NCBI GenBank assembly: GCA_902571095.1
Contig: CACGAV010000007.1
Coordinates: 1 to 47,301 of the forward strand
Length of the DNA: 47,301 nt
Direction of reading: 5' to 3'
Source: an uncultured Pelagibacteraceae bacterium
Lineage (GTDB): Bacteria > Pseudomonadota > Alphaproteobacteria > Pelagibacterales > Pelagibacteraceae
Positions 1 to 47,301 of the stretch are shown here, in pieces (the first letter of the stretch is position 1; each line of letters opens with the position of its first letter). Under the pieces are notes generated by a model. It was not told the DNA's origin. It saw only the letters and a program-made list of their open reading frames with translations, and searched no databases. The position numbers and the translations under genes are program-made.

Positions 1-1
1 A

Positions 2-805
2 TGCATGAGAGGAGAAGGCGCACCTAGCCCAATATATGAGGGAGAAGATAGTGTCATTGCTTACGTTCTTTCAGGACCCAAAGCTCAATACACAGTTACT
101 CTTCCTAATATAGATGAGAAAAAGAAAGCAATATTAGAGACATATACAAAAGAACATTCAGCCGAATATCAGTCACAGGCATTAATAGATCTAGCAAGAA
201 GTATGAAAGAAAAGATTGACAATATTTCAAAAATTAAATCAATAGATATTCATACCAGTCATCATACTCATAATGTAATTGGAACTGGCGCAAAAGATCC
301 AGAAAAAATGGATCCAAAAGCTAGCAGAGAAACTTTAGATCATTCGATAATGTACATATTTGCGGTAGCACTTGAAGATGGTAAATGGCACCATGTTAAT
401 TCATATACTCCAAGAAGAGCAAACAAAAAAAGCACTGTGAAATTATGGAAAAAAATTAAAACTTTTGAAGATAAAAAATGGACAAAGAAATACCATGATC
501 CAGATCCAAACAAAAAAAGTTTTGGGGGTAGAGTAGTTATTAAAATGAAAGACGGTAGAAAAATCCAAGATGAAATATCAGTTGCTGATGCCCATCCCGC
601 TGGTAGCAGACCTTTTGCAAGATTTAACTATATAGAAAAATTTATTACTCTTACCAAGGGCATAGTTGAAATGAAAGAAGCAGAGAGATTTCTCAGGGAT
701 GTTCAAAATCTGAGAACTCTTAAATCTGGAAGTCTTTCTAAACTAAACATAAAAGTAAAAAATAGACTACTTTCAAAAAAAAAGGGAAGAATTGCAATTT
801 TCTAA
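2..805 (+). CDS. prpD: 2-methylcitrate dehydratase PrpD, C-terminal part (5' end outside window)
   Basis: The reading frame is open from the window edge, so this is the 3' part of a longer gene. About 267 residues are visible, against roughly 480 in full-length PrpD. The opening residues [11 protein letters not shown], then [15 protein letters not shown] and QALIDLAR match the MmgE/PrpD family C-terminal region as I know it. [13 protein letters not shown] and [15 protein letters not shown] follow at about residues 84-126. PrpD dehydrates 2-methylcitrate in the cytosolic methylcitrate cycle, which turns propionyl-CoA into pyruvate and succinate. Other prp genes would be expected upstream. The stop lies 14 nt inside the next reading frame, which starts at a TTG, so the two genes may be translationally coupled. 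Family confidence is high; MmgE-type citrate dehydratase is the closest alternative. Confidence 0.9.
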
Positions 806-1949
806 AATTATCAAAATAATCAAGATTATTTTAGCAAACTTTTTAATTTTGTATATTTTACTGTATGCTTTAGAGATATATCTTCAGTTTAACTCGGGTT
901 CATTATACAAAAAAACTAAATTTTATTATCAAAATAAAATGGAAGCTGAAAATAAGGAAGACACAGTATTATCCTTTGCCCCATATAAATTTTTAAATAA
1001 AAACAAGAACATCATTCCTCTTTCAGGTATTTCCAAAAAAAAAACTATAATGTGTTTAGATGAAAATGATAAACCAATTACTTATGAATCTGATAAACTT
1101 GGATTTAACAATACTAAGTATGAGAAAAATATAAATATATTAGTTTTGGGTGATTCATATGTACATGGTCAATGCGTAAAAAATAAATCTAATTTAATTG
1201 GACAAATGAATGAATTAGGAAAAAAAACAATAGGGCTGGGTATTTACGGAAACGGTCCATTAATCGAATATGCTACTTTATTAGAATACGACCGGTATTT
1301 TAATTATGATACTTTAGTTTGGGTTTTTACACCTGACAATGATTTCTATGATCTTTCAATAGAAAGAAATGATAAAATTTTATTAAATTATTTTATTAAT
1401 AACAAAACCCAAAACTTATTTGAAAAAAACAATATTAGAGAAAAAGAAATTTATAATTACTTAAATAAAAGGAAAAAAAGAAAGCTAAGGGAACTAGCAA
1501 GATTATACCATTTAGATTTAGCTATTATAAGGGGATATATAAAAAATATTGATAACAAGGTTATAAGTTTCGATGATAAATTTTATTATCTATTAAGTTC
1601 AGACAATTTGGATGAAACGATAAATATTTTTAATAAAGCAAACAAATACTTAGAAAAAAGAGAAAAAAAACTTTTTGTAGTTATTAATTCAATTAATCCA
1701 GATATTATGTTTCCAACAAATAAAGAAACACAAAATTTAAAAAATCTTTTAAAAAATGACATTAATATCTTAAAGAATTTTTTTAACGAAAAGAATATTA
1801 GGTTTTATGATTTCAACAAAAAAATTGAAAATGAATATAATGAAAAAAATATTGATGAAATTTTTAATGAAATTCGTTTAAAATGGGATCACTACACACC
1901 CAAAGGGTATAACGTACTTGCTCAAGAGATACTTAAATTAATTAATTAA
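792..1949 (+). CDS. Membrane-anchored SGNH/GDSL-like hydrolase
   Basis: A 385-residue protein with one N-terminal hydrophobic segment (about residues 8-30) followed by a large extracytoplasmic domain. The nucleophile motif GDSYVHG is at residues 120-126, preceded by the DKLGFNN element often found in anchored SGNH proteins. A GNGP element at about 154-157 suits the oxyanion-hole block. WDHYTPKGY near residue 365 suits the C-terminal catalytic His block. The fold is typical of acyl or acetyl esterases and transferases acting on cell-surface glycans; the substrate cannot be read from sequence. The start is TTG, 14 nt inside prpD. The next in-frame Met is residue 50, which would remove the membrane anchor, so TTG is preferred. 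Its stop shares bases with the stop of the convergent terC gene (TTAA). Confidence 0.7.
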
Positions 1950-2584
1950 ATAATTTTTAAAATAAATTCTGGTATTGTACCTGGGTAAATTTCATTTGTA
2001 CCACCCAGAATTAATTGAACAGCTACAAAAAGTATTACTACCAATCCAAGGACACCTACCCATTTATGGTTTTTAATATAATTTGCAAAAAAAGTTGCTA
2101 CAGTTCCAACTAGAAGAACTGATAATAATAAGCCAAAGATTAATAATCCCGTTTCATTTTTAGCGGCAGCAGCAACTCCCAAGACATTGTCAAAACTTAA
2201 TGTAACATCAGCAACTACTATTGCATAAACTGCCGAAGCAAATGAAGGTGGTTTTTTTGGCTTGGGGGTTTGTTGTTTAGATGTTTTTAAAGCATCAAAA
2301 ATTTCTAAATCTTTAATTAACTTCACAATAATCCAAATTAGTAATGCCCCACCCACAACTTTTAGTATTGGATACTGTAATAGTTGTACTGTTATTGCAG
2401 CAAAAATTACTCTAAAAAGAAAAGCCCCAAAAACACCAAGTAGTATTATTCTCTTTCTATCCTTGGAAGCAAAAGAAGAAGCGATTAAACCAATAATGAT
2501 TGCATTATCTGCAGCCATAACAATATCGATAAAAACTATTTGAAAAAAAATTATTACTTTTGGTAGGAGTATTATGTCAGCCAT
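1946..2584 (-). CDS. TerC family integral membrane protein
   Basis: A 212-residue polytopic protein with about seven hydrophobic segments. Two diagnostic acidic membrane motifs of TerC are present: FIDIVMAADNAIIIG near residues 18-32 and VADVTLSFDNVLGVAAAA near residues 122-139. Length and arrangement resemble the YjbE/YkoY branch of TerC proteins, which have been linked to manganese or other metal export. The ion cannot be decided here. It is leftward, monocistronic as far as visible, and its stop overlaps the preceding gene by 4 nt. A 139-bp region separates its start from the divergent TRAP transporter genes. Confidence 0.88.
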   Translation of the reverse strand: MADIILLPKVIIFFQIVFIDIVMAADNAIIIGLIASSFASKDRKRIILLGVFGAFLFRVIFAAITVQLLQYPILKVVGGALLIWIIVKLIKDLEIFDALKTSKQQTPKPKKPPSFASAVYAIVVADVTLSFDNVLGVAAAAKNETGLLIFGLLLSVLLVGTVATFFANYIKNHKWVGVLGLVVILFVAVQLILGGTNEIYPGTIPEFILKII

Positions 2585-2723
2585 TTAAAATAGTACTTAT
2601 ATTAGTTTATTAGGGAACTTTAAAGAAATATTTAATCAAAATGGGTCTGTTATTCAAAAAAAAGGTCTTGCAATTTACAAAGCATGAATGTGAAATACTA
2701 TTTTATTAATTATAGGGGGACAT

Positions 2724-3695
2724 ATGAAAATAATTAAAAAAATAAGTGTAATACTTACCTCTTTACTTATCAGTATGGGTGCTGCTCAAGCAGAGACATG
2801 GAACATGGCTCTAGCATATGGAGCAAGCAATTTCCATTCAGCAAACGCAACAGAATTTGCAAATGCTGTTACTGAAAAAACAGGCGGTAAACTTACAATT
2901 AAGACTCACCCAGGTGGTTCTTTATTTAAAGGTGGAGCTATTTTAAGAGCTGTACAAACAGGACAAACACAAATCGGTGAAAGATTTATGTCTGCTCATG
3001 GAAGTTTTGATCCATTATTAGAAGTAGATTCTATTCCTTTTGTTGCTCAAACTTACGCAGATGCTCAAAAACTTTATAAAGCTTCGAAGCCAGAATTGGT
3101 TAAAGGACTTGATAAAAAAGGACTAGTTTTCCTTTACGCAGTTCCGTGGCCAGCTCAAGGTCTGTACAGTAAAAAAGCAATTAACTCTGTAAGCGATCTT
3201 AAAGGTCTTAAATTTAGAGCATATAACTCTGCAACAATTAGAATTGCAGAACTAACTGGTATGAAACCAACTAAGTTAGAAGCTGTTGCGATCAGTCAAG
3301 CATTCTCTACTGGAATGGTTGAAAGTATGATCACGTCACCAACAACAGGTAAAAATAGTAAAATTTGGGAAAACGGTGTTAAATATTTTTATGATATTGC
3401 AGCATGGTTTCCGAAAAACATGGTTGTTGTAAATAAGAAAGCTTGGAATAAGCTAGACGATGCAACTAAAAAAATAGTTATGAACCAAGCAGCAGTTGCT
3501 GAGAGAAAAGGCTGGAACTTATCTAAGCAGGGTAATGTTGCAGATAAAAAAGCTTTAGCAGATGCTGGAATGGTAGTTGGAAAAGTTAATGCAGCTTTAC
3601 AAAGTCATTTTGAAAAAACTGGTGCTACTATGGCCAAAGAATGGGCAGGTAGAGCTGGTTCAAGAGGACAAGCTGTTTTATCGGCTTATAAATAA
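2724..3695 (+). CDS. dctP: TRAP transporter substrate-binding protein (DctP family)
   Basis: A 323-residue periplasmic solute-binding protein. It starts with a cleavable signal peptide: Lys-rich n-region, hydrophobic core at about 8-20, and AQA before ETW near residue 24. DctP features include ANATEFANAVTEKTGGKL, a TGQTQIGERFMS segment, and LKGLKFRAYN near residue 160, which carries the Arg that usually pairs with the substrate carboxylate. The ligand is therefore probably an organic acid or amino-acid-like anion. The start is fixed by an AGGGGGA ribosome binding site just upstream. The genes for the small and large permease subunits follow, separated only by a hairpin (3711-3738), an arrangement suited to making more binding protein than permease. 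Confidence 0.93.
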   Translation: MKIIKKISVILTSLLISMGAAQAETWNMALAYGASNFHSANATEFANAVTEKTGGKLTIKTHPGGSLFKGGAILRAVQTGQTQIGERFMSAHGSFDPLLEVDSIPFVAQTYADAQKLYKASKPELVKGLDKKGLVFLYAVPWPAQGLYSKKAINSVSDLKGLKFRAYNSATIRIAELTGMKPTKLEAVAISQAFSTGMVESMITSPTTGKNSKIWENGVKYFYDIAAWFPKNMVVVNKKAWNKLDDATKKIVMNQAAVAERKGWNLSKQGNVADKKALADAGMVVGKVNAALQSHFEKTGATMAKEWAGRAGSRGQAVLSAYK

Positions 3696-3710
3696 ATTTA
3701 ATTTAGGCAA

Positions 3711-3738
3711 AAAGGCCGTATAATAGGGTACGGCCTTT
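3711..3738 (+). promoter_or_regulatory. Intergenic hairpin between dctP and dctQ
   Basis: A perfect 10-bp inverted repeat, AAAGGCCGTA and TACGGCCTTT, encloses an 8-nt loop. The right arm ends at the base immediately before the dctQ ATG at 3739. There is no U-tract before the start codon, so this is not a classical terminator. It may protect the dctP mRNA 3' end, or hold down translation of dctQ by covering its initiation region. Both would lower permease output relative to binding protein. No separate Shine-Dalgarno is visible for dctQ. Confidence 0.75.
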
Positions 3739-4230
3739 ATGCTTCAAAAATTAGATAAATTTTTAAATTCATTTTATAAATTCTCGGGATACCTAGCAGC
3801 TATTTTTTTAATCTTAATTTTAGGGACTATTGTTTTAGGAATAACCTCAAGAATTTTTGGTTTTTATATTCGTGGTTTAACTGAATATTCTGGTTATAGC
3901 TTAGCATCAGCATCATTTTTAGCTCTTGCATACACATTCAATGAAAATGCTCACATACGAATTACTTTATTTTTAGAAAAAGCTAAAGGTAAATTATTAA
4001 AATTTTTAACTTTCTGGTGTTTGGGAGTATCTACATTTTTTTCAGGTTTTTTAGCTTTTTATTTTATTAAGATGTGGATCGTTTCAATACAGCTTGCTGA
4101 GAGGAGTCAGGGTGCAGACGAAATTTTACTTTGGATACCACAAACTGGTGTAGCACTAGGCTCGATTATCTTCTTTATTTGCATAACACATAACTTTGTA
4201 AAAATATTTATTGAAAAATCCAATGACTGA
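3739..4230 (+). CDS. dctQ: TRAP transporter small permease (DctQ family)
   Basis: A 163-residue protein with four hydrophobic segments (about 16-38, 50-66, 85-110 and 132-152), the usual DctQ topology. RGLTEYSGYSLASASFLALAY and ENAHIRITLF are characteristic of the family. It forms the membrane complex with DctM and receives ligand from DctP, using ion gradients rather than ATP. The ATG directly abuts the 3' arm of a hairpin, so initiation probably depends on coupling or on opening that stem. Its stop overlaps dctM by 8 nt. Confidence 0.9.
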   Translation: MLQKLDKFLNSFYKFSGYLAAIFLILILGTIVLGITSRIFGFYIRGLTEYSGYSLASASFLALAYTFNENAHIRITLFLEKAKGKLLKFLTFWCLGVSTFFSGFLAFYFIKMWIVSIQLAERSQGADEILLWIPQTGVALGSIIFFICITHNFVKIFIEKSND

Positions 4231-5533
4231 ACTTTATTTAACAATTTTTTTTATAAGTGTTCTTTTATTCTTTCTTGGATCTGGAATTTGGGTTGGAATA
4301 AGTATGATTGGGGTTTCTACAATCGGAATGATAATGTTTACAACAAGACCAGTAGGAGATGCAATGGCAACAACTATGTGGAGCATGGCATCTTCTTGGT
4401 CTTTAACAGCTCTACCACTTTTTGTTTGGATGGGAGAAATTTTATTTAGAACTAGACTTTCAGAAAATTTATTTAAAGGATTATCTCCCTGGCTATCAAA
4501 ATTACCTGGTGGTTTAATACATGTTAACATTTTAGGTTGTGCAATATTTGCAGCTATTTCTGGATCCTCAGCAGCGACCGTTGCAACAGTTGGGAAAATG
4601 TCTATCCCAGAATTAAGAAAAAGAAATTACCCTGAAAGATTTCTTCTTGGAACCTTAGCAGGTTCAGGAACATTAGGCCTTTTGATCCCACCTTCAATAA
4701 TATTGATTATTTATGGTGTTACAGTTGAAGAATCTATAGCTAAACTTTTTATAGCTGGAATAATCCCGGGTATTGGGCTTGCTCTTTTGTTTATGATTTA
4801 TGTAGTTGGCTGGTCTCTAAAAAATAAAAAAATAATGCCAATAATAAGTGAAGATTTTTCATTTATTGATAAAATAAAACAATCTGGCCAGTTATTGCCT
4901 GTAATACTTTTAATTTTTGCAGTTATTGGATCTATTTATGCAGGGGTTGCAACAGCAACCGAAGCAGCCTCACTTGGTGTTTTAGGGGCTTTAGTATTAT
5001 CTTTTTTTCAGAAAAGTTTAACAAAAGAATCTTTTAGTAAATCATTGTTAGGAGCAACCAAAACATCTTGCATGATTGCTTTTATATTAGCTGGATCATC
5101 CTTTTTAACGTTAGCAATGGCATTTACAGGATTACCAAAAAATTTAGCAGTCTTTATAGATACACTACAGCTATCTCCTTATATGTTACTTTTAGTTTTA
5201 ACAATTTTTTACATAATTCTAGGAATGTTTTTGGATGGAATATCCGCAGTGGTTCTTACCATGGCAATTATTGAACCCATGATACGACAAGCAGGTTTTG
5301 ATATGATTTGGTTTGGAATTTATTTAGTTATAGTTGTTGAGATGGCTCAAATTACTCCACCTGTTGGTTTTAATTTATTTGTCCTTCAAGGAATGGCAAA
5401 AAGAGATATGGGTTTCATAGCTAGAAGTGCTTTTCCATTATTTCTTTTAATGATTTTGGCAGTAATTATTATAATTTCTTTTCCGCAGTTGGCGTTATGG
5501 CTTCCTGAACAAATGATACAACCTCTCAAATGA
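4223..5533 (+). CDS. dctM: TRAP transporter large permease (DctM family)
   Basis: About 436 residues and roughly 12 hydrophobic segments. This is the transport channel subunit of the tripartite carrier. Family motifs include IFAAISGSSAATVATVGKMS near residue 107 and GTLGLLIPPSIILIIYGV near 148. The C-terminal half repeats the pattern, with GMFLDGISAVVLTM and EMAQITPPVGFNLFVLQG. I prefer the ATG at 4223 (MTELYL), which overlaps the dctQ stop by 8 nt, over a TTG 12 nt earlier. Together with dctP and dctQ it makes a complete transporter. The gene ends 8 nt inside the convergent gene. Confidence 0.92.
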   Translation: MTELYLTIFFISVLLFFLGSGIWVGISMIGVSTIGMIMFTTRPVGDAMATTMWSMASSWSLTALPLFVWMGEILFRTRLSENLFKGLSPWLSKLPGGLIHVNILGCAIFAAISGSSAATVATVGKMSIPELRKRNYPERFLLGTLAGSGTLGLLIPPSIILIIYGVTVEESIAKLFIAGIIPGIGLALLFMIYVVGWSLKNKKIMPIISEDFSFIDKIKQSGQLLPVILLIFAVIGSIYAGVATATEAASLGVLGALVLSFFQKSLTKESFSKSLLGATKTSCMIAFILAGSSFLTLAMAFTGLPKNLAVFIDTLQLSPYMLLLVLTIFYIILGMFLDGISAVVLTMAIIEPMIRQAGFDMIWFGIYLVIVVEMAQITPPVGFNLFVLQGMAKRDMGFIARSAFPLFLLMILAVIIIISFPQLALWLPEQMIQPLK

Positions 5534-5969
5534 ACGGATCGTAAGCCCATTGAAGTATTGCTTGTCTTTGTCTTCTTCTACACGATAGATCATTCTTTTC
5601 GCAATTTTTTGCTATTGCCTTTACGTGTCTTGTAAAGTTTAGCCATCTTTGAATTTGAACTTCATCCATTCCTTTAACTCTTCTTCCATTTGAGTATCTG
5701 CAATACCATTGAAACCATCCAAGCGGATCTGGTTCAAAAATCCATCCCTTTTTAATCCATTCCTCTCTAGGCAATCCTGACTTTATTTTGAATCTATTTA
5801 ATTCAACATCAAAACTCTTACTTAATTTAGCTTTCTTAAACCATGATTTAGGAAATTCTCTCATCTCTTTATCTTTAAAGTAGGATCCACCAAAAACGCC
5901 AAGCTCTAGCATTTCTTTGGGGGTTAATTGAGGTTTGAATAATTTATAAATATCTTTATCTTTTGGCAA
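5526..5969 (-). CDS. Conserved-looking soluble protein of unknown function
   Basis: A 147-residue protein I cannot assign to a named family. It has no signal peptide or membrane segment and is basic and aromatic-rich. The middle carries IFEPDPLGWFQWYCRYSNGR (residues 77-96), followed by W, H and Arg-rich segments (RWLNFTRHVKAIAKNC, then CRRRQRQAILQW). The density of Trp/Tyr and Arg suggests a real folded domain, perhaps nucleic-acid or cofactor binding, but that is only a guess. It lies 2 nt downstream of the DoxX gene in a leftward three-gene set (TPR, DoxX, this). Its stop overlaps the dctM stop by 8 nt. Normal codon use supports a real gene. Confidence 0.7.
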   Translation of the reverse strand: MPKDKDIYKLFKPQLTPKEMLELGVFGGSYFKDKEMREFPKSWFKKAKLSKSFDVELNRFKIKSGLPREEWIKKGWIFEPDPLGWFQWYCRYSNGRRVKGMDEVQIQRWLNFTRHVKAIAKNCEKNDLSCRRRQRQAILQWAYDPFI

Positions 5970-5971
5970 AA

Positions 5972-6358
5972 TTAATTACCTTTTTTTGATTCTAAATAAT
6001 AATCAATACTACACATTTGTGGTTTGTTTGAAATGATTATTAATAGTCCTCCCATAATAGCGGTATTTTTCAAAAAAGATATTAATTGCATACTATTACT
6101 GAAATCGGTGTGAAAAATAAGTGTAACTGTTAAAACAAATAAAAATAAAATGGAAGCCACAATTCTAGTTTTAAACCCTGCTATTAAAACTAATGGAACT
6201 ATAAATTCAAAGACTAACGATGGATAAAAAAGAACTTCGGGAACACCGTATTGAGACATATACATCATGCCTTCATCAGGAGAAAAAAATTTTCTTACAG
6301 CTTCAATAACGAACAATGAAGATATAAATATTCTTCCAAAGACTTCAACTACATGCAT
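5972..6358 (-). CDS. DoxX family membrane protein
   Basis: A 128-residue protein with four hydrophobic segments and the DoxX arrangement. An N-terminal GRIFISSLFVIEAVRKF segment is followed by a loop with Tyr/Gly/Pro (YMSQYGVPEV), then FEFIVPLVLIAGFKTRIVA. DoxX proteins are quinone-associated or redox-related membrane subunits; the role of this branch is unsettled. The start codon abuts the stop of the upstream TPR gene without any spacer, and the next gene follows after 2 nt, so the three are probably one operon. Confidence 0.8.
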   Translation of the reverse strand: MHVVEVFGRIFISSLFVIEAVRKFFSPDEGMMYMSQYGVPEVLFYPSLVFEFIVPLVLIAGFKTRIVASILFLFVLTVTLIFHTDFSNSMQLISFLKNTAIMGGLLIIISNKPQMCSIDYYLESKKGN

Positions 6359-6847
6359 TTAATTTTTTTCTATTACTTCTTTAAGTTCAGCGTACTCTTC
6401 GCAGTTACAATTTTTTAATACTGCTAATCTTTCTTTAGCAAGTTCAACTCTACCTGTTTTGACGTATAATTCACCCAGGTACTCGTTAATACCATTATGA
6501 TTTGGTTTTATTTTGAGACCAGCCAAGTAGTGTTTTTCAGCTTCTTCAAATTTTCCGGTTTTTCTTAATGTAAAACCTAAGTAATTTAGAATATCCGGAT
6601 TATTCCTATCTTTCTTATATGCTTCTTGTAATTTTACTAAAGCTTTAGCATAAAGCTTGGTCGCTCTATCAACTTTATCTTTTTTTTCAAGCTTTTCAGC
6701 TCTAGAAATAAACTGTTTTGCAGCCTTGTATTGATCAAGATAATTATCTGAGTCACTACTACTTTCGGTTCCAGCTCCATGAGAAACCCCCAAATATTGA
6801 GCAAAAATAAATGTAGCTAATAAAATTATAAAAATTTTTTTAAACAT
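6359..6847 (-). CDS. Exported tetratricopeptide-repeat protein
   Basis: 162 residues with a signal peptide (MFKK, then a hydrophobic core to about residue 20, and a likely cleavage before GTESS). At least two TPR units follow. One is around residues 50-80 (LYAKALVKLQEAYKKDRNNP). Another is at 84-115 with LGFTLRKTGKFEEAEKHYL and GLKIKPNHNG, and a third, partial one is YLGELYVKTGRVELAKERL. The C-terminus contains NCNCEEY. TPR proteins are protein-interaction scaffolds; the partner is not evident. It is first in a leftward operon with DoxX and is divergent from guaB across 109 bp. Confidence 0.82.
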   Translation of the reverse strand: MFKKIFIILLATFIFAQYLGVSHGAGTESSSDSDNYLDQYKAAKQFISRAEKLEKKDKVDRATKLYAKALVKLQEAYKKDRNNPDILNYLGFTLRKTGKFEEAEKHYLAGLKIKPNHNGINEYLGELYVKTGRVELAKERLAVLKNCNCEEYAELKEVIEKN

Positions 6848-6956
6848 TTTTTTAAAACGGTAATTAACCTTATTTAATTTCTATATTTTATCCAATATCA
6901 TTTAGGTCGCAGTAATAATCTGATTGGATTTATAGTTATTTTATATATAGTAAAAT

Positions 6957-8018
6957 ATGGGTAGCATAAAAGATTCGCTCACATTTGATGACGTAAGCCT
7001 TGTTCCTCAAGAGTCTTCAGTCGTACCCAACGAAACAATCACAAAAATCACTTTGCATAAAAGATTGAATTTACAGATCCCATTAATTTCATCTGCAATG
7101 GATACTGTAACCGAGTCTAAAATGGCAATAGCTATTGCTAAGATGGGAGGAATTGGAGTTATTCATAGAAACTTATCAGTAGATGCGCAAGTTAGTGAAA
7201 TTGAGAAAGTTAAAAAGGCAAAATTTTTAGTAGGTGCTGCTATAGGCGTAAATAATAATGACTTAGATAGAGTAAAAAAACTTATAGAAGCAAAAGTTGA
7301 TATGATTGTAATAGATACAGCTCATGGGCATACACAAAAAGTTTCAAAAATGATTTATAAGGTTAAAAAAATTGCAAAAAAAATACCACTTTGCGCAGGT
7401 AATATTGCTACTGGGAAGGCTGCTAAATTTTTGGTGAGTTGCGGGGTTGATATAGTAAAAGTTGGAATTGGACCAGGATCAATTTGTACTACAAGACTGG
7501 TTGCTGGAGTTGGTGTACCACAGTTGAGTGCAATATTAGATGTAAAAAAAGCTTTAGGAAAAAGTAAAACTAAAATTATTTCAGATGGAGGAATTAAATT
7601 TTCAGGTGATTTAGCAAAAGCTATAGCTGCTGGAGCTGACGCTGTAATGATTGGATCACTCTTTTCAGGAACAACAGAAAGTCCTGGAAAAATTTTAAAA
7701 CGTAAAGGTAAATTATATAAAACTTTTAGAGGTATGGGATCTGCTGGTGCTATGTCGGTCGGCTCAGCAGACAGATACTATCAAAAAAAATTCAAAGATA
7801 TTTCTAAATTTGTTCCCGAAGGTGTAGAGGGAATTGTAAAATTCAAAGGCCCAGTTAATAAAATTATTTATAATTTAACTGGTGGATTGAGATCTTCGAT
7901 GGGATATTTAGGAGCCAAGACAATTAATGATTTACAAAAAAGAGGAGAGTTCGTGAAAATTAGTAAAGCTGGTTTTTATGAAAGTATGGTTCACAATGTG
8001 GACCAAGTCATAAAATAA
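6957..8018 (+). CDS. guaB: IMP dehydrogenase lacking the CBS (Bateman) domain
   Basis: A 353-residue TIM-barrel enzyme that oxidises IMP to XMP with NAD+, the first committed step to GMP. Visible motifs are LTFDDVSLVP at the start, SSAMDTVTE at 45-53, and the catalytic loop GIGPGSICTTR with the nucleophile Cys177. The phosphate-binding SDGGIKFSGD, RGMGSAGAMS and the flap PEGVEG also match IMPDH rather than GMP reductase. Ordinary IMPDHs are about 490 residues because two CBS motifs are inserted after strand 2. Here the barrel runs straight through at about residues 86-92 (KKAKFLVGA), so allosteric nucleotide control is probably absent. guaA begins 3 nt downstream. No strong Shine-Dalgarno is seen. 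Confidence 0.95.
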   Translation: MGSIKDSLTFDDVSLVPQESSVVPNETITKITLHKRLNLQIPLISSAMDTVTESKMAIAIAKMGGIGVIHRNLSVDAQVSEIEKVKKAKFLVGAAIGVNNNDLDRVKKLIEAKVDMIVIDTAHGHTQKVSKMIYKVKKIAKKIPLCAGNIATGKAAKFLVSCGVDIVKVGIGPGSICTTRLVAGVGVPQLSAILDVKKALGKSKTKIISDGGIKFSGDLAKAIAAGADAVMIGSLFSGTTESPGKILKRKGKLYKTFRGMGSAGAMSVGSADRYYQKKFKDISKFVPEGVEGIVKFKGPVNKIIYNLTGGLRSSMGYLGAKTINDLQKRGEFVKISKAGFYESMVHNVDQVIK

Positions 8019-8021
8019 AAA

Positions 8022-9569
8022 ATGGATCAAGACAATTTAGAAAAAATAATTATTATAGATTATGGATCCCAAGTTACACAGTTAATTGCAAGAAAAGTTA
8101 GAGAGATTGGAGTTTACTCCGAAATAATTAATTTTAATAAAGCAAAAAAAATCAAACAAAATAAATTTATTAAAGGCATAATTCTATCCGGAGGGCCTTT
8201 AACTATAACTAAATCAAATTCTTTAAATCTTACTGAGAATATTTTAAATTTAAAAAAACCTATTCTTGGAATTTGTTATGGACATCAAATATTAGCAAAG
8301 AAATTTGGAGGCAAGGTAAAAATATCAAAAACAAGAGAATTTGGATTTGCACAAATTAAAAGTGACAAAAGATGTCCTTTAACTCAAAATTTTTTTAAAA
8401 ATAAAAATAACTCTGTCTGGATGAGCCATCAAGATATTGTAACAAAAATACCCAATGGATTTAAAAGAATAGCTTCAACGCAAAACTCAAAATTTGCAAT
8501 TATATCAAATGAAAAGAGAAAGCTTTACGGAGTACAGTTTCATCCTGAAGTTACTCATACTGAAAATGGAAAAATTCTTTTAAGTAATTTTGTATTGAAC
8601 ATATGCCACACAAAAAAAATGTGGAGTCTTAGAAAACAAAAAGATTTAATAATTAATGATATCAAAAACAAAGTAAAAAATGAAAAAGTCATATGTGCTT
8701 TATCAGGAGGTGTTGATAGTAGTGTGGTTGCATTTTTATTAAACAAAGCAATCGGTAAAAAATTAAAATGTGTCTTTATAAATACTGGTCTTCTAAGAAA
8801 AAATGAGGAAAAAGAAGTTGTAAAAACTTTTAAAAGAAAACTGAAATCTAATTTAGTTTATGTCGATGCTTCTAAACTTTTTTTAAATAAATTAAAAAAT
8901 GTTACTGATCCTGAATTGAAAAGAAAAATTATTGGTAAACTTTTTATAAAGCTTTTTGAAAGTAAAGCTAAAAAAATTAAGTTTTTAGCCCAAGGTACTT
9001 TATATCCGGATTTGATAGAAAGCAGGTCAGTTACTGGAAGTCCTACCTCAAAAATTAAGTCACACCATAATGTAGGAGGCCTTCCAAAAAATTTGAAATT
9101 TTCATTAGTAGAACCTTTGCAAACATTATTTAAAGATGAAGTAAGAAAATTAGGTAAAGAATTATCAGTTCCAAAAGCTATACTTCAAAGGCATCCTTTT
9201 CCAGGGCCTGGTCTTGCTATAAGAATACCAGGAAAAATTTCAAAATATAAAATTAAAGTGTTACAGGAAGCAGATTTCATATTTATTGATGAATTAAAAA
9301 AATCAAATCTTTATCATAAGATCTGGCAGGCTTATGCAGCTCTTCTTCCTTTAAAAACCGTTGGTGTCATGGGAGACAGCAGAACTTATGAATATACATG
9401 TATGTTAAGAGCAGTTACTTCACTCGATGGAATGACCGCAGACTTTTATAATTTTGATAAAACTTTTATACAGAAGGTATCTAATAGAATTATCAACTCT
9501 GTAAATGGAATAAACAGAGTTCTTTACGACGTGACCTCTAAACCTCCAAGCACGATTGAATTGGAATAA
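8022..9569 (+). CDS. guaA: GMP synthase, glutamine-hydrolysing
   Basis: 515 residues in the usual two-part architecture. The N-terminal class I glutamine amidotransferase has the nucleophile Cys85 in GICYGHQ and the His/Glu pair in [10 protein letters not shown] near residue 173. The ATP-pyrophosphatase domain has the P-loop [10 protein letters not shown] near 226. The C-terminal dimerisation domain ends with the family signature [10 protein letters not shown]. It converts XMP to GMP using glutamine and ATP. It follows guaB by 3 nt, so both steps from IMP to GMP are made together. The stop is 2 nt from the convergent pxpA stop. Confidence 0.97.
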
Positions 9570-9571
9570 AA

Positions 9572-10345
9572 TTATATAAATTTCTTTAATTGATCCAAAG
9601 ACTTTAATGAAACTTTAGAGTTTATTAATCCATCCTTAATCTCTTGAGCAGTTTTTACAGCACTCTTTCCATCACCATGAACACAAATAGAATCAATTTC
9701 GCATGGTATTTGTTTACCTGAAAAACAATTTAAAGCTTGATTTTGAACCATTTTAATAACATGTTTTTTTGCTTCTTCCGGATCTGTTATAAGTGCATTT
9801 TTCTTAGACCTTGAAACTAAATTACCATCATCTTCATAATTTCTATCAGCAAAAATTTCTGCTGCAACTTTCATATTGAGTTTTTTTCCTGCCTTTTCCA
9901 TTTGCGATCCTGTAGGAACTAAAAAAATTAAATCTTTATTTGCATTAATAATGGATTTTGAAATTACGCTTGCTAATTCAAAATCTTCACAAGCCATGTT
10001 ATTTAATGCACCATGAGGTTTAACATGTGTAACTTTCATTGAATTTTTCTCAGCAATTTCAGATAAAATATTAATTTGGTCTATTATTAATTTATTTATT
10101 TCTTTAGAAGTTAGATTTAACCTTTTTCTACCAAAATTTTCTGGGTCATTAAATGATGGATGGGCGCCTATGCTAACACCATTTTTTTTTGAAATTTCTA
10201 CTGTTTTTTTCATGGTAGGTTCGTCTCCAGCGTGGTACCCACAAGCAACATTAGCTGAATTAACTATACCCAATAATAAAGGGTCGTTTTCTGTGGAACA
10301 GAACTTTGAAGTTTCTCCAAGATCACAATTAATATTAATTTCCAT
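9572..10345 (-). CDS. pxpA: 5-oxoprolinase subunit A (LamB/YcsF family)
   Basis: 257 residues beginning with the family signature INCDLGE, followed by SANVACGYHAGD at about 31-42, SIGAHPSFNDPENFGR and THVKPHGALNN. PxpA works with PxpB and PxpC to hydrolyse 5-oxoproline (pyroglutamate) to glutamate using ATP in the cytosol. It repairs glutamine-derived damage or feeds on pyroglutamate. Unusually, pxpA is divergent from pxpBC rather than part of the same transcript. They share a 37-bp intergenic region with back-to-back -10-like boxes. Confidence 0.94.
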   Translation of the reverse strand: MEININCDLGETSKFCSTENDPLLLGIVNSANVACGYHAGDEPTMKKTVEISKKNGVSIGAHPSFNDPENFGRKRLNLTSKEINKLIIDQINILSEIAEKNSMKVTHVKPHGALNNMACEDFELASVISKSIINANKDLIFLVPTGSQMEKAGKKLNMKVAAEIFADRNYEDDGNLVSRSKKNALITDPEEAKKHVIKMVQNQALNCFSGKQIPCEIDSICVHGDGKSAVKTAQEIKDGLINSKVSLKSLDQLKKFI

Positions 10346-10382
10346 ATTTTAAACCTTTATATAATATCTATTATATCAATTT
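10346..10382. promoter_or_regulatory. Compact divergent promoter region between pxpA and pxpB
   Basis: Only 37 bp separate the two start codons. A TATAAT lies on the + strand at 10360-10365, about 18 nt before the pxpB ATG. Its mirror, TATAAT on the - strand, lies at 10375-10370, about 25 nt before the pxpA ATG. The AT-rich repeat is nearly palindromic. Any -35 elements would fall inside the opposite gene's first codons. This fits coordinated, mutually exclusive expression from overlapping promoters with very short leaders. AT-rich genomes produce TATAAT by chance, so this is moderate evidence. Confidence 0.5.
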
Positions 10383-11072
10383 ATGTTGAAAAAAATAAGT
10401 AATATCGGAGACTGTGGCATCACTTGTGATTTCGGTGATGAAGTCAATAAAAACACAAATAAAGAAGTAATAAAACTTTTTAATTTTATTCAAGACTCAG
10501 TAAATAGAAGAAAAATTAAAGGAATATTAAATTACACACCATCATATAATAAATTAATAATTAATTTTGAGTTAGGACAAATTAAATCAAACGAAATAAT
10601 AGAATTTATTAAAAGTAGTGATTATTCAAAAATAAATTTACCTGAAAACACAAAAACTGTTGAAATCCCAATATGTTATGATGAAGAATTCGCTTTAGAT
10701 ATAAAAAGATTAGAACAAAAAACTAAATTAAATTTTAAAGAAATAGTATCTAAGCATCTTGAAACGAACTTTTTCGTTTATATGATAGGTTTTGTACCTG
10801 GCCAACCTTTCCTTGGTGATCTCAATAAAAATCTTTATCACGATAGGTTAGATACACCACGTATAAGAATTAACAAAGGTTCTGTAGGTATAGTCGAAAA
10901 ATTCTGTACAATATACACTTTCGAAAGCCCAGGAGGATGGAATATAATTGGAAGAACCCCATTCGAGCTTTTTAATATAAATAAAACAAACACAAGCATT
11001 TTATCACCTGGGGATACTGTAAAATTTGAGTCTATATCAAAAAAAGAATTTACTTTATTTAAAAATGAATAA
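10383..11072 (+). CDS. pxpB: 5-oxoprolinase subunit B (KipI family)
   Basis: 229 residues of the carboxyltransferase subdomain C/D type. Diagnostic segments are IGDCGITCDFGDEV near the start, YMIGFVPGQPFLGDL near residue 137, and TPRIRINKGSVGIVEKFCTIYTFESPGGWNIIGRTP spanning residues 159-194. It forms the PxpB-PxpC pair needed for ATP-dependent 5-oxoproline hydrolysis with PxpA. The last codons overlap the pxpC ATG by 8 nt, indicating translational coupling and equal output of the two subunits. Confidence 0.93.
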   Translation: MLKKISNIGDCGITCDFGDEVNKNTNKEVIKLFNFIQDSVNRRKIKGILNYTPSYNKLIINFELGQIKSNEIIEFIKSSDYSKINLPENTKTVEIPICYDEEFALDIKRLEQKTKLNFKEIVSKHLETNFFVYMIGFVPGQPFLGDLNKNLYHDRLDTPRIRINKGSVGIVEKFCTIYTFESPGGWNIIGRTPFELFNINKTNTSILSPGDTVKFESISKKEFTLFKNE

Positions 11073-11988
11073 TTATTTTAAAGTACTAAGACCTGGTATT
11101 AATTCAACTTTCCAAGATCTAGGTAGATTTGGATTACAGCATCTTGGCATTGTTGCAAGTGGCTGCATGGATCAATTATCATTTTGTAATTCAAATAAAT
11201 TAGTCGGTAATAAAATATCAGAAGGAGCTTTAGAATTTGCATATCAAGGACCATTACTTGAGATGAATGGAGAAAATGCATTGGTAGCTATTTCAGGAAA
11301 AGTTAATTTTAATTTAATAAAAAAAAATGGCGAAACAATAAAAGGAAAGTCTAATGAAAGTTTTCAAATTTCTAATGGAGATAAGATTGATATTTTGTCA
11401 ACAATTAATTCTGTCTATGGTTATTTTTCAATATTGGGTGGCTTTAAAATTGAAGAGGTCAAAGGAAGTGTATCCACATTAGTTAAAGCGAAAATTGGTC
11501 CGAATAATGGAAATAAACTAAAAATTGATGATAAAATTTATTTTAAAAAATCCAATCAAACAAATAAATTAAAGAAAATTGAATTTGATTTTGATCAAGA
11601 TAATGTCATTAGAGTAATGAAGGGTTTGCAAGTTCATTACTTTTCAAAAAATAGCCAAGATCATTTTTTTTCAAAAGAATATAAAGTTACAAAACTAACT
11701 GATCGAATGGGAATGAGATTAGAAGGTGTTAAACTTGAAAACATAGTTAATAAAAATATAAAATCTGAAGGGATCACAAAAGGATCAATCCAAGTACCTG
11801 GTGATGGCCAACCTATAATTCTTCTTTCAGATCACCCAACGATTGGCGGATATCCAAAAATAGCCAATGTGATAACCGCTGACTATGATAAATTAGTTCA
11901 AAAAACTCCTGGTACAATTATTAAATTTAAATTGGTCAATTTGTCTATTGCGGAAAATGCTTTTCAAGATTATGTAAGAAAATTCTAA
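11065..11988 (+). CDS. pxpC: 5-oxoprolinase subunit C (KipA family)
   Basis: About 307 residues of the biotin-dependent carboxyltransferase-like family. The N-terminus reads VLRPGINSTFQDLGRFGLQ, a hallmark of this subunit. It is followed by GALEFAYQGP near residue 53, VYGYFSILGG near 116, and TDRMGMRLEG and LLSDHPTIGGYPKIA towards the C-terminus. An earlier in-frame start exists at 11026, but the ATG at 11065 aligns with the family N-terminus and overlaps pxpB in the usual coupled way. The EamA transporter gene starts at the very next base after the stop. Confidence 0.93.
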   Translation: MNNYFKVLRPGINSTFQDLGRFGLQHLGIVASGCMDQLSFCNSNKLVGNKISEGALEFAYQGPLLEMNGENALVAISGKVNFNLIKKNGETIKGKSNESFQISNGDKIDILSTINSVYGYFSILGGFKIEEVKGSVSTLVKAKIGPNNGNKLKIDDKIYFKKSNQTNKLKKIEFDFDQDNVIRVMKGLQVHYFSKNSQDHFFSKEYKVTKLTDRMGMRLEGVKLENIVNKNIKSEGITKGSIQVPGDGQPIILLSDHPTIGGYPKIANVITADYDKLVQKTPGTIIKFKLVNLSIAENAFQDYVRKF

Positions 11989-12846
11989 ATGAACTTTGTT
12001 TACAAAATACCTGGTCCACTACTTATCCTTACAGGTGGATTTTGCCTAAGCTGGGGCGGCCTTATTTTAAGAACTTTTGAAAGCGCTAGTATTTGGCAAA
12101 TTCTTTTTTATAGATCAATATTCTTTCTCTGGGTGTTAATAGCTTTTATTTTGTTAACTTATGGAAAAAAGACATTTAAAAAAATTAAAGAAGCAGGTGT
12201 ACCAGGCCTTATTGGTGGAATATTTCTATCAACTAACTTTGTTGCTTATATGTATTCTATGATGGAAACGACTGTTGCTAATGTAGTTTTTATTATAAGT
12301 ACTCAAACAGTTTTTTTACCGATAGTCGCTTATATTTTTTTAAAAGAAAAAATTTCACCGCGGGGATATGTTGCAATTATGTTAGCAATGATTGGCGTTA
12401 CTTTGATGATTGGTGACTCACTTGGAACTGGATCTTTAAAAGGAAATTTAGCCGCTTTGACTATTCCAATTAACTTTTCTGTTTTAGTTTTAATAATTAG
12501 AAAATATCCAAAAGTGGATATGATACCTGCAATATTTTACGCGGGTATATTGAGCTGCCTATATGGTTTACTTTTACTTGAAAATTTTGCTATATCCACA
12601 AAAGATATTTGGTTAGCATTTTTGCTAGGTGTCCCTCAATTAGCTTTTGGTTTTATTTTTATAACAATAGGTTCCAGAACTACACCAGCAGTAATGGTGG
12701 GTTTATTAATGCTTATGGAATCTATATTTGCCCCAATATGGGTTTGGTTATTTTATAATGAAATACCACCAGTAAGTGTACTTATTGGTGGAATAATTAT
12801 TCTTTCCGCCGTAGTTATGAAAAGCTTGGATTATAAAAAAGTATAA
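11989..12846 (+). CDS. EamA/DMT-family transporter, probable metabolite exporter
   Basis: 285 residues with about ten hydrophobic segments in two EamA halves. The first half ends with TVFLPIVAYIFLKEKISPRG near residues 104-123, and the second with MLMESIFAPIWVWLFYNEIPP near 241-261. Both are typical of drug/metabolite transporters. Substrates of the family range from amino acids to nucleosides. It starts directly on the pxpC stop, so it is the last gene of a pxpBC-transporter operon and might move 5-oxoproline or glutamate. That link is inferred from position only. Confidence 0.85.
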   Translation: MNFVYKIPGPLLILTGGFCLSWGGLILRTFESASIWQILFYRSIFFLWVLIAFILLTYGKKTFKKIKEAGVPGLIGGIFLSTNFVAYMYSMMETTVANVVFIISTQTVFLPIVAYIFLKEKISPRGYVAIMLAMIGVTLMIGDSLGTGSLKGNLAALTIPINFSVLVLIIRKYPKVDMIPAIFYAGILSCLYGLLLLENFAISTKDIWLAFLLGVPQLAFGFIFITIGSRTTPAVMVGLLMLMESIFAPIWVWLFYNEIPPVSVLIGGIIILSAVVMKSLDYKKV

Positions 12847-12875
12847 TTTATCTAAATTTTGTGTTATAAAAAAAG

Positions 12876-13040
12876 AATAACGGGAGAGACTATTTAAATA
12901 TAGCGCCGAAGGAGCAACCTCCCTGGAAACTCTCAGGCAAAAGGACCGTTATTGTAATAACTCTGGAAAGCAGGCATAGCCTCACCGAAGGAGTAAATCT
13001 CTCAGGTTCTTAGACAGATGGGGAAAAAAAGGGTTATTAC
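12876..13040 (+). promoter_or_regulatory. Tandem glycine riboswitch upstream of gcvT
   Basis: Two consecutive glycine aptamers are recognisable. Aptamer 1 (about 12876-12953) has P1 AATAACG paired with CGTTATT, the GGGAGAGAC start, GCGCCGAAGGAGCAA, and the conserved ACTCTCAGGCAAAAGGACCG. Aptamer 2 (about 12954-13040) has P1 GTAATAAC paired exactly with GTTATTAC, the CTCTGGAAAGC start, CACCGAAGGAGTAA, and CTCTCAGG with AGACAGATGGGG. The last pair of aptamer 2 P1 ends 3 nt before the gcvT ATG. There is no room for a terminator, so control is more likely translational or through stability. In known cases glycine turns on the glycine cleavage genes. Confidence 0.95.
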
Positions 13041-13043
13041 AAA

Positions 13044-14132
13044 ATGGAAAAAACAGCTTTATATAATTTTCATAAAAACTCAGGGGCTAAGTTCGTTCCT
13101 TTCGCTGGTTATGAGATGCCTATCCAATATAAAGATGGCATAGTTAAAGAACATATAAATACAAGACAGTCCGCAGGTTTTTTTGATGTATCACATATGG
13201 GGCAGTTTTTTGTCTCTGGCGGTCGATCAACAGAACTTAATTTAGAAAAAATTATACCATTAGATTTTAAAGAAATTAAGATGAACCAGTCTAAATATTC
13301 ATTTTTAATTAATGATGAAGGAGGAGTTATAGACGATCTTATTATAACAAGAGTTGAAAATGGTTTTAATATTATATTGAATGCGGCTTGCAAGGATAAT
13401 GATATTAAAGAAATTGCAAAGTGTCTAAACTCCGAAAGTAAATACGAATTAAGAAAAGATTTATCTCTTATAGCTTTACAAGGTCCTAAAGCGGAAACAA
13501 TTCTAGAAACAATTATAAAAGGTGTAAAAGAACTAAAATTTATGAATGGTAATTATTTTAAATTTCTTGAAAAGAAAATTTACATAACTCGTTCTGGTTA
13601 CACTGGCGAAGATGGTTTTGAGATTTCAGTTCCAAATATAATTGTTGAAAATCTTATCAAACTACTTACAGATAAAGATGCTAAACCTATAGGTTTGGGA
13701 GCAAGAGATACACTTAGATTAGAAGCGGGTTTATGTTTGTATGGTCATGAATTAAATCAAGAGATTAATCCGATTCAAGCGAATTTAAAATGGGCAATTT
13801 CAAAAAAAAGAAGAGAAACAGGAGGTTTCAAAGGCTGGGAAAATATTAAAAAAGATTTACAAAACGGAGTTTCTAAAATTAGAGTTGGCGTTAAACCAGC
13901 AGGCAAAATTATCGCAAGGGAGGGTACAAAAATTTATTCTAATACCGGTGAGGAAATAGGAATTATCACAAGCGGCACATATGGACCAAGCGTAAATAGT
14001 CCAGTTGCCATGGGATATGTAAAAAGTAAATTTTCAGAAATTGATAATAAAATTTTAATAGAGGTAAGAGGAAAAAAGCATGAGGCTAAAGTATCCAAAT
14101 TACCGTTTTATAAAAAGAGTTATGTCAAATAG
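13044..14132 (+). CDS. gcvT: Glycine cleavage system T protein (aminomethyltransferase)
   Basis: 362 residues. The N-terminus [20 protein letters not shown], then [10 protein letters not shown] and [12 protein letters not shown], match GcvT. The folate-binding region includes [14 protein letters not shown] near residue 185 and [20 protein letters not shown] near 220. It transfers the methylene carbon from the H-protein lipoyl arm to tetrahydrofolate and releases ammonia. It is the first gene behind the glycine riboswitch, whose last helix ends 3 nt upstream, with no other clear ribosome binding site. gcvH follows after 8 nt. Confidence 0.97.
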
Positions 14133-14140
14133 GAGGATAT

Positions 14141-14521
14141 ATGAGTGAAAAAAAATATTCAAAAAAACATGAATGGATCATGTTAGACGGTGAGTCTGCA
14201 ACTGTAGGCATTAGCAAGCATGCAACAGAAATGCTCGGTGATATCGTTTTTGTTGAATTGCCTGAGAAAGGTAAGAGCTTAAACAAAGAAGAAAAAGCTG
14301 CTGTAGTAGAGTCCACAAAGGCTGCAAGCGATGTTTATACACCAGTATCTGGAGAAATTATGGAAACAAATCAACCAATTGTTGATGACCCATCAAATGT
14401 AAATAAAGATCCAGAAAATAATGGTTGGTTTTTTAAAATAAAAGTTAAAGATAAATCAGAGTTAGATTCTTTAATGAGCCAGCCAGATTATGAAAAATTT
14501 GTAAAGGACAATCCAAATTAA
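14141..14521 (+). CDS. gcvH: Glycine cleavage system H protein
   Basis: 126 residues, the normal size. The opening [14 protein letters not shown], then [12 protein letters not shown] and the lipoylation site [16 protein letters not shown] with Lys60 as the modified residue, identify it. It shuttles the aminomethyl group from P to T protein and is reoxidised by dihydrolipoyl dehydrogenase, which is not in this window. It has the strongest ribosome binding site of the operon (AGGAGG, 5 nt spacer), suiting the excess of H protein typically needed. gcvP begins 1 nt after its stop. Confidence 0.97.
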
Positions 14522-14522
14522 C

Positions 14523-17390
14523 ATGATAGACGATACTTCAAAAGAATTTATCAGTAGGCACATTGGTCCGAGCACTGAAGACCAAAAAGAGATGTTAAAA
14601 GCAATATCTTCAAAATCAATTGATAATTTAATTGAGAATACTGTTCCAATGAATATTTTAATAAAAGACGAACTTAAAATTGATGAACCTATGTCAGAGA
14701 ATGATGCTCTAAAAAAATTGAAACTTTTGTCAAAAAAAAATGAAGTTTTCCGTAATTTTATAGGAATGGGTTACTATAATACTGTTACCCCAAATGTTAT
14801 TTTAAGAAATATACTCGAGAATCCCGGTTGGTATACTTCTTACACTCCATACCAACCTGAAGTAGCCCAGGGAAGATTAGAAATGTTAATTAATTTCCAA
14901 CAAATGATAATGGATTTAACTGGTATGGATATAGCAAATGCTTCGTTATTAGACGAAGGAACTGCTGCTGCTGAAGCAGTGGGTTTATGTCAAAGATTAG
15001 ATAAAAATAATTCAAAAAAGATATTTGTATCAAGTTCATGTAACCCTCAAACAATAGATATAATTAAGACAAGGGTTGAGCCATTCAATATAGAGCTAAT
15101 TATTGGTGATGAGGAAAAAATTTTAAAAGGTATTAAAGATAAAATTATTTGTGGTGTTTTAGCTTACCCTGGAACTTTAGGTGAAATTAAAGACCCTAGT
15201 GAGTCTATAAGCTTAATTCATAAAAAAGAAGGCAAAGTAATTGTTGTTAGTGATCTGTTATCTTTAACAAGACTTAAAACCCCAGCAGAACTTGGGGCAG
15301 ATATTGCTGTTGGAAGTGCACAAAGATTTGGAATACCTATGGGTTATGGAGGTCCACATGCAGCGTTTTTTGCAACCAAAGAAGAATTTAAAAGATCTAT
15401 GCCAGGTAGAATTATTGGAGTATCAGTTGATAGACATGGGAAAAAAGCGTTTAGATTATCTCTTCAAACAAGAGAACAGCACATAAGAAGAGACAAGGCT
15501 ACAAGCAATATTTGTACTGCTCAAGCACTACTTGCAATTCTTTCAGCTGCTTATGCAATTTATCATGGACCTGAAGGAATTTTAAAAATAGCTAATAGGA
15601 CATCAAAGTTAGCAAAAATTTTTGCTGACGGACTGAAATCAGGTGGTTACCAACTACATTCTGAAAATTTTTTTGATACAGTTACTGTCAAAACAAATGA
15701 GAAAACAGACACTATAAATAACAAGGCCTTATCAGAAAAAATTAATTTGAGGGTAGTAGATAAAAATACATTATCTGTAGCTTTTGATGAGGTTAAGAGA
15801 GTTGATCATGTAAATACTCTACTAAAAATATTTGGAATAAAAAAAACATTTAGTAATACTGATAAAGTTGATTTAACTAATTTACCAAAAAATCTTTTAA
15901 GAACATCTAAATACCTTACTCATCCTATTTTTCATAAATATCATTCAGAAACTGAGATGCTTCGTTATTTAAAAAGATTAGAGGATTGTGATATTGCTTT
16001 AAATAGATCTATGATTGCACTTGGTTCATGTACGATGAAGCTAAATGCTACAGCGGAACTTATCCCTGTGACTTGGAAAGAATTCTCATTACCACATCCT
16101 TTTGTGCCCCAAGATCAAATGAAAGGGTATAAGGTTTTATTTAATGATTTAGTCAATGATTTGAAGGAAATTACTGGTTTTGATGCAGTTTCTCTTCAAC
16201 CAAATTCAGGCGCTCAAGGAGAATATTCAGGATTAATGACAATACGTAAATTTCATTTGAATAATAATCAAAAAAATAGAAATGTATGTTTGATACCAGA
16301 GTCAGCACACGGCACAAATCCTGCAAGCGCACAAATGTGCGGTATGAAAGTAGTAGTTGTTAATTGCGATGAAGAAGGCAATGTTGATTTAATAGATTTA
16401 AAAGATAAGGTAAATAAGTATTCAAAAGATTTAGCTGCTCTGATGGTAACCTACCCATCAACACATGGAGTATTCGAAGAAAAAATTAGTGAAATTTGTG
16501 ATTACGTCCATAAAGCTGGCGGTCAAGTTTATATGGATGGTGCAAACCTTAATGCACTAGTTGGTATTGCAAAACCTGGAAAATTTGGACCAGATGTTTG
16601 TCATATTAATTTACACAAAACTTTTTGTATTCCACACGGAGGAGGAGGGCCAGGCATGGGTCCAATCGCATGCGCAAAACACTTAAAAGATTTTTTACCA
16701 AATCATAACATTACTAAAAATAATAGATCCGAGAAAAGTTTAGGCTCTGTATCTGCTGCGCCATGGGGAAGTGCGAGTATATTACCAATTTCTTGGATGT
16801 ATATAAAGATGATGGGAGCCGAAGGTTTAAGAAAAGCATCTGAGGTAGCAATTTTAAACGCAAATTACATATCAAAAAAATTATCTAATTATTACAAAGT
16901 TCTCTACAAAGGAAAAAATGGAAATGTTGCACACGAATGTATTATAGATCTTAGACCAATAAAATCTAAATCCGGAATTTCAGAGGAAGATATCGCCAAA
17001 AGATTAATAGATTACGGTTATCACGCCCCAACAATGTCCTGGCCTGTTGCTGGAACATTAATGATTGAACCAACGGAGAGTGAAAATCTTGCAGAGATAA
17101 ATCGTTTTTGTAATGCATTAATATCTATTAAAAAAGAAATTGACAAAGTTGATAATGGTAGTTTTGACAAAAAAGACAATCCTTTGAAAAATGCCCCGCA
17201 CACACATCTTGAGCTAAGCGCAGATGAATGGAAACACTTATATAAAAGAGAAGAAGCCGCATTTCCAAATGAATATTTGAAAGATAATAAGTTTTGGCCA
17301 CCAGTTGGAAGAGTTGATAATGTTTTTGGTGATAGAAATTTAGTTTGCTCTTGTCCAACTCTTCAAGAGTATAAAGAAGATGCAGCTTAA
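14523..17390 (+). CDS. gcvP: Glycine dehydrogenase (decarboxylating), single-chain P protein
   Basis: 955 residues, the full-length fused form in which both P-protein halves lie on one chain. The N-terminal half begins FISRHIGPST and contains YTPYQPEVAQGRLE near residue 115. The C-terminal half carries the pyridoxal phosphate lysine in NLHKTFCIPHGGGGPGMGP (Lys699), after PESAHGTNPASA near 595. It decarboxylates glycine and loads the aminomethyl group onto GcvH. It closes the riboswitch-controlled gcvTHP set, but the next gene starts 7 nt later on the same strand, so transcription may continue into the lipid-modification genes. Confidence 0.97.
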   Translation: MIDDTSKEFISRHIGPSTEDQKEMLKAISSKSIDNLIENTVPMNILIKDELKIDEPMSENDALKKLKLLSKKNEVFRNFIGMGYYNTVTPNVILRNILENPGWYTSYTPYQPEVAQGRLEMLINFQQMIMDLTGMDIANASLLDEGTAAAEAVGLCQRLDKNNSKKIFVSSSCNPQTIDIIKTRVEPFNIELIIGDEEKILKGIKDKIICGVLAYPGTLGEIKDPSESISLIHKKEGKVIVVSDLLSLTRLKTPAELGADIAVGSAQRFGIPMGYGGPHAAFFATKEEFKRSMPGRIIGVSVDRHGKKAFRLSLQTREQHIRRDKATSNICTAQALLAILSAAYAIYHGPEGILKIANRTSKLAKIFADGLKSGGYQLHSENFFDTVTVKTNEKTDTINNKALSEKINLRVVDKNTLSVAFDEVKRVDHVNTLLKIFGIKKTFSNTDKVDLTNLPKNLLRTSKYLTHPIFHKYHSETEMLRYLKRLEDCDIALNRSMIALGSCTMKLNATAELIPVTWKEFSLPHPFVPQDQMKGYKVLFNDLVNDLKEITGFDAVSLQPNSGAQGEYSGLMTIRKFHLNNNQKNRNVCLIPESAHGTNPASAQMCGMKVVVVNCDEEGNVDLIDLKDKVNKYSKDLAALMVTYPSTHGVFEEKISEICDYVHKAGGQVYMDGANLNALVGIAKPGKFGPDVCHINLHKTFCIPHGGGGPGMGPIACAKHLKDFLPNHNITKNNRSEKSLGSVSAAPWGSASILPISWMYIKMMGAEGLRKASEVAILNANYISKKLSNYYKVLYKGKNGNVAHECIIDLRPIKSKSGISEEDIAKRLIDYGYHAPTMSWPVAGTLMIEPTESENLAEINRFCNALISIKKEIDKVDNGSFDKKDNPLKNAPHTHLELSADEWKHLYKREEAAFPNEYLKDNKFWPPVGRVDNVFGDRNLVCSCPTLQEYKEDAA

Positions 17391-17397
17391 ATATTAA

Positions 17398-18684
17398 ATG
17401 AAAATTGCAGTTATTGGTTCAGGTATATCAGGTCTGTCAGCTGCTTATTACTTATCAAAAAAATATAAAGTAGATCTTTTTGAAAGGGAGGATCATTTTG
17501 GTGGACACTCATATACATACGACATAAATGAGAATGATAAAAAAGTTCCTGTAGATCTTGGATTTATAGTTTTTAATAAATTAACTTATCCAAATTTAAT
17601 AAATTTTTTTAATGAACTAAAAGTTCCATATGAAAAAAGTGATATGTCTTTTTCAGTTTCTGTAAAGGACTCATCAATTGAATATGGTGGTACAGGTTTT
17701 AACGCGTTATTTGCAAGAAAAAACAATTTATTTAATTTTAATTTTATTAAAATGATTTATGAAATTATATCTTTTTATAAAACAGCACCAATTTTACTAA
17801 AAAAAGATTTGAAAAATTTGACCTTAGGAAATTATTTAGATAATTCAAAACTTTCAAAATATTTTATAAATTACCATATTGTTCCAATGGTAGCAGCAAT
17901 TTGGTCAATGCCAATTTCAAAAGCAAGAGATATACCTTTTGAATTGTTTTTAAATTTTTTTAACAACCATGGGCTTTTTAAATTAAAAAATAGACCCCAG
18001 TGGTATACTGTTACAAATAGAAGTAGAGCTTATGTAACAAGAGTTTTAGAAAAAATTAGTGGAGATTATTTAAAAAACTATAATATAAAAAAAATAGTAA
18101 GAAGTGAGGATAATGTGAGAATTTTCACACAAAATGATGGCGACCAAAGGGATTACGATCATGTTGTTTTATCTTGTCATGCAGATGAAAGTTTAAATAT
18201 TATTGACAAACCAACAATAGATGAAAAAAAAATTCTTAGAGAATTTTCTTATATTCCAAATACTGCATATCTTCACACAGATATAAATTTGATGCCAAAT
18301 AAAAAAAATGCTTGGTCGAGCTGGAACTCAATTTCTACAAAAGATTTATCTCACACATGCATTACATACTGGCTAAATAAACTGCAAAATTTAAAAACAA
18401 AAGAGAATTATTTTCTGACTTTAAATCCAATATTTGAAATTAAAGAAAATAAATTAATAAAAAAAATCAATTTTACACATCCTTATTTAAATATTAAAAG
18501 TTTTAAGACACAAACTAACTTAAATACTCTTCAAGGTAAAAATAGGACCTGGTTTTCTGGTAGTTATTTTGGTTACGGTTTTCATGAGGATGGGTTAAAA
18601 TCAACTTTAGAAATGATAAATCAATTTGAAAGAAGAGATGGAGACTTGTATATACAAAGGCATAGTTACGCATCGAAGATTTAA
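17398..18684 (+). CDS. FAD-dependent amine-oxidase-type oxidoreductase, lipid-modification cluster
   Basis: 428 residues. The N-terminal Rossmann motif IAVIGSGISGLSAAYYL, the acidic residue in VDLFERED about 20 residues later, and FGGHSYTYD mark a flavin-containing amine-oxidase-fold protein. VDLGFIVFNKLTYPNL and WSMPISKA near residue 163 are typical of the branch that co-occurs with DUF1365 and cyclopropane fatty acid synthase genes. Members are thought to oxidise or desaturate membrane fatty acyl chains; the exact reaction is not established here. It starts 7 nt after gcvP and overlaps the following gene by 47 nt. Confidence 0.85.
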   Translation: MKIAVIGSGISGLSAAYYLSKKYKVDLFEREDHFGGHSYTYDINENDKKVPVDLGFIVFNKLTYPNLINFFNELKVPYEKSDMSFSVSVKDSSIEYGGTGFNALFARKNNLFNFNFIKMIYEIISFYKTAPILLKKDLKNLTLGNYLDNSKLSKYFINYHIVPMVAAIWSMPISKARDIPFELFLNFFNNHGLFKLKNRPQWYTVTNRSRAYVTRVLEKISGDYLKNYNIKKIVRSEDNVRIFTQNDGDQRDYDHVVLSCHADESLNIIDKPTIDEKKILREFSYIPNTAYLHTDINLMPNKKNAWSSWNSISTKDLSHTCITYWLNKLQNLKTKENYFLTLNPIFEIKENKLIKKINFTHPYLNIKSFKTQTNLNTLQGKNRTWFSGSYFGYGFHEDGLKSTLEMINQFERRDGDLYIQRHSYASKI

Positions 18685-19399
18685 ACCGAAAAGACATTTT
18701 TTTAATTACAAAACCTTTTCTGTCCTTTTTGATTTAGATGAATTAAAAGATTTAGAAAAAAGGATTTCGATATTTTCCCTTAATAAGTTTAATCTTTTTA
18801 GTTTCTACAACAAGGATCATGGAAATAGAGATGGTGGTGATATTAAAAACTGGGTTAAGAATAATCTTAATAAATTTAACATTAACTTTGAGGTATCAAA
18901 GATCAAACTTTTATGTTTTCCACGTATTTTTGGTTATGTATTCAATCCACTAAGTATTTTTTATTGTTACAACGAAAAATCTGAATTAAGAGCAATTCTT
19001 TATGAGGTAAAAAATACTTTTAATGAACAACACACTTATATTTTTCAGGTAAAAAATAATTCTAAAATTATCACACAGAGTTGTAACAAAAAGTTTTATG
19101 TATCACCATTTATGGAAATGAAAACTTCTTATAATTTTAGATTATCAGAACCTAAAGAGACTTTAAGTGTTTTTATAAAACAGAAAGATATTGATGGAAT
19201 GTTGCTTTCAGCATGTCAAATTGGAAAGAAAGAGCAGATATCCACAAAACGATTACTGGTAAACTTCTTAAAACACCCAATGATGACAATTAAAATTATA
19301 ATGGCGATACATTTTGAAGCATTAAGACTTTGGAGGAAAGGGATTAAGTTAGTAAAGAAAAATACCAAAATGAAAAATAATCTTTCTTTAGAAAAATGA
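18638..19399 (+). CDS. DUF1365 family protein
   Basis: About 253 residues. The beginning CIYKGIVTHRRFKPKRHFFNY and the central FPRIFGYVFNPLSIFYCYN and EVKNTFNEQHTY are the standard DUF1365 signatures. A TTG 12 nt upstream is also in frame; I chose the ATG at 18638, which follows an AGAAGAG stretch. The biochemical role of DUF1365 is unresolved, but genes of this family almost always sit between an FAD oxidoreductase and a cyclopropane fatty acid synthase, as here. The last codon overlaps the next ATG (ATGA), so the two are translationally coupled. Confidence 0.88.
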   Translation: METCIYKGIVTHRRFKPKRHFFNYKTFSVLFDLDELKDLEKRISIFSLNKFNLFSFYNKDHGNRDGGDIKNWVKNNLNKFNINFEVSKIKLLCFPRIFGYVFNPLSIFYCYNEKSELRAILYEVKNTFNEQHTYIFQVKNNSKIITQSCNKKFYVSPFMEMKTSYNFRLSEPKETLSVFIKQKDIDGMLLSACQIGKKEQISTKRLLVNFLKHPMMTIKIIMAIHFEALRLWRKGIKLVKKNTKMKNNLSLEK

Positions 19400-20583
19400 T
19401 ACTTAATCCATATAAAATCTCTGAGAATTTTGTTCTAAAGAAATTGAACTATATTAAAGATGGAAGGCTTACACTAGAAAACTATGATGGAAAAGTACAT
19501 CAATTTGGAAATCAAGAAAGTTCTTTAAGTGCGAAAATTAAAATCCACAATCCAAATTTTTATTTTAATATAATAAGGGGAGGTAGTACCGCTTTAGCAG
19601 AGAGTTATATTAGAAACGAATTTGAGACTTCAAATTTACCTTCTTTAATTGAGCTAACTGCAAAAAATATAAACATAACCCACGAATTTTCAGGAATATT
19701 AAATATTTCAGGTATAAACAGTATTTTTAAAAAACTTTTTATATCAAACACAAAGAAAAAAAGTGTTGAAGATATTTCAAAACATTATGACTTAGGCAAT
19801 GAATTTTTTTCTACCTGGCTAGATAAAACATTAACCTATTCATGTGGTATTTTTGATAAACCTGATCAAGAATTAGAAAAAGCTCAAATTAATAAATACA
19901 ATAAACTTATAAATTTAATACAACCAAAACCAGGAGATAAAATTTTAGAAATAGGATGTGGATGGGGTGGTTTTGCAGAACATCTTGCAAAAAATTATGA
20001 TGTTCAACTTGATTGTATCACTATCTCACAAAAACAATTTGAGTTTACAAAAAAAAGAATAAACCTTTTAGGTTTACAAAATAAAGTTAAAGTGATGTTT
20101 TTGGATTATAGAGATTTAAAAGACAAATATGATGCAATAGCTTCTATAGAAATGATCGAAGCAGTTGGAGAGAAGAATTTGAATAAATATTTTGAAACAA
20201 TTAAAAACAATCTTAAACCAAATGGAGTTGGGGCTATTCAAGCTATTATTATTAAAGATGAACTTTTTGATAGATACAAAAAAAATCAGGATTTTATACA
20301 AAAATATATTTTTCCAGGAGGCTTTTTACCTTCCTTAAAATCAATAAAAAATTACACAAAGAAAACAGGACTAACTTTGAGAGGATATAATTCTTACGGA
20401 ATACATTACTCACATACGTTGAGCAAATGGAGAGAAAACTTTATAGGTTCTTGGAATAATATTTCACAGCAAGGTTTTGATAGTTCATTTAAAAAAATCT
20501 GGGATTTTTATTTTTCTTATTGTGAAGCTGGTTTTAGAGCTAAAAATATTGATTTAATACAATTTTCATTTAGGAATGAATAA
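19396..20583 (+). CDS. cfa: Cyclopropane-fatty-acyl-phospholipid synthase family methyltransferase
   Basis: 395 residues. The SAM-binding motif LEIGCGWGGFAEHLA lies near residues 185-199. It is preceded by ISKHYDLGNEFFSTWLD and LTYSCGIF, which are diagnostic of the family. QKYIFPGGFLPS and GYNSYGIHYSHTL complete the match. Such enzymes transfer a methyl or methylene group from S-adenosylmethionine to the double bond of membrane phospholipid acyl chains. In this gene context the product could be a cyclopropane, a methylated or a furan fatty acid; sequence alone does not decide. It is coupled to DUF1365 by ATGA and followed after 3 nt by the DUF3833 gene. Confidence 0.92.
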   Translation: MILNPYKISENFVLKKLNYIKDGRLTLENYDGKVHQFGNQESSLSAKIKIHNPNFYFNIIRGGSTALAESYIRNEFETSNLPSLIELTAKNINITHEFSGILNISGINSIFKKLFISNTKKKSVEDISKHYDLGNEFFSTWLDKTLTYSCGIFDKPDQELEKAQINKYNKLINLIQPKPGDKILEIGCGWGGFAEHLAKNYDVQLDCITISQKQFEFTKKRINLLGLQNKVKVMFLDYRDLKDKYDAIASIEMIEAVGEKNLNKYFETIKNNLKPNGVGAIQAIIIKDELFDRYKKNQDFIQKYIFPGGFLPSLKSIKNYTKKTGLTLRGYNSYGIHYSHTLSKWRENFIGSWNNISQQGFDSSFKKIWDFYFSYCEAGFRAKNIDLIQFSFRNE

Positions 20584-20586
20584 AAA

Positions 20587-21111
20587 ATGAGATATATTTT
20601 AACTTTATTTTTAACATTATTTTTAACGAATTGTGTAGCAGGAATGAAACCAGAAGACTTTAAAGATCAAAAACCAAGATTAATTATTGAAGAATTTTTA
20701 AATGGAAATGTTAAAGCGTATGGTGTGCTCCAAAATAGAGGTGGTAAAGTCACAAGACAATTTTCAGCTGATCTAGACGGAAAATGGGACGGTAAACAAT
20801 TAATTCTTGACGAAAAATTTAATTGGTCAGATGGAGAAGTTCAAACTAGACAATGGAAAATTATAAAAAAAGACGAACATAATTATGAAGGCACAGCCGC
20901 AGATGTTGTTGGAACGGCCAAAGGTTTTTCTTATGGATCAGCTTTCAAATTAGAGTACGTTTTACTTGTCCCTGTAAAAGGAAAAGAAATCAAAATAACA
21001 TTTGATGATTGGATTTTTAAACAAAGTGATACCATTGCAATCAACAGAGCTAAAATGACAAAGTTTGGTTTTAGAGTGGCTGATTTGACTGTGGTTTTTG
21101 TAAAAAATTAA
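20587..21111 (+). CDS. DUF3833 family lipoprotein
   Basis: 174 residues. The N-terminus is a lipoprotein signal with a lipobox ending LTNC (Cys16), so it should be membrane-anchored on the periplasmic side. The body matches DUF3833: MKPEDFKDQKPRLIIEEFLNG, ending with the FGFRVADLTVVFVK strand, with repeated Trp-containing beta segments (GKWDGKQLIL, TRQWKI, FDDWIF). The family has no defined activity but regularly accompanies the FAD/DUF1365/Cfa genes. It is the last rightward gene of the run that begins with gcvT. Its stop is 1 nt from the convergent SDR gene. Confidence 0.85.
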   Translation: MRYILTLFLTLFLTNCVAGMKPEDFKDQKPRLIIEEFLNGNVKAYGVLQNRGGKVTRQFSADLDGKWDGKQLILDEKFNWSDGEVQTRQWKIIKKDEHNYEGTAADVVGTAKGFSYGSAFKLEYVLLVPVKGKEIKITFDDWIFKQSDTIAINRAKMTKFGFRVADLTVVFVKN

Positions 21112-21112
21112 A

Positions 21113-21865
21113 TTAACGGTTAACAAATTTATTTATCAAAAAATTATAAACTTTATTTGGTAAAATCTGAAAGATTTTATAAATAAAAGCTATTTGAGGA
21201 GGGAATATAATTTCGAATGATTTTTTATTAATTAAACCATCATATATCTTATCTGCAGCATATTTAGTGTCTTTTAAAAATGGCATCTTAAATTCGTTTT
21301 TATCTGTCAAAGCAGTCTTGATAAATCCTGGGGAAATCAAAGTAACTCTCACATTAAACTTTTTAAAATCGAAATATATTCCCTGTGTAAAATTGTTTAG
21401 CGAGGCTTTTGATGCAGTATAACCAGATGATTTAGGCAAACCCCTGTAACCAACAGGCGATGAAACAATTGAAATATGACCAGCTCTTTTATTTTGAAAA
21501 TAATCTTGAACTGCTTTTACACAACTAACCACTCCAAGAAAGTTAACTTCCATTACCGTTTTTACGTTATTTACATTTAATCCTTTTTCTGACTTTCTCT
21601 CATAAGTACCAGAACTGAATATGCATAAATCTAAATTACCAAACTCCTTTAAAATTTTATTAAAGGTTTCCTCTGTTTTATTTTGATCAGTCACATCCAT
21701 TGGGAAAGCAAAAATATTTTGATCTTTTGCCATTTCTTTTAAAATCTCTTCTCTTCTAGCAGAAATTGCAACTTTCCAGTTTTCCCTTGAAAATTTTTCA
21801 GCTACAGCTTTTCCTATGCCACTACTTGCACCTGTAATCCAAACTTTTTTCTGGTTTTCAGTCAT
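21113..21865 (-). CDS. Short-chain dehydrogenase/reductase (SDR)
   Basis: 250 residues of classical SDR type. The NAD(P) motif TGASSGIG is at 11-18, followed by an Arg (SARREE) near residue 37 that favours NADPH. NNVKTVMEVNFLG contains the usual structural Asn. The catalytic Ser lies in SIVSSPVGYRG, and Tyr and Lys are in YTASKAS near residue 150. The C-terminal tail is hydrophobic and basic, consistent with membrane association. SDRs of this kind often accompany the FAD/DUF1365/Cfa/DUF3833 genes, so it may act in the same lipid pathway. Here it is on the opposite strand and divergent from tspO. Confidence 0.85.
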   Translation of the reverse strand: MTENQKKVWITGASSGIGKAVAEKFSRENWKVAISARREEILKEMAKDQNIFAFPMDVTDQNKTEETFNKILKEFGNLDLCIFSSGTYERKSEKGLNVNNVKTVMEVNFLGVVSCVKAVQDYFQNKRAGHISIVSSPVGYRGLPKSSGYTASKASLNNFTQGIYFDFKKFNVRVTLISPGFIKTALTDKNEFKMPFLKDTKYAADKIYDGLINKKSFEIIFPPQIAFIYKIFQILPNKVYNFLINKFVNR

Positions 21866-21886
21866 AATTAATTATATCTCATAATA

Positions 21887-22351
21887 GTGTTTAATAATAA
21901 ATACCTATCTTTACTATTTATAGTTTTAATTACTTTTTTAGCTTCTGCAATAGGAGGAGTTGTTACATCAGTATATAAAGATCCCTGGTACTCTCAAATT
22001 ATTCAGCCAGTTTTTAGTCCCCCCTCTTGGGTATTTGGACCTGTATGGACTACGTTATATATCTTTATGTCTATAGCTATCTGGTTTAATTGGGTCAAAA
22101 TTAAAAACACTAAGACCATAAAAGTTTATTTTATACATATATTTTTTAATTCAATTTGGAGTGTAATTTTTTTTGGTTTTCACCAAATATTTTTGGCACT
22201 ACTAAATTTGATTGTAATATTATTTTTTATTCTCTGGTTAATGAAAATTTATTACAAAACTACTAAATTAAGTTTTTTACTAATGATACCTTATTTGCTA
22301 TGGTCTACTTATGCTTTATTGCTAAATGTAAGTATTTTTTATTTGAATTAA
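21887..22351 (+). CDS. tspO: TspO/MBR family membrane protein
   Basis: 154 residues with five hydrophobic segments and many aromatic residues. The family motif FSPPSWVFGPVWTTLYIFMS is at about residues 43-62, preceded by PWYSQIIQP. Bacterial TspO binds porphyrins and takes part in stress or light-dependent regulation. The start is GTG at 21887, with 21 bp separating it from the divergent SDR gene. In other alphaproteobacteria TspO and singlet-oxygen or lipid genes are part of light responses, so its position beside the lipid cluster may be meaningful, though this is inference. The next gene begins 2 nt after its stop. Confidence 0.92.
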   Translation: MFNNKYLSLLFIVLITFLASAIGGVVTSVYKDPWYSQIIQPVFSPPSWVFGPVWTTLYIFMSIAIWFNWVKIKNTKTIKVYFIHIFFNSIWSVIFFGFHQIFLALLNLIVILFFILWLMKIYYKTTKLSFLLMIPYLLWSTYALLLNVSIFYLN

Positions 22352-22353
22352 TT

Positions 22354-23457
22354 ATGGATGACATTGTTATTATCGGTGGTGGTATAATCGGAACAGCAAC
22401 AGCTTACTTTTTAACAAAAGAGGGAAGAAAAGTTAAAATTATTGAGCAAGATCCAACTTATAAAAAAGCTTCTTTCCCACTATCATTAGGTGGTTTTAGA
22501 AGACAATTTTTTCAAAAAGAAAATATATTGTTAGGAAAATATGCTAGAGAGTTTATTTTTCAAGTTCCAGAATTATTAAAGACTAAAAAGAATCCAAAGC
22601 CCACAGCAAGTGTAGTTGCAAATGGTTATTTGTTTCTTTTTGGATCTGATCATGCCTCAGAACAATATGAGGCACTTAAAAATCACAAACAGTGTGAAGC
22701 AGGCACTAAAAATATTAAAGGATCTGAACTAAAAGAAAAATTTCCATATGTAAATGATCAAGGCATCGAAACTGTTACATATACCGATGATAAAAAAGAG
22801 GGATGGATAGATCCTTACTTGTTTCATAGCGCTATAAAAAGTAAAGCTATAGAGCAAGGTGCTCAATTTATTAAAGGTGAAATTAAAAATATCTCTGAAA
22901 TTAATTCAAATATAATAATTTGTGCAGTAGGTTATAATACAAACAATTTACTCAAGGATGTACCTGTAGTACCACAAAAACATACTGTGTTTAGAGTCAA
23001 TTGTCCAAAACATATACCTGAAATGCCATTAACCTCAGATTTTACAACGGGTGTTTATTGGAGACCAGAAGGAAAAGAATATTTAGCCGGTTCACCTATA
23101 TCTACATTTGATGCAAATGACCTTGAACCAGATTGGGAACATTTCGAAGAATTTGTTTGGCCAGCATTAGCAAAAAGAGTACCTATTTTTGAAAAACTTA
23201 AATTAACAGGTGGATGGGCTGGCTATTACGATTGTAATAAATTGGATAATAATGCAGTTATTGGAAAACATCCAAAGTATAAAAACTTATATTTGGCGTC
23301 AGGTTTTACTGGTAGAGGATTAATGCAGGCACCAGGGGTAGGTAGAGCTTTGACAGAGTTAATTATTACTGGATCTTATCAATCAATTGATTTAAGCGCC
23401 CTTAGTGTTAATAGAGTGCTAGAAAATAAAAAAACACCTGAACCTTATGTCTTATAA
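22354..23457 (+). CDS. FAD-dependent oxidoreductase (DAO family, FOXRED1-like)
   Basis: 367 residues starting MDDIVIIGGGIIGTATAYFL, a clean FAD-binding Rossmann motif, followed by the acidic residue in VKIIEQD. GGFRRQFFQKEN near residue 48 and the C-terminal GGWAGYYDCNKLDNNAVIGK and YLASGFTGRGLMQAPGVGRA resemble the mitochondrial FOXRED1/sarcosine-oxidase-like branch of the DAO family. The substrate is unknown; an N-methylated or small amino acid is plausible. A longer frame opens at 22300 inside tspO, but the ATG at 22354 begins exactly at the Rossmann fold. The gene after it overlaps by 11 nt. Confidence 0.85.
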   Translation: MDDIVIIGGGIIGTATAYFLTKEGRKVKIIEQDPTYKKASFPLSLGGFRRQFFQKENILLGKYAREFIFQVPELLKTKKNPKPTASVVANGYLFLFGSDHASEQYEALKNHKQCEAGTKNIKGSELKEKFPYVNDQGIETVTYTDDKKEGWIDPYLFHSAIKSKAIEQGAQFIKGEIKNISEINSNIIICAVGYNTNNLLKDVPVVPQKHTVFRVNCPKHIPEMPLTSDFTTGVYWRPEGKEYLAGSPISTFDANDLEPDWEHFEEFVWPALAKRVPIFEKLKLTGGWAGYYDCNKLDNNAVIGKHPKYKNLYLASGFTGRGLMQAPGVGRALTELIITGSYQSIDLSALSVNRVLENKKTPEPYVL

Positions 23458-23974
23458 AAAGGAAAACAATTTTATCAAAAGAATATTTAGAGCTATTAAG
23501 ATAGATCCTGAGTTATACGAGGAGGTTGAACATGATAAATCTGCAACATTACAAGCTGCAGCAGTTGTTATTTTATCCAGTCTTGCCGCAGGAGTTGGAG
23601 CAATTCATTTAGGGGTTTCAAATTTTATTTTAGGACCACTTATATCACTTGCAAGTTGGTATTTTTGGGCATTTTTAATATTTATTGTGGGTACAAAATT
23701 ATTTCCTGATAAACAAACAAAAAGCGATCATGGAGAATTATTAAGAACTATCGGTTTTTCTAGTGCTCCAGGGTTAATTAGAATTTTAGGTATTACACCT
23801 GAATTAATGACAGTCACATTCATAGGTTCGTCGTTTTGGATGCTAGCATGCATGGTTGTGGCGGTAAGACAAGCCCTTGATTATAAAAGCCTTTGGAAAG
23901 CGTTTGGTGTTGTCGTATTTTGTTGGTTTATTCAGGCAATTCTTTTATTTATTATTTTGTTGGCTTTTAAATAG
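23447..23974 (+). CDS. Yip1-type multi-pass membrane protein
   Basis: 175 residues. A cytosolic N-terminus contains FRAIKIDPELYEEVEHDKSAT, a common opening of bacterial Yip1-like proteins. About four or five hydrophobic segments follow (near 37-60, 65-85, 108-120, 128-143 and 150-172). No catalytic motif is visible and the function is unknown. Its ATG lies 11 nt inside the FAD oxidoreductase gene, so the two are coupled. Its stop overlaps the stop of a small convergent gene by 8 nt. Confidence 0.75.
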   Translation: MSYKKENNFIKRIFRAIKIDPELYEEVEHDKSATLQAAAVVILSSLAAGVGAIHLGVSNFILGPLISLASWYFWAFLIFIVGTKLFPDKQTKSDHGELLRTIGFSSAPGLIRILGITPELMTVTFIGSSFWMLACMVVAVRQALDYKSLWKAFGVVVFCWFIQAILLFIILLAFK

Positions 23975-24101
23975 GAAATATAGTTTTTGAAACTCTGCAA
24001 CTTTCACAAACTTTATAACCATGTTTTATCAAGTTATGTGTTACGCTTTCTTCTTCTTTTTTACATTCCTCACAAATATTGTTGAGATCTTCTTCCATCA
24101 T
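23967..24101 (-). CDS. Small CxxC/CxxC zinc-ribbon-like protein, 44 residues
   Basis: A short reading frame directly after hisI on the same strand. It encodes 44 residues starting MMEEDLNNICEECKKEEES, with a second cysteine pair in YKVCESCRVSK. The CEEC and CESC pairs 22 residues apart, separated by a basic turn (NLIKHGYK), look like a treble-clef or zinc-ribbon knuckle. The start shares one base with the hisI stop (TAATG), which supports translational coupling. A second Met is the next codon. It resembles small single-knuckle proteins found across proteobacteria, but I cannot name a family. Confidence 0.65.
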   Translation of the reverse strand: MMEEDLNNICEECKKEEESVTHNLIKHGYKVCESCRVSKTIFPI

Positions 24102-24568
24102 TAAATTTTAGTAGGGTTTGGTTTCCCTTTGTATACTACTTCGGGATCAAATTTTTTCTTTTTTTCTTTGAATTCCATTTTTATTTTTTCGCTATTTTTA
24201 ATATCCCCAAGAGGTACAGATCTATAAAAACATGATTTATATCCAACATGACAACTAGAACCTTTGCCAATATTTACTGACATCCAAATAGAATCTTGAT
24301 CGTCATCAATTCTAAGCTCAACAACCTTTTGAACGAACCCACTAGTCTCACCTTTGTGCCAAATCTCTTTTCTTGATCTACTCCAATAATGAGCTTCCTT
24401 GGTCTCAATAGTTTTTTTTAGAGACTCATCATTCATGAAGCCTTGCATTAAAACTTCACCAGTTTTATAGTCAGTAGCAATAACAGTTATTAATCCATTT
24501 TGATCAAACTTTGGGGAAAATAAATTTCCCTCTTCTATATCCGCGACATTTTCTCTCTTTTTAAACAT
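24101..24568 (-). CDS. hisI: Phosphoribosyl-AMP cyclohydrolase
   Basis: 155 residues, the stand-alone cyclohydrolase without a fused HisE domain. Characteristic segments are GEVLMQGFMNDESLKKTIET near residues 37-56 and AHYWSRSRKEIWHKGETSG near 59-77. DDDQDSIWMSV supplies the Asp-rich magnesium/zinc site. GSSCHVGYKSCFYR near 103-116 supplies the zinc cysteines. It opens the ring of phosphoribosyl-AMP in histidine synthesis. It is away from other his genes, is divergent from folE (71 bp), and shares its stop with the small CxxC gene. Confidence 0.95.
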   Translation of the reverse strand: MFKKRENVADIEEGNLFSPKFDQNGLITVIATDYKTGEVLMQGFMNDESLKKTIETKEAHYWSRSRKEIWHKGETSGFVQKVVELRIDDDQDSIWMSVNIGKGSSCHVGYKSCFYRSVPLGDIKNSEKIKMEFKEKKKKFDPEVVYKGKPNPTKI

Positions 24569-24639
24569 TTTTATTACTCAAATTATCCCAATCTGACGTT
24601 TGCATTAATGATTTATATTATATATTAATTTCTATAATT

Positions 24640-25257
24640 ATGAAAATAGTTAAAAACCTAGATAGAACTATTATAAAAGGCAAACCTAAAGTATCGGATA
24701 AAGAGGCCGAACAAGCTTTTAGAACCATTCTTAGATGGATAGGCGAAGACCCAGATAGAGAGGGTTTGATTGAAACACCAAGACGAGTGACTAAAGCATT
24801 TAAAGAATATTTTAAAGGATATACTCAAGAAATTAATTCAGAAGTACTGAAGACTTTTGGCGATGTTAATGGCTATGACGATATGGTACTTCAAAAAAAT
24901 ATTTCAGTTCAAAGCCATTGCGAGCACCATATGGCACCAATCATTGGTGTTGCTCACGTCGCGTACTTACCTAATAAAAGAGTTGTAGGTCTAAGTAAGT
25001 TAGCAAGAGTGGTAGAAGTTTTTTCTAAAAGATTACAAACGCAAGAAAGATTAACTATGCAAATTGCTGATGCATTAATGAAAGGTTTGGATGCACACGG
25101 CGTTGCTGTAACCATTGACTCAACTCATCAATGTATGACGATGAGGGGCATCAAAAAAGAAAGAGCTACTACAATTACAAATTATTTTTTGGGTAAATTT
25201 AAAAATGATTTAAGTATTCAAAACAGGTTTTTAAAATTTATATCAGGTAAAGACTAA
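24640..25257 (+). CDS. folE: GTP cyclohydrolase I
   Basis: 205 residues. EDPDREGLIETPRRVTKAF near residues 37-55, VQSHCEHHMAPIIGVAHVAY near 89-108 (zinc Cys and His), and HQCMTMRGIKKERATTIT near 166-183 are the family signatures. It makes dihydroneopterin triphosphate, the entry to folate and other pterins. The folate product is the acceptor used by the glycine cleavage system encoded earlier in the window. The gene converges on a small membrane protein and shares a 4-nt stop overlap (CTAA) with it. Confidence 0.96.
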   Translation: MKIVKNLDRTIIKGKPKVSDKEAEQAFRTILRWIGEDPDREGLIETPRRVTKAFKEYFKGYTQEINSEVLKTFGDVNGYDDMVLQKNISVQSHCEHHMAPIIGVAHVAYLPNKRVVGLSKLARVVEVFSKRLQTQERLTMQIADALMKGLDAHGVAVTIDSTHQCMTMRGIKKERATTITNYFLGKFKNDLSIQNRFLKFISGKD

Positions 25258-25457
25258 TCATCCTCATCATCTCTCCAGTTATCTATATAAAATTTGTAAC
25301 AAGCATAAGTTACTGCAACAATCCCATAACAAAAAGCCAACAAGAGCCCATCTTCTTTTCCCAGGTAATTCCAGCTAATTTGAAAAACTAATATAGGAGA
25401 AATTAAAATAACGAGTATTATACTTAATCTTATATAATAAGGAAATTTTTGCTTCAT
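25254..25457 (-). CDS. Small two-segment membrane protein, unknown
   Basis: 67 residues. Two hydrophobic segments (about 9-30 and 37-57) are separated by SWNYLGKEDG. The N-terminus is basic and the tail very acidic (DNWRDDEDD), so both ends probably face the cytosol. No family was recognised. It is a single leftward gene between folE and acuI, and its stop overlaps the folE stop. Its composition and clean start near the divergent acuI promoter make it a likely real gene. Confidence 0.6.
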   Translation of the reverse strand: MKQKFPYYIRLSIILVILISPILVFQISWNYLGKEDGLLLAFCYGIVAVTYACYKFYIDNWRDDEDD

Positions 25458-25519
25458 AATTAATCTTATATTCTCAAAAAATAATTTGTCATATTAATTT
25501 GTCACATGTAAGATAAAAA

Positions 25520-26521
25520 ATGCCAAAAAATTTCAAAGCCATTGTAATTAATAACAAAGATGAAAAATTCACTCGTGAGGTAAAAGACTTAAATAGCGAT
25601 CATTTAAAAGATGGAAATGTTTTGGTCAAAATAGATTATTCTAGTTTAAATTTTAAAGATGCATTGATATTAAATAATGGAGGGAGAATTGTAAAAAAAT
25701 ATCCTTTTGTTCCAGGTATCGACTTTTCTGGAACAGTAGAGGAGTCGGAGGATGAAAAATTTAAAAAAGACGATCAAGTAATATTAACTGGATTTAGAGT
25801 TGGAGAAATTTATTTTGGAGGATTTTCTCAATATGCGAAAGTAAATTCAGACTTTCTTGTAAAATTACCCAAAAATTTATCAAATAAAAAAGTAATGATG
25901 ATGGGTACCGCAGGTCTTACAGCTTTGCTTTGTGCTTTTGCCGTGAAAGCTAAGGAAGAACTTTTAATGGGATCAAAAGTAAAAGATGTATTGGTAACTG
26001 GTGCGACGGGTGGAGTGGGTAGTTTTGCTATTATGGCTTTATCAAAAATGGGTTACGATGTTCATGCTGTGACCGGGAAGAAAGATAAACATGATTATCT
26101 AAAAAAATTAGGTGCAAAAAATATTTTAGATAGAAAAGAATTTCTTGGTGAAAGTAAACTTTTAGAAAAAGGTATGTGGGATTGTGTTGTTGATAACGTT
26201 GGTGGAGAAGGACTTACTAAAATTTTAGCACAGACAAAACCAGGTGGAATTGTCGCTTTACCAGGCAACGCTGGAGGTGTAAAAATTTCAACTAACACAA
26301 TGCCTTTTGTTATTAGAGGAGTTAAATTGTGGGGTATAGATTCCTCAGGTACATCGGCAAGAAGAAAAGATTTTGTATGGAACGAAGTGAGTAAATTAAT
26401 TGATTTTTCAATGATTGAGAAATCAATAAAAGAAGTATCTTTAAATGAACTGCTAGATGAATTTCCAAAAATTCTAAAAGGTGAATTAACTGGTAGAATT
26501 CTAGTAAATCCTAATAAATAA
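25520..26521 (+). CDS. acuI: Acrylyl-CoA reductase (AcuI/YhdH-type) NADPH oxidoreductase
   Basis: 333 residues of the zinc-independent medium-chain dehydrogenase family. The AcuI/YhdH pattern is clear: SSLNFKDALILNNGG at about 41-55, YPFVPGIDFSGTVEES near 61-76, the nucleotide-binding VLVTGATGGVGSFAIMAL near 156-173, and LWGIDSSGTSARRK near the C-terminus. AcuI reduces acrylyl-CoA to propionyl-CoA, removing a toxic product of dimethylsulfoniopropionate breakdown. The propionyl-CoA could enter the methylcitrate cycle, represented by prpD at the window start. A LysR-type regulator begins 4 nt downstream and may control it. Confidence 0.88.
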   Translation: MPKNFKAIVINNKDEKFTREVKDLNSDHLKDGNVLVKIDYSSLNFKDALILNNGGRIVKKYPFVPGIDFSGTVEESEDEKFKKDDQVILTGFRVGEIYFGGFSQYAKVNSDFLVKLPKNLSNKKVMMMGTAGLTALLCAFAVKAKEELLMGSKVKDVLVTGATGGVGSFAIMALSKMGYDVHAVTGKKDKHDYLKKLGAKNILDRKEFLGESKLLEKGMWDCVVDNVGGEGLTKILAQTKPGGIVALPGNAGGVKISTNTMPFVIRGVKLWGIDSSGTSARRKDFVWNEVSKLIDFSMIEKSIKEVSLNELLDEFPKILKGELTGRILVNPNK

Positions 26522-26525
26522 TTTT

Positions 26526-27416
26526 ATGGATTGGGACAAGCTCAAAATTTTCCATGCAGTAGCTGAGTCAGGCAGTTTTACAAAAGCCTCTACAGTTCTT
26601 AATTTAAGCCAATCTGCTATAAGTAGACAGATTCAATCATTAGAAAAAGATCTTAAAATTCATCTTTTTGAAAGACATGCAAGAGGCTTGGTGTTAACAG
26701 ACAATGGTGAATATTTGTTTAAAACCGCTCACGAAGTAATATCAAAACTAAAAGATGTGGAAGCAACACTTAATGATGAAAAAGACAAAATCCATGGAAA
26801 GTTAACAGTAACAACGGTTGTGAGTTTTGGAACAACATGGCTAACTCCAAGGATCAAAGAATTTATGTCGTTGCACCCAGAAATAGAAGTTGAATTAATA
26901 TTTGATGATAAAGAATTAGATTTAAGTACAAGGCAAGCAGATATCGGAATTTTTATGAGAAGACCAAAACAATTAAATTATATACAGAAAAAACTCATTG
27001 ATCTTCATTATCACATATATGGATCAACACAATATTTAGAGAAATTTGGACATCCAAAAAACATAAAAGATCTTAGTAAACATAAATTTATAACTTATGG
27101 TAGAGGAGCACCTTCACCTGTTTTCAATCCAGATTGGGCTTTAAAATTAGGACCAAAAGATAGCAGAAAAAGAAAACCTGCAATGAAAGTAAATAGTGTT
27201 TATGGTTTGTTATTAGCAGTTCAAAGCGGTGTTGGTTTAGCAGCTTTACCAGATTATATAACTGTTAATGTTCCAAATATAACCAAGGTTCTTCCAGAGG
27301 TAGAGGGACCTTTAACCGAAACTCACTTTGTTTACCCTCAATCTCTTAAAAATGTTGCTAAAGTTAAAGCATTCAGAAATTTTCTGTTTAGCAAAGTAAG
27401 TGAATGGAAATTTTAG
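26526..27416 (+). CDS. LysR-type transcriptional regulator
   Basis: 296 residues. The N-terminal winged helix-turn-helix reads KLKIFHAVAESGSFTKAS and LNLSQSAISRQIQSLEKDL, with LFERHARGLVLTDNGEYLF completing the domain (to about residue 65). The C-terminal effector-binding domain (about 92-296) has VVSFGTTWLTPRIKEF and VQSGVGLAALPDY. The ligand is unknown. It follows acuI on the same strand by 4 nt, which is unusual because LysR regulators are mostly divergent from their targets. It could sense acrylate or a related organic acid, but this is inference from position. Confidence 0.92.
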   Translation: MDWDKLKIFHAVAESGSFTKASTVLNLSQSAISRQIQSLEKDLKIHLFERHARGLVLTDNGEYLFKTAHEVISKLKDVEATLNDEKDKIHGKLTVTTVVSFGTTWLTPRIKEFMSLHPEIEVELIFDDKELDLSTRQADIGIFMRRPKQLNYIQKKLIDLHYHIYGSTQYLEKFGHPKNIKDLSKHKFITYGRGAPSPVFNPDWALKLGPKDSRKRKPAMKVNSVYGLLLAVQSGVGLAALPDYITVNVPNITKVLPEVEGPLTETHFVYPQSLKNVAKVKAFRNFLFSKVSEWKF

Positions 27417-27728
27417 TTAATAAGTTTCTGCTTTAATTTTGAGCTTTGCGCCTTCTTCAACAGAAAGATTTTTTTGTTTTAAGATACCATCAACATCTGC
27501 TGTTGATTTTATTTTTACCTGATCAGAATTTATGTTTCCTTTTACAGCCCCACCCAGCGTCACTTCTGATGAATTAATATTTCCTTTAATATTCGATCCA
27601 GAATGCGTGTTGAGTTTTCCTGCGGTTACGTCACCTTCTATTTTACAATCTAAAATTAACTGCTCTTTTTCAACAATATCCCCTTTAAGGTTTACATCTG
27701 ATAAAAGAACTGAAGTTTTTTCGCTCAT
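27417..27728 (-). CDS. Bactofilin-like polymer-forming cytoskeletal protein
   Basis: About 103 residues from the preferred ATG at 27728 (MSEKTSVLLSDV); a start 36 nt further upstream is also in frame. The protein is a run of short beta-repeats with regularly spaced Gly and small residues (DVNLKGDIVEKEQLILDCKI, EGDVTAGKLNTHSGSNIKGN, EVTLGGAVKGNI). That pattern is typical of the bactofilin beta-helix (DUF583). Bactofilins polymerise without nucleotide and scaffold cell-shape or envelope functions. Its stop abuts the lysR stop with no spacer. It is short, with almost no flanking tails. Confidence 0.8.
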   Translation of the reverse strand: MSEKTSVLLSDVNLKGDIVEKEQLILDCKIEGDVTAGKLNTHSGSNIKGNINSSEVTLGGAVKGNINSDQVKIKSTADVDGILKQKNLSVEEGAKLKIKAETY

Positions 27729-27822
27729 GACGATAATTCTACAATTATAAGTTGATAAAATCAAATATTTAAAATATTGAAAATGTGAGGAAAGTTAATA
27801 GAAAACGAGTATATAAAAAATT

Positions 27823-28551
27823 ATGATACCTTTAAAGGATGATAATCCTACTAATACAAGACCAATTGTCAGCTACGGAATAATTGGATTTTGTATCCTT
27901 ATATTTTTAGCACAGCTAGGTCTAAGCGAACAAGAGCTTAGAGATTTTACTTATTCATACGGTCTAATACCATCAGTTTTAATCGGTATAGATCAGTTGC
28001 CAGACGAACTTAATAAAATTTCTCCGATCGGAACAATTTTTACCTCAATGTTTATGCACGGAGGTTGGATGCACTTAATTGGAAACATGTTATACCTCTG
28101 GATTTTTGCAGATAATATTGAGGATGATTTAGGTACTTTAAATTTTATAATTTTCTATTTTTTCTCAGGCATAGGAGCAGCTATGTCACAAGTTTTAGTA
28201 GACGTAAATTCACAAATTCCAATGATTGGTGCTAGTGGTGCTATTGGTGGTGTACTAGGAGCCTACTTAATAAATTACCCCAATGCAAGAGTCTTGGTTT
28301 TAATTCCATTTGGTTTTTTTAGCCAACTTATAAAAATAAGATCCCTTTATGTTTTGGGTTTTTGGTTTGTATTACAATTTATTAATTCTTTTTTATCATC
28401 TTCTTCTGGAGGGGGAGGAGTGGCATATGCCGCACACATTGGAGGTTTTGTTACAGGTGTTATTCTGATACTCTTTTTTAACAAAAGTATTCGTAAAAAA
28501 AAATATAAACCTAAAGAATATAAAAAAAATAAGGGACCATGGGAGCAATAA
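27823..28551 (+). CDS. Rhomboid family intramembrane serine protease
   Basis: 242 residues with six or seven membrane segments. MFMHGGWMHLIGNMLYLWIF (about 74-93) holds the conserved His and Asn of helix 2. IGASGAIGGVLGAYL near 138-152 contains the catalytic Ser in GASGA. AAHIGGFVTGVIL near 203-215 contains the catalytic His. The protein is complete and should be active, cleaving substrates inside the membrane. Its end overlaps the following site-2 protease gene by 13 nt, so two intramembrane proteases of different classes are translationally coupled. Confidence 0.93.
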   Translation: MIPLKDDNPTNTRPIVSYGIIGFCILIFLAQLGLSEQELRDFTYSYGLIPSVLIGIDQLPDELNKISPIGTIFTSMFMHGGWMHLIGNMLYLWIFADNIEDDLGTLNFIIFYFFSGIGAAMSQVLVDVNSQIPMIGASGAIGGVLGAYLINYPNARVLVLIPFGFFSQLIKIRSLYVLGFWFVLQFINSFLSSSSGGGGVAYAAHIGGFVTGVILILFFNKSIRKKKYKPKEYKKNKGPWEQ

Positions 28552-29654
28552 ATTATATAATTCCTTTTATTCTTTTGATTACTATTGTTGTATTCATTCA
28601 TGAATATGGACACTATTATTTTGCAAAAAGATATGGTGTTGCTATTACCGACTTTTCAATAGGTTTTGGAAAAGAGATATTTGGTTTTAATGATAAAAAT
28701 GGAACAAGGTGGAAATTTTGTTTTATACCACTTGGTGGATATGTAAAATTTTCTGGTGATAGAAATGTTTTTAGTCAGTCTGAACAAGAAAAGATTTTAA
28801 AAAAATATAATCAAAACGATCGAAAAAAACTTTTTCTGACCAAACCTCTTTACCAAAGGGCACTTATTGTTGCAGGAGGGCCATTAGCTAATTTTCTACT
28901 AGCTATTTTCATATTCACTTGTGTTTATATGTTTGTTGGTAAGGATTTTACTCCTGCTAAAATTGAGGAAGTATCAATTAATAGCCCAGCAGAAAAAGCA
29001 GGTCTACAAAAAAATGATATTATTATTGGCGTAAATAATAATAAAATTGAGAGTATTTTAGAAGTATCTATGTTTATAAATTCTGACAATAATGAAAAAA
29101 TAAATATCAAAGTACTTAGAAATCAGAATGAGCTTAATTTTGAAACTACACCATCTATAATAAATTCAAAAGATGCTTTTGGAAATGATATTAAAAAAAA
29201 AATTATTGGTATTAAAATTGGTCCGGTAAATGATCAATTTAAAAAACAAAAACTTGGTCCAACTAAGGCTTTTTTTTACTCTTTAAAAGAAACTTGGTTT
29301 GTATCAAAAACAACCATTAAATTTATTGGATCTTTAATTCAGGGAAAAGGTGATACTTCTCAACTAGGTGGCCCAATCAAAATAGCTAAGATTTCTGGTC
29401 AGGTTGCAGAATTCGGTTTTTTGGCTTTTATAAGCACTGTTGCATATATTTCTATAAGTTTAGGGTTAGTTAATTTGTTCCCTATACCCCTTTTAGATGG
29501 TGGCCATCTAATGTTCTATTTGTTTGAAAAAATTTTAGGAAGACCATTGAAACAAAAAACCCAAGAAGGGTTTTTTCGAATCGGTCTCTTTTTGCTTATG
29601 TTTCTCATGGTTTTTACCACTTTTAATGATTTAAAAGATTGGGGTTTATTCTAG
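28539..29654 (+). CDS. rseP: Site-2 zinc metalloprotease, RseP/MmpA type
   Basis: 371 residues. VFIHEYGHYYFAKRYG near residues 22-37 carries the HExxH zinc site. FIPLGGYVKFSGD follows. One PDZ-like domain (about 125-195, SPAEKAGLQKNDIIIGVNN) is visible where E. coli RseP has two, and the total is shorter than the usual 420-450. The C-terminal NLFPIPLLDGGHLMFYLFE supplies the third zinc ligand. It cleaves membrane-bound regulators or signal-peptide remnants. The usual neighbours (uppS, cdsA, dxr, bamA) are absent; instead it overlaps a rhomboid gene. Confidence 0.9.
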   Translation: MGAINYIIPFILLITIVVFIHEYGHYYFAKRYGVAITDFSIGFGKEIFGFNDKNGTRWKFCFIPLGGYVKFSGDRNVFSQSEQEKILKKYNQNDRKKLFLTKPLYQRALIVAGGPLANFLLAIFIFTCVYMFVGKDFTPAKIEEVSINSPAEKAGLQKNDIIIGVNNNKIESILEVSMFINSDNNEKINIKVLRNQNELNFETTPSIINSKDAFGNDIKKKIIGIKIGPVNDQFKKQKLGPTKAFFYSLKETWFVSKTTIKFIGSLIQGKGDTSQLGGPIKIAKISGQVAEFGFLAFISTVAYISISLGLVNLFPIPLLDGGHLMFYLFEKILGRPLKQKTQEGFFRIGLFLLMFLMVFTTFNDLKDWGLF

Positions 29655-29673
29655 ATCAGATTTTTGAACTTGC

Positions 29674-29701
29674 AAAAACCCTGTAAAAATAGGGCTTTTT
29701 T
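29674..29701 (+). terminator. Probable intrinsic terminator after rseP
   Basis: The sequence AAAAACCCT, an 8-nt loop and AGGGCTTTTTT forms a short stem with a GC core, one bulged base, and a U-rich 3' side, 20-45 nt after the rseP stop. It is the expected end of the rhomboid-rseP transcript before the separately transcribed HU gene. Confidence 0.6.
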
Positions 29702-29806
29702 CGCTATTTACCGCATATAGTGTTAATATTTTCTTTAGCTACTATATTTTCGTTGATTTTACTTAGTTTTTGTAGAGATTAAAACTATCATAAAAAAGGG
29801 GCTAAA

Positions 29807-30082
29807 ATGAACAAAAAACAATTAGTAAATAAAATCGCTTCCAGCATGAACCAAAGTAAAGCTGATGCTGAGAGAATGTTTGATACCATCACAGGTATTA
29901 TCCTAGATTGCCTTAAAAACGATGAGGCTGTTAAAATAGCAGGTTTTGGTACTTATAAAGTAGCCAAAAGAAAAGCTAGAATCGGCCGAAATCCAAGGAC
30001 AGGTGAGCAAATTCAGATCGCTGCATCTCAGAAGGTCAAATTTCTTCCTGCTAAAGGCTTAAAAGATATGTTTAATAGATAA
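29807..30082 (+). CDS. hup: HU-type histone-like DNA-binding protein
   Basis: 91 residues, the standard HU size. MNKKQLVNKIASSMNQSKADAE and GFGTYKVAKRKARIGRNPRTGEQIQIAASQKVKF (residues 46-79) match HU, the latter containing the beta-arm with RNPRTG that inserts in the DNA minor groove. It binds and bends DNA without strong sequence preference and organises the nucleoid. A Shine-Dalgarno (AAGGGG) precedes the ATG, and the gene sits alone between two hairpins. It could be an IHF-like subunit, but the arm sequence is of HU type. Confidence 0.93.
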   Translation: MNKKQLVNKIASSMNQSKADAERMFDTITGIILDCLKNDEAVKIAGFGTYKVAKRKARIGRNPRTGEQIQIAASQKVKFLPAKGLKDMFNR

Positions 30083-30086
30083 CCGG

Positions 30087-30130
30087 TTTAAACAATCCCT
30101 GGAAAACTTAAATTTTAGGGATTGTTTAAA
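30087..30130 (+). terminator. Strong hairpin after the HU gene
   Basis: A perfect 14-bp inverted repeat, TTTAAACAATCCCT and AGGGATTGTTTAAA, with a 16-nt loop begins 4 nt after the HU stop. No long U-tract follows, though the 3' arm ends GTTTAAAAA. It may act as a terminator or as a 3' stabiliser of the HU mRNA. Confidence 0.65.
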
Positions 30131-30208
30131 AATGCCACACCCCTTGCAAAAACTGCATAACTAGTTTCATCACATAACGTAACTATCTTTCCCACAATCA
30201 TCTAAGCT

Positions 30209-30227
30209 ACTTCCTAAAGGAGGAAGT
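30209..30227 (+). promoter_or_regulatory. Hairpin that contains the amtB ribosome binding site
   Basis: ACTTCCT, a 5-nt AAAGG loop and AGGAAGT form a perfect 7-bp stem that ends at the base before the amtB ATG. The extended ribosome binding site AAAGGAGG lies in the loop and 3' arm, so it is partly masked when the stem forms. This suggests control of amtB translation by RNA structure. The C-rich left arm may also act as a plain anti-Shine-Dalgarno. Confidence 0.6.
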
Positions 30228-31520
30228 ATGAAAAAAATACTTGGTTATTTTTTTGCAGGTACAGCACTTTATTTCAGCTTTGCTGGTTTAGGGTATGCAA
30301 ACACGACTGTATCAGCAGAAGTACAATACATATTTAATACAATATTATTTTTAATGTCAGGTTTTCTGGTCATGTGGATGGCAGCAGGTTTTGCCATGCT
30401 TGAATCAGGGTTGGTTACATCTAAAAGTGTATCAGCAATCTGTGCAAAAAATATAGGTTTATATTCAATTGCCGGAGTAATGTTCTGGTTAGTTGGATAC
30501 AATTTAGCATACGGTATACCAGAAGGTGGATGGATAGGTTCGTTCTCTTCTTGGAGTGACTCATCGTCATTAGAAACTGGTTATTCTGATGGATCAGATT
30601 GGTTTTTCCAAATGGTATTCTGTGCAACAACAATGTCAATCGTATCAGGAACATTGGCTGAAAGAATTAAAATTTGGCCATTCTTCTTATTTGCAGCTAT
30701 TTTAACTGGATTTATTTATCCAATTGAAATGGGATGGCAGTGGGGCGGTGGTTGGTTATCAGCTGCTGGTTTTTCTGATTTTGCAGGTTCAACATTAGTA
30801 CATGCTGCTGGAGGAGCTGCCGCTCTTGCCGGTGCAATAGTACTTGGTGCGAGATCTGGAAGATTTACTTCAGGAGGTGGTGTAAAAGCTATGGCGCCTT
30901 TTGCGGCTTCTTCAATTCCATTAGCAACACTCGGAGTATTTATACTTTGGTTAGGTTGGTTTGGTTTCAACGGTGGCTCACAATTAGCTGCTGGAACTCT
31001 AGAAGACGTTAGTTCTGTTGCAACAATATATATTAATACAAACTTAGCTGCAGGTGGTGGTGTATTAGCCGCTGCTACAGTATCTAGACTTGCTGGTGGT
31101 AAAACCGATGTAGTCATGATGCTTAATGGTGCAATAGCTGGTTTAGTTGGTATAACAGCGGAACCTTTAGCACCAAGCCCTTTTGCTGCGATAGTGATTG
31201 GAGCAATAGCTGGTGTATTAATGTACTACTCAACAAAATTATTATACAAAATGAAAATAGATGATGTTGTTGGCGCAATTCCTGCACACTTAGTTGCTGG
31301 AATATGGGGTACGTTAGCAGTACCGTTTACAAACACAGAAGTAGGTTTTGGTTCACAATTCCTAGGAACGATTTCAGTGGTAGTTTTTGTTTTCGTAGTG
31401 TCATACATCGTATGGTCAATTATGAAAATGACAATTGGAATAAGAATCAGTAAAGAAGCTGAAAGGCTTGGAACTGATAAGTCCGAGGTTGGTGTAATCG
31501 CTTACGGTATAAGAGATTAA
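30228..31520 (+). CDS. amtB: Ammonium transporter (Amt family)
   Basis: 430 residues. A signal sequence (about 1-24) is followed by roughly 11 membrane segments. Amt features are GFAMLESGLVTSKSVSAICAKN near residues 51-72, DFAGSTLVHAAGGAAALAGA near 184-203 with the first pore His, and GAIPAHLVAGIWGTLAVPF near 347-365 with the second pore His. It carries ammonium across the inner membrane. No glnK lies beside it, unlike many bacteria. The ribosome binding site is inside a hairpin and a partial sigma-54-like element lies at 30133-30148, both suggesting nitrogen-linked regulation. Confidence 0.95.
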   Translation: MKKILGYFFAGTALYFSFAGLGYANTTVSAEVQYIFNTILFLMSGFLVMWMAAGFAMLESGLVTSKSVSAICAKNIGLYSIAGVMFWLVGYNLAYGIPEGGWIGSFSSWSDSSSLETGYSDGSDWFFQMVFCATTMSIVSGTLAERIKIWPFFLFAAILTGFIYPIEMGWQWGGGWLSAAGFSDFAGSTLVHAAGGAAALAGAIVLGARSGRFTSGGGVKAMAPFAASSIPLATLGVFILWLGWFGFNGGSQLAAGTLEDVSSVATIYINTNLAAGGGVLAAATVSRLAGGKTDVVMMLNGAIAGLVGITAEPLAPSPFAAIVIGAIAGVLMYYSTKLLYKMKIDDVVGAIPAHLVAGIWGTLAVPFTNTEVGFGSQFLGTISVVVFVFVVSYIVWSIMKMTIGIRISKEAERLGTDKSEVGVIAYGIRD

Positions 31521-31559
31521 AGATATTCTTCTGCTTCCCTTTCGTTAGAAGAAGAAACT

Positions 31560-31590
31560 AGGCCCAGAAGCAATTCTGGGCCTTTTTTTA
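31560..31590 (+). terminator. Intrinsic terminator after amtB
   Basis: A 10-bp perfect stem, AGGCCCAGAA and TTCTGGGCCT, with the tetraloop GCAA is followed directly by TTTTTTTA. This is a textbook rho-independent terminator for amtB. It also lies just after the stop of the leftward bcp gene and could stop transcription in that direction, although the U-tract there is weak. Confidence 0.93.
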
Positions 31591-32049
31591 TTTTGATAAT
31601 TTAATAAAATTAAGAACTTCTTTAGCGTGATCTTTTACTCTTACATTAGACCATATTTTTATGATCTTGCCCTTGTTAATTAAAATAGTTGATCTAATTG
31701 TTCCCATAAATTTTTTACCCATAAACGATTTAAGACCCCATACCCCATATTTTTTTTGAACTATAAGCTTATCATCAGATAACAATTGAAACGGGACTTT
31801 ATTTTTTTTTTTAAAACTTAAGTGGCTTTTAATATTATCTTTTGAAATACCAATGACCTCAAATTTTAAACTCTTAAATTTTTTGTATAATTTAGAAAAA
31901 TCTCTTGTTTCCAGTGTGCATCCTGGCGTATTGTCTTTTGGATAAAAATAGATAACCAAACCGTTTTTTATTTTTGATGTGTCAAAAGCTTTTAAATTTG
32001 TTGAATTAAGTTTAAAATTTAACAATTTACTACCAGTTTTAACCTTCAT
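31588..32049 (-). CDS. bcp: Bcp-type peroxiredoxin
   Basis: About 153 residues from the ATG at 32049 (MKVKTGSKLLNF), the usual length for the family; an earlier in-frame start at 32094 would add 15 residues unlike Bcp. The active site YPKDNTPGCTLETRDF near residues 36-51 contains the peroxidatic Cys in PGCT. The resolving Cys found five residues later in E. coli Bcp is replaced (TLETR), so this is a one-Cys type. It reduces peroxides in the cytosol with thiol donors. Its start overlaps the upstream glycosyltransferase-like gene by 11 nt. Confidence 0.92.
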   Translation of the reverse strand: MKVKTGSKLLNFKLNSTNLKAFDTSKIKNGLVIYFYPKDNTPGCTLETRDFSKLYKKFKSLKFEVIGISKDNIKSHLSFKKKNKVPFQLLSDDKLIVQKKYGVWGLKSFMGKKFMGTIRSTILINKGKIIKIWSNVRVKDHAKEVLNFIKLSK

Positions 32050-33067
32050 TTGAGTCCCATAACTTTTCCCAGTCCACATTTGGTGATAATCCATATGCTG
32101 AGTTTATATTTGTAAAATGAACTGACAACGAGGGAATTGGTGAAATACATAATTCTTTTTTGTAAATATTATGCAAAGGTTTTTCAAAAGGGTAGTGCTC
32201 ATATTCGCACATACTTACTAATTCCTTAAAATATTTATTTATTACTTCTTTACTCATTATGAATGAGCATAATGTTTGATCTATTTGACGCCAGTGTCTT
32301 CTTTCTCCTAGAAAAATTTTTGTATCGTAAATATTTTTATAAAGATATGGATAGTCTGTTGTACAAATAATTAACTCATTTTTTATTAAGGAAGATATTT
32401 TTTCATAAGTAAATAAAGTTTCAGAAATACTTTCTAAATCATGAAGATAATCATCTTCAACAAAATAAGTTAAATCTTCACATCTTTCTTTTGATAAAAC
32501 TAGTGACTGATGAATATTTGACATATTAGATTTTTGATTAGCAGAAACTTCTTTATTTTCCTCATTAATTTTTTTAATATTTTTTGAAAATTTATCAATT
32601 TTTAATTCTTGAATTTCAAAATCGATATTTGATTTTCTCAAAATATTTTCCAACAAAATTAGTTGTTCTTTATCTGAATTGTGATCAATAATATATATTT
32701 TAAATTTTGTTTCTTTAAATTTTTCTTTTGCATAGTTGATACTCTTAGTCAATGATCTCAAAGTTTTTTCTGTATAAACTTCTTTTTTCTTTTCAAAAAT
32801 CCTTTTTTTTGACTGAGTCAACATATTTATATTCATGCATGTTCTCAATATTATATCTAAAGATTTAACTTTTCTTGTTATTTGAACTTCACCAAGAGGT
32901 ATTGTCAGAGATTTTTTACCAGGAATACTTAAACTCTCATTAAGTTTTTTATTTAAAGTTGAAACCTCAAAATCACTTTGATCTATAATTTCAAAACCTA
33001 AAGTTCTACAAAATTTTATAAGGATTTTTGTAAAAAAATTTTTATTTTTTACTTTAATTTCTTTCAT
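32039..33067 (-). CDS. Probable GT-A-type glycosyltransferase
   Basis: 342 residues, soluble, very Lys-rich. VKSLDIILRTCMNI near residue 67 and the central KIYIIDHNSDKEQLILLENIL (about 122-142) look like the nucleotide-binding half of a GT-A fold. YFVEDDYLHDLES near 207-219 provides an EDD motif in place of the usual DXD metal site. RRHWRQIDQTLCSFIMSKE follows near 256-274. No acceptor can be named. It could act in surface glycan or lipid glycosylation. It is translationally coupled to bcp by overlap, probably because of genome compaction rather than shared function. Confidence 0.6.
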   Translation of the reverse strand: MKEIKVKNKNFFTKILIKFCRTLGFEIIDQSDFEVSTLNKKLNESLSIPGKKSLTIPLGEVQITRKVKSLDIILRTCMNINMLTQSKKRIFEKKKEVYTEKTLRSLTKSINYAKEKFKETKFKIYIIDHNSDKEQLILLENILRKSNIDFEIQELKIDKFSKNIKKINEENKEVSANQKSNMSNIHQSLVLSKERCEDLTYFVEDDYLHDLESISETLFTYEKISSLIKNELIICTTDYPYLYKNIYDTKIFLGERRHWRQIDQTLCSFIMSKEVINKYFKELVSMCEYEHYPFEKPLHNIYKKELCISPIPSLSVHFTNINSAYGLSPNVDWEKLWDSNEG

Positions 33068-33102
33068 TTTAATTTCTCATATAATAGTTTATATTACTAA
33101 AA

Positions 33103-33501
33103 ATGAACATTAAATCTTCAAAAGAATTAGTAAAAAAAGCTTTAACTGAAATTAGCACTCTAAAACCTGCCGAGGTCAAAGAATTGAATGATAAAAACGA
33201 ATGTACTTTAATAGATATAAGAGATATCAGAGAATTGTGGAGAGATGGTACCCTCAAAGGAGCAGTACATATTCCTAGAGGTATGCTTGAATTTTGGCTA
33301 GACCCTAATAGTCAATACTATAATGATGATATGTTTCCAAAAGACAAAAAATTAGTTTTATTTTGTGCAGCTGGAATGAGATCTGCCCTTGCAACCAAAA
33401 CATTAAAAGATATGGGATATAAAAATATCGCTCATGCAGATGGTGGTTTTGGTTCCTTATCGAATTTTGGTTTTGAGATAGTGTCTAAAGATAAGAAATA
33501 A
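33103..33501 (+). CDS. Rhodanese-like sulfurtransferase
   Basis: 132 residues, a single rhodanese domain. CTLIDIRDIRELWRDGTLKG near residues 30-49 and AVHIPRGMLEFWLD are the N-terminal signatures. The active loop LFCAAGMRSALA near 87-98 has the catalytic Cys, and HADGGFGSL closes the domain. Such proteins transfer sulfane sulfur to cyanide, thiols or protein partners. A TATAAT at 33080-33085 lies about 18 nt before the ATG, giving a short leader. It is divergent from the glycosyltransferase gene by 35 bp and ends 1 nt from the convergent DsbA-like gene. Confidence 0.9.
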   Translation: MNIKSSKELVKKALTEISTLKPAEVKELNDKNECTLIDIRDIRELWRDGTLKGAVHIPRGMLEFWLDPNSQYYNDDMFPKDKKLVLFCAAGMRSALATKTLKDMGYKNIAHADGGFGSLSNFGFEIVSKDKK

Positions 33502-33502
33502 G

Positions 33503-34090
33503 CTAGCTATTTAATTCATCCAACGCGTATGAAAGTCTATCTTGTCCCCAGAAAATTTTTCTATTTACCCTAAAAGTCGGAGCACCAAATATTCCTTTTT
33601 TAAACGCATCATCAGTGAGCTTTCTTAATTTTTCTTTAATTTTCTGATCTGAAGCTTTAGTTAAAAATTTTTCAGGATTGAGATCAATATTTTTTAAAAC
33701 TTTATTTATTACTATTTGATCATTCATGTTAAGACCATCTTTCCATATAGCGTTAAAGATTTTTTCTATATAAATTAATTCTAAATCATCCTCTTTTACA
33801 ATAATAACTCCTCGCATAAAATTAACGGTTTTGATTGGAAAATATGAATTAAAATTAAATAAAATATTTTTTTTTTTACAAATTAATTTTGTGTCTCGGT
33901 TCATATAATCAGACTTAAGAATGTTAAAAGCAGCAGGTGTTATACCAGCTAAATTATGAAGCCCACCTAAAAAAACTGGCATAAAATTGATTTTAAAAGA
34001 GTTTTTTTTTTGTATTTTTTTTAGCTCTTTATACCCGATATATGCGTATGGACTACTAAAATCAAAATAAAATTCAATACTTTTAGTCAT
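33503..34090 (-). CDS. DsbA-family protein, 2-hydroxychromene-2-carboxylate isomerase type
   Basis: 195 residues. The N-terminal EFYFDFSSPYAYIGYKEL has Ser-Pro where thiol oxidoreductases have CxxC, which is the hallmark of the glutathione-dependent NahD/kappa-GST branch. GIFGAPTFRVNRKIFWGQDRL near residues 164-184 is the conserved C-terminal signature. Outside aromatic degraders, members of this branch are common and their natural substrates are mostly unknown. Its start overlaps the upstream ABA4-like gene by 8 nt, so the two are likely expressed together. Confidence 0.88.
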   Translation of the reverse strand: MTKSIEFYFDFSSPYAYIGYKELKKIQKKNSFKINFMPVFLGGLHNLAGITPAAFNILKSDYMNRDTKLICKKKNILFNFNSYFPIKTVNFMRGVIIVKEDDLELIYIEKIFNAIWKDGLNMNDQIVINKVLKNIDLNPEKFLTKASDQKIKEKLRKLTDDAFKKGIFGAPTFRVNRKIFWGQDRLSYALDELNS

Positions 34091-34553
34091 GATAATTAAT
34101 TTTTTTGGAGTATAAAACTCTAACTATCCAATAGATTACTAATCCGATAGGTCCAGTTAAATAAGTTAATATTAATGAAATGATAACAAGAATCCTGGAT
34201 ATACCAAATATTTTCGAGTCACTTGCAATCCAACTTCCAACAAATAAATTTATTGATAAAAAATGTAGCCAAAAAACTAAAAGAAAAGCCTCATTTGAAA
34301 AAATGGCATATAGGTCATTTAAACCGAGATAAAGATTAAAGATTTCAAAAATATTTTCCGTAAAAAAAATTTGATAGCTCACGAATATATATGCTGTTGA
34401 TAATAAAATTGGAATAATTATAGATTTAACGAAAAACTTTGTAACTATATGATTTGGGGAGACAATAAGTAACAACCAACAGGGTATAACTCCAATATTT
34501 GCTATATAGTAAATATTTTCATAAGTTAAATAAGTTAATAAATTGTCGATCAT
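34083..34553 (-). CDS. ABA4-like (DUF4281) membrane protein
   Basis: 156 residues with four or five hydrophobic segments. FWLHFLSINLFVGSWIASDS near residues 94-113 and the C-terminal LILTYLTGPIGLVIYWIVR match the ABA4/DUF4281 family. In plants ABA4 is needed for neoxanthin formation from violaxanthin; bacterial members have no established role. A link with carotenoid or retinal metabolism is possible in proteorhodopsin-bearing marine bacteria but is inference. The gene is divergent from recX and overlaps the NahD-like gene by 8 nt. Confidence 0.82.
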   Translation of the reverse strand: MIDNLLTYLTYENIYYIANIGVIPCWLLLIVSPNHIVTKFFVKSIIIPILLSTAYIFVSYQIFFTENIFEIFNLYLGLNDLYAIFSNEAFLLVFWLHFLSINLFVGSWIASDSKIFGISRILVIISLILTYLTGPIGLVIYWIVRVLYSKKINYHD

Positions 34554-34577
34554 AAAAACTTGTATAATATAGATTCA

Positions 34578-35138
34578 ATGGACTCAATATCAAATAAAAA
34601 AGATTTTGATGATTTAACTAGAAATCTAAGGGATTTAGCTTATACGTATATTGAAAAATATAATCCATCTAAACAACAAATTAAAACTTACCTTTTAAAA
34701 AAATACTTACGAAAATTTCAAGGAACCAAGGTAAAAAAAGAAATAACCCAAATAATAGAAAATATAGTCGTTAACTTGGAAAAAAATAATTTTTTAAACG
34801 ACAGCCTATATTCAGACTCCAAGGCAAGATCGCTTTTACGCAGAGGATACTCTTTAAATAAAATTAGCAATTCTTTAAGAAGCAAAGGAATAGATAACAA
34901 TAATATAAAATTAAGCTTAGAAAAAATTAAAAATGATAAACCTGATCCGGATTTTAATTCAGCAATGAAAATTTGCAAAAAAAGGAGAATTGGACCGATG
35001 AGGACTGAAAGTAATAGACCCTTGTTTTATAAAAAAGATATGGGGATTTTGGCTAGATCTGGATTTAGTTATGATATTTCAAAAAAGATACTTTCAATGA
35101 AAAAAGAAGAGTTTAATCAACTAATCAAAATTATTTAG
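34578..35138 (+). CDS. recX: RecX family regulator of RecA
   Basis: About 186 residues from ATG 34578. Three-helix RecX repeats are visible: LRDLAYTYIEKYNPSKQQIKTYLLKKYL near the N-terminus, then DSKARSLLRRGYSLNKISNSLRSKGIDN near residues 78-105, and LARSGFSYDISKKIL near the C-terminus. RecX binds RecA filaments and limits their growth. A TTG 18 nt upstream is also in frame, but TATAAT at 34563-34568 lies just before the ATG, which would favour the ATG and a nearly leaderless mRNA. recA is not adjacent. Confidence 0.82.
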   Translation: MDSISNKKDFDDLTRNLRDLAYTYIEKYNPSKQQIKTYLLKKYLRKFQGTKVKKEITQIIENIVVNLEKNNFLNDSLYSDSKARSLLRRGYSLNKISNSLRSKGIDNNNIKLSLEKIKNDKPDPDFNSAMKICKKRRIGPMRTESNRPLFYKKDMGILARSGFSYDISKKILSMKKEEFNQLIKII

Positions 35139-35268
35139 TCTTCTTTTTTTTTTCGTTAATTTTTAAATAGTATTCGATTCTTCTTTTCATTGCATTTTTT
35201 ACAAGAATAAATAGAGTAACCCCAAACAATGTAACTGATGTTATTATTATTAATATTGTTTTAATCAT
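35131..35268 (-). CDS. Small single-pass membrane protein, 45 residues
   Basis: A short frame after cysQ on the same strand. The product starts MIKTILIIITSVTLFGVTLF, with one hydrophobic helix (about residues 3-23), followed by a basic tail (AMKRRIEYYLKINEKKKKTK). The ATG overlaps the cysQ stop by 8 nt, and the stop overlaps the convergent recX stop by 8 nt. Tight packing, coupling and a plausible inside-positive topology support a real gene. No family recognised. Confidence 0.6.
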   Translation of the reverse strand: MIKTILIIITSVTLFGVTLFILVKNAMKRRIEYYLKINEKKKKTK

Positions 35269-36040
35269 TTAGATTTATACTTCTTTTAATTAGTATAGTG
35301 GGATTTCTGTAATCCTCTTTTCCGTATTTAAAAAATTTACCTTCTAATGATGTAACAATGGCACCAGCATGTTCAGCAATTGCTTGGCCAGCAGCATCGT
35401 CCCATTCTCTAGCTCTTACTTTATCTACGTAAAGATCAAATTCTCCAGCGGCAATAACACAATATTTGTATGAGCAACTTAATTTCTGAAATGATGTTAC
35501 TCCTAGATCTTTTAACTTTTTTAAAATATCTTTAGGTGGATTTTTGGTATTTGTTAAAGCTAAAATTTCTTTTTTTGGCGTTTTCTTTTTGCAATTAAGT
35601 TTTATTTTTTTTTTATTTTCAAGTAGATACGAATGATTTTTTCCAAAAGAATAAAATAATCGGTTTTTCTTAGGAACACCTATAATACCTAGAGCTGGAT
35701 TTTTATTTATTATTAGCCCAGCATTCAAAGTATATTCATCTCTCCCCGCAATGTATTCTTTAGTTCCATCAATTGGGTCAATAAGCCAATAAGTTTTTAA
35801 AAAATTTTTCTTTTTCATATCTACTGTCTCTTCAGATATAATTGGGATGTTTGGTGTAAGATCTTTTATTTTTTCTGTAAGGATTTTATTCACCTCTAAG
35901 TCACCATTTGTTACAGGTGTATTGTCAGGTTTAATAGAGATTTCCAAACCCTTGCTTTGTAGTTCAATGGAATTATTTCCAGCTAATACAGTTGGATCAA
36001 TTAGTGCCTCTGCAATTTTTTTTAATTCATTTATGGTCAT
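35261..36040 (-). CDS. cysQ: 3'(2'),5'-bisphosphate nucleotidase CysQ
   Basis: 259 residues of the inositol monophosphatase superfamily. IPIISEETVDM near residue 65 and WLIDPIDGTKEYIAGRDEYT near 84-103 form the metal site typical of CysQ. EWDDAAGQAIAEHAGA near 213-228 is the C-terminal metal motif. The enzyme removes the 3' phosphate from PAP, a by-product of sulfate assimilation or of phosphopantetheine transfer. Sulfate assimilation is often lost in SAR11, so recycling PAP from acyl-carrier-protein loading may be its main job; that is inference. Overlaps with genes on both sides suggest one operon with the DUF3553 gene and the small membrane gene. Confidence 0.93.
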   Translation of the reverse strand: MTINELKKIAEALIDPTVLAGNNSIELQSKGLEISIKPDNTPVTNGDLEVNKILTEKIKDLTPNIPIISEETVDMKKKNFLKTYWLIDPIDGTKEYIAGRDEYTLNAGLIINKNPALGIIGVPKKNRLFYSFGKNHSYLLENKKKIKLNCKKKTPKKEILALTNTKNPPKDILKKLKDLGVTSFQKLSCSYKYCVIAAGEFDLYVDKVRAREWDDAAGQAIAEHAGAIVTSLEGKFFKYGKEDYRNPTILIKRSINLND

Positions 36041-36206
36041 CGTTAATTTTCTCTAAGGATATACTTTCTAAATTAATTACTTGTTTTCCCACATTTTGGA
36101 AATTAACAGTAACTTTATTCTTGATTATGGATTGTACTTGACCGATTCCCCACCCTTTTTGCGAGGGATTAATGACAAAATTACCTGGTTCTAAATCATA
36201 TTGCAT
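36027..36206 (-). CDS. DUF3553 family small protein, 59 residues
   Basis: A 59-residue frame upstream of cysQ, overlapping its start by 14 nt. DLEPGNFVINPSQKGWGIGQ and VTVNFQNVGKQVI match the DUF3553 domain, a small beta-barrel-like unit also fused to the C-terminus of some UvrD/PcrA-type helicases. The W-G-x-G-Q-V and N-F-x-N-x-G-K pattern is well kept. As a stand-alone protein its role is unknown; contact with RNA polymerase or helicases is conceivable. It is divergent from mnmA across 38 bp. Confidence 0.78.
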   Translation of the reverse strand: MQYDLEPGNFVINPSQKGWGIGQVQSIIKNKVTVNFQNVGKQVINLESISLEKINDDHK

Positions 36207-36244
36207 AATGGAAAATTTTAATTTTTTATATTATATAACAGTTT

Positions 36245-37375
36245 ATGATTAATTCTCTAGGTATAAAAAAAACACCCAAAGATACAAAAATAGTAGTAGC
36301 CATGTCCGGAGGGGTCGACTCCTCTGTTGTTGCAGGATTAATGAAACAAGAAGGATATAATGTTACTGGTATAACTTTAAAACTTTATGACGATATTAAA
36401 CAAAGTGTAAAGGGCAGACAATGTTGCGCAGGCCAAGATATTATTGATGCCAAAAGAGTTTCAGAAAGCTTAGATATTGAACATAAAATCCTTTACTATC
36501 AAAAAAAATTTAAAAAAGAAGTAATAGACTCTTTTATTAATAGTTACACTTCAGGGGAAACCCCAATACCCTGTGTTCAGTGTAACCAAACTGTAAAATT
36601 TAGAGATCTATTTAAATTTTCGCAAGAGCTTAAAGCTGATGCCCTGGTTACAGGACACTATGTCTTAAGACGTGGTGATAATGGTGTTGGTAAAATGTAT
36701 CGAGCTGAAGATAAGGGTAGGGACCAAAGTTACTTTTTATTTAGTACCACTCAGAAACAATTGGATTTTTTAAGATTCCCTTTAGGAACGATTAATAAAA
36801 TTGAGACAAGAAAAATTGCGGATGACTTAAAACTTAATGTGGCTAAGAAACCTGATAGTCAGGATATTTGTTTTGTTCCGAACGGAGATTATGCATCTGT
36901 TATAGCTAAATATAAGCCAGAGTCTTTTAAAAAAGGTAATATTTATGATTTAAAAGGTAATATATTAGGTTCTCACGATGGAATAATAAATTATACAATA
37001 GGTCAAAGAAAAGGAATTAAAGTTTCAAGCAAAGACCCATTTTATGTAGTTGACATCAGAGCAAAAGATAATTCAATTGTTGTAGGACCTCAAGATAGTC
37101 TAAATATAAAGAAACTTTATTTAAGAAATATAAATCTGTTATCTGACGAAAAAGTTTTTGAGAAAAATATTTTTATCAAAGTCAGGTCTACTGGAAAACT
37201 TCTTAAGGCTAAAACTCAAATTAATAAAGACACCGCTATAGTAAATATTTTACAAGACGAGAAAGGAATTTCCCCAGGTCAAGCATGTGTTTTTTACTTA
37301 AAAGATGAAATAGGAGAAAGAGTCTTAGGGGGCGGTTGGATTGATAAAACGGAAAATAAAAATTTATCCACATAA
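36245..37375 (+). CDS. mnmA: tRNA-specific 2-thiouridylase MnmA
   Basis: 376 residues. The PP-loop [17 protein letters not shown] is near residues 18-34. [16 protein letters not shown] near 100-115 carries the first catalytic Cys, and [15 protein letters not shown] near 200-214 the second. VTGHYVLR and TIGQRKGI are further family landmarks. It adds sulfur to U34 of Lys, Glu and Gln tRNAs. The MnmA family here has the [15 protein letters not shown] segment typical of alphaproteobacteria. It is followed by a 247-bp gap that holds a structured RNA candidate. Confidence 0.95.
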
Positions 37376-37438
37376 TTAACACACCATCAAATAAAACAAC
37401 TACAAAGTGATGTTATTTTTTTTTTAATATGTTTTAAT

Positions 37439-37633
37439 GGAATTAATTGAGGGGCAACTCTCAACTGGCCAGTTAAGGAAAAACCGAGAGGTCCAAGCTT
37501 AACGGGCAGAAAGTTCTGCTGAGTAGCGCTAAAATAGCAGAGCGGGAGGTTCGGCGGTAGCGCCTAAAACGACGAACCAAAACTTAAGTCTGCGCACCGA
37601 AAGGTGTGTAGACATGGGTTTTTCAATTTTTCC
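37439..37633 (+). ncRNA. Candidate structured non-coding RNA, family not recognised
   Basis: A G/C-rich island in an AT-rich genome between mnmA and a convergent gene. Helices found by eye are: GTCTGCGCACC/GGTGTGTAGAC (588-598 with 603-613, offsets from 37000), an 11-bp stem with a GAAA tetraloop; GGTTCG/CGAACC (548-553 with 573-578) enclosing GGCG-GTAG-CGCC; TCTGCT/AGCAGA (515-520 with 536-541); GTTAAG/CTTAAC (472-477 with 498-503); and a possible closing stem GGAA..AATTGA with TCAATT..TTCC (439-450 with 623-633). Two pairs in the 11-bp stem are G-U only if the + strand is RNA, which fixes the strand. The stem is followed by GGGTTTTT, so it may also terminate. Hallmarks of tmRNA, RNase P, SRP RNA and tRNA were not found. 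Confidence 0.7.
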
Positions 37634-38321
37634 AAAATAAATAAGTTAAATAGTAAAATAAGATTACACCTATAAAATAATTCCATTCTAAAGCATGTTT
37701 AAAATGTACATTTCCACTTGTGACCACAATTGGTAAACTTGCTAATGCTACTACGACTAATATTGTAACTAATATTATTTTTAAAATTAAAACGTAATTA
37801 TTAATATAGTTTATTATAACGGATTTTAATTTAAAAAATCTGTATACCAATAAAGATTGAGCAACTACCTCAAAAATAATAAAACCTAAAAGGACAAATC
37901 TTCTAAAAAATTTATATAAATCATATTCAAATTTAACCCCTAAAAATATAGAATGAATTATTAAAAAAATAGCAGATAAAATACCAAAAGTTTTAAAAAG
38001 ATTATTCTTATTTTCTGAATTTTGGTACGAATTAATAATTTGATTTGTTTTTACCCAATATATTATTAACAACATCGATGAAAAAATCATTGAGGGTTTA
38101 AATATTAGATATGTCGGATAAGTTCTAGCTGTACGGCTTATTGATACTCCACCATCTAAATATGGAAAAGTAGGCTGGGACCGTCCAATTTGATCTACAA
38201 CAAATATTGTATTTTCTAAAAGGTGGTAATTTACAGAGATAAATAAGCACAGATTTATAGCTATAAATGGAATTAAAAAAATCCATAAACTCAACTTTTT
38301 AATTTGAGTTCTTAGTTCCAT
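37623..38321 (-). CDS. Six-segment membrane protein, possibly Frag1/DRAM/Sfk1-like
   Basis: 232 residues with about six hydrophobic segments (near 12-30, 72-90, 108-127, 139-162, 178-202 and 210-228). A conserved-looking external loop reads QPTFPYLDGGVSISRTARTY (residues 49-68), and the last helix is entered by VHFKHALEWNYFIG. Six helices, a Tyr-Pro first loop and a Glu-Trp before the last helix recall the Frag1/DRAM/Sfk1 fold, but the match is loose. It follows the 27-residue basic peptide gene on the same strand by 11 nt. Its stop falls at the possible closing stem of the RNA candidate. Confidence 0.55.
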   Translation of the reverse strand: MELRTQIKKLSLWIFLIPFIAINLCLFISVNYHLLENTIFVVDQIGRSQPTFPYLDGGVSISRTARTYPTYLIFKPSMIFSSMLLIIYWVKTNQIINSYQNSENKNNLFKTFGILSAIFLIIHSIFLGVKFEYDLYKFFRRFVLLGFIIFEVVAQSLLVYRFFKLKSVIINYINNYVLILKIILVTILVVVALASLPIVVTSGNVHFKHALEWNYFIGVILFYYLTYLFWKN

Positions 38322-38332
38322 TTTAGGACAGA

Positions 38333-38416
38333 CTATCTTTTCTTATTTCTTTTTCTAGCCCTTCTTTTCTTTGAGCCAATTTTACGTCTTCCTCTATGTT
38401 TTTTTGGGTAACCCAT
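38333..38416 (-). CDS. Very basic 27-residue peptide, possibly ribosome-associated
   Basis: A short frame of 27 codons starting MGYPKKHRGRRKIGSKK and ending with further Arg/Lys; 16 of 27 residues are Lys or Arg. Such composition in a clean ATG-to-stop frame is typical of tiny ribosomal proteins. bTHX (about 27 residues, also MG-K/R rich with a Gly-Lys-Ile step) and the COX24/AURKAIP1-like peptides come to mind, but neither matches convincingly. It lies 50 nt after accC and 11 nt before the membrane protein gene. Poly-A stretches can mimic Lys-rich frames, but the many Arg codons (AGA, CGT, AGG) argue against that. Confidence 0.55.
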   Translation of the reverse strand: MGYPKKHRGRRKIGSKKRRARKRNKKR

Positions 38417-38466
38417 ATTTGTTTTTAATATCACTTAAGCAATTAATTGGCAAATTAAATTATATT

Positions 38467-39804
38467 TTAATAAAATTTTTCTTTAGCTAGCCAATTAGTA
38501 TCAAACTCTGAGGTAATAAATTTTTCATGACTTAATATTCTTTTATGTAAATCAATTGTTGTTACTATTCCGTCAATTACAAACTCATTTAAAGATCTCA
38601 TAGTTCTTTGTATTGCCTCAGTTCTATTTCTACCTTTACAAATTAATTTACAAATTAGACTGTCATAATAAGGTGTAATTTTACAACCTTGAAAAATTGA
38701 ACCATCCACTCTAGTTCTAAAACCAGATGGCTGATGACAGACAGATATTATTCCAGGGCTTGGCTGAAAGTTTTTTGAAGGGTCTTCAGCATTTATTCTG
38801 CATTCAATAGAATGACCTCTTGCACTTATATCCTCTTGTTTTAAAGCTGTATTACCAGAATGAGCAATCCAAATTTGTTCTTTTACAATATCAATTCCAG
38901 TTTGAACCTCGGTTACAGGATGTTCAACTTGGACTCTTGTGTTCATCTCTAAAAAATAAAATTTTCCATTTTCATAAATATATTCAACTGTTCCTGCTCC
39001 CTCATAATTTAAAGCCTCAACCATTTTCACTGTTTTTAATAATAAATCTGATCGTGTTTTTTCATCTAAAACAGGACTTGGAGTTTCTTCAATTAACTTT
39101 TGATGTTTTCTTTGAACACTACAATCTCTCTCGTTTAAATGAACTGTTCTATTTTTTCCAGATAAAATTTGTACTTCGATATGTCTTGGGTTTTTAAAAT
39201 ATTTCTCAATATAAACCTCGTCATTTCCAAAATATTTTTTTGCTTCTAATCGCGCCATAGAAAATTGATCTGGTAATTGATTTTCGCTCTCTACAATTTT
39301 CATTCCTTTCCCACCGCCACCTCCAGAAGCTTTTATTAGAATTGGGTAACCAATTTTCTTACAAATTAATTTTGCCTCACTTATATCTTTTACCCCACCG
39401 TCTGAACCTTCTATAATTGGAACGCCATTTTTTTTAGCAATTTTTTTTGCTTCTATTTTATCTCCCATTTTTTTAATTAAATCAGCACTAGGACCAATAA
39501 ACTTTATCCCATGTTTTTGAACAACATCTGCAAATTTAAAATTTTCTGATAAAAAACCATATCCTGGATGAATGGCCTCTGCTCCAGTTAGGTCAACAGC
39601 TGACATTATAGCTGCGATATTTAAATAACTATTTTGTGGTTGATGTGATCCTATGCAAACACTCTCGTCTGCTAAACGAACATGCATAGAGTCAGAGTCC
39701 ACATCAGAGTGAACTGCAACTGTTCCAATTCCCCATTCTTTACATGCCCTTATTATTCTAACTGCAATTTCCCCTCTATTCGCAATTAAAACTTTTTTAA
39801 ACAT
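38467..39804 (-). CDS. accC: Biotin carboxylase subunit of acetyl-CoA carboxylase
   Basis: 445 residues. KVLIANRGEIAVRIIRACKE at the start, HPGYGFLSEN near residues 76-85, the ATP-grasp loop KASGGGGGKGM near 159-169, HIEVQILSG and EMNTRVQVEHPVTE near 288-301 identify biotin carboxylase. It carboxylates the biotin on AccB using bicarbonate and ATP, feeding fatty acid synthesis. The gene starts 3 nt after accB, in the usual aroQ-accB-accC order. The carboxyltransferase genes accA and accD are not in this window. Confidence 0.97.
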   Translation of the reverse strand: MFKKVLIANRGEIAVRIIRACKEWGIGTVAVHSDVDSDSMHVRLADESVCIGSHQPQNSYLNIAAIMSAVDLTGAEAIHPGYGFLSENFKFADVVQKHGIKFIGPSADLIKKMGDKIEAKKIAKKNGVPIIEGSDGGVKDISEAKLICKKIGYPILIKASGGGGGKGMKIVESENQLPDQFSMARLEAKKYFGNDEVYIEKYFKNPRHIEVQILSGKNRTVHLNERDCSVQRKHQKLIEETPSPVLDEKTRSDLLLKTVKMVEALNYEGAGTVEYIYENGKFYFLEMNTRVQVEHPVTEVQTGIDIVKEQIWIAHSGNTALKQEDISARGHSIECRINAEDPSKNFQPSPGIISVCHQPSGFRTRVDGSIFQGCKITPYYDSLICKLICKGRNRTEAIQRTMRSLNEFVIDGIVTTIDLHKRILSHEKFITSEFDTNWLAKEKFY

Positions 39805-39807
39805 ACG

Positions 39808-40221
39808 TTATTTCAAAAGAACTAAAGTTTGACCAAATTCAACAGCCTGTCCATCCTCTACGAGAATTTTTTTGACCTCGCCGTCTGAGGTTGAAGGAAC
39901 ATGGTTCATTGTTTTCATTGCTTCTACAATCATAACCGTCTGACCCTTTTTAATTTTTTGACCGACTTCTATAAATTTTTTACCACCAGGCTCTGGCGCT
40001 AGATACGCTGTTCCAATTATCGGTGAAATTACTTTTGTTCCAGTTTCTTGTTCCTTTTTTGGCTGTGACAAGCCTGGCTTATGTGCGGTAACCTGAGTGT
40101 TTGAAATAAGGGATTTAGCAACTTTAATTTTTTTCCCTCCATCTTGATATTCTATTTCTGATAAACCAAACTCATCTAGATAATCCTTTAACTCTTTAAT
40201 CAGTTTTTTATCAATTTTCAT
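39808..40221 (-). CDS. accB: Biotin carboxyl carrier protein of acetyl-CoA carboxylase
   Basis: 137 residues. An N-terminal helical part (about 1-45) includes the conserved ELKDYLDEFGLSEIEY segment. A Pro/Gln/Lys-rich linker follows, then the biotinyl domain from residue 65 with VISPIIGTAYLAPEPGG and the biotin site IVEAMKTMNHVPS (Lys103). FIEVGQKIKKGQ is the thumb-like region of AccB. It carries the carboxybiotin between AccC and the carboxyltransferase. Its start overlaps aroQ by 11 nt, so the two are translationally coupled. Confidence 0.97.
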   Translation of the reverse strand: MKIDKKLIKELKDYLDEFGLSEIEYQDGGKKIKVAKSLISNTQVTAHKPGLSQPKKEQETGTKVISPIIGTAYLAPEPGGKKFIEVGQKIKKGQTVMIVEAMKTMNHVPSTSDGEVKKILVEDGQAVEFGQTLVLLK

Positions 40222-40657
40222 TTTTTATAATTTTTTTAATACCATCAAGTGCCATAATGTAACCTTCGATACCCAAACCACAAATGATTCCATCAGCGGC
40301 TTTGCTAATCAAAGATTTATGTCTAAAATCTTCTCTTTTGTATATATTTGTGATGTGCAATTCAATAGTTGGTTTTTTTACAGCTAATAAAGCATCAAGT
40401 ATAGCGACAGATGTATGAGTATATCCGCCAGCATTTATAATAATACCATGATAATTTTTTTTTGCGTTTTGAATGAAATTTACTATTTCGCCTTCAACAT
40501 TTGATTGTTCAAAATCAACATCAAGATCAATTTTATTGCAATGTTCTTTACATTTTTTTTCCACATCTTGTAAGGAGGTATTCCCGTACTTTTCCTTCTC
40601 CCTAGTTCCAAGTAAGTTCAAATTTGGACCATTTATAACAAGAATTTTACTAGTCAT
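40211..40657 (-). CDS. aroQ: 3-dehydroquinate dehydratase, type II
   Basis: 148 residues, the normal size. ILVINGPNLNLLGTREKEKYG at the start has the conserved Asn and the Arg/Tyr of the mobile loop. QSNVEGEIVNFIQNA near residue 50, IIINAGGYTHTSVAILDAL near 74-92, and IELHITNIYKREDFRHKS near 98-115 (catalytic His) complete the type II signature. It removes water from 3-dehydroquinate in the shikimate pathway. The aroQ-accB-accC order is common in proteobacteria. It is divergent from thiS across only 33 bp. Confidence 0.97.
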   Translation of the reverse strand: MTSKILVINGPNLNLLGTREKEKYGNTSLQDVEKKCKEHCNKIDLDVDFEQSNVEGEIVNFIQNAKKNYHGIIINAGGYTHTSVAILDALLAVKKPTIELHITNIYKREDFRHKSLISKAADGIICGLGIEGYIMALDGIKKIIKNEN

Positions 40658-40690
40658 TTTGATATAATAATTTTTAAAAATATCTCAATT

Positions 40691-40894
40691 ATGGCAAAAA
40701 TACAATTAAATGGAAAAAAAACAATTATCAAAGCTAATTTGAGCGTTGGAGATCTTATAAAAAAGTACAAACTTAAAGAAAGCAATATAGCAATAGAGAT
40801 TAATGGCGTTATTTTACCTAAAAATAAATATAATAAAAAACGTCTTCGAACTAATGATAAAATTGAAATTGTTCAGTTTATAGGAGGCGGTTAA
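40691..40894 (+). CDS. thiS: Sulfur carrier protein ThiS
   Basis: 67 residues with a ubiquitin-like fold and the essential C-terminal Gly-Gly (VQFIGGG). The sequence IQLNGKKTIIKANLSVGDLI and ESNIAIEINGVILPKNKY match ThiS. The C-terminal glycine becomes a thiocarboxylate that supplies sulfur for the thiamin thiazole. The stop is immediately followed by the thiG ATG, with a GGAGG in the last ThiS codons serving as its ribosome binding site. The activating enzyme ThiF is not in the window. Confidence 0.95.
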   Translation: MAKIQLNGKKTIIKANLSVGDLIKKYKLKESNIAIEINGVILPKNKYNKKRLRTNDKIEIVQFIGGG

Positions 40895-41668
40895 ATGAAA
40901 AAAGATAAATTTATAATATCAGGAAGGACTTTAAAGTCTCGTTTAATAGTTGGGACTGGAAAATATAAAAATTTTAAACAAACTGCTGAGGCTGTAAAAG
41001 CTTCAGGCGCAGATATGGTCACTGTTGCAGTTAGAAGAGTAAATATTTTAGATAAAAAAAAACCAATTTTAATGGATTACTTGAACCCAAAGAAAATAAT
41101 TTATTTACCAAATACTGCAGGATGTTTTAATTCAGAAGATGCTCTAAGAACACTTAGACTGGCTAGAGAAATGGGTGGATGGAAACTAGTAAAACTAGAG
41201 GTTCTAGGAGACAAAAAAACTTTATATCCAAATATGATAGAGACATTAAAATCTACCTCGGTTCTTGTTAAGGAGGGTTTTAAAGTTATGGTATATTGTT
41301 CTGATGATCCAATTATTGCAAAAAAATTAGAAGATCTTGGAGCATCAGCAATTATGCCTTTAGCTTCGCCAATTGGTTCTGGAAGAGGAATAAAAAATAA
41401 ATTAAATTTATCTATCATTATAAAAAATTCAAAAGTTCCTGTTATTGTAGATGCAGGGATTGGTACAGCATCAGACGCTACGGTTGCTATGGAATTAGGT
41501 TGCGATGGTGTTTTAATTAATACTGCCATAGCAAAAGCAAAAAACCCTATTGTTATGGCTCAATCGATGAAACATGCTGTAATAGCTGGAAGAAAAGCTT
41601 TTATTGCAGGAAGAATTAAATTCTTAGATTACGGATCAGCTAGCAGTCCAAAAAAAGGAATAATTTAA
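40895..41668 (+). CDS. thiG: Thiazole synthase ThiG
   Basis: 257 residues, a TIM barrel. [20 protein letters not shown] at the start, [16 protein letters not shown] near residues 38-53, [19 protein letters not shown] near 74-92, and [21 protein letters not shown] near 186-206 are clear ThiG motifs. The catalytic Lys that forms an imine with deoxyxylulose phosphate should lie in [11 protein letters not shown] near 97-107. It joins deoxyxylulose phosphate, dehydroglycine and ThiS sulfur into the thiazole of thiamin. Its stop overlaps the convergent RNase E/G stop by 4 nt (TTAA). Confidence 0.97.
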
Positions 41669-43476
41669 CTTTTTTTCCTTCTTACCCACACTGTTTTTCC
41701 TAAAGACTTAACCGTTTTTTTACTCGGTTTTACTAATATCTTTGAACTTTTTTTGGTATTTAAATTCGCTTTTTTTTCGTCAAATCCATTTGAAATTTTT
41801 TTATAACTTTCAAATTGGTTTATTAATTTTTTATTTTTATTAAACAGATGTATTTTATATTCTGGTATTATTAAGTTGCTGTCTGAACTTATTTGTATTT
41901 TAAATTTATATTTTTTTTCAAAAAAGTTGACTTCATTTTTAAAAAATAATTTTAAAAAAAGATTTACTTTGTCGGGAACATAAGCTTCAATTGTCTTAGT
42001 TTTATTTGAAAAAGCTAACATTTCAATTTTTTTTATAATTTTTTGCGCGAAAGAGTCTATTGATAGATTTGTTTCCCATTTAATTGAGCTTTCTCTGAGT
42101 CTTTGCCTAGTCATTTCTAGTAACCCGAAATTGCTAATTCTTCCAACTTGAATTCTCGCTCTATCTAATTTAAGTTTGTCTTTTATCTTTCTCTCAACTA
42201 TTCTTTTATTATGAAAATTCATCATATCTATAAAATCAACCACAATTAGACCTGAGAGATCTCTTATTTTAATTTGTCTAGCAATTTCTTCTGCCGCCTC
42301 TACATTTGTATTTAATGCAGTTTTTTCAATGTTAACTTGTTTTGTTGATTGACCAGAATTGACATCTATCGCTACTAGAGCTTCTGTAGGATTTATAACC
42401 AGGTAACCACCTGATTTTAATTTTACAACAGGTTCAAATATCTTACTTAAGTCTTTTTCAATGCCTGCGCTATGAAACAAGGGAATTTTTCCTCTATACT
42501 TTTTTACATATTTTGAATTTCTTGGCATAAATTCTTTCATGAAAGTTTTTGCTTTTTGATAACCTTCATTTCCCTCAATATGAATATAGCGTGTCTCGTT
42601 ATCATACATATCTCTTATGGCTCTTTTAATCACATCTCCTTCCTCGTGAATTAGATACGGGGCAGTTGAGTTAATTGCATTATTTTTAATATTTTCCCAA
42701 AGAGAAATTGTATTTTGTAAATCATTATTTATATCATTTCTCGTTTTCCTTGCTCCTGCTGTCCTAACTATCAGGCCCATATTTTCTGGTATCTCAATAT
42801 TTCTCAGAATTTCTCGAATTCTTCTTCTATCTTCAAAATTAAAAATTTTTCTAGAAATACCCCCGCCTTTTGAAGTGTTTGGCATGAGAACAATATATTT
42901 TCCCGCTAGAGACAAAAAAGTAGTTAGGGCAGCTCCTTTTTGTCCTCTTTCTTCTTTAATTACTTGTATCAAAATTACTTGTCCAGGTCTTACAACTTCT
43001 TGAATTTTATATTTTCTGACTCCATATCTATTTTTTAATTTTTCTCTTATATTGTCATTTTGATTTTCACCTGTAGATTTTAATCCATTATCTGAGTTTT
43101 CAGCACTAGAACTTATGTTTTGATTTTCTTCTTGATTATCTTTATTAGGTTCATCTTTATCTTCATTTTTTTCTTTTAAATCTTCTCTAATTTTTTCTTC
43201 TGCTTTTTTTAACTCTTCTTTATCCTCTTTGGGTATTTGATAATAATCTGATTGAATATCATTAAATGCTAGAAAACCGTGGCGCTCCCTACCGTAATCT
43301 ATGAAAGCCGCTTGAAGAGATGGCTCAACCCTACTGACTTTGCCAAGATAAATATTGCTCTTTAAATTTAAACTATTTTTGTTTTCAGATTCGTATTCTT
43401 CAATATTTGCGTCTGATTTAAGTACAACTCTAGTTTCTTCTGGATGCGAAGCATCGATATATAAATTTTTGTCCAT
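41665..43476 (-). CDS. rne: Ribonuclease E/G family endoribonuclease without a zinc-link motif
   Basis: 603 residues. An S1 RNA-binding domain starts with [22 protein letters not shown] (residues 41-62), interrupted by a highly charged insertion (about 85-145), and resumes at [23 protein letters not shown]. The catalytic DNase I-like part has [12 protein letters not shown] and [11 protein letters not shown], the two metal-binding Asp sites. After [17 protein letters not shown]. coli RNase E has CPxCxG; here the chain continues [12 protein letters not shown] with no Cys. The family normally uses those cysteines to bind zinc and hold the tetramer. The C-terminus is short and basic, with no long degradosome scaffold visible. 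It processes mRNA and stable RNA. Confidence 0.93.
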
Positions 43477-43652
43477 GTTAAATAAAACCTATTCATAAAT
43501 TTTTGTTTAAATTGTTCAATAGTTTGTTGAAAATTAGTTAATCTCATTAAAAACATTATACATTTTTTTTGAAATTATTAAATGAGAATTTTAAGTAAGC
43601 TTTTGCCTTAAGATAGCCAAAATATATGATTTTACTTAAATTAAGGACATAA

Positions 43653-46004
43653 ATGAAAAATATTTATTCAGGAATAATTAGAATAATCTTTATAGGTTTT
43701 TTATTAGCTATTTTTTTAATTTTTTCAGCTTTTTGGTATTTTTCCCATGGGTTGCCAAGTTTAAAAAAACTATCTGTTTACGAACCATCTGTTCTAAGCA
43801 GAGTATATGATGACTCAGGTAAATTAGTTGCCGAGTACTCTTTAGAAAAAAGACTTTTTATTCCAATCAATTCTATACCAGAAAAGGTTATAAATTCTTT
43901 TTTATCTGCTGAGGACAAAAACTTTTTTAACCACCCTGGTGTAGATGCTCGTGGTGTTACAAGAGCTGTTCTAAATAATATTGAAAATATTATTTTGAAT
44001 AAAAGACTTGAAGGTGCATCTACAATAACACAACAGGTTGCAAAAAATTTTTTATTAACAAATGAAGTTTCTTTAAGAAGAAAAATTAGAGAAGCAATTC
44101 TGGCATTTAGAATAGAGAAAGCTTATACCAAAAAAAGAATTTTAGAACTTTATTTAAATGAAATTTATTTGGGCCAAGGGACTTATGGTGTAGCATCTGC
44201 GAGTTTAGAGTATTTTAATAAGTCTGTAAAAGAGCTGAATTATAATGAGGCTGCATTACTAGCAGCATTACCCAAGGCTCCTAGCAAGTATAATCCATAT
44301 AAGTCAATTTCATTAGCAAAAATTAGAAGAGATTTAGTTCTTAAAAACTTAAATGAAAATGGCTATATATCTAACTCTGAATACAAAAAGTTTGTAAATG
44401 AAAAAATTAAACTAAATAAAAGACAAATTTTTCTAATAGAGGAAGCCAAATCTTATACTGAAGAAATAAGGAGAATTGTAAAAAATGATTATGGATTTGA
44501 AAAATTATACTCCGAAGGCTTGTCAATAAGCACACCCCTCAATGGAAGGTATCAAATTTCCGCGCTTAATGCTTTAAGGGAAGGCATAGAAGCCTATGAT
44601 AGACGTAGAGGGTGGAGAGGACCAATAACTAATAAATTTAAAAATATAAATTGGGAAAAAAAAATAGATAATCTTGAGATCGATGAGACATTAAAATGGG
44701 ATATAGCAGAAGTAATTGAAGTAAATAAAAACATTTCAAAAATAAAATTAATTAAACAAGAAAAAATTCACAATATTTTCTTCAAAGGATTATCATGGAC
44801 AAGAAAAGAAAATTTTAATCAATTATTTAATGTGGGTGATTTAATATTCGTCAAAAGAAAAAAGGATAATTTTCAGTTAAAGCAGTTACCATTGGTCAAT
44901 GGAAGTATAGTTGTGATGAACCCTCATTCTGGAAAAGTAAAAGCTTTAGTTGGTGGATACAGTTTTGTATCAAGTGAATTTAATCGGGCAACCCAAGCAA
45001 AAAGACAACCTGGGTCTGCTTTTAAACCGATAGTTTATGCATCTGCATTAGAAAATGGGTATTTGCCAAATTCTATAATTTTAGATGCTCCTTTTGTAAG
45101 TGAACAAGGGGTTGGGTTAAAAAATTGGAAGCCAGAAAATTATGGTAAAAAATTTTATGGTCCCTCTACATTAAGAATAGGCATTGAAAAGTCTCGTAAC
45201 TTAATGACTGTAAGAGTAGCTCAAAATTTAGGATTTAAAAAAATTTCTGATATTTCAAAAAATTTAGGTGTTTATAAAAAAGTCCCAGAGCTTTTGTCAG
45301 TTTCATTAGGGTCAAATGAAACTACATTGTTAAAATTAACTAATGCTTACTGTTCATTTGTCAATGGAGGAAAAAAGGTTAGCCCCATATTAATAAACAG
45401 AATTCAAGACAGGAGAGGAAAGACTATATTTAATTCTGAGAAAAGAAATTGTGATGGTTGCCAAATAGTAAGCTTATCTTCTGAGGACACAAGTCCACCA
45501 AAAATTATTGATAACAAAAGTCAAGTTTTAAGTGAAGAGACAGCGTACCAAATTACCTCAATGCTGCAAGGAGTTGTAAAAAGAGGAACAGGTAAAAAAT
45601 TAAATAAACTTAATGTTCCTATTGTAGGAAAAACTGGAACTACAAATGACAATTTTGATGCTTGGTTTATTGGTTCTACTTCAGATTTGACCATAGGTGT
45701 TTACATTGGCTATGATGAACCTAAAACATTAGGCAAGTATGAGACCGGGGCAAAAGCTGCTTTACCAATATTTAAAAAATTTATAGAGAATGCTCTTTAC
45801 AAAGAAGAAATTAAACCTTTTAAAGTACCAAAAACTATAAACTTTTTTTCTATAGATTATACAAGCGGAAAAAACACCGAGTTTAATGCCCCGAACTCTA
45901 TTATTGAAGCTTTCAAGGAAGATAACTTGGAACAAATTAAATCAAATAATTTAAATTTTGGAAAAAAACGTGATAAATTGATAAAGTTTATGAGATTCTA
46001 TTAA
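43653..46004 (+). CDS. mrcA: Penicillin-binding protein 1A (bifunctional transglycosylase/transpeptidase)
   Basis: 783 residues. A signal anchor occupies about residues 7-30. The GT51 glycosyltransferase domain contains SAEDKNFFNHPGVDARGV near 87-104 and EGASTITQQVAKNFLL near 123-138. An OB-like middle region (about 330-415) typical of PBP1A follows. The transpeptidase has RQPGSAFKPIVYAS near 453-466 (SxxK), SRNLMTVRVA (SxN) and VGKTGTTNDNFDAWF near 654-668 (KTG). It polymerises and cross-links peptidoglycan in the periplasm. A Shine-Dalgarno AAGGA precedes the ATG. It lies divergent from rne, and prfB begins on its stop codon (TAATG). Confidence 0.96.
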   Translation: MKNIYSGIIRIIFIGFLLAIFLIFSAFWYFSHGLPSLKKLSVYEPSVLSRVYDDSGKLVAEYSLEKRLFIPINSIPEKVINSFLSAEDKNFFNHPGVDARGVTRAVLNNIENIILNKRLEGASTITQQVAKNFLLTNEVSLRRKIREAILAFRIEKAYTKKRILELYLNEIYLGQGTYGVASASLEYFNKSVKELNYNEAALLAALPKAPSKYNPYKSISLAKIRRDLVLKNLNENGYISNSEYKKFVNEKIKLNKRQIFLIEEAKSYTEEIRRIVKNDYGFEKLYSEGLSISTPLNGRYQISALNALREGIEAYDRRRGWRGPITNKFKNINWEKKIDNLEIDETLKWDIAEVIEVNKNISKIKLIKQEKIHNIFFKGLSWTRKENFNQLFNVGDLIFVKRKKDNFQLKQLPLVNGSIVVMNPHSGKVKALVGGYSFVSSEFNRATQAKRQPGSAFKPIVYASALENGYLPNSIILDAPFVSEQGVGLKNWKPENYGKKFYGPSTLRIGIEKSRNLMTVRVAQNLGFKKISDISKNLGVYKKVPELLSVSLGSNETTLLKLTNAYCSFVNGGKKVSPILINRIQDRRGKTIFNSEKRNCDGCQIVSLSSEDTSPPKIIDNKSQVLSEETAYQITSMLQGVVKRGTGKKLNKLNVPIVGKTGTTNDNFDAWFIGSTSDLTIGVYIGYDEPKTLGKYETGAKAALPIFKKFIENALYKEEIKPFKVPKTINFFSIDYTSGKNTEFNAPNSIIEAFKEDNLEQIKSNNLNFGKKRDKLIKFMRFY

Positions 46005-47099
46005 TGGACGATTTTGAAAAAAATATTCAATTATCAATAAAATCCCTATCTAATATCCGGGGGTATCTTTGATGGAAATAAAATAAAAGAAAAAATTTCT
46101 TCATTAGATCAAGAAATACTAAAAAAAAATTTCTGGAAAGACCAAAATAATTCAAAAAAAGTTTTAAAAGAAAAAAAATTTTTAGAAAATATCTTTAATT
46201 TTTATAACTCAACAACAAATGAGATCGATAATTTAAAAGATCTTTACGAACTTGCTCTTGAAGAAAATGACAATCAAACAATAAATGATTGTTTAAAAAA
46301 AATATTAAAATTATTAGCAGCAATTAAACAATTTGAAATAAAGTGTTTTTTATCGGGAGAAAACGACAATTTAGATATTTATCTGGAAATTCATGCTGGT
46401 GCCGGCGGTACCGAAAGTCAAGATTGGGCTGAAATGTTAAGAAGAATGTACCTCAAATGGTTTGATAAAAGAAATTTTAGATATGAGATGATAAGCGAAC
46501 ACAAAGGAGATGAGGCTGGAATAAAATCCAGTATTTTGAGAATAGTTGGTGAAAATTTATATGGATTAATGAAAAAAGAGTCAGGAGTACATAGATTGGT
46601 GAGAATTTCTCCTTTCGACTCTGGTGCTAGAAGGCATACAAGTTTTGCAAGTGTTTGGGTTTATCCTTGTGTAGATGAAAATATTGATATTACTTTTGAA
46701 GAAAAAGATATTCGTATAGATACTTACAGGTCGAGTGGGGCGGGAGGACAGCATGTAAATACTACAGACAGCGCAGTAAGGATTACGCACTTACCTACTA
46801 AAATAGTAGTCCAATGCCAAAATGAAAGATCACAACATAAAAACAAAGAAACTTGTTATAAAATGTTAAAAGCACGACTTTATGAGCACGAAATTCAAAA
46901 AAGAGAAGATAAAAATAAAAAGGAGCTAGATTCAAAGACGGATATAGGATGGGGATATCAAATTAGATCGTATGTTTTGCAACCATATAGACTAGTTAAA
47001 GATTTAAGATATAGCATTGAAGACACAAACCCAGACTCGGTATTAAATGGCAATATTGATAAATTTATAGAAGGATCAATATTTAGAACAAAGAATTAA
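46004..47099 (+). CDS. prfB: Peptide chain release factor 2, with programmed +1 frameshift
   Basis: RF2 of about 364 residues made from two frames: 46004-46069, then 46071-47099. The first 22 codons (MDDFEKNIQLSIKSLSNIRG and YL) end at an in-frame TGA at 46070. A +1 shift at CTT-TGA continues as DGNKIKEKISSL. Later motifs are IHAGAGGTESQDWAEML near residues 130-146 and SSGAGGQHVNTTDSAVRITH with the catalytic GGQ. RF2 recognises UGA and UAA stops and triggers peptide release. The frameshift makes synthesis depend on RF2 level. The gene starts on the mrcA stop (TAATG). Confidence 0.95.
46055..46072 (+). other. Programmed +1 frameshift signal of prfB
   Basis: The sequence ATCCGGGGGTATCTTTGA holds the known prfB elements: a Shine-Dalgarno-like GGGGG three bases before the slip codon, the slippery CTT, and the in-frame TGA at 46070-46072. 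E. coli uses AGGGGGTATCTTTGAC. When RF2 is scarce, the ribosome pauses at TGA, slips by +1 and reads GAT. Reading through restores the frame that runs to the GGQ domain. Confidence 0.95.
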
Positions 47100-47301
47100 T
47101 GAAAAAGACACTATTTTCGATAATATTTTTTTTAGGATTTATAATTTTATTGTCAGTATCATACCTCACTTTTTTCGGGCATGAGACAGATAAATTTAAT
47201 AAAATTGTAAAATCTGAAATAAACAAATCAAATTCAAATATAAGTTTAGATTTTGAAAAAATATCAATTAAACTAGACCCAATAAATCTTAAATTATTTA
47301 T
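47099..47301 (+). CDS. Membrane-anchored protein, N-terminal part (runs off window)
   Basis: The frame starts on the prfB stop (TAATG) and is open to the window end, giving 67 residues. It has one hydrophobic segment (about 5-25, LFSIIFFLGFIILLSVSYLT) after a basic start. An extracytoplasmic domain then begins (FDKFNK-like, FEKISIKLDPINLKLF). A single anchor followed by short alternating beta-like segments resembles AsmA/YhdP-type proteins, which often follow mrcA-prfB in some alphaproteobacteria. The visible part is too short to be sure of the family. Confidence 0.45.
   Translation, partial: MKKTLFSIIFFLGFIILLSVSYLTFFGHETDKFNKIVKSEINKSNSNISLDFEKISIKLDPINLKLF

Follow-up and report, generated by a model that had tools for sequence, protein, structure and literature searches.

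A complete IMES-2 RNA gene in a Pelagibacteraceae (SAR11) genome, with conserved upstream elements and predicted pairing between loops 3 and 4

The locus and identity of the RNA

The window, a stretch of 47,301 nucleotides from an uncultured Pelagibacteraceae bacterium, carries a GC-rich island between mnmA (last base of the stop codon at 37375) and a membrane protein gene in convergent orientation, whose stop codon begins at 37623 (Table 1). The GC content is 0.44 in the segment 37400–37599 vs. 0.19–0.33 in segments clear of the island, which a sequence-only reading of the same DNA had noticed. The plus strand folds with −76.7 kcal/mol (z = −6.5, equaled by none of 200 shuffles), and the minus strand reaches z = −2.9 (equaled by one of 200); hence, the plus strand is the likelier RNA strand, in agreement with that reading. 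The fold contains five hairpins, where at least five helices had been counted.

The RNA, earlier described as unidentified, is named by the Rfam covariance search (cmscan): IMES-2 (RF02035) is matched at 157.9 bits against a gathering cut-off of 54.7 (E = 1.3e-41), untruncated and over all 141 model positions. No Rfam or ARAGORN match to tmRNA, RNase P RNA, SRP RNA, or tRNA is found in the window, consistent with the earlier exclusion of these classes, and 6S RNA has no Rfam match there. Taken together, the locus almost certainly represents a complete stand-alone IMES-2 non-coding RNA gene in a Pelagibacteraceae (SAR11) host; its extent of about 180–195 nt on the plus strand bears out the discrete RNA of about 195 nt that had been proposed.

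IMES-2 is described as transcribed and abundant in sea water; to our knowledge, it is a named RNA with no function known. Its discovery paper is reportedly Weinberg 2009, and Shi 2009 is said to be the metatranscriptome paper. The kind of RNA is thus already known, and the locus resembles the Rfam family in the match to the whole model, the same four hairpins, and the origin from marine bacteria; what is added here to the Rfam description is the host genomes, the gene ends (upstream elements and a terminator-like hairpin), and the pairing between loops 3 and 4.

Table 1. Features of the IMES-2 locus (positions in the window)
Feature	Position	Strand	Details
mnmA (tRNA 2-thiouridine synthase), upstream neighbor	36245..37375	+	NCBIfam NF001138, 407 bits; Pfam PF03054
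Two-box element TTATCCACA-TAATTAACA	37364..37381	+	overlaps last mnmA codons; conserved in upstream regions of relatives
CAAC-GTGAT element CAACTACAAAGTGATG	37397..37412	+	GTGATG near −35 of putative start; conserved in relatives
Extended −10-like element TG-T-TTTAAT	37430..37438	+	TGNTANNNT-like place near fixed distance from anchor
IMES-2 RNA core (RF02035)	37440..37580	+	157.9 bits, model positions 1–141
Hairpin P1	37447..37464	+	GCAA (GNRA) loop; 7 pairs, 100% of cells paired, 5 changed on both sides
Hairpin P2	37465..37509	+	internal loop and GAGA-capped inner hairpin; 15 pairs, 13 changed on both sides
Hairpin P3	37513..37543	+	loop AGCGCU at 37525–37530; 8 pairs, all changed on both sides
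Predicted kissing pairing of P3 and P4 loops	37525..37564	+	37526–37530 with 37559–37563; 5 bp in this genome and 6 bp in certain relatives
Hairpin P4	37548..37578	+	loop AGCGCC at 37559–37564; 9 pairs, 7 changed on both sides; G.A mismatch swapping to A.G
Terminator-like hairpin and U run	37579..37622	+	8 + 11 bp, GAAA loop; terminator scan, fold
Convergent membrane protein gene	37623..38321	−	weak Frag1-like match, Pfam PF10277, 19.8 bits (below cut-off of 30.3)

The four-hairpin core

Among 92 distinct sequences, 94.4% of cells of the nested structure are paired vs. at most 41.5% in slid controls, and 33 of the 39 nested pairs show changes on both sides, all counts being taken on an alignment fitted to that same structure. 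Compensating changes in relatives, by which the sequence-only reading had proposed that its RNA be checked, are thus strong. In addition to the standard pairs, the mismatch of P4 (37554 with 37572) is G.A in 80 and A.G in 12 of the 92 sequences; as far as the alignment goes, this swap is a co-varying, conserved non-canonical contact.

Pairing between loops 3 and 4

The loops of P3 and P4 very probably pair with each other, as judged by their covariation. In the 92 distinct sequences, 98.3% of the 460 cells of this pairing are paired (at most 64.3% in slid controls), 43 cells carry two-sided changes, and the covariation score is 0.292; each of these three values is reached by none of 500 shuffles. 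Two of the five measures, the number of pairs with a double change and the number of further pair types, are matched by 488 and 489 of 500 shuffles, respectively, due to the fact that both sides vary in only two of the five pairs; the other three have no second standard pair type. Both varying pairs show two-sided changes and stay intact throughout this set; by corrected mutual information they rank 6 and 11 among 9730 column pairs, the loop columns not having been supplied to the model as pairs.

The complementary loop hexamers occur in six loop 3/loop 4 combinations, swapped in both directions: AGCGCU/AGCGC, AGUACU/AGUACU, AGCACU/AGUGCU, AGUGCU/AGCAC, AGUUCU/AGAACU, and AGAACU/AGUUCU. On a tree built without the loop columns, the two varying pairs need at least five and seven changes, the tree itself being based on few columns, with 41 of 89 inner branches open and a long-branch warning. 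Exceptions are AUCGCU/AGCGCA, seen in 8 of 99 sequences, where one of the five loop pairs is lost, and one sequence with AGCGA as loop 4.

The pairing is missing from the structure line printed by cmscan for RF02035. The literature covered for IMES-1 and IMES-2, for the Rfam numbers, and for small RNAs with a DnaA box mentions neither the loop pairing nor the upstream elements described below, and the term IMES is absent from the available portions of the text of PMC5069720, PMC2704228, and PMC2864571; since the discovery paper fell outside this scope, we claim no priority for either.

The kissing contact might lock both hairpins into one unit or, alternatively, join two molecules, the covariation fitting both equally well. 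Among known RNAs, the guanidine-II riboswitch (mini-ykkC), as described in PMC9094411, likewise has two neighboring hairpins with similar loops that kiss within one strand; it differs in that it is a leader that senses a ligand and its loops have the motif ACGR, whereas IMES-2 has five or six loop pairs and looks like a stand-alone gene. OLE, ROOL, and GOLLD are homo-oligomers with kissing loops among the stabilizing, covariation-supported contacts (PMC12286853); there they are described as large ornate RNAs, and an oligomer of IMES-2 would be hypothetical.

The covariation also bears on the possibility that IMES-2 is an Hfq-independent antisense regulator, its loops pairing with mRNAs. Such a role would be compatible with loops of 13–15 nt bearing conserved letters and with a stand-alone gene preceded by conserved upstream elements; on the other hand, the loop letters change in step, as expected if the loops pair together and not with a fixed target, and Hfq is found in none of 25 genomes (see below), so that we consider this role unlikely, albeit the least unlikely of the alternatives.

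Upstream elements and the start of the RNA

Three elements precede the core, and IMES-2 is likely to have its own regulated promoter, a conclusion drawn from the conservation of these elements; the start of the RNA would then lie at about 37440–37443. The two-box pattern TTATCCACA-nn-ATTCACA reaches a score of 12 or more out of 16 in 154 of the 158 distinct regions upstream of IMES-2 vs. 1.3% of shuffles, the motif having first been read off the same sequences it was scored on and the 158 regions being related by descent and not independent. In the second element, the letters GNGAT served as the alignment anchor and are fixed by construction; on the CAAC side, the first C is present in 158 of 158 regions and the next A in 153. 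The distance between the two-box element and GNGAT is bimodal, 41–43 (72 regions) or 49–53 (84), with 87–88 in two regions and none at 44–48. The two main spacings differ by nearly one turn of the helix, hinting at a bound protein whose orientation would be fixed.

Downstream of the conserved elements lies an extended −10-like sequence, TGnTAnnnT. In 144 of 158 regions, the best TGNTANNNT-like place lies 23–24 nt away from the anchor, a count biased by ties being broken towards 24, and 4 or 5 of its 5 letters are present in 155 of 158. The scan with the sigma-70 consensus lists no promoter at the putative start or at the −10-like site.

Within this genome, the sole match (at most one mismatch) of both the two-box and the CAAC-GTGAT element is the IMES-2 site. 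Across 22 genomes, of which 13 carry IMES-2, hits of the two-box pattern fall on the IMES-2 site in 5 and on other places 6 times (9 hits for the reversed control); the respective numbers for the CAAC-GTGAT pattern are 7 and 14 (control, 11), hence, off-site matches are near the chance level. That CAAC-GTGAT drives another RNA elsewhere was also considered and rejected, as ten of the 14 off-site matches, inspected by eye, show no obvious structured RNA. The elements are kept at differing genomic sites of IMES-2.

The first box here, TTATCCACA, is an exact instance of what we take to be the DnaA-box consensus, TTATNCACA, and a pair of boxes is conserved upstream of IMES-2. The exact TTATCCACA occurs less often than its reversed control, without any tight clustering, in six of six genomes; clustering at an origin, which would have supported DnaA, is not seen in these genomes, and control of IMES-2 by DnaA is at most a possibility.

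The 3′ end

The 11-bp stem with a GAAA loop reported by the sequence-only reading is found at 37588–37613 with both G-U pairs that it named, and is the inner part of the terminator-like hairpin. The terminator scan finds one candidate vs. 0.2 in shuffles. In relatives, all of the 142 distinct 60-nt tails that follow the core have fold energies below −12 kcal/mol, as do 8.7% of shuffles, and a T run, defined by pattern, is present in 77% of distinct tails. As the sequence varies while the strong fold stays, we take the GAAA stem together with the U-rich tail for a probable intrinsic terminator that tolerates changes of sequence. In contrast, the proposed closing stem of the two ends (37439–37450 with 37623–37633) is not conserved: the exact complement of the 5′ hexamer occurs in the 60-nt tail at only 6 of 168 loci, and the 3′ half of the stem belongs to the end of the coding sequence of the convergent gene. 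A 4-bp version of the stem does appear in the single-sequence fold.

Distribution and genomic context

An IMES-2 match over the cut-off is found in 31 of 61 relatives and in 204 of 297 genomes of the family, one match each; it is also present in 76 of the 152 genomes of the order with a completeness of 90% or more and a contamination of 5% or less. In the genus of the window, IMES-2 is present in 28 of 31 genomes, and the three without it also lack an mnmA match. Most of the 80 named records among the listed matches to an IMES-2 pattern are uncultured Pelagibacteraceae. No match over the cut-off is seen in the one-contig genomes G032, G069, G077, and G085 of genus g3, which as a guess is Pelagibacter proper (laxer scoring included), in the g5 and g15 genomes tried (five of them also under laxer scoring), or in 24 genomes of a second family. 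The absence may be an assembly gap in G011, G013, G026, G031, and G096, which also have no mnmA match; of these, G096 belongs to g12, whose IMES-2 RNA sits at another site.

Divergent IMES-2 copies were considered for the match-less genomes and rejected: among the weak matches, the five inspected by eye (L104–L108, 10–14 bits) look AT-rich and mostly coding. A purpose-built model, R1, yields no match in the listed genomes without IMES-2, a list that leaves 57 further match-less genomes aside. IMES-1 (RF02034), considered as a possible substitute, is found in none of 37 genomes lacking IMES-2, with controls equally without a match. Since some near-complete genomes lack IMES-2, the RNA is not needed by all SAR11, and the earlier argument that retention of so many non-coding bases in a compact genome implies function has to be weighed against the clean absence of the cassette from some near-complete relatives.

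Of the 172 IMES-2 loci, 86 are flanked by mnmA as well as by the membrane gene and 6 by mnmA only; in the other 80, neither is within reach, a class that may include loci truncated by the end of a contig. At the g3 loci read, IMES-2 lies between a recombinase gene (Phage_integrase by Pfam) and an ogt-like gene (named by eye). The cassette is found at several loci and is cleanly absent in some relatives: the same flanking genes at the g3 site are separated by 281 nt with it (L238) and by 6 nt without it (L246), and flanks are kept without it at L062, L079, L237, L246, and L251. L062 and L079 are at the mnmA site, where mnmA is directly followed by the membrane gene; the L079 genome is 8% contaminated.

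As the neighbors differ among genera, IMES-2 is not the leader of one gene. The view that it acts in cis, either on mnmA (as its terminator or as a structure at its 3′ end) or as a leader of the next gene, is scarcely probable: it would agree with the position directly downstream of mnmA, the terminator-like hairpin, and the ogt-like gene starting right after IMES-2 in g3, but not with the 80 loci having neither gene within reach, with the next gene being convergent and not on the same strand at the mnmA site, or with the occurrence of the upstream elements at other sites too.

Very unlikely, too, is a mobile cassette spread by the adjacent tyrosine recombinase. IMES-2 adjoins the recombinase gene in g3, several sites are occupied, and the cassette is present or absent as a whole; however, the recombinase is matched in 40 of 46 genomes (three of the matches being weak), both in carriers of IMES-2 and in genomes lacking it, which also rules it out as a partner gene, and in this genome it is located elsewhere. 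Carriage by phages is not supported either: no phage record matched, and two pattern matches in viral contigs are chance matches in coding DNA.

Possible function

The reading that in our opinion best explains the whole, tentatively and with slightly less than even confidence, is a complete stand-alone IMES-2 gene whose RNA, locked by its loops, acts in trans and binds a protein; the protein-binding role in trans, taken separately, is possible, with somewhat lower confidence. IMES-2 would be transcribed from its own upstream elements, presumably read by a dedicated activator, and the RNA would act in trans, as a scaffold or decoy for a protein. Scaffold or decoy appears most likely, because conservation concerns the shape and the loop–loop pairing rather than a seed free for antisense pairing, and because Hfq went undetected in the group. 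The Pfam model, which may miss a divergent Hfq, matches none of 25 genomes of the order (controls, 5 of 14), which speaks against classical antisense action of the Hfq type.

6S RNA is a stand-alone RNA similar in length to IMES-2 (its Rfam model, RF00013, has 187 positions), and IMES-2 might stand in for it, with RNA polymerase or some other housekeeping machine as its target. RF00013 is found, under strict filters, in none of 61 relatives of the order but in 5 of 14 named control genomes, including Caulobacter and Escherichia coli, and IMES-2 possesses its own upstream elements and terminator-like hairpin. However, IMES-2 has another architecture and no 6S Rfam match: instead of a long rod with a central open bubble, there are four short hairpins in a row. 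Furthermore, relatives lacking IMES-2 likewise give no 6S RNA match, and under such strict filters the absence of 6S RNA is weak evidence; overall, the stand-in role seems improbable.

A more elaborate variant of the protein-binding reading, which we regard as a long shot, is a small homodimer held by two reciprocal kissing contacts, each joining loop 3 of one molecule to loop 4 of its partner; this protein-binding particle would be expressed in dependence on replication or growth via a DnaA-like factor at the two-box element. The 4-nt link between P3 and P4 here, together with stems of 8–9 bp, would favor two swapped contacts over an intramolecular one. If the dimer exists, it would be an RNA-based global regulator for the apparently Hfq-less cells of SAR11, bacteria that rank among the most abundant in the ocean. 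For IMES-2 in general, the hosts, gene ends, upstream elements, loop contact, and pairs of near-complete genomes with and without the cassette make the function directly testable.

Other features of the window

Elsewhere in the window, the plus strand carries a glycine riboswitch aptamer (RF00504, 77.1 bits) at 12871–12958; the stretch at about 12960–13030, with no separate Rfam match, resembles by eye a second glycine aptamer half. Beyond the membrane protein gene, the minus strand at 38333–38416 encodes a very basic peptide of 27 residues, MGYPKKHRGRRKIGSKKRRARKRNKKR, that has no Pfam or NCBIfam match; it is near identical in many loci (19 distinct forms by pattern) and, as a guess, looks like an unannotated small protein of the ribosomal type.
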